Source of the DNA: an uncultured Brachyspira sp.
GTDB lineage: Bacteria; Spirochaetota; Brachyspiria; Brachyspirales; Brachyspiraceae
Reading direction: 5' to 3'
Assembly (NCBI RefSeq): GCF_944388875.1
Contig: NZ_CALXKQ010000019.1
Coordinates: 1 to 61,826, forward strand
Length of the DNA: 61,826 nt
Shown: positions 1 to 61,826 of the stretch, one piece after another
Position numbering within the stretch: the stretch's first letter is position 1
Layout: each line of letters starts with the position of its first letter
The notes under the pieces: model-generated
The model's input: only the letters and a program-made list of their open reading frames with translations
Databases searched by the model: none
Told to the model about the DNA's origin: nothing
Position numbers and translations under genes: made by a program

Positions 1-504
1 ACTACAGAAGACGAGAAAGTATCAGTAGATACAGATAATTTAGATTTACCAGAAGATTTAGATACTACAGAAGACGAGAAAGTATCAGTGGATACAGATG
101 ATCTAGATTTACCAGAAGATTTAGATACTACAGAAGACGAAAAAGTATCAGTGGATACAGATGATCTAGATTTACCAGAAGATTTAGATACTACAGAAGA
201 CGAGAAAGTATCAGTAGATACAGATGATCTAGATTTACCAGAAGATTTAGATAATATAGAAGATGAGAAAGTATCAGTAGATACTGATGATCTAGATTTA
301 CCAGAAGATTTAGATAATACAGAAGACGAGAAAGTATCAGTAGATACAGATGATCTAGATTTACCAGAAGATTTAGATAATATAGAAGATGAAAAAGTAT
401 CAGTAGATACAGATGATCTAGATTTACCAGAAGATTTAGATAATATAGAAGATGAAAAAGTATCAGTAGATACTGATGATCTAGATTTACCAGAAGATTT
501 AGAT
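1..504 (+). repeat. 63-bp in-frame tandem repeat, about 8 copies
   Basis: The unit encodes a 21-residue segment (KVSVDTDDLDLPEDLD plus five residues such as TTEDE, NIEDE or NTEDE). The phase is exactly 63 bp: the motif actacagaagacgag recurs at 1, 64, 127 and 190, then continues with n-i-e variants to about 500. Copies are nearly identical at the nucleotide level, which suggests recent expansion. The array runs off the left edge, so the total copy number is unknown. Confidence 0.95.
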
Positions 505-3500
505 ATAGATGATGATTTGGGATTACCTGAAGATTTAGATATAGATGATGATAAAATTTCAGGTGATTTGGATTCATTGGATTTGCCTGAAGATCAAGAA
601 TTAGAAGATAAAATTGCTATGGATATCAATGATTCAGATTCAAAATCTAAAAATTCTGATATCAAAAGTGATAAACTTCCTGTTTTAGATGATCTGCCTT
701 TGCTTGATACTTTACCTAATATAGATGATGATTATGTTGCTGATAGTATAGATAGTGATTCTGATGAGATGCCTGAAATTAAGGATATTGAAGATGTTTC
801 TGATGATAATGATGTGGATGATATTTTAAATAGTTTAGATATGGATGATATATCTGATAGTTTGGATGATATTTTAGATGAAGAGGAAAAAGGTGAAAAA
901 GCACCAGAAGAAGAGCCAATACCAGAAAGTAAATCAGAAGAGCCAGAATCTAAAGCAGATGACAAGGAAGAAGAAGATGATGATTTAAGTTTAGATAATT
1001 TGATTCCAGAAGAAGATGAAGAAAAAGAAGAAGAGGCAATATCAGAAAGTAAATCAGAAGAGCCAGAATCTAAAGCAGATGACAAAGAAGAAGATGATGA
1101 TGATTTAAGTTTAGATAATTTGATTCCAGAAGAAGATGAAGAAAAAGAAGAAGAGGCAATATCAGAAAGTAAATCAGAAGAGCCAGCATCTAAGTCAGAT
1201 GACAAGGAAGAAGATGATGATTTAAGTTTAGATAATTTGATTCCAGAAGAAGAAGAAAAAGAAGAAGCAGAAAGTAAATCAGAAGAGCCAGAATCTAAGT
1301 CAGATGACAAGGAAGAAGAAGGTGATGATTTAAGTTTGGATAATTTGATTCCAGAAGAAGATGAAGAAAAAGAAGAAGAATCAGAAAGTAAAGAAGAAGA
1401 AACAGAGTCAAAAGAAAAAGAAACTTCTGGAGGTGATGTAGATTTAGATAATTTAACATTAGATGATATTGATGATACTGACAATAAATCTAATGAAGAA
1501 GAAACTCATGATGAAGATAATCATCATGATGATTTAGATTTGCCTGATGAAATAGAAGATACTTTGAGCGATGTTCCTTCTACAAATATAATAGAAGGAG
1601 GCACCACTCTTCCAGCACCTGAAACATCTAATAGTTTAGTTCCTTCTAAATATGATGATGTTGATAAGGATGTGGATCATGATAAGGTTATAAATGCTAT
1701 TAAATATCTTCCTCCAATAACACAGTACCATGTTTTGGATGCTATACTTAATGAGAAAATCAGCAGAAATTCTATGGAAGATTTGCTTAATGCTTTGGAA
1801 CGCGGAGAATCCAGCGAAAATATAGCAAATATCTTGAATAAAGAATTAGGCTTAAGCATAAGAGAAGATGATAGAAAGAATGTATTAGACCTTATACCTA
1901 TACCTAACTCATTAAAAGATTATGCCAGAATTATAAGAGTAGCTGCTGTATTCTTGATATTATTCCTTGCTATAGTGGTATTCTCTTTCCAATTTATTTA
2001 TAAACCTATAATGGCTAATAAATATTATAAACAAGGTTTGGTTAGTATATCAAATGGAGCTTATGATGAGGCAGAACGTAATTTTGCACAGGGTGAAAGA
2101 TTAAAACCTAAACAAACAAAATGGTATAATAGATATGCAAGAGCTTATATAGCTAGAGAAACATTCCCTAATGCTTTGAATAAAATACAGGGTGCTTTAA
2201 ATATTAAACCTAGAGATTTTGAAACTAGAATAACTTATGGTTTTTATTATAGAAAGAAAGGTGAAAAAGAATTATCAGAAGAGGACTATATAGCAGGCGA
2301 AGAATTATATAATGATATGTTGGTTTATACTAAAAAGAAAAAAGAACAAAAAGTTATATACGATGAACGCGGTGTTCTTATGATAAGCAGAGCTAAAAAT
2401 TTGCTTCATCCTGAGTATTATGATTTAGCTTATAATAATTACAGCGATATGATTAATTTCTTCGGAGATGATGTTATACCTAGAAAAAGAACAATGCTTA
2501 TAAGAATATATCAGGATAATTATCAGCATGTTAAAGCTCTTCAAAATCATATAGAGAATTTGAAAAAAGGCTATATAGATGATGATGTTTATCCTAAATT
2601 GGCTAAATATCTTCTTGATAAAGATGATTTTTATGGTTCAAGAACATTGTTTGAGAAATTATTAGCAGCTTATCCTTCTAATTTAGAGTCTATAGTAGGA
2701 TATGCCGACTATGAAACTAGATTAAAACATTATGACAGAGCTATGGAAATACTTACTACAGCTGCATTGCCTTTGTATAGTAAAGATCCTTTCTATAGAG
2801 GCAAAGAGTATGTATATAATATGTTAGGTCAGATATATTATAATTTAGGAGAATATGGAAATGCTGTTAAAAACTTCAATGAAGCATTGTCTATAAATAG
2901 TGTGTATCCTGATGCCAATTATAATTTGGGTAATGTTTATTTCTATCAGGATAAAGATTATGTAAAAGCAAAAGAATATTATCAAATGGCTTATGATAAT
3001 CTTGCTCCGAATCTTAGAAGTGATCAGCTGCTTTATAATTTATCTTGGATATATTATTTAGACAGCGAATTTGACAGAGCTTTTGAAGGATTTAATGCTT
3101 TATTTCAAAAAAATCCTAGCAATAGTGTAGTTTCCTATGCTTTAGGGAATTCGCTTTTACATTTGGATAAGGCTAATTTAGCTAATGGTTTCTATAGAAA
3201 TGCTTTGAGTCAGGTTTTATCTAAACGTGATAAATTGGGAAGATTAGAAATGCGTACAGAAAGCGATTTTATATTGATTAGTTATTTAGCTAGCCTTTAT
3301 AATAATATAGGTGTTTCTTATGCTTATAATTCTACAGTAACAAATACTATTCAAAATGAGCAGGAAGCATTTAAGCATTTTGTTTTGGCAAGCGAATACT
3401 TTGATCAAGTGAGAACTTCTAATATAGATTTGGAAAGAATGGAAAAGAGAACTGTAATGGTTGATAATCAAAATGTTGGAGCAGCAGCTTATAATATAAT

Positions 3501-3582
3501 GGCTGTACAGGGAAAGAGAAACTTGAAAGCCGCTACGATTATAGATGATTATATACCTAAAGACATGTATTATTTAAGATAA
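1..3582 (+). CDS. Acidic repeat membrane protein with C-terminal TPRs (5' end outside window)
   Basis: The frame is open from base 1, so the gene starts upstream of the window; the first internal GTG at 88 lies inside a repeat and is not a credible start. The N-terminal half is extremely Asp/Glu-rich. It has about eight copies of a 21-residue unit (core LDLPEDLD), then about four copies of a roughly 40-residue unit (core DDLSLDNLIPEE). Near 1936-2000 one hydrophobic segment (VAAVFLILFLAIVVFSF) follows a basic stretch and looks like a single transmembrane helix. The remaining 520 or so residues are TPR-like helical pairs, for example the AYDEAERNFAQGERLKP and YPDANYNLGNVYFYQDKDY regions. I infer a cytoplasmic acidic tail with the TPR domain on the other side of the membrane. 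The function is unknown. A terminator follows directly. Confidence 0.85.
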   Translation, partial: TTEDEKVSVDTDNLDLPEDLDTTEDEKVSVDTDDLDLPEDLDTTEDEKVSVDTDDLDLPEDLDTTEDEKVSVDTDDLDLPEDLDNIEDEKVSVDTDDLDLPEDLDNTEDEKVSVDTDDLDLPEDLDNIEDEKVSVDTDDLDLPEDLDNIEDEKVSVDTDDLDLPEDLDIDDDLGLPEDLDIDDDKISGDLDSLDLPEDQELEDKIAMDINDSDSKSKNSDIKSDKLPVLDDLPLLDTLPNIDDDYVADSIDSDSDEMPEIKDIEDVSDDNDVDDILNSLDMDDISDSLDDILDEEEKGEKAPEEEPIPESKSEEPESKADDKEEEDDDLSLDNLIPEEDEEKEEEAISESKSEEPESKADDKEEDDDDLSLDNLIPEEDEEKEEEAISESKSEEPASKSDDKEEDDDLSLDNLIPEEEEKEEAESKSEEPESKSDDKEEEGDDLSLDNLIPEEDEEKEEESESKEEETESKEKETSGGDVDLDNLTLDDIDDTDNKSNEEETHDEDNHHDDLDLPDEIEDTLSDVPSTNIIEGGTTLPAPETSNSLVPSKYDDVDKDVDHDKVINAIKYLPPITQYHVLDAILNEKISRNSMEDLLNALERGESSENIANILNKELGLSIREDDRKNVLDLIPIPNSLKDYARIIRVAAVFLILFLAIVVFSFQFIYKPIMANKYYKQGLVSISNGAYDEAERNFAQGERLKPKQTKWYNRYARAYIARETFPNALNKIQGALNIKPRDFETRITYGFYYRKKGEKELSEEDYIAGEELYNDMLVYTKKKKEQKVIYDERGVLMISRAKNLLHPEYYDLAYNNYSDMINFFGDDVIPRKRTMLIRIYQDNYQHVKALQNHIENLKKGYIDDDVYPKLAKYLLDKDDFYGSRTLFEKLLAAYPSNLESIVGYADYETRLKHYDRAMEILTTAALPLYSKDPFYRGKEYVYNMLGQIYYNLGEYGNAVKNFNEALSINSVYPDANYNLGNVYFYQDKDYVKAKEYYQMAYDNLAPNLRSDQLLYNLSWIYYLDSEFDRAFEGFNALFQKNPSNSVVSYALGNSLLHLDKANLANGFYRNALSQVLSKRDKLGRLEMRTESDFILISYLASLYNNIGVSYAYNSTVTNTIQNEQEAFKHFVLASEYFDQVRTSNIDLERMEKRTVMVDNQNVGAAAYNIMAVQGKRNLKAATIIDDYIPKDMYYLR
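931..1400 (+). repeat. 105-120-bp in-frame tandem repeat in the acidic domain
   Basis: The motif aaatcagaagagcca recurs at 931, 1051, 1171 and 1276, giving periods of 120, 120 and 105 bp. Each unit encodes SKSEEPESKADDKEE followed by DDLSLDNLIPEE. Later copies lose whole codons, so the reading frame is kept throughout. This is a second, independent repeat family within the same gene. Confidence 0.9.
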
Positions 3583-3594
3583 ATTAGTAAATAT

Positions 3595-3630
3595 AAGGCA
3601 GAGTTTTTTTAATTAAACTTTGCCTTTTTT
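3595..3630. terminator. Rho-independent terminator, probably bidirectional
   Basis: A 12-bp stem (AAGGCAGAGTTT with AAACTTTGCCTT, one G-T pair) is followed by a T run. It lies 13 bp after the stop of the repeat protein and abuts the stop of the convergent methyltransferase, so it can serve both genes. Confidence 0.85.
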
Positions 3631-4369
3631 ATATATTTCTCAAATGAAGTTTTCCATTATTATCAATGGTTTTATTTCCCTTTTTGTACATTATAAATAG
3701 ATAGTTAAACCCTCTTAAATAAAAATTATTTTCTATGGCAGCAATATGATAATTACCTTTATTTAAATTTTTATTATGACGTACAACAGATACTATATCT
3801 ATAGGCATGAAATATTTATTCATAATTTCAAACAGCTTAAATCCTATAGGCATAAATGGAAATCCTTTTTCATACGAATCAGAAACATATAAAGCCATAT
3901 ATCTGTCTTTTTTCATGATTCTAAATATTTCATTTATAACTTTTTCCATAGCATTATAATATTCATCTTCTTTAGCTGTTAATTTACCAATACAATTTTT
4001 TTCATCAGAATAATTTATATGCGTACTATAAGGAGGATCTATAAATACGAAATCGACCTTTTCATCTTCTATTGGTATTTTTCTAGCATCTGCTTTAAAA
4101 ATATCTTTTCTTTGCAATGCTTTTGGGTTTATATCATACCCTAAAGCACGCCTTTTTAATTCACGTGCTACATCAATAGTTGTACCGCTTCCAGCCATAG
4201 GGTCTACTACTAAATCTTTTTCTTTTGTGTATCTGTTTAACAAATTCCATATAATATATGACGGCGTAGCTCCTATGTAGTTTTTATGTTTTTCTTCTTC
4301 GCTTTTTAAATATTGCTGAGAAGGATAATCCCATAATGTTGTTGTTTGCAATTCTAGTTTCTTTTTCAT
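3629..4369 (-). CDS. Solitary DNA methyltransferase (DPPY type)
   Basis: This 246-residue protein has the AdoMet-binding motif I (VVDPMAGSGTTIDVA, about residues 60-75) followed by the catalytic motif IV DPPY (FIDPPYSTHINY, about 110-121). The order, motif I before motif IV, differs from the beta-class enzyme at 11870-12796. A DPPY motif usually goes with N6-adenine methylation, but the base and site cannot be read from sequence. No nuclease gene is adjacent: the neighbours are a TPR protein and the reductase operon. It therefore looks like an orphan methylase with an epigenetic or phage-derived role. The ATG start at 4369 has only weak Shine-Dalgarno support (an AGCGAT-like stretch) and an AT-rich upstream. 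Confidence 0.8.
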   Translation of the reverse strand: MKKKLELQTTTLWDYPSQQYLKSEEEKHKNYIGATPSYIIWNLLNRYTKEKDLVVDPMAGSGTTIDVARELKRRALGYDINPKALQRKDIFKADARKIPIEDEKVDFVFIDPPYSTHINYSDEKNCIGKLTAKEDEYYNAMEKVINEIFRIMKKDRYMALYVSDSYEKGFPFMPIGFKLFEIMNKYFMPIDIVSVVRHNKNLNKGNYHIAAIENNFYLRGFNYLFIMYKKGNKTIDNNGKLHLRNI

Positions 4370-4585
4370 ATATATCGCTTTTTATTATTAAATTTTATTT
4401 ATAATATATATTATAAATATATATTGGCAAGTATATAAATAAATTTAATTCTTATAAGATTATATATTATGTATTTTTGAAATCTTTTTTATATTATTTA
4501 TAAAAAATGAATTATTATTTATTGATTTAAAAAATTATTTTTATTATACTCTAATTATACAACATTTTTTTTTGGGGAAATTATT

Positions 4586-4984
4586 TTGTTGGATAGAGAT
4601 ATTTTATTAATCGTTACAAATAACGATAAAGTTATAAAGAAATATCAAGAATTTTATGATATTGATTATATAGATACTGAAAGCATGTATGATGTTCTCA
4701 TCAAGGTTAGAGATTTTATACATAAAGGATATAATCTATTAACCCATCCTATGAGCGGAAGTCTAAAATCAAATCAAACTCCATATAAATCTATTTTAAT
4801 AAAAAAAAATAATTCTACTAAATTTGAGGATTTGGAACTAATAGAAAGTGCTATAGATAATTACAATAAGTTTATTAAAAATAGAAAACTTACCAGTTGG
4901 CCTAAAAATATTAAGGAAGATTTTAAAACAGTAGACTTATCTCTGATAGAATCGTGTTTTGATAAAAATCTGCCATTAAATTAA
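4586..4984 (+). CDS. grdX: GrdX family protein
   Basis: This is a small 132-residue protein with the features of GrdX, which is encoded at the head of glycine/sarcosine/betaine reductase operons. It begins with a short beta strand (ILLIVTNND) and contains the family's conserved block KVRDFIHKGYNLLTHPMSGS followed by QTPYKSI. The exact biochemical role of GrdX is not established. The start is TTG at 4586 (a second TTG follows directly), with a GGGGAAA ribosome-binding site about 6 bases upstream. It lies 48 bp before the transporter and is probably the first gene of a four-gene operon ending at 8767. Confidence 0.85.
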   Translation: MLDRDILLIVTNNDKVIKKYQEFYDIDYIDTESMYDVLIKVRDFIHKGYNLLTHPMSGSLKSNQTPYKSILIKKNNSTKFEDLELIESAIDNYNKFIKNRKLTSWPKNIKEDFKTVDLSLIESCFDKNLPLN

Positions 4985-5032
4985 ATAATTTTTGATTATT
5001 TAATTTGAAAATAATAATTTTAAGGAGTTTGT

Positions 5033-6124
5033 ATGGATAATCACAAGGTTAATATAAGTAATGTGATAATGTTTGCAGGTACGTATATCGCATTCCTTAT
5101 TGGTTCTGGCTTTGCTACGGGTCAGGAGGTACTTCAGTATTTTACAGCTTATGGTTTTTGGGGTGTTGCTGGGGCATTATTAATGTTTGCTGTATTTTTG
5201 TATGTTTGTTTAAGTTTCATATTTGTAGGATATGATAACACATTTGCAAAACCTAATGACGTTTATAAGTATTATTGCGGAAAATATGTAGGTACTTTTT
5301 TTGACTATTTTTCAACATTATTTATTTATATGTCATATTTTGTAATGATCGCAGGCTCTGGTGCTACAATGAAACAGCAGTATGGTATTTCAGAAGTTAT
5401 CGGTGCCATTATAATGGCTGTTTTATCAGGTATTACAGTTGCTTTTGGATTAAAAAATATAGTTAAAGTATTGGGCAAAATAGGTCCTGTAGTTGTTATT
5501 ATATCTATATTTTTGGGTCTTTATGCTATTTTTACAAATTTTGAAGGTCTTTCTGAAGGAAATAAAATAGTTGGAGAATTGCAGAAAACTAAGGCATCTA
5601 CTAATTGGTTTTTCTCTTCTCTTTCTTATATTGGCTTCTGTATGCTTTGGCTTACAGCTTTTGTAGCTGCTTTAGGTAAACAGGCTAATAGTAAAAGGGA
5701 AGGAGGATTAGGAATATTTTTTGGAGTATTAGGTTTTACTTTAGCAGTTATAATAGTTTCTTTGGGATTATTGGCAAATATAAAAGAATTAGCAAATAGC
5801 CAAATTCCTTCACTAATATTAGCAGCTAAAATTAATCCTATATTTGCTACAATATTTTCGATAATAGTTATAGCTGGTATATACACTACTGCTGTTCCTT
5901 TGTTATGGACTGCATCATCTAGAGTTATTAGCGATGATACAAGCAGTAAATTTAAAATTGCTACAGCTGTATTAGCGGCAGTAGGATGTTTTATAGGATT
6001 AAAAGTTCCTTTTGATAAACTAGTTAATATTGTTTATGTATTGAATGGGTATGTTGGATTTTTATTGTTCTTTATAATGATTATAAAAAGCATTATTAGA
6101 ATTAAAAATAAAAATAATAATTAA
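5033..6124 (+). CDS. YkvI-like membrane transporter (APC/LeuT-fold type)
   Basis: This 363-residue polytopic protein has about ten hydrophobic helices. The first contains FIGSGFATGQEVLQ-like residues (read here as FLIGSGFATGQEV), a Gly-rich unwound-helix signature of the YkvI/COG3949 group related to amino-acid transporters. It sits between grdX and grdE with a 13-bp gap to grdE, so the likely substrate is the reductase substrate (glycine, sarcosine or betaine) or a related amino acid. That is inferred from context only. The start ATG at 5033 has an AAGGAG site 7-8 bases upstream. Confidence 0.8.
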   Translation: MDNHKVNISNVIMFAGTYIAFLIGSGFATGQEVLQYFTAYGFWGVAGALLMFAVFLYVCLSFIFVGYDNTFAKPNDVYKYYCGKYVGTFFDYFSTLFIYMSYFVMIAGSGATMKQQYGISEVIGAIIMAVLSGITVAFGLKNIVKVLGKIGPVVVIISIFLGLYAIFTNFEGLSEGNKIVGELQKTKASTNWFFSSLSYIGFCMLWLTAFVAALGKQANSKREGGLGIFFGVLGFTLAVIIVSLGLLANIKELANSQIPSLILAAKINPIFATIFSIIVIAGIYTTAVPLLWTASSRVISDDTSSKFKIATAVLAAVGCFIGLKVPFDKLVNIVYVLNGYVGFLLFFIMIIKSIIRIKNKNNN

Positions 6125-6137
6125 AGGAGGATAGTTC

Positions 6138-7424
6138 ATGAAGTTAGAACTAGGTAAAATTTTTATTAAAGACGTTCAATTTGCTGACAAAATGAAAGTC
6201 GAGAACGGAGTTCTATATGTTTGTGCTAAAGATATAGAAGAGCTTGTACTTCAAGATGACAGACTAATATCAGCTAAAGTTGAACTTGCAAGACCTGGCG
6301 AATCTGTAAGAATAGCTCCTGTAAAGGATGTTATTGAACCTCGAGTAAAAGTAAGCGGCGGCGGCGGAATATTTCCAGGTGTTATTAACAAAGTTAAAGA
6401 GGTTGGAAGCGGAAGGACACACGCTTTAGTAGGAGCATGTGTTGTAACATGCGGACGTATAGTAGGTTTCCAAGAAGGTATTATTGATATGTCTGGAGAG
6501 GCTGCTAAATATACTCCATTCTCTCAAACAAATAATGTATGTGTAGTTATAGAACCTAAAGAGGGATTAGAAACTCATAGTTATGAGGAGGCTGGAAGAT
6601 TGGCGGGTTTGAAAGTTGCTGCTTTCATTGGGGAAATTGCTAAAGATTTAACTCCTGATGAAATTGTTACTTATGAAACTAAACCTTTAGCTCAGCAAAT
6701 AGCTCAATACCCTGATTTGCCTAAAGTTGGATATGTACACATGCTTCAGTCCCAAGGTTTATTGCATGATACATATTATTATGGTGTTGATGCTAAACAG
6801 ATAGTTCCTACTTTTATGTATCCTACAGAAATTCTTGACGGTGCTATTGTAAGCGGAAACTGTGTTGCTCCTTGTGATAAAGTTACAACTTATCACCATT
6901 TCCATAACCCTGTAATTGAGGATTTATACAAAAGACATGGTAAAGATTTAAACTTTATTGGTGTTATATTAACTAATGAAAATGTATTTTTAGCAGATAA
7001 AGAAAGATCATCTGATATGGTTGCAAAATTAGCAGAATTTTTATGTTTAGACGGATTAATTATTACAGAGGAAGGTTATGGTAATCCAGATACTGACTTA
7101 ATGATGAATTGTAAAAAAGTTGCTCAGAAAGGTATTAAAGTTGTACTTATTACAGATGAATTCCCTGGCAGAGATGGTAAATCTCAGTCTTTGGCTGATA
7201 CTACACCAGAAGCTGATACATTAGTTTCTTGCGGTAATGGTAATGTTATTATTAATTTCCCTAAAATGGATAAAGTTATAGGTACTTTAGATTTCGTTGA
7301 AACTATGATAGGCGGATATGAAGGAAGTTTGAAACCAGACGGAACTATAGAAGCTGAATTGCAAATTATTATAGCTTCTACTATTGCTAACGGATTTAAT
7401 AAACTTTCTGCTAAAGGTTATTAA
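6138..7424 (+). CDS. grdE: Glycine/sarcosine/betaine reductase component B, alpha/beta proprotein
   Basis: This 428-residue proprotein is a subunit of the substrate-binding component B of amino-acid reductase, which uses Stickland-type electron flow to produce acetyl phosphate. The proprotein is cleaved before a Cys that becomes a pyruvoyl group. Here SGNCVAPCDKVTTY puts that Cys at residue 242, the position known for the glycine enzyme GrdE. The pyruvoyl group forms a Schiff base with the substrate amine. GrdE, GrdG and GrdH are very similar, so the substrate (glycine, sarcosine or betaine) is not settled. An AAAGGAGG site precedes the ATG. grdB follows 32 bp downstream. Confidence 0.88.
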   Translation: MKLELGKIFIKDVQFADKMKVENGVLYVCAKDIEELVLQDDRLISAKVELARPGESVRIAPVKDVIEPRVKVSGGGGIFPGVINKVKEVGSGRTHALVGACVVTCGRIVGFQEGIIDMSGEAAKYTPFSQTNNVCVVIEPKEGLETHSYEEAGRLAGLKVAAFIGEIAKDLTPDEIVTYETKPLAQQIAQYPDLPKVGYVHMLQSQGLLHDTYYYGVDAKQIVPTFMYPTEILDGAIVSGNCVAPCDKVTTYHHFHNPVIEDLYKRHGKDLNFIGVILTNENVFLADKERSSDMVAKLAEFLCLDGLIITEEGYGNPDTDLMMNCKKVAQKGIKVVLITDEFPGRDGKSQSLADTTPEADTLVSCGNGNVIINFPKMDKVIGTLDFVETMIGGYEGSLKPDGTIEAELQIIIASTIANGFNKLSAKGY

Positions 7425-7456
7425 TTTTTATTAAAACTTTAAGGAGAGAATTATAT

Positions 7457-8767
7457 ATGAGTAAAAAAATAGTTATACATTATATGAACCAATTCTTTGC
7501 TGGAATTGGCGGTGAAGAGAAAGCAGGTATTCCTCCAGAAGTGAGGGATGGGGTTATAGGACCTGGAGCTGCTTTAGCTAAAGAACTTGGAGATAATTAT
7601 GATGTGGTTGCTACTGTTATTTGTGGGGACAACTATTTCGGAGAGCATCTTGAAGAGGCTAAAGAAACAATTATAAAAATGATAGAAAAATATAAACCAG
7701 ACTTATTTATAGCTGGTCCTGCATTCAATGCTGGTCGTTACGGAGTAGCTTGCGGAGGTATATGTCTTGCTGTTGAAGAGCACTTCAAAATTCCTGTTGT
7801 TACTGCTATGTATAAAGAGAACCCTGGTGTTGATATGTACCGTAAGGATTTATACATTATAGAAACTAAAGATTCTGCAGCTGATATGAGAAATGCAATA
7901 CCTAAAGTTGCCGCATTAGCTAAAAAATTAGTTTCAGGAGAGGAAGTTCAAGGTCCTGATGCAGAAGGTTATTTTGAAAGAGGAATAAGAGTAAATTACT
8001 TTAATGAAGTAAGAGGTTCTACTCGTGCTGTTGATTTATTAGTTAAAAAAATTAAAGGCGAGAAAGTAGGAACAGAATATCCTATGCCTTTCTTTGATAA
8101 AGTTCCTCCTGCTAAAGCTATTAAAGATATAACTAAAGCTAAAATTGCTTTTGTTACTTCTGGAGGTATAGTTCCTGTTGGTAATCCTGATAGAATTGAA
8201 AGCTCTAGTGCTACTAAATACGGTATTTACAGCATCAAAGGTAAAAATTCTATGGATAAAAAAGACTTTATGACTATTCATGGAGGATATGACAGACAAT
8301 TTGTTTTGGAAAATCCTAACTTAGTTATACCTTTGGATGTTATGAGAGAGATAGAGGCTGAAGGCGGTATAGGAGAATTAGCTGATTACTTTATTACTAC
8401 TACTGGTACTGGTACTTCTACAGGAAATGCTAAACGTTTTGGTGAAAGTTTTGTGCCTAAATTGTTGGAAGATGGCGTACAAGCTGTAATATTAACTTCA
8501 ACCTGAGGAACTTGTACTCGTTGCGGAGCAACGATGGTAAAAGAAATAGAACGTGCTGGTATTCCAGTAGTTCACATGGCTACAGTAGTACCTATATCTT
8601 TAACTATAGGAGCTAATAGAATTATTCCTGGTGTTGGTATTCCATATCCATTGGGTAATCCTCCTTTGGGTGAAGAAGCTAGTAAAAAAATAAGACGTAA
8701 AATGGTTGAAAGAGCTTTGAAAGCTTTACAAACAGAAGTTACTGAACAGACTGTATTTGAAGATTAA
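7457..8767 (+). CDS. grdB: Glycine/sarcosine/betaine reductase component B, gamma subunit (selenoprotein)
   Basis: The frame is interrupted only by TGA at 8504-8506 (codon 350), and the same frame continues to TAA at 8767, giving 436 residues. The sequence around it, TST-U-GTCTRCGATMVKEIE, is the conserved active-site motif of GrdB/GrdF/GrdI proteins, where UGA encodes selenocysteine in a UxxCxxC arrangement. A SECIS-like hairpin lies just downstream. The Sec-containing gamma subunit takes the substrate from the pyruvoyl subunit and forms a Se-carboxymethyl intermediate with selenoprotein GrdA. grdA, grdC, grdD and the thioredoxin genes are not in this window. GGAG precedes the ATG at 7457. 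A conventional gene caller would split this into two genes (7457-8506 and 8534-8767). Confidence 0.92.
8504..8533 (+). promoter_or_regulatory. UGA(Sec) codon and bacterial SECIS-like hairpin
   Basis: TGA at 8504-8506 is followed 12 bases later by a perfect 6-bp stem, CGTTGC (8519-8524) with GCAACG (8528-8533), closed by a GGA loop. The distance from UGA to loop (about 18 bases) and the G-containing short apical loop fit the general bacterial SECIS model. The element lies inside the coding sequence, as expected for bacteria. Confidence 0.82.
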
Positions 8768-8798
8768 TTTTATTTGGTTTACTAGATGTTGTTATTTG

Positions 8799-8836
8799 CC
8801 GCTTTTTATATAGTAAATATATAAAAAGCGGTTTTA
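8799..8836 (+). terminator. Rho-independent terminator of the grd operon
   Basis: A 14-bp perfect stem, CCGCTTTTTATATA with TATATAAAAAGCGG, has the 5-base loop GTAAA and is followed by TTTTAT. It lies 31 bp after the grdB stop. Confidence 0.85.
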
Positions 8837-8913
8837 TAATATTATTGATATTTTTTATATTTGTAGTATTATTAAATTAAGTCCATTTAATAATTTTAAT
8901 GGTGAGAATGTTT

Positions 8914-9552
8914 ATGAAAAAATGTAAAGAATTGTTAATTAATAATTTTAATTTATCCCTTTCAATTTCTCTTTTATCTGTTTCGGCAATTATATTCTTT
9001 TTTTCTTCATTGCAGTTGGTTTCATTTATAATACTGATATTTTTATTATTGATCATTTTTTATTTTGTAAAAAAGTCTTATTCAAAAAAAGATGGTATTA
9101 ATAATGATAAAGTTAATAGTACAAATGATAATATCATTAATGATTTTTTTTATGATGATATAATTAAGAAATCTTTATATAATATAAAAGATTATGATTT
9201 TGTATTAATAATTCAGGATACAGCCAGCAATATAAATGAAGTTTTGAATTCTATAAAAGAAAATAAAAGTTATAAAAAAATGCATGATTCTATTACAGAT
9301 TATTATATACCTACAATTAATAAATTCATATCTACATATATAGATTTGGATAATTGTTCTATGGAAGAAAGAAATAAGGAGAAGGTTAGATTAGAGATAA
9401 AAAAATCTATAGGTGCTATTAATTATGGTTTTGACAGGATGAGAAGAAATATTGATACTAATATTTTGATTGATATACGAAGTGATATAAGTGTATTAAA
9501 GGCTATGCTTTTAAAAGATGGTCTTGTAAAAGAAAAAGATTTTAAAAATTAG
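8914..9552 (+). CDS. XpaC-like (5-bromo-4-chloroindolyl phosphate hydrolysis family) membrane protein
   Basis: This is a protein of about 212 residues. Two adjacent hydrophobic helices (about residues 15-55) are followed by a helical domain with the pattern YYIPTINKFISTYIDLDN and a C-terminal DIRSDISVLKAML. That pattern resembles the XpaC family, named for a Bacillus hydrolysis phenotype; the true function is unknown. Four in-frame starts exist between 8899 and 8914. I prefer ATG 8914 because GGTGAG lies 7 bases upstream. The neighbour at 9565-10284 carries the same soluble domain, so the two are paralogues and probably co-transcribed (12-bp gap). Confidence 0.6.
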   Translation: MKKCKELLINNFNLSLSISLLSVSAIIFFFSSLQLVSFIILIFLLLIIFYFVKKSYSKKDGINNDKVNSTNDNIINDFFYDDIIKKSLYNIKDYDFVLIIQDTASNINEVLNSIKENKSYKKMHDSITDYYIPTINKFISTYIDLDNCSMEERNKEKVRLEIKKSIGAINYGFDRMRRNIDTNILIDIRSDISVLKAMLLKDGLVKEKDFKN

Positions 9553-9564
9553 GATTTATATAAT

Positions 9565-10284
9565 ATGAAAAAAAGAATTTATGCTATACTGCTTTCTGCT
9601 TTATCTCTTTTATTTGCTGGGGTAGGGATACAGAAATTTTATTTGGGACAGGTAAAAAGAGGGGTATTATATGTATTGTTTTTTTGGACATTTATTCCTT
9701 ATTTATTATGTGTTATAGATTTATTAAGATTTGTATTTATGAGTGATGAAGAGTTTAATTTGAAGTATAATAAAGATTATTATGCTAAAGAAAATTATTA
9801 TGATAATATAGAAGTTGTGGATGCTGAATATAGTTATGTTGATGATACAAATATTAAAGAAAAAAAAGAAGAGGATATTATTATTTCAAATGCTTTAGAA
9901 TATTATAATTCTATTGATAATGTTATAAAAAATATAAAAGATTATGAGTTTGCTTCTTATGTAAGGCAGTTAAATGCTTTGTTTAAAGATATTATAGATA
10001 AAGCAAGAGAATATGACTTAGATAAGAATGATAATGTCAAAAAAGATTTAGCAAAAATGCTTGATTATAATATACCCACCACTTTAAAACTTATTAATTC
10101 ATATATAGATTTGGAAGATTCTAATATGGATAATGTTAATAATGTTAGAAAAGGAATAAAAGAATCAATTATAGCCGTTGTAGAGTTTTTGAAAAATGTT
10201 TTGAATAAGATATATGAAAATGATATTATGGATATAAACAGCGATATAGATGTACTAAAGGCTACTTTAAAGAATAATATATAG
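9565..10284 (+). CDS. TM2-domain protein with XpaC-like C-terminal domain
   Basis: This 239-residue protein starts with a TM2 domain: GVGIQKFYLGQVKRGVLYVL (the G-x-H/Q-xFYLG motif) followed by a second helix ending in IDLLRF. After an acidic linker comes a helical domain with YNIPTTLKLINSYIDLED and ending DINSDIDVLKATL, matching the upstream neighbour's C-terminal domain. TM2 domains are small two-helix membrane modules of unknown role. The AGGA site 9 bases before the ATG overlaps the previous stop. It is probably in one operon with 8914-9552 and 10297-10512. Confidence 0.7.
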   Translation: MKKRIYAILLSALSLLFAGVGIQKFYLGQVKRGVLYVLFFWTFIPYLLCVIDLLRFVFMSDEEFNLKYNKDYYAKENYYDNIEVVDAEYSYVDDTNIKEKKEEDIIISNALEYYNSIDNVIKNIKDYEFASYVRQLNALFKDIIDKAREYDLDKNDNVKKDLAKMLDYNIPTTLKLINSYIDLEDSNMDNVNNVRKGIKESIIAVVEFLKNVLNKIYENDIMDINSDIDVLKATLKNNI

Positions 10285-10296
10285 GAGAAAATAGAA

Positions 10297-10512
10297 GTGG
10301 ACAGCGACGGAGTTTACAAGAGAGTTAATATAAATAAAGTTATAAAGAATATTCAGAAAAATAATTCAGATTTAACGGAAAGCAAGGCACAGGAAATAGC
10401 TTATGCCATGATAAAGGAGCTTAATAAAAAAGTTTCTTCTATGGTAATTGATTTTGAAAACGGAGAGGGTGATTTCATGGCTTGTTATTTTGATGCTATA
10501 GATAAAATTTAA
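10297..10512 (+). CDS. Small conserved-looking hypothetical protein
   Basis: This is a 71-residue protein starting at GTG 10297 with GGAGAA about 7 bases upstream, 12 bp after the TM2 gene. It is mostly helical, with a basic N-terminal half and an acidic C-terminal half (VIDFENGEGDFMACYFDAIDKI). There is no membrane segment and I recognise no family. Tight spacing suggests co-transcription with the two XpaC-like genes. Its stop overlaps by 4 bp the end of the convergent nuclease pseudogene. Confidence 0.5.
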   Translation: MDSDGVYKRVNINKVIKNIQKNNSDLTESKAQEIAYAMIKELNKKVSSMVIDFENGEGDFMACYFDAIDKI

Positions 10513-11873
10513 TTTATTTTTGTGAAATTAACTTTATAATCAAAACTATATAGGTCTGTTTTACATTTTAATTGTTTTATTGATAGTTTTATATTATTAT
10601 CTATATTTCTTCCAACAATAATAGTGCGTACATCTTTATTTCCTTCGCTTTCTAAAAATGATACATACCTGCTGACTTGTCCTATAAATTTATTTGGAAC
10701 TCTATTTTTCTTTAATTCTATAACCACAAGTTTACCTGATTTATCTTTAGCGAGTAAATCTATAGGCCCTGATATTGTAGGGTATTGTCTTCCTATCAAT
10801 TTTAATCCTTTTTCTAATTCTTCTATATGCCTTTCTAAAAAATCCTCTAATATTTTTTCATCAACAAGTACAGATTTAAAATCCTCTTCAGATATATTTT
10901 TCATATTATCTGACAGTTCTATTTTTTTATTTTTATAATCACTAAATATATTTACAGCTTTATCTATATCTGATATATCAGTGTAATAATCTAAAGCAAA
11001 TTCAGCCGATGATTTATCAGAATCATAATTACCATAATAATAAAACCAATCTTTTTTTTCTTTGAAATCTATCCATATACTTATTTTTTCATTTTCTTTA
11101 ATGAAAGATTTTAATTCTTTTTCATTTGAAATTAATATTTTAGAGTCCTCAAAATTAAATAAATTAGATGAGCAAAAAAAATTTATGGCATAGCTGCTTT
11201 CTAATTCTATAGTATTAAGTATAGATTTTCTTCTGTTATTTTTACTGTTTTTTATTTTTTCATTTTTTAAATATTTTTTTATCTTATTTTTATCTTCATC
11301 TTTTAATAGTCTGTATTTTTCTATTTCTTCTGCTGATTTATCAATATCTGAAATATTTAATTTTTTGGATATAAATAAACAATATTCATCTTTAGTTATA
11401 TATTTATCTTTTAATTTTAGTAAAACTTTACCCAAATATAGCACAGGTATTATTTTTATATCATTCTTTGCGGTATATTTATTAAATTGAAATCTTTTTA
11501 TTTGTTTTTCTATTATACTGTTATAATTTTTATATTTTAATAATTTTTCACCTGCTTCTGTTATATATAAATTTTCATTATCTTTAACCCATGCTAAACC
11601 TAATACAGAGGCTAACTCTTACTATTGCATTTTTATCATCTTCATTTTGACCTTCAGCTTTTGGTAAAAATAAATTCTTGTTTTCTAAATCTTTTCTAAT
11701 AGAAGTTTGTAATTCTTTATTCCATTTTCTATTTTTGTATTTATACAATATGGATAGTCTGTCTTTTATGGATTTAAAATTTTATTTTTTTATAGTATGT
11801 ACCAATATGCATTATTATTTAAATAATTTTTTAAAAAATCTTTCCAATATAAATCTTTTATAATATTACTCAT
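10509..11873 (-). pseudogene. Decayed type II restriction endonuclease (NucS/DUF91-like PD-(D/E)XK)
   Basis: The C-terminal part is open from 11444 (an internal GTG) to 10509 and contains GPIDLLAKDKSGKLVVIELKK, the D...ExK core of a NucS-like PD-(D/E)XK nuclease domain. Upstream on the minus strand the same protein continues past this GTG as LASVLGLAWVKDNENLYIT. It then jumps frame near 11615-11618, where an extra base separates KNAIVR from LASVLG. A second break near 11780-11795 separates this from the start MSNIIKDLYWKDF at ATG 11873. That ATG overlaps the methyltransferase stop as ATGA, as in a coupled restriction-modification operon. The winged-helix-like middle part resembles other type II nucleases. 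Two independent frame breaks make an active enzyme unlikely. Confidence 0.75.
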
Positions 11874-12796
11874 AATTCAAATAATATTTTTTCTTTAATA
11901 TTATCTTGTATATTTTCTTTATTATTTTTTACAGGCATTTTTATTTTATCTATTATCAAATTTCTTGCCATATTCTTATCTATATTAGCTATTCTTTCCC
12001 TTGCAATATTACAATAATCTATATTTAGTTCTATACCGATAAATCTTCTTTTACTTATGAAAGCAGATAACGTTGTAGAACCAGAACCATTAAACATATC
12101 CAAAACTATGTCGCCTTTAAATCCGAATTCTTCAGCTTTAGCAAAACTATACATAGCTATTAATCTATTTGGTATTTCTAAAGGAAAAGGTGCAGGATGT
12201 CCTCCTTTATTTTTTCTATTTATATTTGTAGGCATTATAGGCCAAACCTGCATAGATACATTTAGCCATTCTTCCTGACTTAATCGGCTATATTCTTTTA
12301 CTTCTTGCGGTAATTTTTTTGGAGTTCCTTCTTTTACTAAGACATTTATAAATTCTATAGTATTATCTTCATATATATTAGGCGGATAAGGATAGCTTCC
12401 AAACATTTTTTTTGAAGTTTGCTTTTGCCATATATATAAGCTAAATCTATTTAATCCTATATTGGCATCTAATACCCTTCTTTCTATATCTGATGAAATA
12501 TTTAAAAGCTTTCTTGTATGATTAGAAGAATCCGCAGTTTTTGATAAAGGAACTATAGGAGTAATATATGCTATTTTTCCATTAGGTTCTAGTATTCTAA
12601 CAGACTCTTTAAAAACTAATAACATTTGTTCTAAATAATCATCATAAGAACATTGACCATACTGACCATCAACTCCATAATCTATTAAATTCCAATATGG
12701 AGGACTTGTTACAATTAATGAGATGCTGTTATCATGTATTTGCCTCATTGTTTTTAAAGCATCGTCGCATGTTATTTTATTTATTAATTCTTCCAT
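11870..12796 (-). CDS. Beta-class DNA methyltransferase (TSPPY; probable N4-cytosine)
   Basis: This protein of about 308 residues has the beta-class motif order: catalytic motif IV TSPPYWNL near residue 34, a variable target-recognition region, FPLEIPNRLI (motif X-like), then AdoMet motif I VLDMFNGSGSTTLSA near 245. TSPPY is typical of N4-cytosine enzymes, but N6-adenine activity is possible. The ATG at 12796 gives a natural start; TTG at 12814 would add six residues. No strong Shine-Dalgarno is seen for either. The gene is intact, while its translationally coupled nuclease partner at 10509-11873 is broken. It therefore probably survives as an orphan methylase that marks DNA without restriction. 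Confidence 0.82.
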   Translation of the reverse strand: MEELINKITCDDALKTMRQIHDNSISLIVTSPPYWNLIDYGVDGQYGQCSYDDYLEQMLLVFKESVRILEPNGKIAYITPIVPLSKTADSSNHTRKLLNISSDIERRVLDANIGLNRFSLYIWQKQTSKKMFGSYPYPPNIYEDNTIEFINVLVKEGTPKKLPQEVKEYSRLSQEEWLNVSMQVWPIMPTNINRKNKGGHPAPFPLEIPNRLIAMYSFAKAEEFGFKGDIVLDMFNGSGSTTLSAFISKRRFIGIELNIDYCNIARERIANIDKNMARNLIIDKIKMPVKNNKENIQDNIKEKILFEL

Positions 12797-12950
12797 AGTT
12801 TTTAAATTATACAATAATCTTTGTTAAAATCAACTATTGTCATTTATATGTTGTAGTAATTTATTTTTATTGTATACTAAAAATGGTTGACTTTTTTATT
12901 ATAAAGATAAATAATATATACATCAAATTTAAAAAATAAAGGAGATAATT

Positions 12951-13262
12951 ATGGGAATATCAGATGATATCAAATCAGGTTTTTATGCTGGAATAGGCAT
13001 GATGCTTAAAGGAAAAGAAAAGTTGGAAGATGCAGCACGTGAGTTTATTAAAGATAAAAATGTTAGTGCTGAAGAGGGAGAGAAATTTGTAAAAGATATG
13101 GTAAATAAAGCATCAGAAACAAAGGAAGAGGTTACTCAATTTATTGATGATAGAGTAAAACAAGTTATAGATAAAATGGGTTATGTAAAAAAAGAAGAAT
13201 ATGAAAGCATGAGAAAAGAATTAGATGAATTAAAAGCATCTATAAATAAAGATCAGCAGTAA
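12951..13262 (+). CDS. Phasin-like coiled-coil protein
   Basis: This 103-residue, highly charged, almost fully helical protein has a short amphipathic glycine-containing N-terminus (GFYAGIGMMLKGKEKLEDAA), an EKFVKDMVNKASETKEEV segment and a coiled-coil C-terminus. The pattern fits phasin-superfamily small proteins, but homology is weakly supported and no polymer-synthesis gene is nearby. An AAAGGAG site lies about 8 bases before the ATG. It precedes the UbiB-family kinase by about 85 bp on the same strand. Confidence 0.55.
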   Translation: MGISDDIKSGFYAGIGMMLKGKEKLEDAAREFIKDKNVSAEEGEKFVKDMVNKASETKEEVTQFIDDRVKQVIDKMGYVKKEEYESMRKELDELKASINKDQQ

Positions 13263-13347
13263 ATCATAAATATTAAAAAATGAAAATGCATTATTAAAGT
13301 ATATTAATATATATATTTTATTAATGCATTTTTTTCAGGGAATGAAA

Positions 13348-15027
13348 ATGAATAATATGAAATCTATAAAGAGGGCTAGAGAAATCATTTCTATAATAGT
13401 GGCTTACGGATTTAGAGATATTATAGATATGACCCCAATATTAACAATAATAAAGAATCCTATAAAAAAGCTTAATATAAAATATAAAGGTGTTGATTTA
13501 AGCAAATACACAAGAGGCGAAAGAATAAGAATGGCTTGTGAGGATTTGGGAACAACATTTATAAAATTGGGTCAAATATTATCTAATAGAAATGATATAC
13601 TTCCTAAAGATATTACAGATGAGTTAAGCAAACTTCAAAATCATGTAAAACCTTTCGATGAGCAAGAAGCCATTAAAATCATAGAAACAGAATTAGGCAA
13701 AACTATAGATGAAGTATTTGAAACATTTGATACTAAGCCCAAAGCTAGTGCATCAATATCTCAGGTACATATTGGTGTTTTAAAAAATGGAGAAAAAGTA
13801 GCTATAAAGGTAAAAAGACCTAATATAGAGGATAATATACTTACAGATGTTGAGATTATAGTTTGGCTTTCTAATATCATTGAAAAGCATAATGAGGAGT
13901 TTGCTCTTATGAAGCCCCAGAAACTTATTAATGCTTTTAAAAGTCAGCTTTTGCAGGAGTTAGATTTTAACTTTGAAAAAAATAATACAATGAAATTTGC
14001 TAAATACTTTGAGAATAACAAGAATATAAAGATAGCAAAAATATATGAAGAATACAGTACAAAAAATATATTAACTATGGAGTATATAGATGGTATAAAG
14101 ATATCAGATATATCTCCTGATGATACCAAATATGATAGAAAGAAATTAGTATCTATAGGTATTGATGCTGTACTTGAACAGATATTCATGCTTGGCTTTT
14201 TTCATGCTGATCCTCATCCAGGTAATTTAATGGCATTGGAAAATAATGTTTTATGTTTTTTGGATTTTGGTATGGTAGGTTTTATTCCTCCTAATTCAAA
14301 GGATGCTTTTTCATCTCTTATTATAAGTATCAATAATGCTGATTATTTAGCTTTATCTAAGGCTATACTTGACTTATGTAATAAAAGCGATATGAGAAAT
14401 ATGGAAGATTTTAATATGGCTATATTTGTTTTAGTTAATAAATATATCGATATGTCATTGGATAATATCAATATAGAGGATGTATTTAATGAGCTTATAA
14501 CTATAATAAGAGAGTTTAGATTGAGTTTGCCTAGCAATATTATGCTTTTAATAAAATCTTTAATCGTTCTTGAGGGTGTTGGAAGAAATTTAGATAAAGA
14601 TGTAAAATTGATAGAACATATAAAACCGTTTGCATTTAAATATATAAAAGAACAAATAAAACCAAATAATCTATTAAAACAGGCCAAGAGTTTAATAATT
14701 GATTATTCAAACATATTAAAGAATCTGCCTTCAAATTTAGGTGATTTAGCATCTGTAATAAAGAAAGGAAGCATGAAAATTCAGCTTGAACACAAGAAGC
14801 TGGAATCATTATCAAATACTCTTGATAATTTAGCGGACAGATTAAGTTATTCTATAGTATTAGCTTCTCTCATTATGGCTAGTGCTTTGATTATTACAAG
14901 CAAAACACCTCCATTATTTCATGATACATCAGTTATAGGGATGATTGGTTTTGCTGTTTCTGGTATAATGGGATTTATAATGATAATAAGCAGAGTAATA
15001 AATAAGTATTTTAAGAAGAAAAAGTAG
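13348..15027 (+). CDS. ABC1/UbiB-family atypical kinase
   Basis: This protein of about 559 residues carries the hallmark motifs of UbiB/ADCK kinases: LGTTFIKLGQILSNR (the KxGQ motif), KASASISQVHIG (the Ala-rich nucleotide loop), AIKVKRP (lysine), GFFHADPHPGNLM (catalytic loop) and CFLDFGMVG (DFG-like). Two hydrophobic helices close the C-terminus. In respiring bacteria these proteins support quinone synthesis. No quinone genes are visible here, so a role in lipid or isoprenoid handling is only a guess. ATG 13348 is chosen because CAGGGA lies 7 bases upstream; an ATG at 13324 would add eight residues without a binding site. Confidence 0.85.
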   Translation: MNNMKSIKRAREIISIIVAYGFRDIIDMTPILTIIKNPIKKLNIKYKGVDLSKYTRGERIRMACEDLGTTFIKLGQILSNRNDILPKDITDELSKLQNHVKPFDEQEAIKIIETELGKTIDEVFETFDTKPKASASISQVHIGVLKNGEKVAIKVKRPNIEDNILTDVEIIVWLSNIIEKHNEEFALMKPQKLINAFKSQLLQELDFNFEKNNTMKFAKYFENNKNIKIAKIYEEYSTKNILTMEYIDGIKISDISPDDTKYDRKKLVSIGIDAVLEQIFMLGFFHADPHPGNLMALENNVLCFLDFGMVGFIPPNSKDAFSSLIISINNADYLALSKAILDLCNKSDMRNMEDFNMAIFVLVNKYIDMSLDNINIEDVFNELITIIREFRLSLPSNIMLLIKSLIVLEGVGRNLDKDVKLIEHIKPFAFKYIKEQIKPNNLLKQAKSLIIDYSNILKNLPSNLGDLASVIKKGSMKIQLEHKKLESLSNTLDNLADRLSYSIVLASLIMASALIITSKTPPLFHDTSVIGMIGFAVSGIMGFIMIISRVINKYFKKKK

Positions 15028-15041
15028 AATACATAAAAATT

Positions 15042-15070
15042 AAAGCCTCCTTAAAACAGGAGGCTTTTTT
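15042..15070 (+). terminator. Rho-independent terminator
   Basis: A 9-bp perfect stem, AAAGCCTCC (15042-15050) with GGAGGCTTT (15059-15067), is followed by a T run. It sits 14 bp after the UbiB-family gene and could also act on the convergent tRNA transcript, since an A run precedes it. Confidence 0.85.
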
Positions 15071-15078
15071 AATTAAAG

Positions 15079-15151
15079 CTCCGAGAACAGGGCTCGAACC
15101 TGCGACCCGGTGATTAACAGTCACCTGCTCTACCGACTGAGCTATCTCGGA
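15079..15151 (-). tRNA. tRNA-Asn (GTT)
   Basis: The minus strand reads a 73-base cloverleaf. The acceptor stem is TCCGAGA with TCTCGGA and discriminator G. The D arm contains AGCTCAGTCGGTAGAGC. The anticodon stem is GGTGA/TCACC around the loop CTGTTAA (anticodon GTT), and the T arm is CAGGTTCGAGCCCTG. CCA is not encoded. A consensus promoter lies about 20 bp upstream at 15171-15198. Confidence 0.95.
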
Positions 15152-15170
15152 TTGTTTTTAATGTTTGAGT

Positions 15171-15198
15171 ATTATAGCATAATAAAAATAAATGTCAA
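15171..15198 (-). promoter_or_regulatory. Sigma-70-type promoter for tRNA-Asn
   Basis: On the minus strand TTGACA (plus 15193-15198) and TATAAT (plus 15171-15176) are both perfect and separated by 16 bp, about 20 bp upstream of the tRNA 5' end. Confidence 0.85.
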
Positions 15199-15215
15199 TA
15201 CCTATTATGACTTTT

Positions 15216-15755
15216 TTATTTATAAGCACTAAAATATTCAAGTATTTCTGTGTATTTTGAAGATTTATTTCCAGATAATATTATGTATTGATTTAGATAT
15301 TCATAAACTTTTTTTCCGTACTCTTTTTCTTTATCTAGATCATTCTTTTTAACAGCATCATCATATTTTACTTTATACCTAGTAGCTAGTGCATAATTGG
15401 AATTAGGTTCAGCTCTTAGTTCTAATGCTTTTTTGTATAATTCTATTATTTTTTCAGCTTTATATTCTTTTTCAAGGTATATAGCACCATACATGTAAAT
15501 ATCACCCAATCTAGGATATGACGGATGCGATTTTAATGCTTTCATACCCTTAGAGTCCAATAGGCTTATATAAGATTTTAATTTTGAATAAGCATTTAAA
15601 CTGCTGTCAAAATTTGCCAATGTTCTTGAATATCCCACAGCTCTGTCTAATTCCTGATCATTACTTGGTGTTACAGGAATATTTAAATCATCCTGTGCAA
15701 ATAATACAATTGTGCTGAATAATATCACTAAAATTATTTTTGCTTTCACTTTCAC
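15216..15755 (-). CDS. Exported TPR-like protein
   Basis: This 179-residue protein has a cleavable signal peptide: basic MKVKAK, the hydrophobic IILVILFSTIVLF, then AQDD, with likely cleavage after FA. There is no lipobox Cys. The mature part is helical with TPR-like pairs (YKAEKIIELYKKALELRAEPNSNYALA), which suggests a periplasmic scaffold or assembly role. No specific family is recognised. It is monocistronic, between tRNA-Asn and a divergently transcribed DUF4912 gene. Confidence 0.65.
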   Translation of the reverse strand: MKVKAKIILVILFSTIVLFAQDDLNIPVTPSNDQELDRAVGYSRTLANFDSSLNAYSKLKSYISLLDSKGMKALKSHPSYPRLGDIYMYGAIYLEKEYKAEKIIELYKKALELRAEPNSNYALATRYKVKYDDAVKKNDLDKEKEYGKKVYEYLNQYIILSGNKSSKYTEILEYFSAYK

Positions 15756-15833
15756 TCCAAATATTTTATATTTTTATTATCGTAAAATATAAAATCTGCT
15801 AAAATTAAAAAAGTAAAAAATTTTATTTAGTTG

Positions 15834-15861
15834 TTGACAATAAAAGTATTTATTCTATAAT
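15834..15861 (+). promoter_or_regulatory. Sigma-70-type promoter for the DUF4912 gene
   Basis: TTGACA (15834-15839) and TATAAT (15856-15861), 16 bp apart, lie 35 bp upstream of the preferred ATG at 15897. Confidence 0.85.
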
Positions 15862-15896
15862 ATTTTTGTGAAAAATATAAACTTATGGAGATATTC

Positions 15897-16637
15897 ATGG
15901 CTACAAAAAAAACAGAAAAAAAATCTGAAGATACCCCTAAAAAGAAAACAGCTGCTACAAAAAAAACATCATCTACTGTGAAAAAAGCTGCAGTTAAATC
16001 TGCTGCTTCTAAAAATACTACATCAGCCAAAAAGACTGTTTCAAAGAAAAAGTTAGATAATGAAAAAAAATTAGAGGCTGAAGTAAAAAAAGAAGAATAT
16101 ATTCCAGATGAGGTTGATGTAGTTAGAGAATTACCTGACAGATATAATGAAACTAAATTAGTACTAATGATGCGTGATCCCGAGTGGTGCTTTTTTTATT
16201 GGGATATTTCAGATGATGATATAGCTTACCATTCTTTAAAAAATAAAAGAATATCTGTAAGAATATTTCATGTGTTTGGATATGATGTAACCAATGGAGA
16301 AATTCATAAAGAAGTAGAAGTTAATTATATTTACGGTGATAGATATGTTAATCTAGCAATGCCTCATGCTTATTTTATTGGTGAATTAGGGTATTATGAT
16401 GAAAATAATAGATTTATAGTACTAGCTAGAAGCAATATGATATATGCACCTAGAGATTCTATAAGCAATGTTTATGATGAGGAGTGGATGGTTAATGATG
16501 AAATTATTAAACTTTTAAAATCTCCTAAGGCTTTAAGAGAAAGTTTATCTTCTGCTACTATATTTGAACTTATAGACTTAAGAAGAAATCATCTTGCTGC
16601 CTCTTCATCTTCTTCATTATTTTTGAAAAAGAATTGA
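15897..16637 (+). CDS. DUF4912 protein with Lys/Ala-rich N-terminal tail
   Basis: This is a protein of about 246 residues. The first 60 or so are Lys/Ala/Thr-rich and histone-tail-like (TKKTEKKSEDTPKKKTAATK), suggesting nucleic-acid or polyanion contact. The rest matches the DUF4912 pattern: LPDRYNETKLVLMMRDPEWCFFYWDIS near residue 80, then a beta-rich region with VNYIYGDRYVNLAMPHAYFIGELGYY. DUF4912 has no known biochemical role. ATG 15897 is preferred over 15885 because GGAGAT lies 6 bases upstream of it. The gene has its own strong promoter. The region to 16715 holds no clear terminator. Confidence 0.75.
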   Translation: MATKKTEKKSEDTPKKKTAATKKTSSTVKKAAVKSAASKNTTSAKKTVSKKKLDNEKKLEAEVKKEEYIPDEVDVVRELPDRYNETKLVLMMRDPEWCFFYWDISDDDIAYHSLKNKRISVRIFHVFGYDVTNGEIHKEVEVNYIYGDRYVNLAMPHAYFIGELGYYDENNRFIVLARSNMIYAPRDSISNVYDEEWMVNDEIIKLLKSPKALRESLSSATIFELIDLRRNHLAASSSSSLFLKKN

Positions 16638-16715
16638 TTTTTATTTTAAGCGGTATTAATTAATTAAAATAAGGTAATTTAATTTTTCTGTTTTTTACTC
16701 ATTTGGTTTCTAAAA

Positions 16716-18464
16716 TTAAGCATTGATTAATGCCGCTAAAAATAGTATATATAGTGGAGAATCTATAAGTATTGAAAATAAATGTCTGCTTGTTATAATC
16801 TTTTTTTTCATTACAACAAAAGAAATTATACTGCTGTATATAACTGGGATAAAATATTTTAATTTATTTATTTCCAATGGAAATTTATTAATCACAATAC
16901 CAATAATCATAAATAATATTAATACAAGTGGTATTATACGTGTTATTATTGCTAATTTACTAGAATCTATATATGTTGTTAAAGTTACAGCACCTGCTAT
17001 TTTATCGCTTTGAGAGAATTTGATTTCTATTAATGCCTGTCTTATGAACATAAATAAAAATACTATAGCGGTTGAAAATAAGTATAAAAATAATTTTTCT
17101 TTTATTATATTTCTATGCATTATAAATATAGAGCCGTTGAGAAGAACTGTAACTGCTGCTGATGTAACTACTGCTTTAAATGGTATAAGCTTTTTGAATA
17201 ATTTAAAAAATATAGAAGTTTCAAATCTTGACTTATTCTCAAAACTGATATTATATCCAATTCCAAGCAGACTAGATAGTATTGACAGCATTAATATACC
17301 AACACTCATTTTATATGAAAAATAAAACATTAATAAAGCACTTATTGCTATAATCGACATGAAGAATACTTTATTTTTCTGATAAAATAAATATCTTCTT
17401 TTATCGCTTATTTTTATAGTGTAGTTGCTGTATCCATTGCCTAAACTCATATAAAGGTAGTATAAAGCTGTTATTATACCTATTTGGAATTGAAACGGCT
17501 GAGATAATATATCATATATAGCATAAGACATTAAGAAAGCACCTGCAGAAAAGAATATATATCCGTAATTTAGAAAATCAAATATTTTAGATAAAGATTT
17601 TGTTATAGGGCTTGCATATTTATCTTTTATAGTCTGAGCTACATCTTCTATAAGCCAATCTGGAGTTGAAGCCCCAGCCATAATTCCTATATTTTTATAT
17701 TTAGACAGATCTATCTTTTCTAAATCTTCTTTGAATTCAACATAAAATGAAGGTTTTATTGCCGATGCTATTTTGTATAGATTTCTAGTATTACTGCTTT
17801 CAGAACCTCCAATTACAAGCACAGCATCATTTCTTTTTGCTATTTCTAAAATTTCTGTTTGTCTTTGTTCTGTAGCTTCACAAATAGTATTTTTTATTAT
17901 TATTTCTTCAGCATTTTTATATCTATCTTGGATTTTTGATACGAATTTATCAAATATATTTTTTTGTAAAGTAGTCTGAGCTACTATTAGAGTCTTTTTA
18001 GGTTCCTTTGGTAATTTATCAATATCTTCATCTTGATATACAACATAAACATCATTTGCATATCCGCAAACGCCGATAATTTCAGGATGATTAGGATTTC
18101 CTATTACTATAACTCTATAACCAAGCGAACTATGTTTTTTTACAAGACCTTGAATTTTAGCTACATATTTGCATGTAAGATTAACTATTTTTTTAGCATG
18201 ACTAGAAAGTGCTTCTCTTCTATTTGGAGAAATGCCATGAGCTCTTACGATAACAGTTTTACCATCTAAAACAGACATATCCTCATCATCTTCATAAGTT
18301 TTTACACCAATATTTTCCAACATATCAAGAGTTTGAGGATTATGTATTAAATGTCCGTCTATATATATATCGCCGTTATTTTTAGCTGCCTGAGAAAATG
18401 TATTTTCGACAGCGTATTTAACGCCATCACAAAAACCTGCAAATTTACCTATATCTACGTTCAT
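16716..18464 (-). CDS. ispH: IspH fused to a UbiA-like membrane domain
   Basis: Residues 1-285 or so form a complete IspH (4-hydroxy-3-methylbut-2-enyl diphosphate reductase), the last enzyme of the MEP isoprenoid pathway. The three [4Fe-4S] cysteines are at 12, 98 and 195. The substrate residues are in GHLIHNP and NPNHPEIIG, with GGSESSNT near 219. IspH is normally about 280-320 residues; this protein has 582. The extra C-terminal part has about eight hydrophobic helices and the outline of a UbiA prenyltransferase. However, the Asp-rich motifs are degenerate: NGYSNYTIKISDKR where NDxxDxxxD is expected, and RQALIEIKFSQSD for the second motif. It lies 12 bp after rpmB, so probably in one operon. 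Coupling of isoprenoid production to a membrane step is inferred. Confidence 0.87.
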   Translation of the reverse strand: MNVDIGKFAGFCDGVKYAVENTFSQAAKNNGDIYIDGHLIHNPQTLDMLENIGVKTYEDDEDMSVLDGKTVIVRAHGISPNRREALSSHAKKIVNLTCKYVAKIQGLVKKHSSLGYRVIVIGNPNHPEIIGVCGYANDVYVVYQDEDIDKLPKEPKKTLIVAQTTLQKNIFDKFVSKIQDRYKNAEEIIIKNTICEATEQRQTEILEIAKRNDAVLVIGGSESSNTRNLYKIASAIKPSFYVEFKEDLEKIDLSKYKNIGIMAGASTPDWLIEDVAQTIKDKYASPITKSLSKIFDFLNYGYIFFSAGAFLMSYAIYDILSQPFQFQIGIITALYYLYMSLGNGYSNYTIKISDKRRYLFYQKNKVFFMSIIAISALLMFYFSYKMSVGILMLSILSSLLGIGYNISFENKSRFETSIFFKLFKKLIPFKAVVTSAAVTVLLNGSIFIMHRNIIKEKLFLYLFSTAIVFLFMFIRQALIEIKFSQSDKIAGAVTLTTYIDSSKLAIITRIIPLVLILFMIIGIVINKFPLEINKLKYFIPVIYSSIISFVVMKKKIITSRHLFSILIDSPLYILFLAALINA

Positions 18465-18476
18465 TATTTTAGAATT

Positions 18477-18668
18477 TTATTTTGCTTTTACTATTTTATT
18501 GCCCTTTATACACTTAGTGCAAACTAATGCTTTTCTTACAGAACCATTTAATTCTATTTTAATATTTTGTAAATTAGCATTAAAAGAACGTTTAGTTTTT
18601 ATATTAGAATGGCTTACACTATGACCATTTTGCTTACCTTTTCCACAAATTTCACATACTCTTGCCAT
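18477..18668 (-). CDS. rpmB: Ribosomal protein bL28
   Basis: This 63-residue basic protein starts [21 protein letters not shown] and has a second pair in CTKCIKG, giving the two CxxC motifs of the zinc-binding form of bL28. The start at 18668 follows a clear GGAGG site 5-6 bases upstream; a longer frame from 18680 would read through that site. The gene has a consensus promoter and leads into ispH. Confidence 0.95.
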
Positions 18669-18709
18669 AATTTCCTCCAAAAAATGAATGATAATTTATA
18701 GTTCAAAAC

Positions 18710-18738
18710 ATTATATTATAAAAGTCTATTCTAGTCAA
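18710..18738 (-). promoter_or_regulatory. Promoter for rpmB-ispH
   Basis: On the minus strand TTGACT (plus 18733-18738) and TATAAT (plus 18710-18715) are separated by 17 bp, about 40 bp upstream of rpmB. Confidence 0.75.
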
Positions 18739-18809
18739 TAGATTTAATAAAATTATTTACAGCTGCATAATATTTTTGTCTATATAATGAATAAAAAATA
18801 ATATTACCA

Positions 18810-18837
18810 TTGATTATATTTAGATATATAGTATAAT
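18810..18837 (+). promoter_or_regulatory. Promoter for the GltD-type gene
   Basis: TTGATT (18810-18815) and TATAAT (18832-18837), 16 bp apart, lie about 46 bp upstream of the ATG at 18884. It is divergent from the rpmB promoter. Confidence 0.65.
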
Positions 18838-18883
18838 ACTCTCAATTAATTAAATGATTTTAATACCTAAATAGGAGAGATAT

Positions 18884-20284
18884 ATGCCCCCAAGATCAAA
18901 ATTAGGTGAAATACCTAGACAAGAAATGCCTACAAGGAGTCCCGAGGAACGCAGGAAAGATTTTAAAGAGGTTCCTTTAGGATATACAGAAGAACAAGCA
19001 TATCAAGAATCTTTAAGATGTTTAGATTGTAAGGTTCCTCATTGTATGGAAGGATGTCCTGCAAAAGTTAAAATTCCTGAATTTATAGGACTTATTGCAG
19101 AAAAAAAATTTTTAGAAGCTGCAAAAAAAATAAAAGAAACTAATGCATTACCTGCAGCTTGCGGAAGAGTATGTCCTCAGGAAGAACAATGTGAAGAAAG
19201 ATGCGTTGTAGGTAAAAAATTTGAACCAGTTGCTATTGGTAAATTAGAAATGTTTGTTGCTGATTATGAGAGAAAACATTCACAGCATGAAGATTTAAAA
19301 GTAGAAAAAAATGGAAAAAAAGTATGTATTATAGGAGCTGGTCCTGCTGGTTTAGCATGTGCAGGAGATTTAATAAAATTGGGTTATGATGTAACAGTAT
19401 TAGAGGCTTTGCATACTATAGGCGGAGTTTTAATGTACGGTATTCCTGAATTCCGTCTGCCTAAAGAATTAGTAGCCCATGAGGTGGAAAACCTTAAAAA
19501 AGACGGTGTTAAATTTAAAATAAATGAAGTTGCTGGTATATCTTTAGATTTCCAAGAATTAAGAAATGAATATGATGCTGTATTTTTAGGAACTGGTGCG
19601 GGTCTTCCTGCTTTCTTAAATATACCTGGCGAACATTTCTGCGGAGTTTATTCTGCTAATGAATATTTAACACGTGTTAATTTAATGGGTGCTTATAAAT
19701 TCCCTGAAGTTGATACACCTATTATAAGACATAAAACTGTTGCTGTATTAGGCGGCGGAAACGTAGCTATGGATGCTTGCAGAACCGCTGTTAGATTGGG
19801 TGCTGAAAAAGTATACATAATTTATAGAAGAACTGAGAAAGAACTTCCAGCAAGACTAGAAGAAATTCACCATGCTATGGAAGAAGGTGTTGATTTTAGA
19901 TTCTTAAGAGCTCCTTTAGAAATTATAGGTGATGAAAATGATAATGTAACAGCTATAAGAACTCAAGTTATGGAGCTTGGAGAACCTGATGCAGACGGAA
20001 GAAGAAAACCAGTTGCTGTTGAAGGAAAAACTGAAGATATAGCAGTTGATGCTATAATTGTTGCTATAGGTACTACACCAAACCCATTAATATCAAGAAA
20101 AGTGCCTGAATTGAAAACTACTAAAAAAGGTACTTATGTTATAGATGAAGAAACAGGTGCCACTTCTATGGAAGGAGTATTTGCAGGAGGAGATGCTGCT
20201 AGAGGAGCTGCTACAGTTATTCTTGCTATTGGAGATGGAAAAAGAGCTGCTGCTGGAATACATAAATATTTGTCTAATAAATAA
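18884..20284 (+). CDS. gltA: GltD/GltA-type NADPH-dependent glutamate synthase small subunit
   Basis: This 466-residue flavoprotein has an N-terminal cysteine-rich Fe-S domain (CLDCKVPHCMEGCPAKVKIP and CGRVCPQEEQCEERC) followed by FAD (IIGAGPAGLACAGDL, near 148) and NADPH (AVLGGGNVAMDACRTAVRLGA, near 284) binding folds. The closing motif is GVFAGGDAARGAATVILA. The length matches the standalone GltA form of glutamate synthase. The same family also includes NfnB/NfnL of electron-bifurcating transhydrogenase and Sud-type oxidoreductases. No large subunit or nfnA is adjacent, so the exact reaction is unresolved. An AGGAGAG site precedes the ATG, and a terminator follows. Confidence 0.82.
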   Translation: MPPRSKLGEIPRQEMPTRSPEERRKDFKEVPLGYTEEQAYQESLRCLDCKVPHCMEGCPAKVKIPEFIGLIAEKKFLEAAKKIKETNALPAACGRVCPQEEQCEERCVVGKKFEPVAIGKLEMFVADYERKHSQHEDLKVEKNGKKVCIIGAGPAGLACAGDLIKLGYDVTVLEALHTIGGVLMYGIPEFRLPKELVAHEVENLKKDGVKFKINEVAGISLDFQELRNEYDAVFLGTGAGLPAFLNIPGEHFCGVYSANEYLTRVNLMGAYKFPEVDTPIIRHKTVAVLGGGNVAMDACRTAVRLGAEKVYIIYRRTEKELPARLEEIHHAMEEGVDFRFLRAPLEIIGDENDNVTAIRTQVMELGEPDADGRRKPVAVEGKTEDIAVDAIIVAIGTTPNPLISRKVPELKTTKKGTYVIDEETGATSMEGVFAGGDAARGAATVILAIGDGKRAAAGIHKYLSNK

Positions 20285-20303
20285 TTTAAATTATTAATTT
20301 TTT

Positions 20304-20340
20304 AAGAGTCTAATGCTTAAACAGTATTAGGCTCTTTTTT
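20304..20340 (+). terminator. Rho-independent terminator
   Basis: A 13-bp stem, AAGAGTCTAATGC with GTATTAGGCTCTT (two G-T pairs), has a 7-base loop and is followed by a T run. It lies 19 bp after the oxidoreductase stop. The remaining space to 20559 is AT-rich and shows no further clear element. Confidence 0.85.
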
Positions 20341-20559
20341 ATTTTATGTTTTTTTAATAAAATACCATTTATTGTATAATATTATTGAAAAATTAATAAA
20401 CTACACTTGACTTTTATCCCATTAATACTATTATGTTAATTATGTGCCAGCTTTTTATTATAAAAAATTGATAATAGTTTTATCTTTTTTAATAATTACG
20501 GTTTTATATTTTAAAGCCGTAAAATATATTTTATAAAGATTAGGAGGATTAGTCCAATT

Positions 20560-21180
20560 ATGAATTTGAAAATTCAAATAGCTTTTATAACCCTACTAGC
20601 TTTTATTATCATGTCCTGCGGAGGTTTACCAGTAAAAGATTATGAGAGAGTAACTGCTCTTAGAGATACTGTTGTAAACAAATATGTTGAAATAAAAACT
20701 TTTGCTCCAGAGGATTTTGAAATAGCTGAAAAAGGTTATGCAGAGGCTGATATTATAATGAAAGAAGAGAATAAGGATGAGGCAGAAAAGGCTAAACAAT
20801 TATTGTTAGAAGCGGAAACTAATTATAATTTGGTATTAGATAAAGGATTGCCTCCATATTCTGAAATTCTTAAGAAGCAGACAGATGAAAGTGCTACAAA
20901 TGCCACAGAAATAAAAGCTGGTGTAATGTACGCTGATGAATTTAACAATGCTGAAACTATATATCAGGAAGCTAATGCTTTGTATACTGCTGAAACAAAA
21001 GATTATAAAGTTTTAGTAGATAAACTCTATCAGGCTAAAGTTGCTTATACAGATTTATATAATAAAACTAAAGAACAATATGATAGAAGTGATGAGGCTT
21101 TACAAAAAGTTAAACAGCGTTTGGCTGAATTAGAAAAGATGATGAAAGAAATAGAAGCCTACGAACAAGAACAGAATTAA
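20560..21180 (+). CDS. Lipoprotein with helical repeat domain
   Basis: This 206-residue protein has a lipoprotein signal: MNLKIQ, a hydrophobic core and the lipobox IIMSC with acylated Cys20, followed by GG. The mature part is strongly helical and coiled-coil-like (EKGYAEADIIMKEENKDEAEKAKQ). It resembles the N-terminal part of the LysM protein that follows 15 bp downstream, so the two are probably co-expressed as envelope partners. An AGGAGG site lies upstream of the ATG. The function is unknown. Confidence 0.75.
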   Translation: MNLKIQIAFITLLAFIIMSCGGLPVKDYERVTALRDTVVNKYVEIKTFAPEDFEIAEKGYAEADIIMKEENKDEAEKAKQLLLEAETNYNLVLDKGLPPYSEILKKQTDESATNATEIKAGVMYADEFNNAETIYQEANALYTAETKDYKVLVDKLYQAKVAYTDLYNKTKEQYDRSDEALQKVKQRLAELEKMMKEIEAYEQEQN

Positions 21181-21195
21181 TTTAAGGAGTAAATA

Positions 21196-23439
21196 ATGAA
21201 AATAAAAAAAATAATAGCTACTATAGCTTTATTATCATTTACATGGTCTGTTCTTCCTGCACAAACTTATGAAGATGCTGCTAGAATAACTGAAGAGGCA
21301 GATAATCTTCAGAATGAAGGACAGTATCAGCAGTCTTATGATAAATCACAGGAGGCATCAGATACTATAGATAAGGCTACTATAGCTTTATTTTATAGAT
21401 TAATGAATGCTAGAATTAATAAAACTAAAAATGATGCAAATGCTGCTATAACTGAGATAAATCAAATGGGAGCTTCTTCTGATAATCAGTTTAAAGCTAA
21501 GTATGAAGAAGCAGTTAAATATTTTGATGAAGGTAATGCTAATATAGGAAGTGTTCCTGACCCAAATACTGTGCCTCAATCAGAAGAAGAATTTACAGCA
21601 GCTTCTAATACATTTAACACAGTTTTAGAATCTTTTAATAATGCTTTATCATCAGCTAACAGTGTTAAAGAAGGATATTTAGGAAGAGAAAGAGATACAG
21701 CTTCTAAAGCTATAGCTGATGCTAAAACTAAATATAATGCAGCTTTAGGTAAAAGTATAAAAGCTGGTGATAATAATGATAAGTCAGTTTCAGGTGCTTT
21801 GGCTAAAGCAGATGAAGCTTTGAAATCTGATAATTTTGCAAGCGTTCAGCAAAATGTTGCTGCTGCTCTTGCAGGCATAACTAAAGCAGAGGCAGATGCA
21901 AAAGCTGCAGCTGAGGCTGCTGCCGCTAAAGCAGCTGCAGAAGCAGAAGCTAAAAGAAAAGCTGAAGAAGCAGCCAGACAAAAAGCTGCAGAAGAAGCTA
22001 GATTAAAAGCAGAACAAGAAGCTAAGGCTAAGGCAGAAGCAGAGGCAAAAGCTAAAGCGGAAGCAGAAGCTAAGGCTAAGGCAGAACAGGAAGCTAAATT
22101 AAAAGCAGAACAAGAAGCAAAAGCTAAGGCAGAAGCAGAGGCAAAAGCTAAGGCTGAACAAGAAGCTAAATTAAAAGCAGAACAAGAAGCAAAAGCTAAG
22201 GCAGAAGCAGAGGCAAAAGCTAAGGCTGCAGAAGAAGCTAAATTAAAAGCAGAACAAGAAGCAAAAGCTAAGGCAGAAGCAGAGGCAAAAGCTAAGGCAG
22301 AACAGGAAGCTAAATTAAAAGCAGAGCAAGAAGCAAAAGCTAAGGCTGAACAAGAAGCTAAATTAAAAGCAGAGCAAGAAGCAAAAGCCAAAGCGGAAGC
22401 AGAGGCTGCTGCTAAAGCAGCTGCAGAAGCAGAAGCTAAAAGAAAAGCTGAAGAAGCAGCTAGACAAAAAGCTGCTGAAGAAGCTAGATTAAAAGCAGAA
22501 CAGGAAGCAAAAGCTAAAGCAGAAGCAGAGGCTAAAAGAAAAGCTGAAGAAGCAGCTAGAGCAAAACAGCAGGCTATAGATAAAGCTAGACAGGATATAA
22601 ATAATGCTCAGCAAAAATATAATGCTCTTATAAGTGATAATACTATCACTAGAGGAGATAATAATGATCAGAATATTTCTACACTTTTAGCTGATGCTAA
22701 TAGAGTACTTGAAAATGATCCTGCTGGTGCAAGTCAGAAAGCTTTAGAGGCTTCTAAGAATATGGATGATTTGATTCAGGCTCGTAATGAGGCTATAGCT
22801 AGAGAAGAAAATCAAAAGAATTTAGAAGAAGTTAAAAATAGATATCAGCAACTTATTGATGACGGATATATAATTCCAGAAACTGATGAAGATGTTAATT
22901 TATCTCAAGTTATAAGAGAAGCTGAAGATGCTATTAACAATAATAATAATACTTTAGCTGAGGAAAGAATAAGTCAGGCTACTCAGACAATGAATGCTAT
23001 ATTTGAAGCTGGTCCTAAAAGACCTATAGATGGTGATTTAATGGATGCAGATTTAAATGCTGATAATGGTTATATAATAGATGCTAACAGCGGAAGAAAT
23101 GTAAATGCTGATGGTAAAGTTACTGTACTTCCTATGTATTATGTAGTTGTACAAAGAACTCCTTTAACAGATGCTTTATGGAGAATTGCTGGGTATTCTT
23201 ATATATATAATGATCCTATACAATGGTACAGATTATATCAGGCTAATAGAAATGTATTGAGAGATCCTAATAACCCAGACTTGATATTACCAGGTCAGAT
23301 ATTGACTATACCTAGTATGAATGGTGAAGAAAGAGCTGGAACTTATGATCCTACTTTAGAGTATCTTACTTATGATGAGGCTATTATTTTAAGAGAACAG
23401 CAAAATGCTCAAACTGTAGAAGCTGAACCTGCTGAATAA
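21196..23439 (+). CDS. Exported LysM protein with long Ala/Lys/Glu coiled coil
   Basis: This 747-residue protein has a signal peptide (MKIKKIIATIALLSFTWSVLPAQ). A helical region of about 200 residues is followed by about 220 residues of AEAKAKAEQEAKLKAEQ-type repeats (21888-22560). Two related helical blocks follow, each with GDNNDQNIS-like motifs. The C-terminal module has YYVVVQRTPLTDALWRIAG, NPDLILPGQILTIP and a conserved QWYRLYQANR, which fits a LysM peptidoglycan-binding domain. I infer a periplasmic spacer that anchors to peptidoglycan; the long coil resembles TolA-like bridges. An AAGGAG site precedes the ATG. It is in an operon with the upstream lipoprotein. Confidence 0.8.
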   Translation: MKIKKIIATIALLSFTWSVLPAQTYEDAARITEEADNLQNEGQYQQSYDKSQEASDTIDKATIALFYRLMNARINKTKNDANAAITEINQMGASSDNQFKAKYEEAVKYFDEGNANIGSVPDPNTVPQSEEEFTAASNTFNTVLESFNNALSSANSVKEGYLGRERDTASKAIADAKTKYNAALGKSIKAGDNNDKSVSGALAKADEALKSDNFASVQQNVAAALAGITKAEADAKAAAEAAAAKAAAEAEAKRKAEEAARQKAAEEARLKAEQEAKAKAEAEAKAKAEAEAKAKAEQEAKLKAEQEAKAKAEAEAKAKAEQEAKLKAEQEAKAKAEAEAKAKAAEEAKLKAEQEAKAKAEAEAKAKAEQEAKLKAEQEAKAKAEQEAKLKAEQEAKAKAEAEAAAKAAAEAEAKRKAEEAARQKAAEEARLKAEQEAKAKAEAEAKRKAEEAARAKQQAIDKARQDINNAQQKYNALISDNTITRGDNNDQNISTLLADANRVLENDPAGASQKALEASKNMDDLIQARNEAIAREENQKNLEEVKNRYQQLIDDGYIIPETDEDVNLSQVIREAEDAINNNNNTLAEERISQATQTMNAIFEAGPKRPIDGDLMDADLNADNGYIIDANSGRNVNADGKVTVLPMYYVVVQRTPLTDALWRIAGYSYIYNDPIQWYRLYQANRNVLRDPNNPDLILPGQILTIPSMNGEERAGTYDPTLEYLTYDEAIILREQQNAQTVEAEPAE
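21888..22560 (+). repeat. Low-complexity KAEAEAKAK coding repeats
   Basis: Codons for Ala, Lys, Glu and Gln alternate in units of about 11 residues (33 bp), for example gcagaacaagaagctaaa and gcagaagcagaggcaaaa. Blocks are nearly identical to one another. The first and last blocks (around 21940-22010 and 22430-22500) repeat the same AEAKRKAEEAARQKAAEEARL sequence, suggesting duplication of a larger segment. Confidence 0.85.
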
Positions 23440-23461
23440 AATAATATAGTTAAAAAAATAC

Positions 23462-23498
23462 AGAGCCATGTAATTAATTTTTACATGGCTCTTTTTTT
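23462..23498. terminator. Bidirectional terminator between LysM gene and pyrG
   Basis: A perfect 12-bp stem, AGAGCCATGTAA with TTACATGGCTCT, has a 7-base loop and is followed by a T run on the plus strand. The convergent pyrG ends at 23513. Confidence 0.85.
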
Positions 23499-23512
23499 AT
23501 TTTTTATAATTA

Positions 23513-25141
23513 TTAAATTGTTTTACTATTTTTTAATTTTTTAGCAGCTGATATAAATCCTACAAATAAAGGATGAGGATTCGTTATTCTTGATTTTAAT
23601 TCTGGATGGAATTGAACCCCTATCATGTGAGGATGATCTTTTACTTCCGCTATTTCTACCAAATTGCCGTCTTTTAATTTACCTGTTATGATGAAGCCTG
23701 CTTTTTCCATTTCATTTATATAATCATTATTAAATTCATATCTATGCCTGTGTCTTTCACTTATAGATGTTTTTCCATATAATTTATGTGCTAAACTTCC
23801 TTCTTTAATTTCACAGTTAAAAGCACCAAGCCTCATAGTTCCGCCTTTAAGTATGCTTTTTTTCTGCTCTTCCATAAGTGTTATAATAGGATATTTTGTA
23901 TTTTCGTTAACTTCTATAGTATTGGCATCTTCAAATCCTAGAACATTTCTTGCAAACTCTACACTCATAAGCTGCATTCCAAGACATATTCCAAAATAAG
24001 GTATTTTATTTTCTCTAGCATATTGTATAGCTTTTATCTTTCCTTCTATTCCTCTCTCTCCAAATCCACCCGGTATTATTAATCCTTGTACATTTTCAAA
24101 ATGTTTAGATACATTATCATCTTTTTCTAAATCTTCAGCACTTATCCATTCAATATCAACATTTATATCATTATATATTCCTCCATGATTTAATGCCTCT
24201 GTTAAAGAAATATAAGCATCTTTCATGGATATATATTTACCTACTATAGCTATTTTTACCCTTTCATTTTGTATAGCTATATTTTTTTGTCTGCATACTA
24301 AATCAGTCCAATTTCTCAAATCTATTTTAGCCGTTTCAAGTTTGAAATGTCTGCATACAACATTAGAAAGTCCCTGTGCCTCAAGCATTAATGGTACCCC
24401 ATATATATTAGGTTCATCAAAGTTTTCAAATACATTATCTTTAGGAACATTACAGAATAATGCTATCTTTTTTTTATGCGATTCCTGCAAATGCTGACTG
24501 GTTCTGCAAACTATAATATCTGGTATAATACCGCTTTGCATAAGTTCTTTTACGCTATGCTGTGTAGGTTTAGTTTTAATTTCTTCTGAAGATTTTATAA
24601 ATGGTATTAAAGTTACATGTATATAAAGTACATTATCTTGACCTAATTGTGTTTTTACTTGTCTTATAGCTTCTATATAAGGCAAAGATTCTATATCTCC
24701 TATAGTTCCTCCAATTTCAGTTATAACTATATCTGTTTTTTTTGTATCATTTTCTCTGTATATTCTTCTTTTTATCTCATTAGTGATATGAGGTATAACC
24801 TGTACTGTTTCGCCTAGATATTTTCCTTCTCTTTCCATATTTATAACATGCTGATATATTTTTCCAGTTGTAACATTGCTGTATTTATTCAAATTTTCAT
24901 CTATGAATCTTTCATAATGTCCTATATCCAAATCTGTTTCCGCTCCATCATCAGTAACAAAAACTTCACCATGCTGAAAAGGACTCATAGTACCTGGATC
25001 TACATTTATATACGGGTCAAATTTTTGTATAGTTACACTCAATCCTCTAGCCTTAAGGAGTCTTCCCAAAGAAGCAGCTGTTATTCCCTTACCAAGTCCA
25101 GATACAACTCCTCCAGTTACAAATATGTATTTAGTATTCAT
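23513..25141 (-). CDS. pyrG: CTP synthase
   Basis: This full-length 542-residue CTP synthase makes CTP from UTP, ATP and glutamine. The N-terminal synthetase domain starts [23 protein letters not shown] (P-loop) and contains [15 protein letters not shown] and [11 protein letters not shown]. The C-terminal glutamine amidotransferase domain has GICLGMQ with the nucleophile Cys, preceded by GGFGERG, and the HPEL catalytic motif. The gene is monocistronic and shares a terminator with the convergent LysM gene. The sequence is entirely typical of the family. Confidence 0.97.
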
Positions 25142-25272
25142 ATAATCCTCTATTTATTTTTATAATATTATTAATCTATTAAACTTATCATAAATTAGTA
25201 TTAAATCAAGTAAATTTATTATTAAGTTTTTATAAATTTATTGTTATTGTAAATTATTAATATGCCCATTTT

Positions 25273-26214
25273 TTATATTGTTTTATTAAATACATTTTTA
25301 ATTTTGTTTTTTACTATATCAAAATTAATATTATTATTAACTGCTTCCTCATTTTCTATTGTAAGCATTGACATTATTGCAGCAAATTTCACTTTTTTAT
25401 CTAATTCATAATTATGAAATATAGAATAAATAATACCAGACATGAAAGCATATCCTGCACCAGATGTATTAACTATACTTGTTTTTGGTACTTCTAAATG
25501 AAAGGTTTTATTTTCACTATAAGTACCATAACATACACCATATTCAGCAAATGTTATGTAAACTTCTTTGATACCATTGTTTAAGAATATTTTTACAGCC
25601 TCTTTTCCTTCTTCTATTGTATTAATATCTTTATCTAATAAGAATGAGGCTTCATTTGAATTTGTTTTTAAAGCATATATATATTTTTCTAATCCTTTTA
25701 TATTTGAAGCCTTTTTTATAGAAACTGCATCAGTTATAATTTTTTTATCAGGGAATTCTTTTATTAAATATTTAAATATATCTCTATTCATCACAGCAGA
25801 CATGCTTATAAATTTTGATTTTTCTATAACATCTTTAATGCCTTCCAAATAATATATATTTATATTTTTGTCGAGAGAATCCATATCGGATATTCCAATT
25901 TCCATATCTTTTTCATTATTCATAACGGCAATATATGATGTTGAAGTTCCTTTTTTCACTATATATGAAGTATCTATTCCTAATGATTTTATATTATCAA
26001 AAAGTATATCTCCGAATATATCTTCTCCTATAGAAGTTATAAATTTTATATTTTTAAGTCCTAGATTAGATAGATTATTAACAATATTTCTTTCTACTCC
26101 TCCTGCACATACATTTATTTTTCCTGGATTTGATTCTTTTAAAATAATATTATTTTTAGAGAAGCCTTGTATATCTATATTTGCACCGCCAATAGAGAGT
26201 ATATAATCTTTCAT
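25273..26214 (-). CDS. PfkB-family sugar/nucleoside kinase homologue with altered active site
   Basis: This 313-residue protein has the PfkB (ribokinase) fold. The N-terminal GGANIDIQGFS and GKINVCAGGVERNIVNNLSNLG most resemble pseudouridine kinases, where GGVxRN is typical. The C-terminal anion-hole motif is normally GAGD, with Asp as catalytic base. Here it reads NTSGAGYAFMSG, with Tyr255 at the Asp position. The other residues of the fold look intact, so either catalysis is lost or the protein has a new role. No pseudouridine glycosidase gene is adjacent. It is divergent from dsdA. Confidence 0.75.
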   Translation of the reverse strand: MKDYILSIGGANIDIQGFSKNNIILKESNPGKINVCAGGVERNIVNNLSNLGLKNIKFITSIGEDIFGDILFDNIKSLGIDTSYIVKKGTSTSYIAVMNNEKDMEIGISDMDSLDKNINIYYLEGIKDVIEKSKFISMSAVMNRDIFKYLIKEFPDKKIITDAVSIKKASNIKGLEKYIYALKTNSNEASFLLDKDINTIEEGKEAVKIFLNNGIKEVYITFAEYGVCYGTYSENKTFHLEVPKTSIVNTSGAGYAFMSGIIYSIFHNYELDKKVKFAAIMSMLTIENEEAVNNNINFDIVKNKIKNVFNKTI

Positions 26215-26262
26215 TTAATACCTTTTATTATAATTAATATATTATAACAAATAGATGATTTT

Positions 26263-26290
26263 TTGACAAATCATATTTATTTACTATACT
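26263..26290 (+). promoter_or_regulatory. Promoter for dsdA
   Basis: TTGACA (26263-26268) and TATACT (26285-26290), 16 bp apart, lie 30 bp upstream of the dsdA ATG at 26321. Confidence 0.75.
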
Positions 26291-26320
26291 TTAAAATATA
26301 ATTTAATTTAGGGGTAAAAA

Positions 26321-27642
26321 ATGTCTTATGCTCAAGAGTATATAAATTCTAATAAAGTTATTAAAGATGTATCTGAAAAAAAAGAAACTTTATGGATAAA
26401 TGATAGGATTTTAAAATTTGATATTATAGATGCTTTATGTCAATTGGTTGTATCTGATGATGATATACTTGATGCTGAAAACAGATTAAAAAAATTTGCT
26501 CCTTTTATAGAAAAATGTTTTGAAGAAACTAAAAAGAATAACGGCATAATAGAATCTCCAATAGTTGAAATTGATTCGATGAAAAGAAAGCTTGAGGATA
26601 CTTATAAATGCAGTATAAATGGAAAACTGTTTTTAAAAATGGATAGTCATCTTGATATAGCAGGTTCTATAAAGGCTAGGGGAGGAATATATGAGGTTCT
26701 TAAGCATGCTGAAGATTTGGCTTTAAAAAATTCTATGATAAAAAAAGATGATGATTATTCTAAATTTGCTGATATGAAAGATTTTTTTAATAATTATACA
26801 GTTCAAGTAGGTTCTACTGGTAATTTGGGTATGTCTATTGGAATAATGAGTGCTGCAATAGGATTTAAAGTTAAAGTACACATGTCAGCAGATGCTAAAG
26901 AGTGGAAGAAAGAACTTTTAAGAAGCAGGGGGGTTGAAGTTTTAGAGTATAAAGATGATTATTCTAAGGCTGTTGCTGAGGGAAGAAGATTATCAGATTT
27001 GGATACTAATAGTTATTTTGTTGATGATGAGAAATCTGTTGATTTATTTTTAGGATATGCAGTAGCTGCTGGCAGATTAAAAAGGCAGCTGGATGACATG
27101 AATATTACTGTAGATGAAAAACATCAGATGATAGTATATATACCTGCTGGTGTAGGGGGGCGCCTGGAGGAGTAAGCTATGGTCTTAAGAGAGTTTTTAA
27201 GGATAATGTTCATTGTTTTTTTACTGAACCAGTAAATTGTCCTTCTGTTTTGCTTGGGATAGCTACTCAGAAATTTGAGAATGCCAATGTGCATGATTTT
27301 GGAATATCTGGCATTACCGAGGCTGATGGTCTTGCATGTGCCAGTCCTTCTGGTTTCGTTACAAGGATAATGACAAATATTATATCAGGCGATTTTACAG
27401 TTTATGATTATAGACTTTATGATTATTTAAGACTGCTTAATGAATCTGAAAATATACAAATAGAGCCTTCAAGCTGTGCTGCGTTCGCAGGTCCTGTTGG
27501 GTTTGATAAATTTGCAGCTGCTCAGGATTACAGAAAAAAATATAATCTAACAGAAAATACTTTGCATATATGCTGGGCTACAGGAGGAAGATTAATACCA
27601 GATGATATAAAAAAGAAATATTTAGAAACGTATTTAAATTAA
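26321..27642 (+). pseudogene. dsdA: D-serine dehydratase, frameshifted at a poly-G tract
   Basis: Two frames together give a complete D-serine ammonia-lyase (about 440 residues), a PLP enzyme that converts D-serine to pyruvate and ammonia. The first part (26321-27175) contains the PLP lysine motif GSIKARGGIYEVL and GSTGNLGMSIG. The reading breaks at a run of six G (27155-27160). One more G would give GVGGAPGGVSYGLKRVF and continue through TEPVNCPSVLLGIA into the second open frame ending at 27642. This may be a real off state, a fixed mutation or a sequencing error in the homopolymer. The promoter and ribosome-binding site (AGGGG) are intact. Confidence 0.85.
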
Positions 27643-28299
27643 TTCTCTTATTATATCAGGGTATTTTATTGATTCTATTTTTTTATTTTTTGGATCATTC
27701 TCAAATTCTGTAACATGAACCTTGATAGGGTTAATCTGCCTTCTAATATATTCTATAACACTATTTGAAACGAATACATCTTTTTTTATATTGATTATGA
27801 TAAATGGTATTTTAAACCCTCTTGTATGCAGTAATTCTACCTGTTCCAATGATGAGTGTATAACATTAGAATCATACTCTATTACTGGGATTATATGCAT
27901 TTGATTTTCTTTTTCTATATCAAATATTAAGTCCATAAAATTATAATTTTCTTTTATAGGATCATATAAACATAAAGATTCAAATATCATATATTCATAA
28001 TCATTTTTATTTTCATCTATCAAATCTGTAATATCTCTTTCATCTATTTTGGTATTAATGCTGTGAAGCGGAGATATATTACCGTTTGTAGCATAAGAAA
28101 CAAATATATCTGAAGCCTTTAAATTAGTTGTATTTTTTATGTATTCAGCATCAAATAATTTATTGTCATGTACTTCCATAACAAACGGTTTATAATAGCA
28201 TACTTTTTTATCAAACATTTTTAACGATGCTGCTATATGAGAAGATACATAGGTTTTTCCTGTGTGTTTTTTATTTGATATAATGCAAAATACTTTCAT
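27634..28299 (-). CDS. BioD-like P-loop NTPase (AAA_26 type)
   Basis: This protein of about 221 residues starts MKVFCIISNKKHTGKTYVSSHIAASLK, a P-loop typical of dethiobiotin-synthetase-like ATPases, and has a YEYMIFESLCLYDP segment where the family has its Walker B/Mg region. No biotin genes are adjacent, so dethiobiotin synthase is not assigned. Other family members are cobyrinate-type or phosphotransacetylase-linked domains. ATG 28299 is preferred over the in-frame TTG at 28314 because GAAGG lies 9 bases upstream. The gene overlaps the convergent dsdA end by 9 bp and follows the GH57 gene by 17 bp. Confidence 0.6.
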   Translation of the reverse strand: MKVFCIISNKKHTGKTYVSSHIAASLKMFDKKVCYYKPFVMEVHDNKLFDAEYIKNTTNLKASDIFVSYATNGNISPLHSINTKIDERDITDLIDENKNDYEYMIFESLCLYDPIKENYNFMDLIFDIEKENQMHIIPVIEYDSNVIHSSLEQVELLHTRGFKIPFIIINIKKDVFVSNSVIEYIRRQINPIKVHVTEFENDPKNKKIESIKYPDIIRELI

Positions 28300-28316
28300 T
28301 AAAATTACCTTCAAAA

Positions 28317-30437
28317 TTAAATATCTTTAGCCGTTACTTTTAATTTATATTTAATTTTTTCATTAGGCTTCAAATGCATGTTTTTACAGCAAACTATAGT
28401 GGAGTTTTGATAATTCATTTCAAGTTTGTCAACAGCATCTGATATAGTATAATTAGGCATATATAAGAATGTTGTTTCATCACTTGCTTCCATTGATACA
28501 TCAATCTTTATATATCCATTATCAACCATGCCAAAAACAGTTCCCTGATATTCCCCGCTGCTTGAAAGATTAACAGATATCTTATTATTTCCGCCTGTGT
28601 AGTATCTGTCAGGTTCATTTCCAGCGAGCAATGTTATATTGTTTTCCAAAGCATATACAAATTCTATATCTTCATCGGATTTATTTTCTATAATTGATTC
28701 TATAGAAAAACCTCCTTCATTTTGAACCAAATATCTTTTTATCAAATGAATATCTTTTCCATTAACTTTTGAAGTTTTTTCAAATGATACTGTAGCATAA
28801 TCTTTATTTATAAGATTTTCTAAAATATTATAATATGATTCATAAAATGAAGCATTTTCTTCGTATTTTAATAGCTGGAATTCTTCAGCAGTAGGTATTT
28901 TATTTAAGAAGTGATCTACTGCGAATACTTTTTCATTTTTATCAAAAACTAAATATTTTGCTATATTTTCATCTACCTTTTTTGCTATTTCATGTATAGA
29001 TACATGTTCGCTATTTTTATTATTATTATCAGCATTTCTCATAGCTGCTATATGATAGGCTTCTTCTCTTCTTTTTAGGCAGTCTATCAAATTTATAGGA
29101 TTTTCTGTTTTTAAATCCCATTCTATTATAGAACCGCTTAAAGTATGGAATAGGAATGCTTCTCTTTTTGATGATATTATAATCTCTTCTCTTCCGTCCA
29201 TATCAAAATCTAAATTATGATTTAGAAAATATTTTTTTCCATATACTTTTTCCAATGAAATTTCTGTAGCCCTTATTAAATTGGCATAAGTTTCATGTCT
29301 TAAATTATTTAAATAAAGCCCTCCGAAAGTTCCATGCCAATAAGGACAATTGCATTGCCCTTTTAATAAATATTCTAAAGCTGCTTCTTTTTCTTTATAA
29401 TTAGATTCTGTAATTTCTCCTATCATGTTTGAAGTAAATATCATTCTCTTATTCATTCTATTGCTTTCAGAATATTTGGCAAAATAATTTCTCCAAAATC
29501 CTCCTCTCATAAATCTTGTAATAATATCATTTTCTTTTGATTTTTTTAATTCTTCCTGTTTGGAGTGGAATTCATCCTGTATTTTTGCAGGAAGCACCCA
29601 AGTAAGCATTTCTTCATAAGAACCAGTAGGTATATATACTTTTGATATAGGAGGGTGTTTCTGCATATATTCGCTGTATGTTGTTGTTATAATTGTATCT
29701 TTTTCTCTGGTAAGTGCATCAAAGAACTTTTCAAGCCATTTATCTTCATAAACCCATTTCTGAGTACCAGGCCAATCTCCATATTTTTCTCCGTCATCAT
29801 GTAAAACTACAACTCTATCTCCATCTTCTGTTGCTATAGATTTTAAGTACTCTATAGATTTTTCTGCATCTCTAAATGGTATTAAATAACGAAGCTCCTG
29901 AGATATTGGAAATATATTTAATTTATAATTTTCATCATCTGTAATAAAGTATCCGAACATATTTTTTGTATCTATTCCAGAAGTTAAAAACTGAGAATCA
30001 TCAAGCATTATATATTTGATTCCGTTTTTAGCTAAACTTTTAACTAATGTAGGCTCCCAAACTCTTTCTGCTATCCAAGCACCTTGAGGAGTTGTATCAA
30101 ATTTATTTTCTATATATTTATTTAATTTATTTATTTGTATATCTTTATCTTTATTTGGTATAGAAGGCATAATAGGTTCATAGAAACCGCCGCTTTGTAT
30201 TTCTATTCTTTTTTCAGAGGCTAATCTTTTTAATGCATATATATGTTCTGGGTGTTTCTTTTCTATCCATTCTAAAAGACATCCTGTATAGTGAAAATTG
30301 AATTTTATGTCTTTGTATTTTTCTAAAATATCTAAAAACGGCTTGTATGCATTTTTATATGTATTTTCAAATACAAAATCAAAATTTCCTACAGGCTGAT
30401 GATTATGATTGCCTAATATTAGATTTATAGTTTTCAT
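28317..30437 (-). CDS. GH57 family 4-alpha-glucanotransferase/alpha-amylase
   Basis: This 706-residue protein is a glycoside hydrolase family 57 enzyme acting on alpha-1,4-glucans. It opens LILGNHNHQPVGNFD, the family's HxHQP-type motif. The nucleophile Glu lies in AWIAERVWEP (Glu124) and the acid/base Asp in VLHDDGEKYGDWPGT (about residue 214-215). These positions closely match the Thermococcus 4-alpha-glucanotransferase. The C-terminal half is beta-rich and fits the DUF1926/1925 domains of that group (for example IEWDLKTENPINLIDC). There is no signal peptide, so it acts in the cytoplasm, probably on glycogen or maltodextrin. It is upstream of the P-loop gene in the same direction. Confidence 0.88.
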   Translation of the reverse strand: MKTINLILGNHNHQPVGNFDFVFENTYKNAYKPFLDILEKYKDIKFNFHYTGCLLEWIEKKHPEHIYALKRLASEKRIEIQSGGFYEPIMPSIPNKDKDIQINKLNKYIENKFDTTPQGAWIAERVWEPTLVKSLAKNGIKYIMLDDSQFLTSGIDTKNMFGYFITDDENYKLNIFPISQELRYLIPFRDAEKSIEYLKSIATEDGDRVVVLHDDGEKYGDWPGTQKWVYEDKWLEKFFDALTREKDTIITTTYSEYMQKHPPISKVYIPTGSYEEMLTWVLPAKIQDEFHSKQEELKKSKENDIITRFMRGGFWRNYFAKYSESNRMNKRMIFTSNMIGEITESNYKEKEAALEYLLKGQCNCPYWHGTFGGLYLNNLRHETYANLIRATEISLEKVYGKKYFLNHNLDFDMDGREEIIISSKREAFLFHTLSGSIIEWDLKTENPINLIDCLKRREEAYHIAAMRNADNNNKNSEHVSIHEIAKKVDENIAKYLVFDKNEKVFAVDHFLNKIPTAEEFQLLKYEENASFYESYYNILENLINKDYATVSFEKTSKVNGKDIHLIKRYLVQNEGGFSIESIIENKSDEDIEFVYALENNITLLAGNEPDRYYTGGNNKISVNLSSSGEYQGTVFGMVDNGYIKIDVSMEASDETTFLYMPNYTISDAVDKLEMNYQNSTIVCCKNMHLKPNEKIKYKLKVTAKDI

Positions 30438-30670
30438 TATGATACCCTATATTTATTATTTAAAATTTCGTAATAATATTAATTTTAATTAACATAATTC
30501 TATATTAAATATATGTTTTTGTAAAGTTCTTTAATTTGAATTTTATCTACAGTATTACTTAAAACAGTATTGACTTTTTTTATTTTTATTTTAGAATTTT
30601 CGATTATCAAAAAAGTGCAATTTTTAAAAAAACTAATTTTTGATGAAATAATTATTTAAGGAAATTTTTT

Positions 30671-32497
30671 ATGTGCGGTATAGTTGGATATGTAGGCAGT
30701 AATAATGCTGTTGATATTTTAATGGAAGGATTATCTTCTTTGGAGTATAGAGGATATGATTCGGCTGGCATATCTGTAGTTAATTCAAATAATAATATTA
30801 TTACTCTAAAATCTGAAGGCAAACTTGAGAATTTAAAGAGTATTATAAAAGCAAGAGATAGCATAAATTCAAATATTGGAATAGGTCATACCAGATGGGC
30901 TACACATGGAGCTCCTTCAGATATAAATGCTCATCCTCATTTTACAGAAAGACTTTCTCTTGTTCATAATGGTATTATAGAAAATTATAAAGATATAAAA
31001 AATGATTTAATTTCTAAAGGATACAAATTCCTTTCTGAAACCGATACTGAAGCTGCGGCTAATTTGATAGACTCCTTATATGACGGAGATACTTTAACTG
31101 CTATAAGAAAGGCTATTGATATAATAGAAGGTTCTTATGCTTTTGCTATAATATTTAAAGATGATATTAATAAGGTATATGCTGTAAGGAAGTCAGCTCC
31201 TTTAATAGCGGCTTTGGGAGATAATGAAAACTTTTTGGCATCTGACATACCAGCCATATTAAAGTATACTAATAAATATATTCTAATAGAAGAAGGTAAT
31301 ATTGCTGTATTAGAAAAAAATAATATAACTATTTATGATAAGGATTTGAAAAAAACTAATTATGAAGTATTGGAGGCTAATTGGACAGTGGAGCAGGCTG
31401 AGAAATGCGGATATGATCATTTTATGCTTAAAGAAATTAATGAACAGCCTAAGGCATTGCTTGATACAATAGAGCCTAGAATAGTGCATGGACTTCCAAA
31501 TTTTGAAAGGGATGGAATTGGGGATGAAAACTTTTGGAGATTTTTTGACAGAGTTTATATAGTGGGATGCGGTACTGCCATGCATGCTGCTATGATAGGT
31601 AAAAGGCTTATAGAGGATAATTGCAGAATACCTGTGGAATGCGAAATAGCTTCTGAGTTTAGATATAAAAATCCTATACTTACAGAAAAAACTTTATCAA
31701 TATTCATATCTCAGTCTGGAGAAACGGCTGATACTTTGGCGGCTTTAAATTTAGTTAAAGAAAAAGGATGTAAAAGTTTAGCTATAGTTAATGTTAATGG
31801 CTCTTCTATAGCTAGGAGTGCTGATTATGTTATATATACTTATGCAGGACCTGAGATATCTGTTGCTTCTACTAAGGCTTACTCTGTGCAGATGGCAATG
31901 ATGTATTTGATAACTTTTAAGATTATGATGTCAAGATCAATAAAGGATGATAATTATATAAGAAGTCTTATTAAATATCTGCTTCAAACTATAGATTCTG
32001 TTAATGATGTTCTTTTAATGAGCGATAAAATAAAAGAGTTATGCATTGATTATAAAGAAGCTTCAAGCATATTTTTTATAGGCAGGGATTTGGATTATTA
32101 TCAGGTTATGGAAGGAGCTTTAAAAATGAAGGAGATTAGTTATATTCATTGTGAGGCTTATGCGGGAGGAGAACTCAAGCATGGTGCAATATCGCTTATA
32201 ACTGATAATACGCCTGTAGTAGCTTTAGCCGTGCAGGAGAAAATATTATCCAAAATGATAAGCAATACAAAAGAGGTAATATCTAGGGGGGCTAATGTTC
32301 TTTTATTTGCTAAAGAGGGTATTGATATAGATAAGGATGCCTACAGAAAAATAGTATATCTTCCTAAAGTAGAGGATATGTTTATGCCTATAGTGTCTAT
32401 AGCTGCATTACAATTATTAGCCTATCATACTGCTGTTATAAGGGGATGTGATGTAGATAAGCCTAGAAATTTGGCTAAAAGTGTAACCGTTGAATAG
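30671..32497 (+). CDS. glmS: Glucosamine-fructose-6-phosphate aminotransferase (isomerizing)
   Basis: This 608-residue enzyme makes glucosamine-6-phosphate for peptidoglycan and other amino-sugar polymers. The N-terminal MCGIVGYVG provides the glutaminase nucleophile Cys after Met removal, with GHTRWATHG and NGIIENY. Two SIS isomerase domains follow (VGCGTAMHAAMIG, SQSGETADTLAAL, ASTKAYSVQM). The C-terminus PRNLAKSVTVE is canonical. AAGGAAA precedes the ATG. No glmS ribozyme is recognisable in the 230-bp upstream region, which is only AT-rich. Confidence 0.96.
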   Translation: MCGIVGYVGSNNAVDILMEGLSSLEYRGYDSAGISVVNSNNNIITLKSEGKLENLKSIIKARDSINSNIGIGHTRWATHGAPSDINAHPHFTERLSLVHNGIIENYKDIKNDLISKGYKFLSETDTEAAANLIDSLYDGDTLTAIRKAIDIIEGSYAFAIIFKDDINKVYAVRKSAPLIAALGDNENFLASDIPAILKYTNKYILIEEGNIAVLEKNNITIYDKDLKKTNYEVLEANWTVEQAEKCGYDHFMLKEINEQPKALLDTIEPRIVHGLPNFERDGIGDENFWRFFDRVYIVGCGTAMHAAMIGKRLIEDNCRIPVECEIASEFRYKNPILTEKTLSIFISQSGETADTLAALNLVKEKGCKSLAIVNVNGSSIARSADYVIYTYAGPEISVASTKAYSVQMAMMYLITFKIMMSRSIKDDNYIRSLIKYLLQTIDSVNDVLLMSDKIKELCIDYKEASSIFFIGRDLDYYQVMEGALKMKEISYIHCEAYAGGELKHGAISLITDNTPVVALAVQEKILSKMISNTKEVISRGANVLLFAKEGIDIDKDAYRKIVYLPKVEDMFMPIVSIAALQLLAYHTAVIRGCDVDKPRNLAKSVTVE

Positions 32498-32590
32498 TGT
32501 TTTTGTTTTTTAATTTAGTAAATACCTAAACAACTATAATTTGTCAAAAATTAATTTTTTAAATTTAAAATATTTGTGCTACGCAACACC

Positions 32591-32660
32591 CCACTTCTTT
32601 TGCTGACGCTCTGCGTGCCGTAGGCAAGGCACCTACTCAGTGGTACCCCAAAGAAGCAGG
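32591..32660. repeat. GC-richer structured repeat (CTTCTTTTG...CAAAGAAG type)
   Basis: In an otherwise AT-rich 703-bp gap (32498-33200), this segment has complementary ends (CCACTTCTTTTG and CCCAAAGAAGC) around a GC-rich core with ctctgcgtgccgtaggcaaggcac. A related but shorter version occurs at 32919-32949. No open frame explains it. Confidence 0.6.
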
Positions 32661-32730
32661 CACAGCCCACAGTTGCGAAGGGCTATATTTTTGCTTAAAT
32701 TAATAATCTATTTTACATGTAAAACAATTT

Positions 32731-32869
32731 TAGTATGATTTAGTATTAATTTTATACTTGCACTTTCGCGAAGCGTATCCGAGCTTGTTGAGGATATAAG
32801 GTTCTTTGACGCTGTCCGCCTCACTCTGTGTGCCGTAGGCAGGCGTGCGGCGGGAAAAAGAACAATAAA
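32731..32869. repeat. Dispersed structured repeat, copy A
   Basis: It starts tagtatgattta, continues cttgcactttcgc and ends ggcgggaaaaagaacaataa. It is closely matched by copy B at 38868-38980. Self-complementary ends (GTTCTTT/AAAGAAC) and an inner CCGCC/GGCGG pair predict a stem-loop. The core is far richer in GC than the surroundings. Confidence 0.75.
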
Positions 32870-33090
32870 CTTGTTTCAAAACTAATTTTATTTATTAATT
32901 GTGGGGACTAGCCCCCACACCCCCACTTCTTTTGTTGGCACAAAGAAGCAAAAAGACTGCATATTTATATATTAAAATAATAAATTATACAACATATAAA
33001 ATATATAAATTATATAATAATTAATATTATATAATTTAGCATAAAATAACAAACTCGTAAAATTGTTTGTCAAGTACTTTTGAAAATAGA
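32870..33090. repeat. Left member of a diverged inverted repeat
   Basis: cttgtttcaaaactaa (32870), ggcacaaagaagc (32937), gactgcatatt (32955), ttatacaacatataaaat (about 32985) and ttgtcaagtacttt (about 33068) appear in the same order on the opposite strand in 43900-44142. It also contains TGTGGGGACTAGCCCCCACA, a hairpin in its own right. The rest of the gap to 33200 is plain AT-rich sequence. Confidence 0.6.
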
Positions 33091-33200
33091 ATTATGTATT
33101 TTGTTTGAATAAGGCTTTTTATTATTTAAACAAAATATATTTTAATTGATATATAGATATTTATAATATATAATGATTTTACAATTTTAGAAAAATATTT

Positions 33201-35084
33201 ATGAGGTTTATGAAAAATATGAAAAAAAATATTTGCAGAATAATTATCTCTTTTATCTTATTAATAATATCATCTTTCTTTTTATACTCAGAGGAATATG
33301 ATACCAATTTCTATAAAAAACTTTTTGATGCAATGTTTACAAATAAAGATGAATTAAAAGAAATGGCAAAAGACCCTAAAGAATATATGGAAAACTTGCT
33401 AAAAGAGGCAGAAGAAAAAGAATTAAAAGAGAAAATGGAACTTTATAAAAAATATAATGTTATAGAAATAGATAGTTTGGAATATGAATATCAAAGTACT
33501 GCAGAAGGTTATGGGGATTTAGAAGATGTTAAGAAGTTTATACAAAAATATGATATAAACGGAGTATATGACGGCTATACTTTGCTTTATACTTATTCAG
33601 GATATAGGGGCGAAACTAATATAATAGATTTCTTAATTGAAAATAATGCTGATATTTATAAAAAATCTATTAATGGTAAAACGCCTCTTTACAGTGCTGT
33701 AGATGATTATTTTTATGATGCTGCTGAAGTTATTTTGAAACATTATAAAGACAATGATGATATAAATGATGAGTTTTTGCTGGCAGTTAATCAAGAAAAT
33801 GAGCCTATGTTAAGAATTTTATTAAAAAAGAAATTTTTATTCTTTGGAAATAAATTCAAAATGAATTTAGACAAAGGGCTTGAAATAGCACTTGATAAAG
33901 GCAATAAAGATATAGCAGCTGAATTAGTTTTAAGCGGGGCTAAAACTGATAATTTTTTATATTATTTTAAATTGGTATTTGGTAAATATTTAATTTTTAT
34001 AGCTATGATGATTGCTTTATTTGCTTCTTTTATTTATGCATATAAAAGAAGATATATTCCTAATATTTATGAAGAGAGTACAATGTTTATAACTTTTAAA
34101 GATAAAGTAAACAATATGTATATTTACTGTTATACTTATTATTCTTTCGGACTATTATCTACAATGCTGGGTTTTTTTGGAAATATATTTATAAATAATA
34201 ATAAGCTAAAAGGATATTATAATATAAACAGTAATTTTTCGGGGAATGATATTGCTATTTATGATTTGTATGATAATAAAAAAAATGATAAGGAATATTT
34301 TAGCTGGTATGATGTTGACATGGAAGCAAATGAAAAAGCTATAATAAAATTCGATTGTTCTCTTTATGATTTTATAAAGAGTGATAAAAATGAAATTGAC
34401 TATATTGCGGAAATAGCTGACTCTAAAATTATTAATGGAGTTTTTGAAGTAAATAGAAATACTAATATTAATGTAGAATATTCTAGATTAAGATTTAAAA
34501 AGGTTTCAAAAGGTAATCGTTTTATAGGGATGCTTTCCTATTTCTTTAATCTCTATCATTTCAATATAAAGAATAAAGATAAAATTAATGCATATATAAA
34601 CGGAGATAATAAATCGTATTCTGATAAAAAAAATGAATTGGAGATAAATGTTGAACAGATTTTAAAGAAACATGAGAGTATGTCATTTAACGATATTAAA
34701 ACTAAATATTATGACAAACTTAAAGATTTTTATAATGTTAATAATATAGTGTATTTAGATGATAAAACAATATGCGTATATAAAAGATTTGCTAAAATAG
34801 AAGCTAATAATAATCTTACAGTAAATAATATATCGCTTATAATTGATTTAAATAATGAAAAATTAATAAGTCCTTATTTTAAAGATTTTGTTAATAATGC
34901 TGATGAGATATTAAAAAAATATAATTCTAACTTTTATAAGAATATAGATAATTTAATTTTTCTTATAACAGAAGCTGGCATTATATTGATGAAAGATAAG
35001 GGGCATAAAAAAATATTTATTTCTTTAGACGATATAAAAGAACATGTCAATAAAGCTCATTATTTATCTTATTTATTTGATTAA
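33201..35084 (+). CDS. Island paralogue 1: exported ankyrin-repeat protein with family C-terminal domain
   Basis: This 627-residue protein has an N-terminal signal or membrane anchor (IIISFILLIISSFFLYS). About residues 65-245 form ankyrin-like repeats (GYTLLYTYSGYRGETNIIDFLIENNADIY; NGKTPLYSAVDDY). A transmembrane helix follows near 258-280 (LIFIAMMIALFASFIYAY), then a domain shared by four neighbours: DKVNNMYIYCY, IFINNN, DDKTICVYKRF, SPYFKDFVNNADEILKKYN, IDNLIFLITEAGI and a terminal KAHYLSYLFD. I do not recognise this domain. Start codons at 33210 and 33219 are also possible. It is the only member with ankyrin repeats, so this copy may be a fusion or the others may have lost them. Confidence 0.7.
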   Translation: MRFMKNMKKNICRIIISFILLIISSFFLYSEEYDTNFYKKLFDAMFTNKDELKEMAKDPKEYMENLLKEAEEKELKEKMELYKKYNVIEIDSLEYEYQSTAEGYGDLEDVKKFIQKYDINGVYDGYTLLYTYSGYRGETNIIDFLIENNADIYKKSINGKTPLYSAVDDYFYDAAEVILKHYKDNDDINDEFLLAVNQENEPMLRILLKKKFLFFGNKFKMNLDKGLEIALDKGNKDIAAELVLSGAKTDNFLYYFKLVFGKYLIFIAMMIALFASFIYAYKRRYIPNIYEESTMFITFKDKVNNMYIYCYTYYSFGLLSTMLGFFGNIFINNNKLKGYYNINSNFSGNDIAIYDLYDNKKNDKEYFSWYDVDMEANEKAIIKFDCSLYDFIKSDKNEIDYIAEIADSKIINGVFEVNRNTNINVEYSRLRFKKVSKGNRFIGMLSYFFNLYHFNIKNKDKINAYINGDNKSYSDKKNELEINVEQILKKHESMSFNDIKTKYYDKLKDFYNVNNIVYLDDKTICVYKRFAKIEANNNLTVNNISLIIDLNNEKLISPYFKDFVNNADEILKKYNSNFYKNIDNLIFLITEAGIILMKDKGHKKIFISLDDIKEHVNKAHYLSYLFD

Positions 35085-35156
35085 ATTTTTACAAATAAAA
35101 TTTTAATGATTTACTGCTTATATTTTTTACTATTAGAAAACTAATAATAAGGAGTT

Positions 35157-36298
35157 ATGAGTTATATGATGGAATTAATAATTATAGCAGGAGTGATATT
35201 GGCAGCTCTTGTCTTTATTGGTATACTGACAAATGATGCTAAAAATAATCCTGTTAAATTTTATAAAAATGATTTTTTTATGCTTAAAGATAAAATAAAC
35301 AATATATATATATTTATGTTTATGAATACAGAAATGCAGGAATAATATATATAAATAATGATAATGGATTTATTATAAATAACATTATTGTAGGATCTGA
35401 AGGAATAACAGTTCGTAATTATTATGATATATCTATATCTACAAATTTTGCAACTACTTTTGCTTATATAAAATTCAAAACAAAATTATATGATATATCA
35501 GAATCAAAAATAGAATATATTATTGAGTTTGATCCTTATACAAATGTTATAGATTCTACTGCAGATAAACTTAAAAACACTTTTAGAGAGACTGTAAAAA
35601 TAGAAGGCATTTTTGAAATCATAAGAAAGCCTGAAGCAGAAGTAATAAGTTTGCGTAATTCAGAAATATCACCATTAAAGAAAGCTGAGGAAAGATTTGT
35701 TTATAATGTATTTAATTTTAATTATTTTTTTATAAATGGAAAAGAAAAAATCAATTCATTTATTAATGGAGCTGAAGAGTTTTCAGATGAGTTTGTTAAA
35801 GAAAAAATAGAAGAAAATAGAGATATAATTGGATTGTATGTAAAAGAATATTATAAAAAAGATTGGCAGTCATTATTTGATGATAGCATCTTATCTTATA
35901 TAGGCAATTATAATGATATTTATGATGAACTTAAAGAGTTTAAAAGTTTTAATATATTATACTATGATGATAAAATAATATGTATATATAAAAGATTTTC
36001 AAAATTAGAGGGTATTAATCTTGCCGAAATAAATAATCTCTTTGCTATATTTGAGTTAGACAGTCAAATATTAATAAGCTCTTACCTTAAAGACTTAGTA
36101 AAAGATCCTGAAGAATTATTGAAAAAACATAATATCAACAGTGATTTTTATTCTAATATAGATAATTTAGTTTTCGGTATAACTGATTCATTTATTATAA
36201 TAATGAAAGAAAAAGGCTACGGAAAAATATTTATTGATAATAAGAATATAAAAGAGTATATAAATAGAGAACATTATTTATCTTATTTGTTTAATTAA
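35157..36298 (+). pseudogene. Island paralogue 2, frameshifted at an AT-dinucleotide tract
   Basis: The first frame (35157-35345) encodes one membrane helix (IIIAGVILAALVFIGIL) and DFFMLKDKINNIYI, then leaves frame. The second frame, traceable from about 35309, reads YIYVYEYRNAGIIYINNDNGF and runs to 36298 with all later family motifs (TVKIEGIFEIIRKPE, NFNYFFINGKEKINSFING, DDKIICIYKRFSK, REHYLSYLFN). The break lies in aatatatatatattt (35301-35315). Removing one TA gives NIYIYVYEY, which aligns with the paralogues' NMYIYCYTY. The full protein would have about 380 residues. It is either a pseudogene or a phase-variable gene in its off state. Confidence 0.75.
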
Positions 36299-36384
36299 TT
36301 TATATGGTGTAAATTAGAATTAAAAATTTGATTTTGTTTTAATTATTATTTATACTATTAGTAAGTAATTGTTAAGGAATAATT

Positions 36385-36558
36385 ATGACAGTTAAAGAAG
36401 AATTAATAAATATTATAGACAGTATGCCTGAAGAAAGTTTAACAAAAATCATTGATATAATAAAAGAACAGCAGTATCTTGATGAAGCTATAGATATGGA
36501 AACTAATGGAAAAGTTATAGTTAAGACTTTAGAAGAACTTGAAGAGCTTGAAAAATGA
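36385..36558 (+). CDS. Putative antitoxin paired with YoeB
   Basis: A 57-residue acidic helical protein (MTVKEELINIIDSMPEESL at the start, VKTLEELEELEK at the end). An AAGGAAT site lies just upstream, and the stop overlaps the toxin start (ATGA), as in type II toxin-antitoxin modules. It is shorter than usual YefM antitoxins (about 80-90 residues) and lacks the N-terminal YefM/Phd DNA-binding pattern. It resembles the short antitoxins described beside RelE-type toxins, which carry a MPEE-like helix and a C-terminal toxin-wrapping tail. The role is inferred from position and size. Confidence 0.65.
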   Translation: MTVKEELINIIDSMPEESLTKIIDIIKEQQYLDEAIDMETNGKVIVKTLEELEELEK

Positions 36559-36818
36559 AAATAGTTTTTAATGAAAGAGCTTGGCAGGAATATATCTTCT
36601 GGGTATCTAATGATAAAACAATTGTAAAGAAAATTAATGAACTTATTAAGGATATTATTAGAGAGCCATATTCTGGTATAGGTAAGCCTGAAAAATTAAA
36701 ATATGATAAAAAAGATTTATATTCAAGAAGAATTAATTTAGAGCATAGATTAGTTTATCATATAGAAAATAATAACTTAATAATAACATCTTGCAAATAT
36801 CATTATAGTAAAGAATAA
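36555..36818 (+). CDS. yoeB: YoeB/Txe-family ribosome-dependent mRNA endonuclease toxin
   Basis: This 87-residue protein matches YoeB along its whole length: FNERAWQEYIFWVSNDKTI, IREPYSGIGKPEKLK, SRRINLEHRLVYHI and a C-terminal CKYHYSKE. The catalytic residues known for E. coli YoeB are conserved at the same positions: Glu46, Arg65, His83 and Tyr84. The toxin cleaves mRNA at the ribosomal A site. It overlaps the antitoxin by 4 bp and sits between island paralogues 2 and 3. Confidence 0.9.
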   Translation: MKIVFNERAWQEYIFWVSNDKTIVKKINELIKDIIREPYSGIGKPEKLKYDKKDLYSRRINLEHRLVYHIENNNLIITSCKYHYSKE

Positions 36819-36977
36819 TTATTATTTAGTATGATTTAATACTATATTTTATAAAATAAATATATTTTCTAATGAAGCCTAGTAAAGAATATCGAATATT
36901 TTTATGCATGAACAAATTTTTTATTGACATAATTAAAAAATGTATTTATAATTCCACATAAGAGGAGGTTATATGAT

Positions 36978-37424
36978 ATGAAAGATAGAATTTTAAAATT
37001 TTCATTCTTTTTATTAATTTCAACTTTTTTATTTGTTAATATTGCATGTTCTAAAAAAACAGAAAAAAACACAAATATCCCTGAAGACCTATACGGTCAA
37101 TATTTTATGTCACCTGATGAAACATATATGAAATCGCTTCTTATAATTGTAGATTATGATGGTATAGAAATTAACTATCCTAATGATGAATCTACAATAG
37201 AAGTTGTGAAAAAGTGCGTGGATATTGTAATGGAAAGCGACAGAGCTATAAAAGGCGATATAGGAAATAGTAAATTATCACAAGTAGCAGATAATCATTA
37301 TAAAACTATATCTAAAAATGATGCTCACTTAGAATTTAAATTTACTAATGAAGCACTTGAACTATCTGTTTATAATGGAACGCAGCAAGTTAACTCAATT
37401 AGTCTTCGTAAATTAGGAAAATAA
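36978..37424 (+). CDS. Small lipoprotein
   Basis: This 148-residue protein has a lipoprotein signal peptide (MKDRILKFSFFLLISTFLFV) and the lipobox NIAC, with the acylated Cys near residue 24, then a charged linker SKKTEKN. The mature part is about 120 residues and probably alpha/beta; I recognise no family. An AGAGGAGG site lies upstream. It is an island gene between the toxin-antitoxin pair and paralogue 3, in the same direction. A TTGACA-like sequence near 36925 may be part of its promoter. Confidence 0.65.
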   Translation: MKDRILKFSFFLLISTFLFVNIACSKKTEKNTNIPEDLYGQYFMSPDETYMKSLLIIVDYDGIEINYPNDESTIEVVKKCVDIVMESDRAIKGDIGNSKLSQVADNHYKTISKNDAHLEFKFTNEALELSVYNGTQQVNSISLRKLGK

Positions 37425-37563
37425 TATTTTAAGTGAATAAAATTATAATTAGATACGATAAATATGACGTATAAAAAACCGTATTTTAAAATTTTATTCA
37501 CTTTATTATTTTTTTCATAATGGATTTATATTTAATCCTAAAAAGCTAGTATAACAAAAATAA

Positions 37564-37649
37564 GTGAGCCAAAGCAACCAAGTAGGTTATTATATGGCTA
37601 ACCAAAAGTAAGCACACTTCGTGTGGGCTAACATAACAATAATAGGAGT
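37564..37649 (+). repeat. 5' leader element of paralogue 3, shared with paralogue 4
   Basis: It begins gagccaaagc and ends cataacaataataggagt, which includes the ribosome-binding site. Both ends recur at 39154-39225 before paralogue 4, while the middles differ. The middle here contains the hairpin CACACTTCGTGTG. Confidence 0.6.
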
Positions 37650-37654
37650 TTATT

Positions 37655-38847
37655 ATGATAGATAATATATTTGATTTTCTCTTGAATCAAAATGAAAATA
37701 CGAAGTTTATTATAGGTTTAGTTTTTATTGTTATTTTTTATATTATTTTTATGTATATAAAGAAGCGTTCCAAGAAATGGTATTCTCAAAATAAAATAAT
37801 AGTAGATGGAAAAGATTTCTTTATGCTTAAAGATAAAGTAAATAATATATATATTAATTGCTACAGATATAAAGATAATGCTTATGCCAAATGGTTTAAC
37901 GATCACCATTCTAAAATGGAGGATATACTATCATTAAACAACAATTGGGCAGAAGATGAAAGTAGAATAAAAAGACAATTTGACGGTTTTGCAAATGAAT
38001 ATTTTGACCGTTTCCCAAGTCAAATATTTATAAATAACGGCGATGAATTAATTATTCGTGAAACTAGTAAACTATACATAGATGAAATGGTGGTTTACCA
38101 TGATTATGACAAAAAATATTTTAAGGATTTATATTACAGACAATACAAAATAGAAACCCCTTTTCAATATTATGAATTTAATCCAAATGATAAACCTAAA
38201 TTTGAGGGTTGGTATTCAAAAGAAGATGTAAGAGATAAACTTACAACTATAACATTCAGAAAAGAATTAGATTATGAAAGAACATCTAAGATTGAATATA
38301 CAATGGATATTGAAAATAAAAGAATAGAAGGAGTTTTTGAAGTTATTAGAAAGCCTGAAATAGAAGTAAAACAATTTTATATTCCAATTGAACAGATGAG
38401 TTTTCCTGATAAACTGTCTTACAAATATGATGGTTTGGGAGTTGATGAAACAAAAAAAATGCTTACTAATTATTTATTTAATTTCAATTATCCTTTTATT
38501 AAAGGAAAAGAAAAAATAAATATGGCTATCAGCGGAGCTTATAATTTTGATGAAAGATTCAAACAAGAAAAAGTATAAGTTCTTATTTAAGAGATTTAGT
38601 TGTTGATAGTAAAGAATTATTATCTAATTATGAACTTACTGATAATTTTTATAATAATATGAATAAATTAATATTTCTTTTAACAGATACAGGAATTATA
38701 GTAATGCCTGAATACCCAAATATGGAGCTTAATGATAGAGATATGAATTTAGAAAATACTGCAGAAAGAATATTTATCCCTACATATCATTTAAAAAATT
38801 ATCTGAATAAAAGTCATTATTTATTTAAATTTTTTAATAGGAGATAA
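37655..38847 (+). pseudogene. Island paralogue 3 with an internal deletion
   Basis: The frame from ATG 37655 (GGAG site) encodes a membrane helix (FIIGLVFIVIFYIIFMYI) and the first two thirds of the family, with YERTSKIEYTMDIENKRIEGVFE and NFNYPFIKGKEKINMAISG, to a stop at 38578. Just after, in another frame, SSYLRDLVVDSKELLSNYELT continues with LIFLLTDTGIIVMPEY to 38847. Compared with paralogue 4, about 85-100 residues are missing between FKQEKV and SSYLRDLV. That segment includes the DDELICIYKR block. Both junction sides in paralogue 4 carry gaaaaa(a)g, so deletion across a short direct repeat is likely. Confidence 0.8.
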
Positions 38848-38867
38848 TTAATTTTTATATTTTTTAT

Positions 38868-38980
38868 TAGTATGATTTAATACTAATTTTATACTTGCAC
38901 TTTCGCCGTAGGCGTACTTCGTATTGTTCTTTGACGCTGTCCGCCGTAGGCAGGCATGCGGCGGGAAAAAGAACAATAAA
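38868..38980. repeat. Dispersed structured repeat, copy B
   Basis: It matches copy A (32731-32869) over tagtatgattta, cttgcactttcgc, gttctttgacgctgtccgcc and ggcgggaaaaagaacaataa. Its interior is shorter. The stem GTTCTTT (from 38936) with AAAGAAC (to 38974) encloses CCGCC/GGCGG. A partial copy of only the first 18 bases is at 36827-36844. Confidence 0.75.
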
Positions 38981-39077
38981 AAAATGACAAACTTAAAAAT
39001 TGTCAGTATATATTAAGTAAGTTTATCGCTAGCAACAATAAAATGCAAACATAATAAAATATTAGAAAGCTAAATAT

Positions 39078-39114
39078 AAAAATTATTGGCAGAGCCTATA
39101 AGCCAATAATTTTT
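39078..39114 (+). terminator. Terminator-like hairpin between paralogues 3 and 4
   Basis: A 13-bp perfect stem, AAAAATTATTGGC (39078-39090) with GCCAATAATTTTT (39102-39114), has an 11-base loop and a T-rich 3' side. It is 230 bp after paralogue 3. The rest of the 38848-39229 gap holds repeat copy B and the paralogue 4 leader. Confidence 0.6.
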
Positions 39115-39151
39115 ATTAGCAATAATAAAAGGAGAGCATAATAATTAACAA

Positions 39152-39225
39152 GCGAGCCAAAGCCAGCTAGTGAGTTTACTCGCTAGCTTATATACGGCGG
39201 CGGCGAGCATAACAATAATAGGAGT
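39152..39225 (+). repeat. 5' leader element of paralogue 4
   Basis: It shares gagccaaagc and cataacaataataggagt with the leader at 37564-37649. It also contains a 9-bp inverted repeat, GCTAGTGAG (39166-39174) with CTCGCTAGC (39179-39187), and the GC-rich acggcggcggcgagc. Confidence 0.6.
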
Positions 39226-39229
39226 ATTT

Positions 39230-40648
39230 ATGATATCATTTGGAATATTGGAACCATTAAGACTTTTTCTTATTAGTGATTATTTCTGGCCTGTTTTGCT
39301 TGGATCAATTATCATTTTTCTATCCGTATTTTTTCTAATTGAGAAGAAAGCAAAAAAATGGTATGCTAAAAATAAAATATTGGTATATGAAAAAAGTTTT
39401 TTCATGCTGAAAGATAGAGTAAATAATATATATATTAATTGCTATAAATATAAAGATAATAATTATGATGAATGGTACAGAAAATACCGCGGTAAAATTA
39501 AGTATGTACTTAAAGTAAAATTTGATAATTTTGCACGTGAATATTTTGCTTCTTTTACAGGTCAAATGTTTATAAATATCGAAAATAAATTAATGATTCG
39601 TGAAACTAATGAATTAAATAATAATCAAATTAATGTTTACCGTGATTATGATATGGCTTATTTTGAAAGACTGGAGGAAAAGCAATTTAAATACGATGAT
39701 CCTTATAAAAAGTCATGGAAAGAAGCACGTAAATTTGGCGGTTGGAGTTCAAAAGAAAACAATAGAGAAATTTTGTTAAAGATAAAATTCAAAAGAGAAT
39801 TCGATTATGAAAGAACATCAGAAATTGAATATACTATGGATATTGAAGGCAAAAAAGTAGAAGGAGTTTTTGAAGTTATTAGAAAGCCTGAAATAGAAAT
39901 AAGGGAGTTTTATATTCCAGTAGAACAGACTACTTTTACTAATGATAAATATTCAGCTTATCTTGGTATGGACGAAGTAAGAAAGATGCTTACTAATTAT
40001 TTATTTAATTTCAATTACCCTTTTATTAAAGGAAAAGAAAGAATAAATTCATTCATCAGCGGAACTTACTATTTTGATGAAAATTTTAAAGAAGAAAAAG
40101 GAAGAGAGCTTGAAGAAGAATTAAAAAATAAAGAGATTATTATAGAAAAATTCCATCATTATGATCAAAACAAAGCCTATTATGCGGATAAAATTGGTAT
40201 TATATATTATAAGAAACTTAAAGACTTTAGATGCTTTGATATATTATACTATGATGATGAATTAATATGCATATATAAAAGAACTGTAAAAGCAGATGAA
40301 AGAAGCGATGAAGCTGTAGTAAAAAATCATTCTTTTATATTTGAATTGAACGGAGAAAAAAGTATAGGTTCATATTTAAAAGATTTAGTTACTGATATTA
40401 AAGCATTATTATCTAATTATGCAGTTGCCGACTATTTTTATGATAATATAGATAATTTAATATTTCTTTTAACAGATACAGGAATTATAGTAATGCCTGA
40501 ATATACAAATTTAATTCTTAGCGATGAAGATTATGATTTGGAAAATACAAATAAAAAAATCGCAGATAGAATATTTATTTCATCAAATGATTTAAAAAAT
40601 TATTTAAATAGAAGTAATTATTTATTTAGTTTTTTTGATAGGCAATAA
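39230..40648 (+). CDS. Island paralogue 4, intact
   Basis: This is a protein of about 472 residues and the most complete non-ankyrin member. One N-terminal membrane helix (FWPVLLGSIIIFLSVFFLI) is followed by KSFFMLKDRVNNIYINCYKY, INVYRDYDMAYFE, YERTSEIEYTMDIEGKKVEGVFEV, NFNYPFIKGKERINSFISG, DDELICIYKRTVK, SYLKDLVTDIKALLSNY and a terminal RSNYLFSFFDRQ. ATG 39230 with GGAG 5 bases upstream is the likely start. An upstream GTG at 39170 lies inside the leader hairpin. The family is not recognised; the soluble part probably faces the cytoplasm behind a single anchor. Confidence 0.7.
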   Translation: MISFGILEPLRLFLISDYFWPVLLGSIIIFLSVFFLIEKKAKKWYAKNKILVYEKSFFMLKDRVNNIYINCYKYKDNNYDEWYRKYRGKIKYVLKVKFDNFAREYFASFTGQMFINIENKLMIRETNELNNNQINVYRDYDMAYFERLEEKQFKYDDPYKKSWKEARKFGGWSSKENNREILLKIKFKREFDYERTSEIEYTMDIEGKKVEGVFEVIRKPEIEIREFYIPVEQTTFTNDKYSAYLGMDEVRKMLTNYLFNFNYPFIKGKERINSFISGTYYFDENFKEEKGRELEEELKNKEIIIEKFHHYDQNKAYYADKIGIIYYKKLKDFRCFDILYYDDELICIYKRTVKADERSDEAVVKNHSFIFELNGEKSIGSYLKDLVTDIKALLSNYAVADYFYDNIDNLIFLLTDTGIIVMPEYTNLILSDEDYDLENTNKKIADRIFISSNDLKNYLNRSNYLFSFFDRQ

Positions 40649-40721
40649 TTGTTTTTATGATTTATTTTTATTTATGTATATAATAATCAACAAAAAATAA
40701 TTTTGGAGTTAAATAAATATT

Positions 40722-41798
40722 ATGGCAAAGTTATTATACAGTATTTTACATAACGAATATTTTATTTTGATTATTTCTATTATTGTTTTAGTGATTATTT
40801 TTAAAATCTTAATGAAAAATAAATACCGTCCTTATTTTTATATAAAAGATATAACTTTTTTTATACTTAAAGACAATATTAATAATATGTATATCTACTG
40901 CAATAGATTTGAAAATATTGATGAGGGTATTCATTATTTGTATATGGGTAAAATATTTATAAATAATGCAGATTTATTCGGAATTTATGAGATTGCAGGA
41001 AACAGTAAAAAAATTGAAGTTTTTGACTATGATACTGAAGAATTTATAACTTTAAACAGAAAAAATATTGCAGAAATAAATTTAAAAAACACTAATCTTT
41101 CAAAAATTGAATATGTTATGGAGATTAATGGTAAAAGAATAGAAGGTATTTTTGAAATAATTAATGAACCCAAAATAAATATAAAAAATTTCCATGTATG
41201 CGGATTTAAATATTTAAAAACTTATAGCAGAGGAATAATTGTAACAATTCTTAATCATTTATTTAATTTTTATTATGTCTTTATAGATAATAAAGAAAAA
41301 ATAAATTTTGATATTAACGGAGAATATATTTTTTCAGAAGATTTTAAATGTAAAAAAGAAAAAGAGCTTTCAGATGAAGTTAGTTCAATTCTCAAACAAT
41401 TTTCCACTTATGAACTAAAACAATATTTTGCAAAAATTAAAGATTTATATGCCTTTAATATATTATATTTTGATGAAAAAACTATATGTATATATAAAAG
41501 AGTTACTAAAATAGAAGAAAATAAAAAACTCTCAATTAATAATGTTTCTCTTATTTATGATTTGAATAATCAAAAATTGATAAGTTCTTATTTTAAAGAT
41601 TTGGTAAATAATTCTGATGATTTACTAAAAAAGTATAATGCACCTAATAATTTTTATAATGATGATTTAGTATTTATTATAACAGATATTGGTGTTATTG
41701 TAATGTCTGACAGTGGGTATGAAAGAATATTTATTGCTTTAGATGATATGAAATACTATATAAATAAAGATCATTATTTAGTTTATTTGTTTAATTGA
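40722..41798 (+). CDS. Island paralogue 5, intact
   Basis: A 358-residue shorter family member. The N-terminal helix (YFILIISIIVLVIIFKIL) is followed by TFFILKDNINNMYIYCNRF, LSKIEYVMEINGKRIEGIFEII, NFYYVFIDNKEKINFDING, DEKTICIYKRVTK, SSYFKDLVNNSDDLLKKYN and a terminal KDHYLVYLFN. The C-terminal half is closer to paralogue 1 (SLIIDLNNEKLIS versus SLIYDLNNQKLIS) than to paralogue 4. GGAG lies upstream of the ATG. The next gene is dgt, 78 bp downstream. Confidence 0.7.
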   Translation: MAKLLYSILHNEYFILIISIIVLVIIFKILMKNKYRPYFYIKDITFFILKDNINNMYIYCNRFENIDEGIHYLYMGKIFINNADLFGIYEIAGNSKKIEVFDYDTEEFITLNRKNIAEINLKNTNLSKIEYVMEINGKRIEGIFEIINEPKINIKNFHVCGFKYLKTYSRGIIVTILNHLFNFYYVFIDNKEKINFDINGEYIFSEDFKCKKEKELSDEVSSILKQFSTYELKQYFAKIKDLYAFNILYFDEKTICIYKRVTKIEENKKLSINNVSLIYDLNNQKLISSYFKDLVNNSDDLLKKYNAPNNFYNDDLVFIITDIGVIVMSDSGYERIFIALDDMKYYINKDHYLVYLFN

Positions 41799-41876
41799 TT
41801 TTTATATTATTGTGTTTTTTCATTAATTGATTTATTATTAACATAATTATTGCAATATAGTTTTAAGGAAAATATT

Positions 41877-42908
41877 TTGAGAACAATAAGACTTGATATA
41901 GAAACTAGAGAAAAAGCTTTTTTATCTCCAGCCGCAGCATTTTCATCTGAAAGCAAAGGGACAGTATACCCAAGAGAAAAGGATGATATAAGAACAATTT
42001 ATATGCAAGACAGAGATAGAATAGTACACAGCGAATATTTTAGGCGTCTTAAAGATAAAGCACAGGTTATAATGCTTTCTGTAGGAGATTTCAGAACTAG
42101 ACTAACACATACGCTTGAAGTTATGCAGATAGCTAGAAGCATAGCAAGGGCATTAAGACTTAATGAAGATTTAACAGAAGCTATTGCATTCGGACATGAT
42201 CTAGGACATTCCCCATTCGGACATGCAGGAGAAAAAGCTATAGCTAAATATTTTAAAGGCTTTCACCATTCTTCGCATTCTTTAAGGGTAGTAGAACATT
42301 TAGAAAAAGGGAAAGGTCTTAATTTAAGTTTTGAAGTAAGAGATGGTATTATAAAACATACAAAGGGAAAAAGCGGAAAATTGATAGCTGATTCTTCAGG
42401 TCCTTCTACAAATGAGGGTATGATTGTGAGATTATCAGATACAATAGCTTATGCCAATCATGATGTTGATGATGCTATAAGATACGGTCTTCTTAAGTAT
42501 GAGGATTTGCCTAAGGATATTGTTAATGTTTTAGGAAGCACTTACGGAGAGAGAGCTGATACTATGATTATGGCTGTTATTGAGGCTAGTATTGAAAAAA
42601 TGGAAATAGATATAGATGCAAAGGTGTTAAAGGCTATCAATGATTTAAGAGCTTTTATGTTTAAAAAGGTTTATGAAAGCAAGGCTATACTTGAGGATGC
42701 AGAACGTGTTAATAGAATAGTATCTTCGATATTTGAATATTTAATGAAGCATAAAGAAATAATAGAAGAAGATAAATTATTTAAAAAAGCGAATATTCCA
42801 TACAGCAGTGATGAGGAATTTGTTAAAGATTATGTAGCACATCTTACCGATTCTGAGGCTATTAATCTTCATAAAAAAATCACTTATGGAAAACTTAATT
42901 ATATATAA
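41877..42908 (+). CDS. dgt: dGTPase-like deoxynucleotide triphosphohydrolase
   Basis: This protein of about 343 residues is an HD-domain hydrolase that removes triphosphate from dNTPs. The metal motifs are visible: RLTHTLEVMQIAR (first His), AFGHDLGHSPFGHAGE (the HD and following His pair) and a later SDTIAYANHDVDDAIR. The N-terminal HSEYFRRLKDKAQV is typical of this family. There is no ATG; TTG 41877 is chosen because AAGGAA lies 6 bases upstream. A TTG at 41850 would lack a site. The stop is immediately followed by the next start, so the two genes are coupled. Confidence 0.85.
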   Translation: MRTIRLDIETREKAFLSPAAAFSSESKGTVYPREKDDIRTIYMQDRDRIVHSEYFRRLKDKAQVIMLSVGDFRTRLTHTLEVMQIARSIARALRLNEDLTEAIAFGHDLGHSPFGHAGEKAIAKYFKGFHHSSHSLRVVEHLEKGKGLNLSFEVRDGIIKHTKGKSGKLIADSSGPSTNEGMIVRLSDTIAYANHDVDDAIRYGLLKYEDLPKDIVNVLGSTYGERADTMIMAVIEASIEKMEIDIDAKVLKAINDLRAFMFKKVYESKAILEDAERVNRIVSSIFEYLMKHKEIIEEDKLFKKANIPYSSDEEFVKDYVAHLTDSEAINLHKKITYGKLNYI

Positions 42909-43883
42909 ATGGTGTATAATATCATGTATAATAGCAAACATTTAAATAATATAAATAATGCTTTAGAAAAGGCTGAACTTCTTTATGATAAATGTATCTG
43001 CTGCGGTCATATATGCAATATTAATAGAAATGCTGGTAAGGTAGGAAGATGTAAAATTTTTGAAGATATTAATCATATAAAAACAGCATCTCATACTCTG
43101 CATTTTGGAGAAGAGCCTATGCTTGTAGGAAAAGGCGGAAGCGGTACAGTGTTTTTTTCAAGCTGCAATTTGAATTGCGTATTTTGTCAGAATCATCAAA
43201 TAAGCTCTGATGGAGTAGGGGATATAATTGATATAGAAACATTGGCTGATTATTTTTTAGATTTAGAGAAGCAGGGTGCAGAAAATATTAATTTAGTTAG
43301 TGCAACGCATGTTATATATCCCGTTCTTAGAGGGTTAAAGATAGCTTTAGAAAAAGGACTTAATCTTCCCATAGTTTATAATACAAATGGTTATGATACT
43401 AAAGAGTTATTAGATTGTTTGGATGGTATTGTTGATATATATCTTCCAGATTTGAAATATGTTTTTGATGATAAAGCTGTAAAGTATTCTAGAGCTGAAA
43501 ATTATTTTAATGTAGCTATTAATGCTATAGATATAATGAAGAAACAGGTTGGGGATTTAGTATTAGATGATAATGGAATAGCTAAGAGCGGTATTATAAT
43601 AAGGCATTTGATTCTTCCTAATAACGAATCTGATTCTTATGATGTATTAATCGAATTAAAGGATAGAGGTTTCTTGAATACAGCGATATCTCTAATGTCT
43701 CAGTATAATCCGAAATTCAAGGCATGCAGTTTTGAAAATATAAATAGAAAATTATACAAAAAAGAGTATGATGATTTAGTTGATTATGCACTTGATTTGG
43801 GTTTTGAAAATTTGCTTATTCAGGAAATGGAAAGTTCTGAAAATTATCTTCCAGATTTCACCAGAGAAAAGCCGTTTATATGA
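42909..43883 (+). CDS. PflX-like radical SAM protein
   Basis: This 324-residue radical SAM protein of the PflA/PflX (COG1313) group has the cluster motif SSCNLNCVFCQNH (Cx3Cx2C) near residue 90. An N-terminal cysteine pair region, CICCGHICNINR, precedes GKVGRCKI. IVYNTNGYDTKE and DIYLPDLKY are typical of the group. The members' substrates are mostly unknown, though some resemble glycyl-radical activators. It starts directly after the dgt stop. There is no linked glycyl-radical enzyme in this window. Confidence 0.8.
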   Translation: MVYNIMYNSKHLNNINNALEKAELLYDKCICCGHICNINRNAGKVGRCKIFEDINHIKTASHTLHFGEEPMLVGKGGSGTVFFSSCNLNCVFCQNHQISSDGVGDIIDIETLADYFLDLEKQGAENINLVSATHVIYPVLRGLKIALEKGLNLPIVYNTNGYDTKELLDCLDGIVDIYLPDLKYVFDDKAVKYSRAENYFNVAINAIDIMKKQVGDLVLDDNGIAKSGIIIRHLILPNNESDSYDVLIELKDRGFLNTAISLMSQYNPKFKACSFENINRKLYKKEYDDLVDYALDLGFENLLIQEMESSENYLPDFTREKPFI

Positions 43884-43899
43884 TTATGATATATTAGAC

Positions 43900-44142
43900 T
43901 TGTTTAAAAAGTATTTGACAAGATTAACTGTAAAATTTATTTAATTTTAAAATTATGAAATATAATATTTTATATGTTGTATAAGTTGTTATTTTAGTAT
44001 ATCAATATGCAGTCCTTCGTCGCGGGCGTACTTCGTATGCTTCTTTGTGGCACGGCAGCAAAGCCTCACTTATAAAATAAAAAACACTAAAAATTAAAAC
44101 AGTATAATTATCTATTAATTTAGTTTTGAAACAAGTCTATTA
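43900..44142. repeat. Right member of a diverged inverted repeat
   Basis: On the minus strand it repeats the order seen at 32870-33090: gacttgtttcaaaactaa, gccacaaagaagc, gactgcatatt, cttatacaacatataaaat and ttgtcaaatacttttt. A GC-rich insert, tacgaagtacgcccgcgacgaa, is present here only, between caaagaagc and gactgcatatt. The gap from 43884 to 44229 holds nothing else apart from a promoter. Confidence 0.6.
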
Positions 44143-44163
44143 AAATATTAATAGTTTTATATT

Positions 44164-44191
44164 TTGACAAAAATATTTTATAATGTATAAT
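44164..44191 (+). promoter_or_regulatory. Promoter upstream of the HEAT/MinD pair
   Basis: TTGACA (44164-44169) and TATAAT (44186-44191), 16 bp apart, lie 39 bp upstream of the ATG at 44230. Confidence 0.7.
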
Positions 44192-44229
44192 TATAATGTA
44201 ATATTATATTGTTTCATAAGGACAAAATT

Positions 44230-44424
44230 ATGAAAGAAATACTTTCTGATTTAGAAAGCGAGGATGTAGAAAAAAGATTGAATGCTCTTGATGAATTAGC
44301 TTCTTTAGTTTCTACAGCAGATAAAATAGCGGTTATCAAGGCATTAAAGCCACATATATTAGATTGGGATGAAAATGTCAGATTGAAAGTGGCTCAGGTA
44401 TTAAAATTGTATACGGGACAATAA
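44230..44424 (+). CDS. Small HEAT-like helical protein
   Basis: A 64-residue helical protein resembling a single HEAT-type repeat pair (RLNALDELASLV and WDENVRLKVAQVL). ATG 44230 is chosen because AAGGAC lies 8-9 bases upstream. It ends 2 bp before the MinD-like ATPase, so co-translation and possibly physical interaction are likely. No family is assigned. Confidence 0.6.
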   Translation: MKEILSDLESEDVEKRLNALDELASLVSTADKIAVIKALKPHILDWDENVRLKVAQVLKLYTGQ

Positions 44425-44426
44425 TT

Positions 44427-45227
44427 ATGGGAAGAATAATATCTTTTTCCAGCGGCAAGGGCGGTGCTGGTAAAACACTATGTTCAGTTAATTTTTCTGC
44501 CGAATTGGCTTCCAGAGGTTATAAAGTTTTGGTATTTGATATAGATATTAACTGTTCCAATGTTTTTATATTACTTCATGTTAAGCCTCAGTCTAAACTG
44601 CAGGAATATTTTGAGGGTACTTTAACATTGAAAGACTGTGTTATTAGAAGCGAATACGGTATAGATGTTATAAGTGCTGGTGTTAATATACAAAGATTTG
44701 TTCAATTTGAAAATGATTTTAATTTATCTAATTTGGCTAAAGATTTAAAAGTTTTAGCTAATGATTATGATTATGTTATTATAGACTATGCGGCAGGTAT
44801 TACTCAGCCTATGATGCGTTTTTATGAGATGTCTGATGATATTATACTTGTTGCCAATCCTGAGATTACAGCTTTGACTGATCTTTACAGATTAATGAAG
44901 ATGATATACGTTAATAATATGACAGATAAAATGTATTTAATAGTTAATAAAGTAAAAAATATTGACTGGGCTATTAATTTGTATAGAGAAATAAAAAAAG
45001 TTTCTGCGAAGTTTTCATTGGATATAAATTTGGTATTATTAGGACCTATTCTTTTTGATGAAGAAAAAGTTATGATATCTGTTCAGAAAAGAACTCCTAT
45101 TATAATACTTTATCCTAAAACACCTATAAAAGGCGGATTTTCTTTGGCTGTTACTAGATATTTATACGATATAGGTGTAATGAAAGATGAAAATGCCAGA
45201 GAAAAAACTTTCTCTGATTTCTTCTAA
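44427..45227 (+). CDS. MinD/ParA-family ATPase (FlhG-like)
   Basis: This 266-residue deviant Walker A ATPase carries SSGKGGAGKTLCSVNFSAELA (with the signature lysine before GGxGKT), VLVFDIDINCSNVF (switch I) and YDYVIIDYAAGITQPMMRF (switch II). The family positions proteins at membranes or poles, or counts flagella. FlhG/FleN is the closest architecture, but no flagellar gene is adjacent, and MinD or another spatial regulator is possible. A C-terminal amphipathic membrane helix is not obvious. Confidence 0.8.
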   Translation: MGRIISFSSGKGGAGKTLCSVNFSAELASRGYKVLVFDIDINCSNVFILLHVKPQSKLQEYFEGTLTLKDCVIRSEYGIDVISAGVNIQRFVQFENDFNLSNLAKDLKVLANDYDYVIIDYAAGITQPMMRFYEMSDDIILVANPEITALTDLYRLMKMIYVNNMTDKMYLIVNKVKNIDWAINLYREIKKVSAKFSLDINLVLLGPILFDEEKVMISVQKRTPIIILYPKTPIKGGFSLAVTRYLYDIGVMKDENAREKTFSDFF

Positions 45228-45359
45228 AAAGCATTTTTGTAGTACAAATACTTTTCTTTAGTATAGAAAAATTAACTTCAAGTAGTAATTTAAATTTGAC
45301 AAATATTATAATATTGATAAACTATATACTTATAAGATATAAACAGAGGTATATTATTT

Positions 45360-45974
45360 ATGGATAAAAAGATTATTATAACTATCAGCAGAGAATTCGG
45401 CAGCGGCGGCAGGTATATAGGAGAAATGGTTGCTAAAAAGCTGGATATACCTTTTTATGATAAGGCTATAATAGAGATGGCTTCTGATAAAACGGGATTC
45501 TCTCCTGAGTATATTAAAGAAAACGAACAAAAATTAACAGGCTCATCTTTGTTTAATTTTGCCATAACAGGTTCCTATGCTGGAAATATGGTATTTGGAA
45601 ACGGAGAGTCTTTGCAGGATACTATGTTTTTTGCACAGAGCAATGTTATAAAAGAGGTAGCATCCAAACATTCATGTGTTATAGTTGGAAGATGTGCTAA
45701 TCATATATTAGAAAATTTTGAGAATTGTATCAATATATTTATTTATTCTGATATGGAAAGTAAGATAAAACGTGCTGTTAATGAATATAAACTTGATGCT
45801 TCTAATATAGAAAAAATATTAAAAGAAAGAGATAAATTGAGATCTAAACATTACAATTATTACACTGGTAAAAATTGGGGAGATGCTAGAAATTATCATG
45901 TTTGTTTGAATAGTGATTTTATAGGCATTGATAATGCTGTTGATATAATAGAAAAAATAGCTAAATCAAGATAA
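45360..45974 (+). CDS. Cytidylate kinase-like family protein
   Basis: This 204-residue protein begins IIITISREFGSGGRYIGEMVAKKLDIPFYD, the P-loop and surroundings of the cytidylate-kinase-like (Cytidylate_kin2) family. SSLFNFAITGSY is followed by the HSCVIVGRCANHIL block, which is also typical. The physiological substrate of this group is not established, since a true cmk is usually separate. A GAGG site lies upstream, and the PHP gene follows after 8 bp. Confidence 0.8.
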   Translation: MDKKIIITISREFGSGGRYIGEMVAKKLDIPFYDKAIIEMASDKTGFSPEYIKENEQKLTGSSLFNFAITGSYAGNMVFGNGESLQDTMFFAQSNVIKEVASKHSCVIVGRCANHILENFENCINIFIYSDMESKIKRAVNEYKLDASNIEKILKERDKLRSKHYNYYTGKNWGDARNYHVCLNSDFIGIDNAVDIIEKIAKSR

Positions 45975-45982
45975 GGCATACT

Positions 45983-46690
45983 ATGAAAATAATAGCTGAT
46001 TTACATACGCATACTTTAGTCAGTGAGCATGCATATAGTACAGTAGATGAAATGCTGAGTGCTGCAAAGGATAAAGATTTTTCGGCATTGGCTATTACTG
46101 ATCATGGACCTGCTTCCAGCGACGGAGCTAAATCTGTACATTTCAAGGCTATGCATAGTTTGCCTGAATATGTAAATGGTGTAAGGTTATTAAAAGGTGC
46201 TGAAGTTAATATTATAGATTACAGCGGTAAACTAGATTTAAGCCCTAATGTTTTAAGCAGTTTAGATTTTGTTATAGCTTCATATCATGAAGATGCTATA
46301 CAGCCTATCAATATTAAAGAACATACAAACGGATATTTAGAAGTTATAAAGAATAAGGATGTGGATTGTTTAGGGCATATTGGTAATCCTAAATTTCCAT
46401 TTGATATGGATTATATTATAAAGCTTTGTAAAGAATATAATAAACTTATAGAAATTAATTCTTCTTCTTTTACTGTAAGGCTTGGAAGTGCTCCTATATG
46501 CAGAGAGATTGCTCTGCTTTGTAAAAAATATGAGGTAAATATAGTAATCACTTCTGATGCTCATTCAAAATATAAGGTTGGAGATCATAAAGATTCTATA
46601 GATATGTTAAATTCTATAAGTTTTCCAGAAAGTCTTATACTAAATACTGATTATGACAGATTAATGGAATATCTTAAACTTCAAAAATAA
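45983..46690 (+). CDS. PHP-domain phosphatase/phosphoesterase (YcdX-like)
   Basis: This 235-residue metal-dependent phosphoesterase has the four PHP motifs: ADLHTHTLVSEHAYS, LAITDHGPA, LLKGAEVNIIDYSG and the C-terminal ITSDAHSKYKVG, with CLGHIGNPKF between. The compact size and HAYST near the start match the YcdX subgroup. The substrate is unknown. It is in an operon with the kinase-like gene 8 bp upstream. Confidence 0.82.
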   Translation: MKIIADLHTHTLVSEHAYSTVDEMLSAAKDKDFSALAITDHGPASSDGAKSVHFKAMHSLPEYVNGVRLLKGAEVNIIDYSGKLDLSPNVLSSLDFVIASYHEDAIQPINIKEHTNGYLEVIKNKDVDCLGHIGNPKFPFDMDYIIKLCKEYNKLIEINSSSFTVRLGSAPICREIALLCKKYEVNIVITSDAHSKYKVGDHKDSIDMLNSISFPESLILNTDYDRLMEYLKLQK

Positions 46691-46824
46691 TACAATAATA
46701 TGTAATTTAAATTATACATTTTTTCTAATTTATGTTATTATTTTATATATGGGTTGGTATTTATAATATATAAAGTTAGTATTTTATGTTATTCGTTGTT
46801 AATATAAAAATTAGAGAGGTTTTT

Positions 46825-48057
46825 ATGTTAGACATTCTAATAAAAAATATAGGTTCATTAGCAACAGCTGAAGGTAATACGCCCTTATCTGGTAAATAGC
46901 AAGGCAGTATTAAATTTTATGAAAATGCTTCTATTGGTATAAAAGATGGAATTATAGAATATGTAGGCAAAGATAAGAAAGCTAAGGCTAAAAAAACTAT
47001 AAATGCTCATGGACTTCTAGTTACTTCAGGACTTGTAGATTGTCATACTCATTTTGTATTTGGAGGATCAAGAGAGGATGAGATGTATGATATAGTTACA
47101 GGCAATATGAACTATTTAGAAATAATAAAATCAGGCTATGGCATATTATCAACTGTTAGAGATACCAGAGATAAAACAGAAAATTTCTTATATAAAAAAA
47201 CTATGCCTATATTGGATGATATGCTGAAGTATGGTACAACAACCCTTGAGGGTAAAAGCGGATATGGATTAACTCTTAAGGATGAGATAAAAATATTAAA
47301 GGTTATGAGAAAATTAAATGATAATCATAAGATAGACATAATATCAACATTTATGGGAGGACATGTTGTACCAGAAGAATATAAAAATAATAGATACGGA
47401 TATGTTGATCTTATATGTAATGAAATGATACCAGAGATATCTAAATTAAAACTTGCAGAGTTCTGCGATGTATTTTGTGATAATGGCGGTTTTGATATGG
47501 AGGAAACTCATAAAATATTAAATTCTGCTCAGGAATATAATATGGGTATAAAAGTACATTCTGATCAGCTTGAAACCAGCGGAGGTTCATATTTGGCGGC
47601 AAGATTTAAAGCAATAAGTGCTGAGCATTTAGTTATGTCTGATGACAGGGCTATAGACCTTATAAGAAAATCAGGTATTGTAGCAGTTCTCTTGCCTAAT
47701 ACATCTTTTTATCTTAGTATGCCTTATGCTAGAGCAAGATATATGGTTGAAAGAAATGTACCTATAGCAATAGCTTCTGACTATAACCCTGGTTCAAGTC
47801 CAAGCTATAATATACAATTCATTATGAAATTAGCATATATTTTATATAAATTAAAGCCTGAAGAGATACTTAATGCAGTTACAATTAATGCTGCTTGTGC
47901 TATCAATAGAGGAGATGAGATAGGAACTATAGAAAAGGGCAAAAAAGCAGATATTATAATATGGAATGCTCCTAATTTAAACTTTTTGCTTTATACTTTA
48001 GATGATAATTTATGCAATACAGTATTGAAATCAGGAGATATAGCATATCAAAAGTAA
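46825..48057 (+). pseudogene. hutI: Imidazolonepropionase with an in-frame amber stop
   Basis: One continuous frame from ATG 46825 (AGAGAGG site) to 48057 encodes HutI of histidine degradation, broken only by TAG at codon 25 (46897-46899, between SGK and QGSIKF). After it come VDCHTHFVFGGSRED (HxH zinc ligands), TTLEGKSGYGL, HSDQLE, SAEHLVMSDD and ASDYNPGSSPS, all typical. The first possible downstream ATG (47083) would remove the HxH metal site. The gene is therefore probably inactive unless the stop is suppressed or is a sequence error. No other hut gene is in the window. Confidence 0.85.
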
Positions 48058-48107
48058 TACATATAATACATATATAGCCTTTTTATATAATGGCGTATCA
48101 TTTTTAC

Positions 48108-48136
48108 TTGACAATTTCTCTTTATTTGATTATATT
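48108..48136 (+). promoter_or_regulatory. Promoter upstream of the 48200 TPR gene
   Basis: TTGACA (48108-48113) and TATATT (48131-48136), 17 bp apart, are 63 bp upstream of the ATG at 48200. Confidence 0.65.
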
Positions 48137-48199
48137 ATATCATTATGTGTATAACTCTATACATTTTTACCTTTTAAGGGAGTAGTTTATTTAAATATA

Positions 48200-49180
48200 A
48201 TGGCAGAGGAATTATTTTCAAGAAAAGAATCTGTAAAGGATATTTTCAGCCTTATAGAAAGTAAATTGAAGAAGGGTTTATTTAAAGAATCTATGGAAGA
48301 TTTTGACAGAATCATGTACATGGATTTTGAATGTTCAAATCTTTATGAGAATATATCTTGCGTGAAGTTTTGGATTAATAGGCTTGATAAGTTTGAGAGT
48401 GTGAAGAATAATTGTATAGAGTATTGTAAGCTGCTTGATTCCAGTTATAAGAAATTTATGGCTTTTGTAGGAAATAAATCTTATGACGAAGATTTGATTT
48501 CAGTAAAGGCTATACATTATTTTGTTTATAATAAAACTATTGAACTTATAATGGAAAAGAATACTGATGATATTGAAGGAACTGAAGAGCTGCATTTATT
48601 ATCAAATGCTTTTATAGAATTAAAGGATTATTCTAGGGCTTTAAAGTCTTATGAGTATTTAAATACTATAGAGCCTTATAACTCAAATACTCTTAGTTTT
48701 ATAGCCATGATTTATGATATATTGGGTGATAAGAAAAAATCTAAGATGTATATCAGAGATGCTTTATTTTATGATCCTTTAAGTATAGAATTTGAGAATA
48801 TCAGCATTGATGTATTAAGGGAAATTAGAGATATAATAATTAAGAGGGGGATTCATAATAATAGTCAGGAAGAGATAATAATGTGGATGAGTGCTTATGG
48901 TGAGTTGATGAATATATTGGATGTAAAAAGACCTTTGAGCGAGAAAGAAGAATTTGAACTGAGAAAGAATATTTCAAGATTGGAGGCTGATTACAGAAAA
49001 ATAAAATTAAGAGATATAACAGCACCTAAACTTTTATCTTCTTATGCATTCCTTACAACATATCTTATTATGAGGAATAATGATTCTGATATTGATGAGG
49101 TAAAGATATGGGGCAGAAAAATGGCTATGATAGATAAGGACTTATTGCAATACTATATAAAAATATTAGATAAGGGGTGA
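48200..49180 (+). CDS. TPR-like helical protein
   Basis: A 326-residue all-helical cytoplasmic protein without a signal peptide. A TPR pair is visible at about 130-190 (YSRALKSYEYLNTIEPYNSNTLSFIA then YDILGDKKKSKMYIRDALFYDP). It ends 4 bp before a larger TPR protein, in the same operon. GGGAG lies about 20 bases before the ATG, further than usual. No specific family is recognised. Confidence 0.6.
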   Translation: MAEELFSRKESVKDIFSLIESKLKKGLFKESMEDFDRIMYMDFECSNLYENISCVKFWINRLDKFESVKNNCIEYCKLLDSSYKKFMAFVGNKSYDEDLISVKAIHYFVYNKTIELIMEKNTDDIEGTEELHLLSNAFIELKDYSRALKSYEYLNTIEPYNSNTLSFIAMIYDILGDKKKSKMYIRDALFYDPLSIEFENISIDVLREIRDIIIKRGIHNNSQEEIIMWMSAYGELMNILDVKRPLSEKEEFELRKNISRLEADYRKIKLRDITAPKLLSSYAFLTTYLIMRNNDSDIDEVKIWGRKMAMIDKDLLQYYIKILDKG

Positions 49181-49184
49181 CAAG

Positions 49185-51395
49185 ATGTCAGAAGTTCTAC
49201 AAAAATTAGAAAATATATTTTCAGAGGAAACATTTACAAGAAAGCCTTTGCTTAATTATACTACTAAGTATTTTTTTGATTTAGCTGCTGTTGTAAATGA
49301 TATTAATGATATTAATGATATTAATTCTGCTATAGATACTGCTAAATTACAATTAGAAAAAAATCCTAATCATATATCAGCATTATATGCTAATGGATTA
49401 TTAAATTTAAAAATAGAAAATTATACAGAAGGCAGTTTAGATAAACTTTTGGGTATTTTTAAAAATGCTAAGAAGTGGAATATTGTTGAGTTTATAGCTC
49501 AAAAGATTTTAGATGAATACTATGAAAGCGATTATGCTTTGAGATATTTAGCTAGCTATTATCAGAGTGTCAATAGAGAATCTGAAGCATTAGAAATTTG
49601 GGAGAGATTAATCAAATTTGATACATCAAATCCAGAACTGCCTGAAAAGATAGCCCATACTAAAGAGATGGCAGGCGATATTAATAGTGCTGTTCATTAT
49701 TATAAAATAGCTTTTGAAAGAAATCTAATTAGAAAGAGAAATAATGCTGAAAGCGATATAAAGAAAGTACTTGAATATGAGCCTGACAATTATAATTATT
49801 TGCTTAAGCATGAAGCTGCTTTGCATGAGCTTGTTGATTCTAATATTATGATAGATGTATGGAAATTAATATTTTTCTATTATTTAGAAAACAGCCGTTA
49901 TAATGATGCTTTGAAAACTATTAAGAATCTTCTTAATTATGAGCAGGATATAGTAGCACAGAATAATAAAAAGGCTAAATTTTTCAGACACAGACTTGTT
50001 GATGTTTATAAAGGATTATATCCTAAACATACACTTTTTGAAAAAATAGAAGAAATATCTTCAATAACAAATGTTAATAAAAAGCCTAAAGAATGTATAG
50101 AAATATTTGAGAAATATATACAATATGATGTTGATAAATATGTTATTCATAGAAATTTCGGTGTAGGAAAAATAAAGTCTATAAATATAAATGAATTAAA
50201 AATTAAATTTGTACAGCAGGATGAAGAGAGAAAGATGACATTTGATATGGCTATACAATCTCTTACAACATTGCCTGATGATGATATAAATGTTTATAAG
50301 GCTTACAAACTTAATGAGCTTAAAAAAATAGCAGAAGAAAATCCTACAGAGCTTTTAACTATAATATTGAAATATAGAAAGACTATTAATACAAAAGATT
50401 TAAAACAGGAATTAACTTCAAAACCTAGTATTGTAATTGCCGAGGGAGTTTATACTAAATGGCTTGAAAGTGCAAAAAAATCTGTAAGGGCTTCCACTAC
50501 AGTTAAATTTGATAAAAATACTTTCCTTTATAATGAAGAAGCAGAAACTTATGATGCTGAAAGTTTATCTAAATTTAATAAGACAAATGATTTCTTTGAA
50601 AAATATCAAATTTATATGGAATATTTAACTTATACTCCTAATTTGAATTCTGATGAGGCTAAAGAAATGAATGATTATTTTGTAGGCATTTCTAAAGATA
50701 AGAAATCAGAAGATACAGCAAGAATTATAAGTACTATATATTTGAGAAGTCAATCTTCTAATAATGATAAAGATATACCATTATTATCAGATATAGTTAA
50801 AAATGTTAAGGATTATACTTATATCTATGAAGTTTTGCCTTCCTCTAATTATAGAGAAAAATACATAAAAGCTATTTGGGACGGCAGGAGAGATGATTAT
50901 TATGATATAATATTGAAGATGCTTTATTCTTCGCAGGTTAAGAATAATTATTTAATAGTAAATAAATTATTTGCTGACGGAAAGGTTGATATGCTTGCAA
51001 AAACTATTGACGACATATTTCTTCATTATAGAGAATATCCTGAATCATTTGTATATTTTGCTCAGAAGATACTTGATGGGGAATATTATGATGATATAGA
51101 AGGGGATATTAAAATAAATAAAAATTCGCTTATGATAGGTTTGCTTAGTATTATGCCTCATTTATCAAAAATGCTTGATAAAAAAGAAACTTCGGCACAG
51201 GCTAGAAAACTTTTAAAAGTGGTTTATGATTTAGTATTTGAGAAAGAATATTTGCTTAAATTTATAGAAAATGAATCTGAAGAGGATGTTAAAATAATAT
51301 TCAGCGAATTCCAAAAACTTGTAAATTTAGAGCAGCATTATAAAACAGATATTATATCAGCGGTTATAAAACGCTTCCCTGATTGGAAAATATAA
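49185..51395 (+). CDS. TPR protein resembling the N-terminal extension of spirochaetal GreA, without a Gre domain
   Basis: A 736-residue cytoplasmic protein. The N-terminus (LQKLENIFSEETFTRKPLLNYTTK) and TPR array (residues 40-240) resemble the long N-terminal extension of GreA in spirochaetes. A small beta domain near 320-350 (VIHRNFGVGKIKSININELKIKF) links to a second helical part. In those proteins a C-terminal GreA/GreB transcript-cleavage domain follows. Here the protein stops at IKRFPDWKI and a terminator lies 13 bp after, so the Gre domain is absent. A regulatory or RNA-polymerase-binding role is inferred. GGGG precedes the ATG. Confidence 0.6.
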   Translation: MSEVLQKLENIFSEETFTRKPLLNYTTKYFFDLAAVVNDINDINDINSAIDTAKLQLEKNPNHISALYANGLLNLKIENYTEGSLDKLLGIFKNAKKWNIVEFIAQKILDEYYESDYALRYLASYYQSVNRESEALEIWERLIKFDTSNPELPEKIAHTKEMAGDINSAVHYYKIAFERNLIRKRNNAESDIKKVLEYEPDNYNYLLKHEAALHELVDSNIMIDVWKLIFFYYLENSRYNDALKTIKNLLNYEQDIVAQNNKKAKFFRHRLVDVYKGLYPKHTLFEKIEEISSITNVNKKPKECIEIFEKYIQYDVDKYVIHRNFGVGKIKSININELKIKFVQQDEERKMTFDMAIQSLTTLPDDDINVYKAYKLNELKKIAEENPTELLTIILKYRKTINTKDLKQELTSKPSIVIAEGVYTKWLESAKKSVRASTTVKFDKNTFLYNEEAETYDAESLSKFNKTNDFFEKYQIYMEYLTYTPNLNSDEAKEMNDYFVGISKDKKSEDTARIISTIYLRSQSSNNDKDIPLLSDIVKNVKDYTYIYEVLPSSNYREKYIKAIWDGRRDDYYDIILKMLYSSQVKNNYLIVNKLFADGKVDMLAKTIDDIFLHYREYPESFVYFAQKILDGEYYDDIEGDIKINKNSLMIGLLSIMPHLSKMLDKKETSAQARKLLKVVYDLVFEKEYLLKFIENESEEDVKIIFSEFQKLVNLEQHYKTDIISAVIKRFPDWKI

Positions 51396-51408
51396 TTATT
51401 GATAATAA

Positions 51409-51450
51409 AAAATGGGCTTCTTAATTAAAAAAGAAAGCCCATTTTGTTTT
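51409..51450. terminator. Bidirectional terminator
   Basis: An 11-bp perfect stem, AAAATGGGCTT (51409-51419) with AAGCCCATTTT (51435-51445), lies between two convergent genes, with A-rich and T-rich flanks. Confidence 0.85.
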
Positions 51451-52201
51451 ATTTTGTTATATTCTTTTCAAAATATTTAGATAAATCTACAGGTGATTCT
51501 TCAAGCCATGAAGACATAATGCATTCATATCTTCCTTTGCTTTTGCTCAATTTATATATTTGATATTCTACTCTGTCGCTTCTTCCAACGATTTTTTCTC
51601 TTGATTCCACAAGCATTTCATATATTCCATCTCCGTCAATATCTTCAAATACATTATTCATCTGAGTGATAACTGAACTTTTCATAGAATTTATTTCTTT
51701 ATAAAAAGATATATCTGCAATAAACTTTACGCTGCTTCCATCTATTCTAAACATATACATATATATATCCCTGTCCTGCCCATTTTCATTTAGTATATAA
51801 TATTTTATAATACCTACTTCATTTTTTCTGTCATAAAAATTTTCTAAATCTATAGCAGAATTTTTTCCATGTCTGTCAGTTAAATATGAAAACTCTTCTT
51901 TATCTCCGTTAAATATTAGCATTTTATCCCCATGCAAAGAGGATACAAGAGCTATAAACTCATTTCCTTCTTTGGGAAGTATATCAGCAATAACTATTGA
52001 ATAGACATTATATCCTTGTTTTTGTAAATCATATTTTAGATTTTCAGCCTGAGCATATTCTGAATTATCAATATTATCGCTATTATAATAAACAATATCT
52101 CCATTGCTTGATAAATTAAATAAACTCTCTACATCAATAGCATGAAGCTGCATGCTTATAATTATTGAAGTAAAAAATGTAATCAGCAATATTTTTCTCA
52201 T
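51449..52201 (-). CDS. Exported protein with EF-hand-like calcium loop
   Basis: A 250-residue protein with a cleavable signal peptide (RKILLITFFTSIIISMQLHA). There is no lipobox. The mature part is beta-rich. A DxDxDG-type loop (EDIDGDGIYEML, about residue 195) resembles FG-GAP or dockerin-like calcium-binding repeats. No family is assigned. It is 28 bp downstream of the LolA-like gene and probably co-transcribed with it. Confidence 0.6.
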   Translation of the reverse strand: MRKILLITFFTSIIISMQLHAIDVESLFNLSSNGDIVYYNSDNIDNSEYAQAENLKYDLQKQGYNVYSIVIADILPKEGNEFIALVSSLHGDKMLIFNGDKEEFSYLTDRHGKNSAIDLENFYDRKNEVGIIKYYILNENGQDRDIYMYMFRIDGSSVKFIADISFYKEINSMKSSVITQMNNVFEDIDGDGIYEMLVESREKIVGRSDRVEYQIYKLSKSKGRYECIMSSWLEESPVDLSKYFEKNITK

Positions 52202-52229
52202 AAAACAAAATCCAGTAATTTTTTATTTT

Positions 52230-52892
52230 TTAAAATGTCTTTATATCGGTAAATTCTATTTCTGAATTAACTCTTCCGTCAGAACTTTTATATTTTATTC
52301 TTTCAGGAAGTGTATAATTGCCTATTTCTGTATAAAATATATTAACATCATAAATTTTAGATTTTTTATTATAATATTCTGCTCTTTCAACTAATAGAGT
52401 TTCTTTATTCACAGTATAATTAACACTGTAATTTTTATCTTCACCTTTAGCCCTTAAAGTTATTTCATATTCATTTTTATTTTCTTCCACACTTTCTAAA
52501 TCAAATTTTTGTGAAAAAGAACTGTAAGTGCTTGAATTACCTACTATTGCATAAAACCCAGTTGTTTCTAAAGCTCCTTCAAATACGGAAAACATATTTC
52601 TATAAAAACTATCAACATTTTCTAGTATAAGAGTAGGTTTAGCACCTTGTTCAAATGTGAATTTTAATTTGATATTTTCTTTAGATGAAGTGTAGCTTTT
52701 AGCTGGTATAGTTGCTATTTGTTTTTCAACTATCTTTCCGTTTATGTATGCTTCAAATTTTTTTGGGTAAATAGAAGAATATTTTTCTTTCATTTTATTA
52801 TATATGTCTTGAAAATTTACAGCAGCATCCTGCGAATATATAATATTAGAAAATATTATGTTAATAAATATGAATATTATTATTTTTTTCAT
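52230..52892 (-). CDS. Exported LolA-like outer-membrane lipoprotein-sorting homologue
   Basis: This 220-residue protein has a signal peptide (IIIFIFINIIFSNIIYS, likely cleavage near SQD). The mature part is beta-rich with a NYSVNYTVNKETLLVERAEYY segment and a final GRVNSEIEFTDIKTF. This looks like the half-barrel fold of LolA/LolB-type proteins, which shuttle lipoproteins. The fold assignment is by pattern only. It starts the minus-strand pair with 51449-52201. Confidence 0.5.
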   Translation of the reverse strand: MKKIIIFIFINIIFSNIIYSQDAAVNFQDIYNKMKEKYSSIYPKKFEAYINGKIVEKQIATIPAKSYTSSKENIKLKFTFEQGAKPTLILENVDSFYRNMFSVFEGALETTGFYAIVGNSSTYSSFSQKFDLESVEENKNEYEITLRAKGEDKNYSVNYTVNKETLLVERAEYYNKKSKIYDVNIFYTEIGNYTLPERIKYKSSDGRVNSEIEFTDIKTF

Positions 52893-53003
52893 GTTTTTCC
52901 TTACAAATGATTATCGTAATATTTTAAGAATAAATTAATATTATTAACCATTTTATCGATAATAGTAATTTATAATGTACTTTAATTTGGTAAAATACCA
53001 ATC

Positions 53004-53032
53004 TTGACTTTAATTACAATTTTTGTTATACT
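53004..53032 (+). promoter_or_regulatory. Promoter for the 53068 operon
   Basis: TTGACT (53004-53009) and TATACT (53027-53032) with 17-bp spacing lie 35 bp upstream of the ATG at 53068. Confidence 0.7.
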
Positions 53033-53067
53033 CTTATCATAAAGAATATAATTTATGGTAAGTATTT

Positions 53068-53373
53068 ATGAGCGAAGAACAAAATGAACAATTGTCCGAA
53101 ACAGAAATATATTGTGCAAATTGCAGATATTGTGTTCTATTTAGAAAGGCAACTGGTGTAGATGGTAACCAGTATCTATTAAGAGTAAAATGTGCACAAG
53201 AGCAATGGCGTAAAAAACTTGGGGAGGAAAAGATGTACAAGTATTTTACAGTTGCAAGAAGAACTGTAGAAAAATGTGATGATTATAAAGAAATGGGAGA
53301 TTTGAGAAGTTTTTTAAAAGCCTTGCGTAAAAGTTTGCCTGTGCGTGATGAAGTGTATACTATAAAGAAATAG
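53068..53373 (+). CDS. Small Cys-containing, possibly zinc-binding protein
   Basis: A 101-residue protein with cysteines in YCANCRYCVLF (CxxCxxC), VKCAQEQW and VEKCDDY. The spacing suggests a metal site. The basic C-terminus is RSFLKALRKSLPVRDEV. I recognise no named family. It heads a chain of overlapping or nearly overlapping genes (53068 to 56375), with the last bases of its stop overlapping a possible GTG of the next gene. The role is unknown. Confidence 0.6.
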   Translation: MSEEQNEQLSETEIYCANCRYCVLFRKATGVDGNQYLLRVKCAQEQWRKKLGEEKMYKYFTVARRTVEKCDDYKEMGDLRSFLKALRKSLPVRDEVYTIKK

Positions 53374-53384
53374 TGGATTTTTTG

Positions 53385-53819
53385 GTGAAAAAATATTTTT
53401 ATTTTTTTATTGTACTTGTTTTTTTATTAAGTTCATGTGCCTCAGCTGTTAAGGTATCTGTTGAAGAAGAGAGGTATCCTAAAATAATAGCTGAAAAGGC
53501 TTACACTGAATTTGGTAATAAAAGGTATAAGAATGCTATAGCGTATTATCAATATATAATTGATAATTTTGACAGAGATAATTATGCTAAAGATGTTGCT
53601 TGGGCATATTATGAGATAGGTTTTTGTTATTATTATCAAAATAAATATGAGGAAGCTTTAGAATATTTCGATATAGTTATAAATAATTTTACAGTATTGC
53701 CTCCTAGAGTTTTGGCTCAAAAGGTTATGCAGGACATTTATGATAAAAAGCCTAAATTAAGACCTTTAGAGATTATAGAAGAAACAATAGAAGATGTTGA
53801 AGAAAATATAGATTCATGA
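53385..53819 (+). CDS. TPR lipoprotein
   Basis: A protein of about 144 residues with a lipoprotein signal (KKYFYFFIVLVFLLSSC, lipobox LSSC) followed by TPR-like pairs (AEKAYTEFGNKRYKNAIAYYQYII and EEALEYFDIVINNF). It resembles BamD/YfiO-type outer-membrane lipoproteins in layout but is shorter. GTG 53385 gives the best signal peptide; GTG 53373 overlaps the previous stop and would add four residues. It overlaps the next start by 4 bp (ATGA). Confidence 0.7.
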   Translation: MKKYFYFFIVLVFLLSSCASAVKVSVEEERYPKIIAEKAYTEFGNKRYKNAIAYYQYIIDNFDRDNYAKDVAWAYYEIGFCYYYQNKYEEALEYFDIVINNFTVLPPRVLAQKVMQDIYDKKPKLRPLEIIEETIEDVEENIDS

Positions 53820-55540
53820 GAAAAGAACATAGCATTACCAATAAACTCATATTAAGTTTTTTAATACTTAGTGTTATAAGCATAATTCTTATATTTGTAG
53901 TTTATGTCTTATATTCAAGAGGTGAAGGTAAAGAATACTCTATGCTTACTTATTTTTTAGTAAGTTTGGTCTTTTATAAATCATATATACCTTATATAAC
54001 ATCTTTATCTGTTTATTTTTCTTTTTTTAAGGGTAAATATACAAATCAGGAAAATATATCAAAAGTTATAGCTAATCCTATTGCGGCAATTATATTACTA
54101 GTGGCATTTTATACTATATATGATTATTATGCTGTTAATTCTTTGATTTCAAGTATAAAAACTCATAATGCCAATAGGGATGCTATGATTTATTATGAGT
54201 ATGAATTGAAATTGAGAGATGAGGCTTATGAGAAAGCTAAAGAAGAGCTTGCTTCAGGTAATTTGGATAATGCTCATAATTTAGCTGAGGAAGCTTTATT
54301 TTATGATAAAAATGACGGAAATGTTATTCTGCTTTTAAAAAGCATACAGGAAGAAAAAAGAAAGAGATATGAAAATACTCATCAGGCAGAAATAAATAAT
54401 ATTAATAATCTTATAAAGTTAGGTACAAGAGAGTTTACTTTAAATAATTATAATGAGGCTTTAAAATACTTTAATAGGGTTCTTGCATTAGATAATAATA
54501 ATCCATTAGCTTTATATTATCTTAATAAAATAAGTATTGCTAGAAATGAAAAGCCTAAATATTACGGAAATACTACAGAAGAAATATCAGTATACGGCAG
54601 ATTATCAGAAGCTATTAGTTTATATGAAAATGGCAGATTATGGGCAGCTTATGATATAATATATAAACTTTATATGGAAGCTCCTGAAGTTGCTGAGGTA
54701 AATAATTATTATTCTATCATAAGAGATGCAATAAGCCGATACGATTTCTTTATTAGGGAAGCTCAGGAAGTAAAAGAAGCATATATAGATAAAACAGATT
54801 TATCTCCAACATCTTCTATAGCAAATCATAATGGGCTTAATATAATGCTTGATAAAAATACCTTATTATCATCATCAAGCGGTGCAATGTTTAAGGGCAG
54901 TTTATATATGTTTGATGTTTCTATAATTAAGCTGGATGATGAATTAAAAAAGGTTAGTTCCGAAGATTATCTATATGGAAAATTGGCAGATAGTTTGAAA
55001 TCTACAAATAATGGTAAAAATATCATACTAAAAGCACATTTTGATACGAATAAAAATGATTATGTTTATAGTGATACTCAAATCAGGGTAATACCTATAT
55101 CTATATCTTATAGTACATTGGATATTATTAGAAATTATACTTCATTAAATTTGGACTATGTAAGTGTACCTGATTTATTTACTTTAAGAAATGAAATGCC
55201 TAGATTCGGATATTCAAATAGAGAGATAGATTTAGAATTATTCTCTAAAAATATAAAACCTATTTCATATTTGCTTCTATTTATTATAATAGCGTATTAT
55301 TCTTTTAGATACCGACTTTCTATGGCTTCTGAAAAAATGACTCTTTATAATAGAGTAGTTGGTGTTGTAGGTACATTAATACTTACTATAGTATACAAAG
55401 TATTTATTGAATATATTGCTGCAATTCTTGTCGTACTATCTAATATTACAGTAGGAGTTATAATTACAGTATTAGCTGCGGCTGTTCTTATATTATTAAT
55501 AATATTCCAAATGGCTAGAATACCTAGAGATGTTAGATAA
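53816..55540 (+). CDS. Polytopic membrane protein with central TPR domain
   Basis: A 574-residue protein. Three N-terminal hydrophobic helices (ILSFLILSVISIILIFVVYVLY; LTYFLVSLVFYKSYI; PIAAIILLVAFYTIYDYY) are followed by helical TPR pairs (AYEKAKEELASGNLDNAHNLAEEALF; YNEALKYFNRVLALDNNNPL) and about three C-terminal helices (VVGVVGTLILTIVYKVF; ITVGVIITVLAAAVLILLIIF). The central region probably lies in the periplasm or cytoplasm as one domain. No family is recognised. It overlaps rsmA by 11 bp. Confidence 0.65.
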   Translation: MRKEHSITNKLILSFLILSVISIILIFVVYVLYSRGEGKEYSMLTYFLVSLVFYKSYIPYITSLSVYFSFFKGKYTNQENISKVIANPIAAIILLVAFYTIYDYYAVNSLISSIKTHNANRDAMIYYEYELKLRDEAYEKAKEELASGNLDNAHNLAEEALFYDKNDGNVILLLKSIQEEKRKRYENTHQAEINNINNLIKLGTREFTLNNYNEALKYFNRVLALDNNNPLALYYLNKISIARNEKPKYYGNTTEEISVYGRLSEAISLYENGRLWAAYDIIYKLYMEAPEVAEVNNYYSIIRDAISRYDFFIREAQEVKEAYIDKTDLSPTSSIANHNGLNIMLDKNTLLSSSSGAMFKGSLYMFDVSIIKLDDELKKVSSEDYLYGKLADSLKSTNNGKNIILKAHFDTNKNDYVYSDTQIRVIPISISYSTLDIIRNYTSLNLDYVSVPDLFTLRNEMPRFGYSNREIDLELFSKNIKPISYLLLFIIIAYYSFRYRLSMASEKMTLYNRVVGVVGTLILTIVYKVFIEYIAAILVVLSNITVGVIITVLAAAVLILLIIFQMARIPRDVR

Positions 55541-56375
55541 TTTATATTCCAAAAAAGAGGTGGTAAATTATTTAAAAGACAAGTCTATATTTCCAAATAA
55601 AAATAGAGGGCAGAATTTTTTATGCGATAGAAATATAGCATATAATATAGCAAATACAGTTCCTAATAACCTTTCAAGAGGTACGTATGCTTTGGAAATA
55701 GGAGGCGGACTTGGTGCTTTAAGTAATATGCTTATAGATATATACAAAAATAATATTACTATAGTTGAATATGACAATGCTTTATATAATCATCTTAAAG
55801 AAAAATTTGATAATATTGATATTGTACATAATGATATATTAGAATTTGATATACCTAATTCTAATACAAAATATGATATATATGGAAATATACCTTATAA
55901 TATAGCAAGTCCTATAATGGAATGGCTTTTATATAAATCATATTCTAAATGGAATTATGCTGTTTTTATGGTTCAAAGTGATTTTGCATACAGATTAACA
56001 GCAAAAGAAGATACAGAGAATTATTCAGCCTTGACATTATTTGCTAATTTTATGTCATCAATTAAATTGGAATGCAATGTTTCAAAAGATGTATTTTATC
56101 CAATTCCAAATGTAACATCATCTATTATAAGTATAGTTCCTAAAGAAGCGGATATGTCTGTGATAGATTTATTTAAATCTGTATCTAAAACATTGTTTCA
56201 CAATAGAAGAAAGACGATAAAAAATAATTTTATTAATTCTCCGTATTTAAATCTTAGTAAAGAATATATAGATGAAATATTAGAAAAAGCTGATATTGAC
56301 AGCAATATAAGAGGAGAATCTCTGTCTATTGATAAAGTTAAAGAACTTTCTTATATCGTATTAGAATATATTTAA
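55530..56375 (+). CDS. rsmA: 16S rRNA (adenine-N6,N6) dimethyltransferase
   Basis: This 281-residue KsgA/RsmA enzyme dimethylates A1518 and A1519 of 16S rRNA. It has NRGQNFLCDRNIAYNIA, the AdoMet motif ALEIGGGLGALSNML and the catalytic NIPYNIASPIMEW. The C-terminal small domain includes FHNRRKTIKNNF, as in other KsgA proteins. The ATG lies inside the end of the upstream gene (11-bp overlap), implying coupling. The 3' end overlaps the convergent lipoprotein by 4 bp. Confidence 0.93.
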   Translation: MLDNLYSKKEVVNYLKDKSIFPNKNRGQNFLCDRNIAYNIANTVPNNLSRGTYALEIGGGLGALSNMLIDIYKNNITIVEYDNALYNHLKEKFDNIDIVHNDILEFDIPNSNTKYDIYGNIPYNIASPIMEWLLYKSYSKWNYAVFMVQSDFAYRLTAKEDTENYSALTLFANFMSSIKLECNVSKDVFYPIPNVTSSIISIVPKEADMSVIDLFKSVSKTLFHNRRKTIKNNFINSPYLNLSKEYIDEILEKADIDSNIRGESLSIDKVKELSYIVLEYI

Positions 56376-56929
56376 TTATTAGTATTGGCTGTATTATCTT
56401 TCATTATTCTTACAGACTGAATTATATCATTTATCTGTTTATCATCTTTTTTACTGTTTGCATTATACATGCACATTATTTGGAGTATACCGTTATCATG
56501 CAGCATTAAAAAAGATTTATGATATGTTTTATTAGGTCCGTAATAAAAACTGCTTAAAACTTGATAGGAATTTTTAGAATTTTCAGGCGTACCTTCAGAT
56601 ATTACTTGAAATTCTTTTATAGCATAATGATTCTTTAATCCATTGATTATCTTGTTTTTGGCATTTTCTAAACTTATCATTCCGCTGTATGCTGATTTAT
56701 ATTTTGTATAAACTATCGTATATATTGCTGTTTTTCTTTCAACTCCGTAAGATTCATTAAACTCCACAGTATTATCCACAGCCACAGTTTTATCCAAGAA
56801 TCCCCTTTGAAAATCTTTAGGCATATCTATTGCTATGTCTGTAAGCATTACTGTTTCACTTTTAGGCTGGCATGCACATAATGATAATGCTGTTAGTATT
56901 ATAAATAAAATAATATTTCTCTTACTCAT
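56372..56929 (-). CDS. Lipoprotein
   Basis: A protein of about 185 residues with a lipoprotein signal (KRNIILFIILTALSLCAC). The last Cys, or the one before it, is the likely acylation site, followed by QPKSET. The mature domain is alpha/beta with DMPKDFQRGFLDK near the start; no family is assigned. An in-frame TTG at 56947 would add six residues, but the ATG at 56929 gives a standard lipoprotein signal. Upstream is only AT-rich. It is monocistronic. Confidence 0.65.
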   Translation of the reverse strand: MSKRNIILFIILTALSLCACQPKSETVMLTDIAIDMPKDFQRGFLDKTVAVDNTVEFNESYGVERKTAIYTIVYTKYKSAYSGMISLENAKNKIINGLKNHYAIKEFQVISEGTPENSKNSYQVLSSFYYGPNKTYHKSFLMLHDNGILQIMCMYNANSKKDDKQINDIIQSVRIMKDNTANTNN

Positions 56930-57079
56930 GTTTTTATTATATAACAAAATTAATATTTTTAAAGTGTAAAATTTATTATATTTTTAAAAATTTAAAATTA
57001 TTTTATTATTGTAATATTTTTGTATATTTTATATTATTATACAGATGGAATTTTTTATAATAGTTAAGAGGAAATATAA

Positions 57080-58513
57080 ATGAGAAAGACAAAAATAATA
57101 GCAACATTAGGTCCTAGATGGTCTAATGAAGAGATGGTAAAAAAAATTATAGAAAATGGTGCAGATGTATGCAGATTGAACTTTTCATTCGGTTCTTATG
57201 ATGAGCATTTAGAGAGAATCAATATCATAAGAAAGGTTTCTAATGAGTTAAGAAAGCCTGTTGCAATACTTGCCGATTTGCAGGGACCTAAAATAAGAAT
57301 AGGAAAATTAAAAGAACCTATTACAGTAAAAGAAGGGGATATTGTAAAATTAAGCGGTTATAAAGAAACTAATGATGACAGTATAATACCTACAACACAT
57401 TCAAATATAGCACATGATGTAAAAAGCGGTTCTATGCTTTTAATAGCTGACGGTACTATACAGCTTATAGTTGAATCAAGCGATGAGGCTTCAAAACTTG
57501 TTGTATGCAAGGTTATAACAGGAGGAACTATATTAAGCAGCAAAGGTATCAATTTACCGGGGGCACATGTTACAACTGAAGTTTTAACTGAGAAAGATGT
57601 TAATGATGCCTTGTTCTCTGCTAAAAACGGTGTTAATTATTTGGGTATGAGTTTTGTAAGACGTTCTGAAGATGTTATAAGGCTTAGAAAGATTTTAGAT
57701 GATAATAATTTTCAAAATGTTGGTATTGTATCTAAGATTGAAAATACAGAGTCATTAGAAAATTTGGAAGAGATAATAAAACACTCTGACGGAGTGATGG
57801 TTGCAAGGGGAGATTTGGGAGTAGAGATACCATTCGGAGAAGTTCCTGTATGGCAGAAAAAAATATTAAAAATGGCTAATGATATGGGAAAAGTTACAAT
57901 AATAGCAACGCAAATGCTTGAAAGTATGACAAAAAGCCCAGTACCTTCGAGAGCAGAGGCAAGTGATGTTGCTAATGCTGTTTTAGATGGAACGGATGTT
58001 GTTATGATGTCTGCGGAAACTGCTTCTGGAGATTATCCTATAGAGTCCGTTAAAGCTATGGTTTCTATAGTTGAGGCAGCTGAAAGATCGGCTGAAAAGT
58101 TTGCTCATACTAATATGATGACTTTAGACAGAGGATTGAATGATGCCTTATCAGACAGTGCTTCTTACTTGTCATATTGTTTGGATAATAAGGTTATTAT
58201 TGCTCTTTCAAGATCAGGGCATACTGTTAAAAATTTATCTAAAAAAAGACCTAAAACTCTTATAGTATTTATGTCTGCTGATAAAGATTTATGTAATAAA
58301 CTTGCTATATGCCATAATGTTTATACTATACTGATGCCTGAAGATTTGAACTTTAGTGCAGGTATTAGTCATGGAGGTCAAATTGACATACTTGAGGATA
58401 CATTAGTTAAGCATGATTTGGCAAATCATGGAGATACTGCTATAGTTGTCAGCGGAAGCAAATGGCAGGGAAGATGGCAGGAAAACAGCGTACGTATAGT
58501 AGTGATACACTGA
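57080..58513 (+). CDS. pyk: Pyruvate kinase
   Basis: This 477-residue enzyme performs the last ATP-forming step of glycolysis (PEP to pyruvate). It starts RKTKIIATLGPRW and carries ILADLQGPKIRIG, VSKIENTESLENL (catalytic Lys), MVARGDLGVEIPF and the signature around MLESMTKSPVPSRAEASDVAN followed by MMSAETASGDYP. The C-terminal allosteric-type domain is present. AGAGG precedes the ATG; a terminator follows. Confidence 0.96.
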   Translation: MRKTKIIATLGPRWSNEEMVKKIIENGADVCRLNFSFGSYDEHLERINIIRKVSNELRKPVAILADLQGPKIRIGKLKEPITVKEGDIVKLSGYKETNDDSIIPTTHSNIAHDVKSGSMLLIADGTIQLIVESSDEASKLVVCKVITGGTILSSKGINLPGAHVTTEVLTEKDVNDALFSAKNGVNYLGMSFVRRSEDVIRLRKILDDNNFQNVGIVSKIENTESLENLEEIIKHSDGVMVARGDLGVEIPFGEVPVWQKKILKMANDMGKVTIIATQMLESMTKSPVPSRAEASDVANAVLDGTDVVMMSAETASGDYPIESVKAMVSIVEAAERSAEKFAHTNMMTLDRGLNDALSDSASYLSYCLDNKVIIALSRSGHTVKNLSKKRPKTLIVFMSADKDLCNKLAICHNVYTILMPEDLNFSAGISHGGQIDILEDTLVKHDLANHGDTAIVVSGSKWQGRWQENSVRIVVIH

Positions 58514-58535
58514 TATATTTTATTTGTATTTTTAT

Positions 58536-58568
58536 AGGGATTGCAGTAAATTTGTAATCCCTTTTTTT
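58536..58568 (+). terminator. Rho-independent terminator of pyk
   Basis: A 10-bp stem, AGGGATTGCA with TGTAATCCCT (one G-T pair), has a 7-base loop and is followed by T6. It lies 22 bp after the pyk stop. Confidence 0.8.
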
Positions 58569-58655
58569 ATAAATGGATTAATTTTTAATATTACTACTTG
58601 AAGTAATAATTTAATGTTGTATAATATAATAATCAATAATTTTGGAGCTGTTAAT

Positions 58656-60047
58656 ATGCATGATGAAAAGAGAGAGAAATTATCGAGCAGGATTGGTTTT
58701 TTATTGGTGTCGGCTGGATGTGCTATAGGACTTGGAAATATATGGAGATTCCCTTATATCACTGGTAAATACGGCGGTGCTGCTTTTGTGCTTATATATA
58801 TTATATGTTTAGCTGTTGTAGGGCTTCCTATACTTATAATGGAGTTTAGCATAGGACGTGCAGGACAAAGAGATATTGCAGGCTCTTATAAGGTACTTGA
58901 AAAAGAAGGCAGTAAATGGCATTTAATTGGATATATTCAAATGCTTGGATGTCTAATACTTATGATGTTTTATACTAGTGTTACGGGCTGGACAATTACT
59001 TATGCTTATTATATGGCTACTGGTGCAACATTGGGATTAAGTCCTGATGGAGTTGCTCAGTTTTTTGGTGCTATGCTTTCTAATCCTAAAATAATGATTA
59101 TTAGTTTATTTATAGCGGTATTTTTGGGTACATTAATATGTTTTAAAGGACTTCAGGAAGGGGTTGAAAAATCATCTAAGTTTATGATGTCATCTTTATT
59201 TGTAATAGTGATAATATTAATAATAAGGTCTGTAACTTTGGATGGTGCTTTAGAGGGGATAAAGTTTTATTTGCTTCCTGATTTATCTAAAATATTTAAG
59301 GGCGGTGCTGAAAATTTCTTTGAAGTTATATATGCAGCTGTAGGGCAGGCTTTTTTCACTTTAGGTATTGGAATAGGAAGCATGACAATATTTGGAAGCT
59401 ATATAGGAAAAGAAAAATCTATAACAAATGAATCTATAATAATAGTTATATTAGATACATTAATAGCACTTCTTTCAGGGCTTGTTATATTTCCAGCCTG
59501 TTTTGCTTTTGGAGTAAATCCAGGAGAAGGTGCAGGACTTGCATTTGTTACTTTGCCAAATATATTTAATTCAATGCCTCTTGCCAGATTATGGGGAACA
59601 TTATTTTTTGTATTTTTATCAATGGCTGCTTTGACTACTGTTGTTACTGTATTTGAAAACTTAATAGCTTTTACAATGTCAGAGTTTAGAATGCAGCGAA
59701 ATATTGCTTCTATAATAGTTGGTATAGTTGTATTTGTATGTTCTCTTCCAACAGCTTTGGGTTTTAACTTATTATCATTTATACAGCCTATGGGAGCAAA
59801 TACTAGTTTTTTAGACTTGTTTGATTTTTTGGTAAGCTACAATTTAGTTGAGCTTGGAGGAATATATATAATTATATTCTGTGTTTCTAAATACGGATGG
59901 GGATGGGATAATTTTTTGCATGAAGTAGATTCTGGAAGCGGAATAAAGTTTCCAAGCATTTCAAGATTTTATGTAACTTATGTATTGCCCATAATATTAT
60001 TTGCTATGTTTATTATTAATTATATATATAAATTTTTTATTAATTGA
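58656..60047 (+). CDS. Sodium-dependent neurotransmitter:sodium symporter family transporter
   Basis: This protein of about 463 residues is a LeuT-type NSS transporter. The first helix has LVSAGCAIGLGNIWRFPYITG, the family's GNxWRFPY signature, followed by GGAAFVLIY and the second-helix pattern GLPILIMEFSIGRAGQR. About 11-12 hydrophobic helices are visible. Such transporters import amino acids with Na+; the substrate cannot be read. ATG 58656 is preferred over TTG 58614 because GGAG lies 8 bases upstream. In this organism it could feed amino-acid fermentation. Confidence 0.9.
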   Translation: MHDEKREKLSSRIGFLLVSAGCAIGLGNIWRFPYITGKYGGAAFVLIYIICLAVVGLPILIMEFSIGRAGQRDIAGSYKVLEKEGSKWHLIGYIQMLGCLILMMFYTSVTGWTITYAYYMATGATLGLSPDGVAQFFGAMLSNPKIMIISLFIAVFLGTLICFKGLQEGVEKSSKFMMSSLFVIVIILIIRSVTLDGALEGIKFYLLPDLSKIFKGGAENFFEVIYAAVGQAFFTLGIGIGSMTIFGSYIGKEKSITNESIIIVILDTLIALLSGLVIFPACFAFGVNPGEGAGLAFVTLPNIFNSMPLARLWGTLFFVFLSMAALTTVVTVFENLIAFTMSEFRMQRNIASIIVGIVVFVCSLPTALGFNLLSFIQPMGANTSFLDLFDFLVSYNLVELGGIYIIIFCVSKYGWGWDNFLHEVDSGSGIKFPSISRFYVTYVLPIILFAMFIINYIYKFFIN

Positions 60048-60189
60048 TATGTAAACAAATACATTTGATATAAAAAATGCATAAAATTATTAACTGTGAA
60101 TAATTTGTATTTTTGTACTTTTATGTTATTTTGTATCATATAATTATTTAGTATTATTAAAAATTATTAGATTAAGGAGTTTATAATAT

Positions 60190-60606
60190 ATGACAGATGA
60201 AGAAATTTATAAAAGAGTAAGAAACAGATTTGAATCGCAGGATTTTATATCTTTTACAGGTATGAAATTGGATCATATAGAAAAAGGCAAAGTTATCATA
60301 TCATGCGAAAATAAAAAAGAGTTTTCTCAGTATTTGGGCTATATGCATGGAGGTATGGTTTCTGCTATTGCTGATACTGCAGGAGGAAATGCTGCTGCTA
60401 CTATGCTTAGCGAGGGACAAAAAATAGTAACTTCTGAGTTAAAGATTCATTTTTTAAAGCCTGTTATATCTAAAAAAGTAATAGCTGTAGGAGAAGTTAT
60501 AAGTGCTGGAAAAAAATTGATAATAGTAGAAGCTGTTGTTAAAGATGAAGAAGATAACATGCTTGCTAAGATGATAGCTACAATGTTTGTAATTGATCCT
60601 TCTTGA
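60190..60606 (+). CDS. PaaI-like hotdog-fold thioesterase
   Basis: A 138-residue protein of the PaaI/YbgC-like hotdog family with YLGYMHGGMVSAIADTAGGNAA (the HGG motif and catalytic Asp/Glu region) and TSELKIHFLKPVISKKVIAVGEV. It hydrolyses acyl-CoA thioesters; the substrate is unknown. AAGGAG lies upstream of the ATG with a longer than usual spacer (about 10). It is monocistronic. Confidence 0.85.
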   Translation: MTDEEIYKRVRNRFESQDFISFTGMKLDHIEKGKVIISCENKKEFSQYLGYMHGGMVSAIADTAGGNAAATMLSEGQKIVTSELKIHFLKPVISKKVIAVGEVISAGKKLIIVEAVVKDEEDNMLAKMIATMFVIDPS

Positions 60607-60690
60607 ACAATTTATGACAAAAGCAAAATAAATAGTATATATTAATCATTTAATAAAATACTATTATAATTTTATTTTTATTACTTTACT

Positions 60691-60718
60691 TTGACAATTT
60701 ATATTTTTCTATTATAAT
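60691..60718 (+). promoter_or_regulatory. Promoter placing the start of transcription at the ATG of the Rpn gene
   Basis: TTGACA (60691-60696) and TATAAT (60713-60718) are both perfect with 16-bp spacing. The start point predicted 6-7 bp downstream coincides with the ATG at 60725, and there is no Shine-Dalgarno sequence. Confidence 0.75.
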
Positions 60719-60724
60719 TTAATT

Positions 60725-61666
60725 ATGAAAGAAATTAACAGACTTAATGATTTATTTATGCGGTATCTAATCGGCAAAGAAGGAGATGAAGATATATTAG
60801 AAAATATTGTCAATGCTGTTCTAAATAATGCTGGTTTTGAATCTGTAAGCAACCTTGAAATTATCAATCCTTATAACTTGCCTGAAAATGAAAATTTAAA
60901 GGAATCAATCCTTGATGTTAAAGCAAAAACAAAAGACGGAAAGAAAATAATTATTGAAATACAGCTTGTAGGAAATAATAATTTTGTAAAAAGAATTTTA
61001 TATTATATAGCTAAAAATATAGTTTTAGATTTAAAAGAAAATGAGGACTATATTAATGTAAGTCAGATGATAAGTATTAGTTTTATAAATTTTAATCTAA
61101 ATATTGGAAGCGAAACTGATATAAAGAAAGAGCATAAATGTTTTACTCCAACTGATATTAATAATCATAATCTTAGATTAGATGTATTTCAAATGCATTT
61201 TATAGAAATAAAAAGGTTTATAGACATATTAAAAAATACCAGCATAGATGAATACAATAAAAATAAACTTTTATCTTGGATAGATTTTTTCACTACAAAA
61301 GATTTAGAAAAAGATATTAATAAGTTAATAGGAGGCAATAATATTATGTCCAAAGTAATAGATAAATATAAAAGATTTGTAGCAGATGAAAAAGAGATGT
61401 CAGCGTATAATGAGAGAGATACTTTTCTTTACGGACAAGCTGTAATGCTTCAGTATGAAAGAGAGGAAGGATTTAAACAAGGTATGGAAAAAGGTATAGA
61501 AAAAGGCAGACAAGAAGGTATAGAGAAAGGCAGACAAGAAGGTATGGAACAAGGTGAAAAAAATAAATCAATATTAATAGCCAAAGAAATGAAGAAAGAG
61601 AATATGAGTAAAGAACTTATAAGCAGATTAACAGGATTAAGCGTAGAAGAAATAGAGAAGCTATAA
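60725..61666 (+). CDS. Rpn/PD-(D/E)XK family putative nuclease-transposase
   Basis: This 313-residue protein belongs to the PDDEXK_2 (Rpn-like, formerly 'transposase_31'-type) family. It starts INRLNDLFMRYLIG and has ESILDVKAKTKDGKKIIIEIQL, the D...ExQ core, near residues 62-80. A long C-terminal tail of short repeats (GMEKGIEKGRQEGIEKGRQEG) is followed by a helical NMSKELISRLTGLSVEEIEKL, typical of these proteins. Members promote recombination-linked DNA cleavage in E. coli. The gene appears leaderless. Confidence 0.85.
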   Translation: MKEINRLNDLFMRYLIGKEGDEDILENIVNAVLNNAGFESVSNLEIINPYNLPENENLKESILDVKAKTKDGKKIIIEIQLVGNNNFVKRILYYIAKNIVLDLKENEDYINVSQMISISFINFNLNIGSETDIKKEHKCFTPTDINNHNLRLDVFQMHFIEIKRFIDILKNTSIDEYNKNKLLSWIDFFTTKDLEKDINKLIGGNNIMSKVIDKYKRFVADEKEMSAYNERDTFLYGQAVMLQYEREEGFKQGMEKGIEKGRQEGIEKGRQEGMEQGEKNKSILIAKEMKKENMSKELISRLTGLSVEEIEKL

Positions 61667-61826
61667 TAGAAAATAGGTATTGTATATTAGTTTAATTATA
61701 TATTTTATTGTATAAGTTTATATTAAAAAATCTATAACGTTAAATAAATTTTGAATTTGATTACATTCCCCACCCTTTAGGTTTAAAATCTAATTTGTTA
61801 TTTCAGCATTATTTTTCTTTTTAGTT

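Follow-up and report, generated by a model that had tools for sequence, protein, structure and literature searches.

IspH fused to a predicted UbiA-fold membrane domain with altered aspartate motifs in Brachyspira

Known IspH-UbiA fusions and the Brachyspira gene

Fusions of IspH to a UbiA-type domain were described in 2015, when 47 such sequences were reported, all said to come from sulfate-reducing anaerobes (Rao et al., 2015; PMC4746011). The UbiA part of the sulfate-reducer proteins carries two DXXXD repeats and was assigned to PT_UbiA_5 with its role left open, while the full-length IspH-UbiA could not be expressed in that study (PMC4746011). In the known UbiA structures Mg and substrate are bound through both Asp-rich motifs (PMC7839719). 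A further member of the fold, UBIAD1, acts as a sensor of an isoprenoid (GGPP) on the rate-limiting HMG-CoA reductase, and work on it has used the N102S form, in which activity is blunted (PMC9314443). The main text of the 2015 study makes no mention of Brachyspira or spirochaetes (PMC4746011), and no earlier report of an IspH-UbiA fusion in spirochaetes was found in the open-access literature, where the name IspH-UbiA turned up in one further paper only.

The window analysed here is a stretch of 61,826 nucleotides from an uncultured Brachyspira sp., in which ispH is joined to the coding sequence of a membrane domain (Table 1). The initial annotation presented this fusion as unusual for IspH; the fusion is real, although it is not new, since the architecture has been known from the report of IspH-UbiA in 2015 (PMC4746011), and the spirochaete protein is a degenerate form of a fusion already described. 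What is new is the spirochaete clade itself, the conserved loss of metal ligands, the lack of a further UbiA in the tested Brachyspiraceae, the strong purifying selection on the domain and its clean loss in one close relative.

Table 1. Features of the fused gene and its upstream neighbour in the window
Feature	Position	Strand	Remarks
ispH-ubiA-like fusion gene, 582 aa	16716..18464	minus	Met1 at 18464, stop codon 16716-16718
IspH (LytB) domain, residues 1-282	17619..18464	minus	PF02401 E 5e-80; catalytic set complete
Predicted UbiA-fold membrane domain, residues 283-582	16719..17618	minus	Nine membrane-length helices; AF2 model and structure matches
Degenerate first Asp motif, residues 343-354, NGYSNYTIKISD	17403..17438	minus	Of N-D-x-x-D-x-x-x-D, Asn343 alone remains
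Altered second motif, residues 475-491, RQALIEIKFSQSDKIAG	16992..17042	minus	Glu480, Gln485, Asp487 and Gly491 conserved; Phe483 replaces middle Asp
rpmB (ribosomal protein L28)	18477..18668	minus	Directly upstream of ispH, same direction

The initial annotation had read 16716-18464 as one protein, and the ORF at exactly these coordinates is unbroken from its ATG start, lying on the minus strand. Its claim of a complete IspH at the N-terminus is likewise borne out, the LYTB profile (PF02401) matching residues 7-280 of the window protein over positions 5-267 of 267 with all catalytic positions kept. In an alignment of 31 fused proteins the cluster Cys residues 12, 98 and 195 are invariant, as are His41, His76, His126, Glu128, Thr164, Thr165, Ser223, Asn225 and Ser266, with position 224 (Ser or Ala) the sole varying one among the catalytic positions checked. 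By profile and catalytic residues the IspH half is complete and a predicted HMBPP reductase, and no second IspH was found in the genome of the window.

Predicted fold and altered aspartate motifs

Residues 283-582 of the window protein gave no Pfam or NCBIfam match of note, and none to PF01040 (Pfam UbiA) at E up to 1. At E up to 0.01, PF01040 matches 19 of the 31 fused proteins, a single one of them lying above the gathering cut-off (36.3 bits vs 34.2), and in four Brachyspiraceae the match falls exactly on the fused gene. An AlphaFold (AF2) model of residues 283-582, built from an alignment of the window protein with 17 genome-collection loci, has a mean pLDDT of 84 and a pTM of 0.85 and consists of nine membrane-length helices with a short linker helix, the full-length model having a pLDDT of 88 and a pTM of 0.80. 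With the C-domain model Foldseek placed UbiA homologues at ranks 1-14 at modest E-values (0.005), such that the fold assignment stands on rank, coverage and Z combined. In VIA-align the best PDB match was the Aeropyrum UbiA (Z 18.0, 3.3 Å over 256 residues), with the Archaeoglobus UbiA at Z 15-17 and soluble prenyl synthases, which have the helical core in common with UbiA, scoring lower. A wide C-domain profile searched against PDB sequences reached chlorophyll synthase at E 0.048 only, and profile comparison with six canonical UbiAs of the same phylum gave probabilities of 1-29%, this small and diverse set being a poor template, so that the fold search was used instead. An unrelated membrane family was rejected, UbiA structures heading both the Foldseek and the VIA-align lists, and as modelled the C-domain takes the UbiA fold. 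Structure prediction and comparison, together with the PF01040 matches in relatives, uphold the UbiA-like landmarks first noted, and of the "about eight helices" the membrane domain stands while the count does not. That the fused protein joins IspH to a UbiA fold is close to certain.

The Asp motifs had been described as replaced, and the two strings quoted for them, NGYSNYTIKISD and RQALIEIKFSQSD, are both present in the window protein. For motif 1 the description holds, Asn alone remaining of the catalytic N-D-x-x-D-x-x-x-D. Across ten Brachyspirales-type proteins this Asn is kept in all, D2 is Gly, Asn or His, D5 is Asn and D9 is Ile, Leu or Met; in nineteen other fused proteins D2 is Asn, D5 is mostly Glu or Asp, and D9 is hydrophobic, as it is in every fused protein examined. 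For motif 2 the description holds in part. The D-x-x-x-D of positions 4 and 8 is absent from the window protein, which has Glu480 at position 1, Phe483 at position 4 and Asp487 at position 8, but Asp487 does not vary among the fused proteins and Glu480 occupies a position that is Asp in relatives. Position 1 is Glu (nine) or Asp (one) in the ten Brachyspirales-type proteins and Asp in the nineteen others, position 4 is Phe, Thr, Ser or Asn in the former and Ala, Gly or Asp in other fused proteins, and position 8 is Asp in 31/31. Four residues (N1, R475, D8 and G491) are kept in 10/10 Brachyspirales-type proteins. Read in this way motif 2 is reshaped and not lost, and because the pattern of replaced ligands is fixed across the Brachyspirales-type proteins it points to a polar site that is kept and not to random decay.

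These motifs bear on the suggestion that the UbiA-fold half has remained an active prenyltransferase within the membrane, its metal site being unusual, and that IspH would supply it with donors derived from DMAPP/IPP (as in the Rosetta-stone view put forward by Rao et al., 2015), a reading judged unlikely though worth keeping in view. It draws on the joining of two isoprenoid functions in one protein (PMC4746011) and on motif 2, in which Asp/Glu-1 and Asp-8 are kept at the spacing of chlorophyll synthase and in which the relative G201 retains both Asps (DVQGD). Chlorophyll synthase, a UbiA enzyme, reads DFKSVEGD at motif 2 and is also without the middle Asp, so that loss at position 4 alone is no proof of a dead enzyme. 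The missing motif 1 Asps would be a stronger sign of one than the loss at position 4, their positions being replaced in 10/10 Brachyspirales-type proteins, with D9 hydrophobic throughout, against the use of both motifs for Mg and substrate in known UbiA structures (PMC7839719). In addition, no acceptor pathway is visible in Brachyspira.

Distribution, selection and gene neighbourhood

The fused gene is present in 18/18 other same-genus genomes sampled, such that every sampled Brachyspira genome carries the fusion, a check proposed in the initial annotation, and a search of 393 genomes of the phylum matched 26 same-genus genomes, that of the window included. A misassembly or chance ORF was rejected on this distribution and on the purifying selection described below. 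Fused frames were also found in further Spirochaetota families (f2, f9, f12, f20, f27, f28, f31, f38, f41 and f46), and the IspH of most other members of the phylum is about 290-320 aa long. In genomes of f31 (e.g., G143, G172 and G186) the IspH matches cover ~1,030-1,050 bases and lie in frames 410-505 codons long, a greater length than is usual for IspH. A scan of the genome collection for stand-alone relatives of the C-domain returned Brachyspira and two other spirochaete loci only, both fused, and no convincing stand-alone relative was found among the 393 phylum genomes, the match in G272 being short and containing a stop.

A second IspH is present in each of G030 and G114. In G114 an IspE-like GHMP kinase (PF00288, PF08544) is fused to a complete IspH in a frame of 544 aa (L106:714-2348), which is followed by an IspG-like gene, and G114 carries an IspH-UbiA fusion as well (L107). 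The IspE-like-IspH pairing is absent from the list of IspH fusions in PMC4746011, and, as it was seen in one genome, contamination is possible.

In a maximum-likelihood tree of the IspH domain in Spirochaetota all fused proteins form one group with support of 88/81, which is not full, and the only single-domain protein inside this group is that of G069, sister to the fused protein of G061 from the same genus. The G069 frame (L096:1459-2388) stops right after IspH, the UbiA-fold domain being cleanly absent, with rpmB still upstream and a DUF4912 gene still downstream. The tree gives moderate support to what would be one fusion within the phylum, followed by a single loss of the domain. As G069 lost the domain and kept IspH with its rpmB neighbour, IspH does not depend on the UbiA-fold domain for its action, and the clean loss means that at least one lineage can do without the function of the domain.

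NG86 comparisons of the window with twelve Brachyspira relatives, made for the two halves apart, gave dN/dS of 0.06-0.15 for the C-domain vs 0.06-0.10 for IspH in eleven of the twelve pairs, and omega of 0.38 and 0.14, respectively, for the most distant same-genus pair (L045), all of these values being rough with synonymous distances near or above 1 and YN00 mostly giving no estimate. Between most Brachyspira species the C-domain is under strong purifying selection and is not decaying, which would also suit an active enzyme. It sits poorly with a passive membrane anchor, a domain that only holds IspH at the membrane around a pocket without ligand. The lost metal ligands and the fact that G069 dispenses with the domain are what such an anchor would predict, but the selection matches that on the catalytic domain between most species, the best-conserved residues are concentrated at the two motifs instead of being spread over the helices, and nine helices make a costly anchor, so that this reading is improbable.

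Seven same-genus and three same-family genomes of Brachyspiraceae were tested, and a search that matched 14/14 control genomes found no UbiA in them besides the fused domain. Elsewhere, almost every genome with the fusion also encodes separate UbiAs, with none found in G062, and the question raised at the outset of whether other UbiA genes exist is answered differently for the two sets. As the fused domain gives the only UbiA match in these Brachyspiraceae genomes, where there is a match at all, it does not serve to make quinone or haem O; the classical MenA, UbiA and CtaB steps appear to be absent there and the domain would serve something else. G019, G020 and G030 possess further UbiAs and already show the Brachyspirales-type motif pattern, and by parsimony the motifs would therefore have changed before Brachyspiraceae lost their other UbiAs.

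Each Brachyspiraceae genome tested has one trans- and one cis-prenyl synthase. The main isoprenoid needs are likely undecaprenyl lipid and tRNA modification. This seemingly limited isoprenoid use, with a membrane fold that is without a full metal site, could be fitted to a polyprenyl-lipid transporter or flippase built on the UbiA fold, but nothing in the analysis indicates transport, we know of no UbiA-fold transporter and the reading is very improbable.

The position of rpmB directly upstream of ispH is shared by Brachyspira and by G019 and G020 (the Brachyspirales-type linkage). In other fused families a GspN-like (type II secretion) gene, identified by eye, lies directly upstream of ispH-ubiA (L080:3001-3960, L083:3015-3950, L086:2991-3926, L087:3282-4277 and similar loci). 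In the window, 12951-15027 holds an ABC1/UbiB-type kinase (PF03109) beside a phasin-like gene, and no non-fused UbiA was found in this genome; an operon of ispH with the kinase was rejected, its position not being kept in all Brachyspira loci. At 21196-23439 the window encodes a protein of 747 aa that contains a long repeat tract of Ala, Glu and Lys and whose C-terminal part may be LysM-like.

Proposed role and comparison with known systems

Judged from conservation the UbiA-fold half is probably, if by no means securely, a non-canonical ligand-binding membrane module that tethers IspH and does not act as a prenyltransferase. IspH would make IPP and DMAPP at the membrane, and the UbiA-fold half, with most metal ligands lost, would no longer carry out canonical Mg-dependent prenyl transfer. 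A selected polar pocket made up of Asn343, Arg475, Glu480, Gln485 and Asp487 would be retained. This putative pocket may bind an isoprenoid (di)phosphate or a polyprenyl lipid, by which IspH would be tethered at the membrane, and the bound module may report the isoprenoid level to IspH or hand its product to membrane users, e.g., undecaprenyl synthesis. The loss of the domain in G069 and the C-domain omega of 0.38 for L045 count against a ligand-binding module. Catalysis with one metal or at a changed metal site is also conceivable, since the two acidic residues that motif 2 keeps match chlorophyll synthase.

By analogy, a former prenyltransferase might have turned into a built-in sensor through which IspH is tuned by prenyl diphosphate or polyprenyl phosphate in the membrane, which would make it the bacterial equivalent of UBIAD1 on HMG-CoA reductase, although this is rather unlikely. 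The spirochaete branch separates two ideas, in that the domain is strongly selected though its metal site is worn and Brachyspiraceae have been found with no other UbiA. If isoprenoid is indeed bound without transfer, a direct link would run from the membrane isoprenoid level to the last MEP step, and the spirochaete fusion would offer a convenient test system with the natural deletion in G069 as a control.

Among known systems, the IspH-RPS1 fusions (PMC4746011) also join IspH to a C-terminal partner that is unnecessary for catalysis, but there the partner consists of ribosomal protein S1 repeats, with no membrane domain. UBIAD1 and HMG-CoA reductase likewise tie a UbiA-fold protein to an enzyme of an isoprenoid pathway, but are separate animal proteins acting on another pathway enzyme, with sensing established for UBIAD1 and a hypothesis only here. 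The UbiA prenyltransferases (Aeropyrum 4OD4/4OD5, Archaeoglobus 4TQ3-6 and chlorophyll synthase) share the nine-helix fold, the placing of motifs 1 and 2 at the ends of helices 2 and 6, respectively, and the residues Asn-1 and Asp-8, whereas the Brachyspira domain is without the motif 1 Asp ligands and without the middle motif 2 Asp, the latter as in chlorophyll synthase. The sulfate-reducer IspH-UbiA has the same order of an N-terminal IspH and a C-terminal UbiA fold in one chain, again in anaerobes, but has two DXXXD motifs where here motif 1 is degenerate and motif 2 altered, and its genomes are reported with a separate UbiA/MenA, in contrast to the Brachyspiraceae tested, in which the fused domain stands as the only UbiA.
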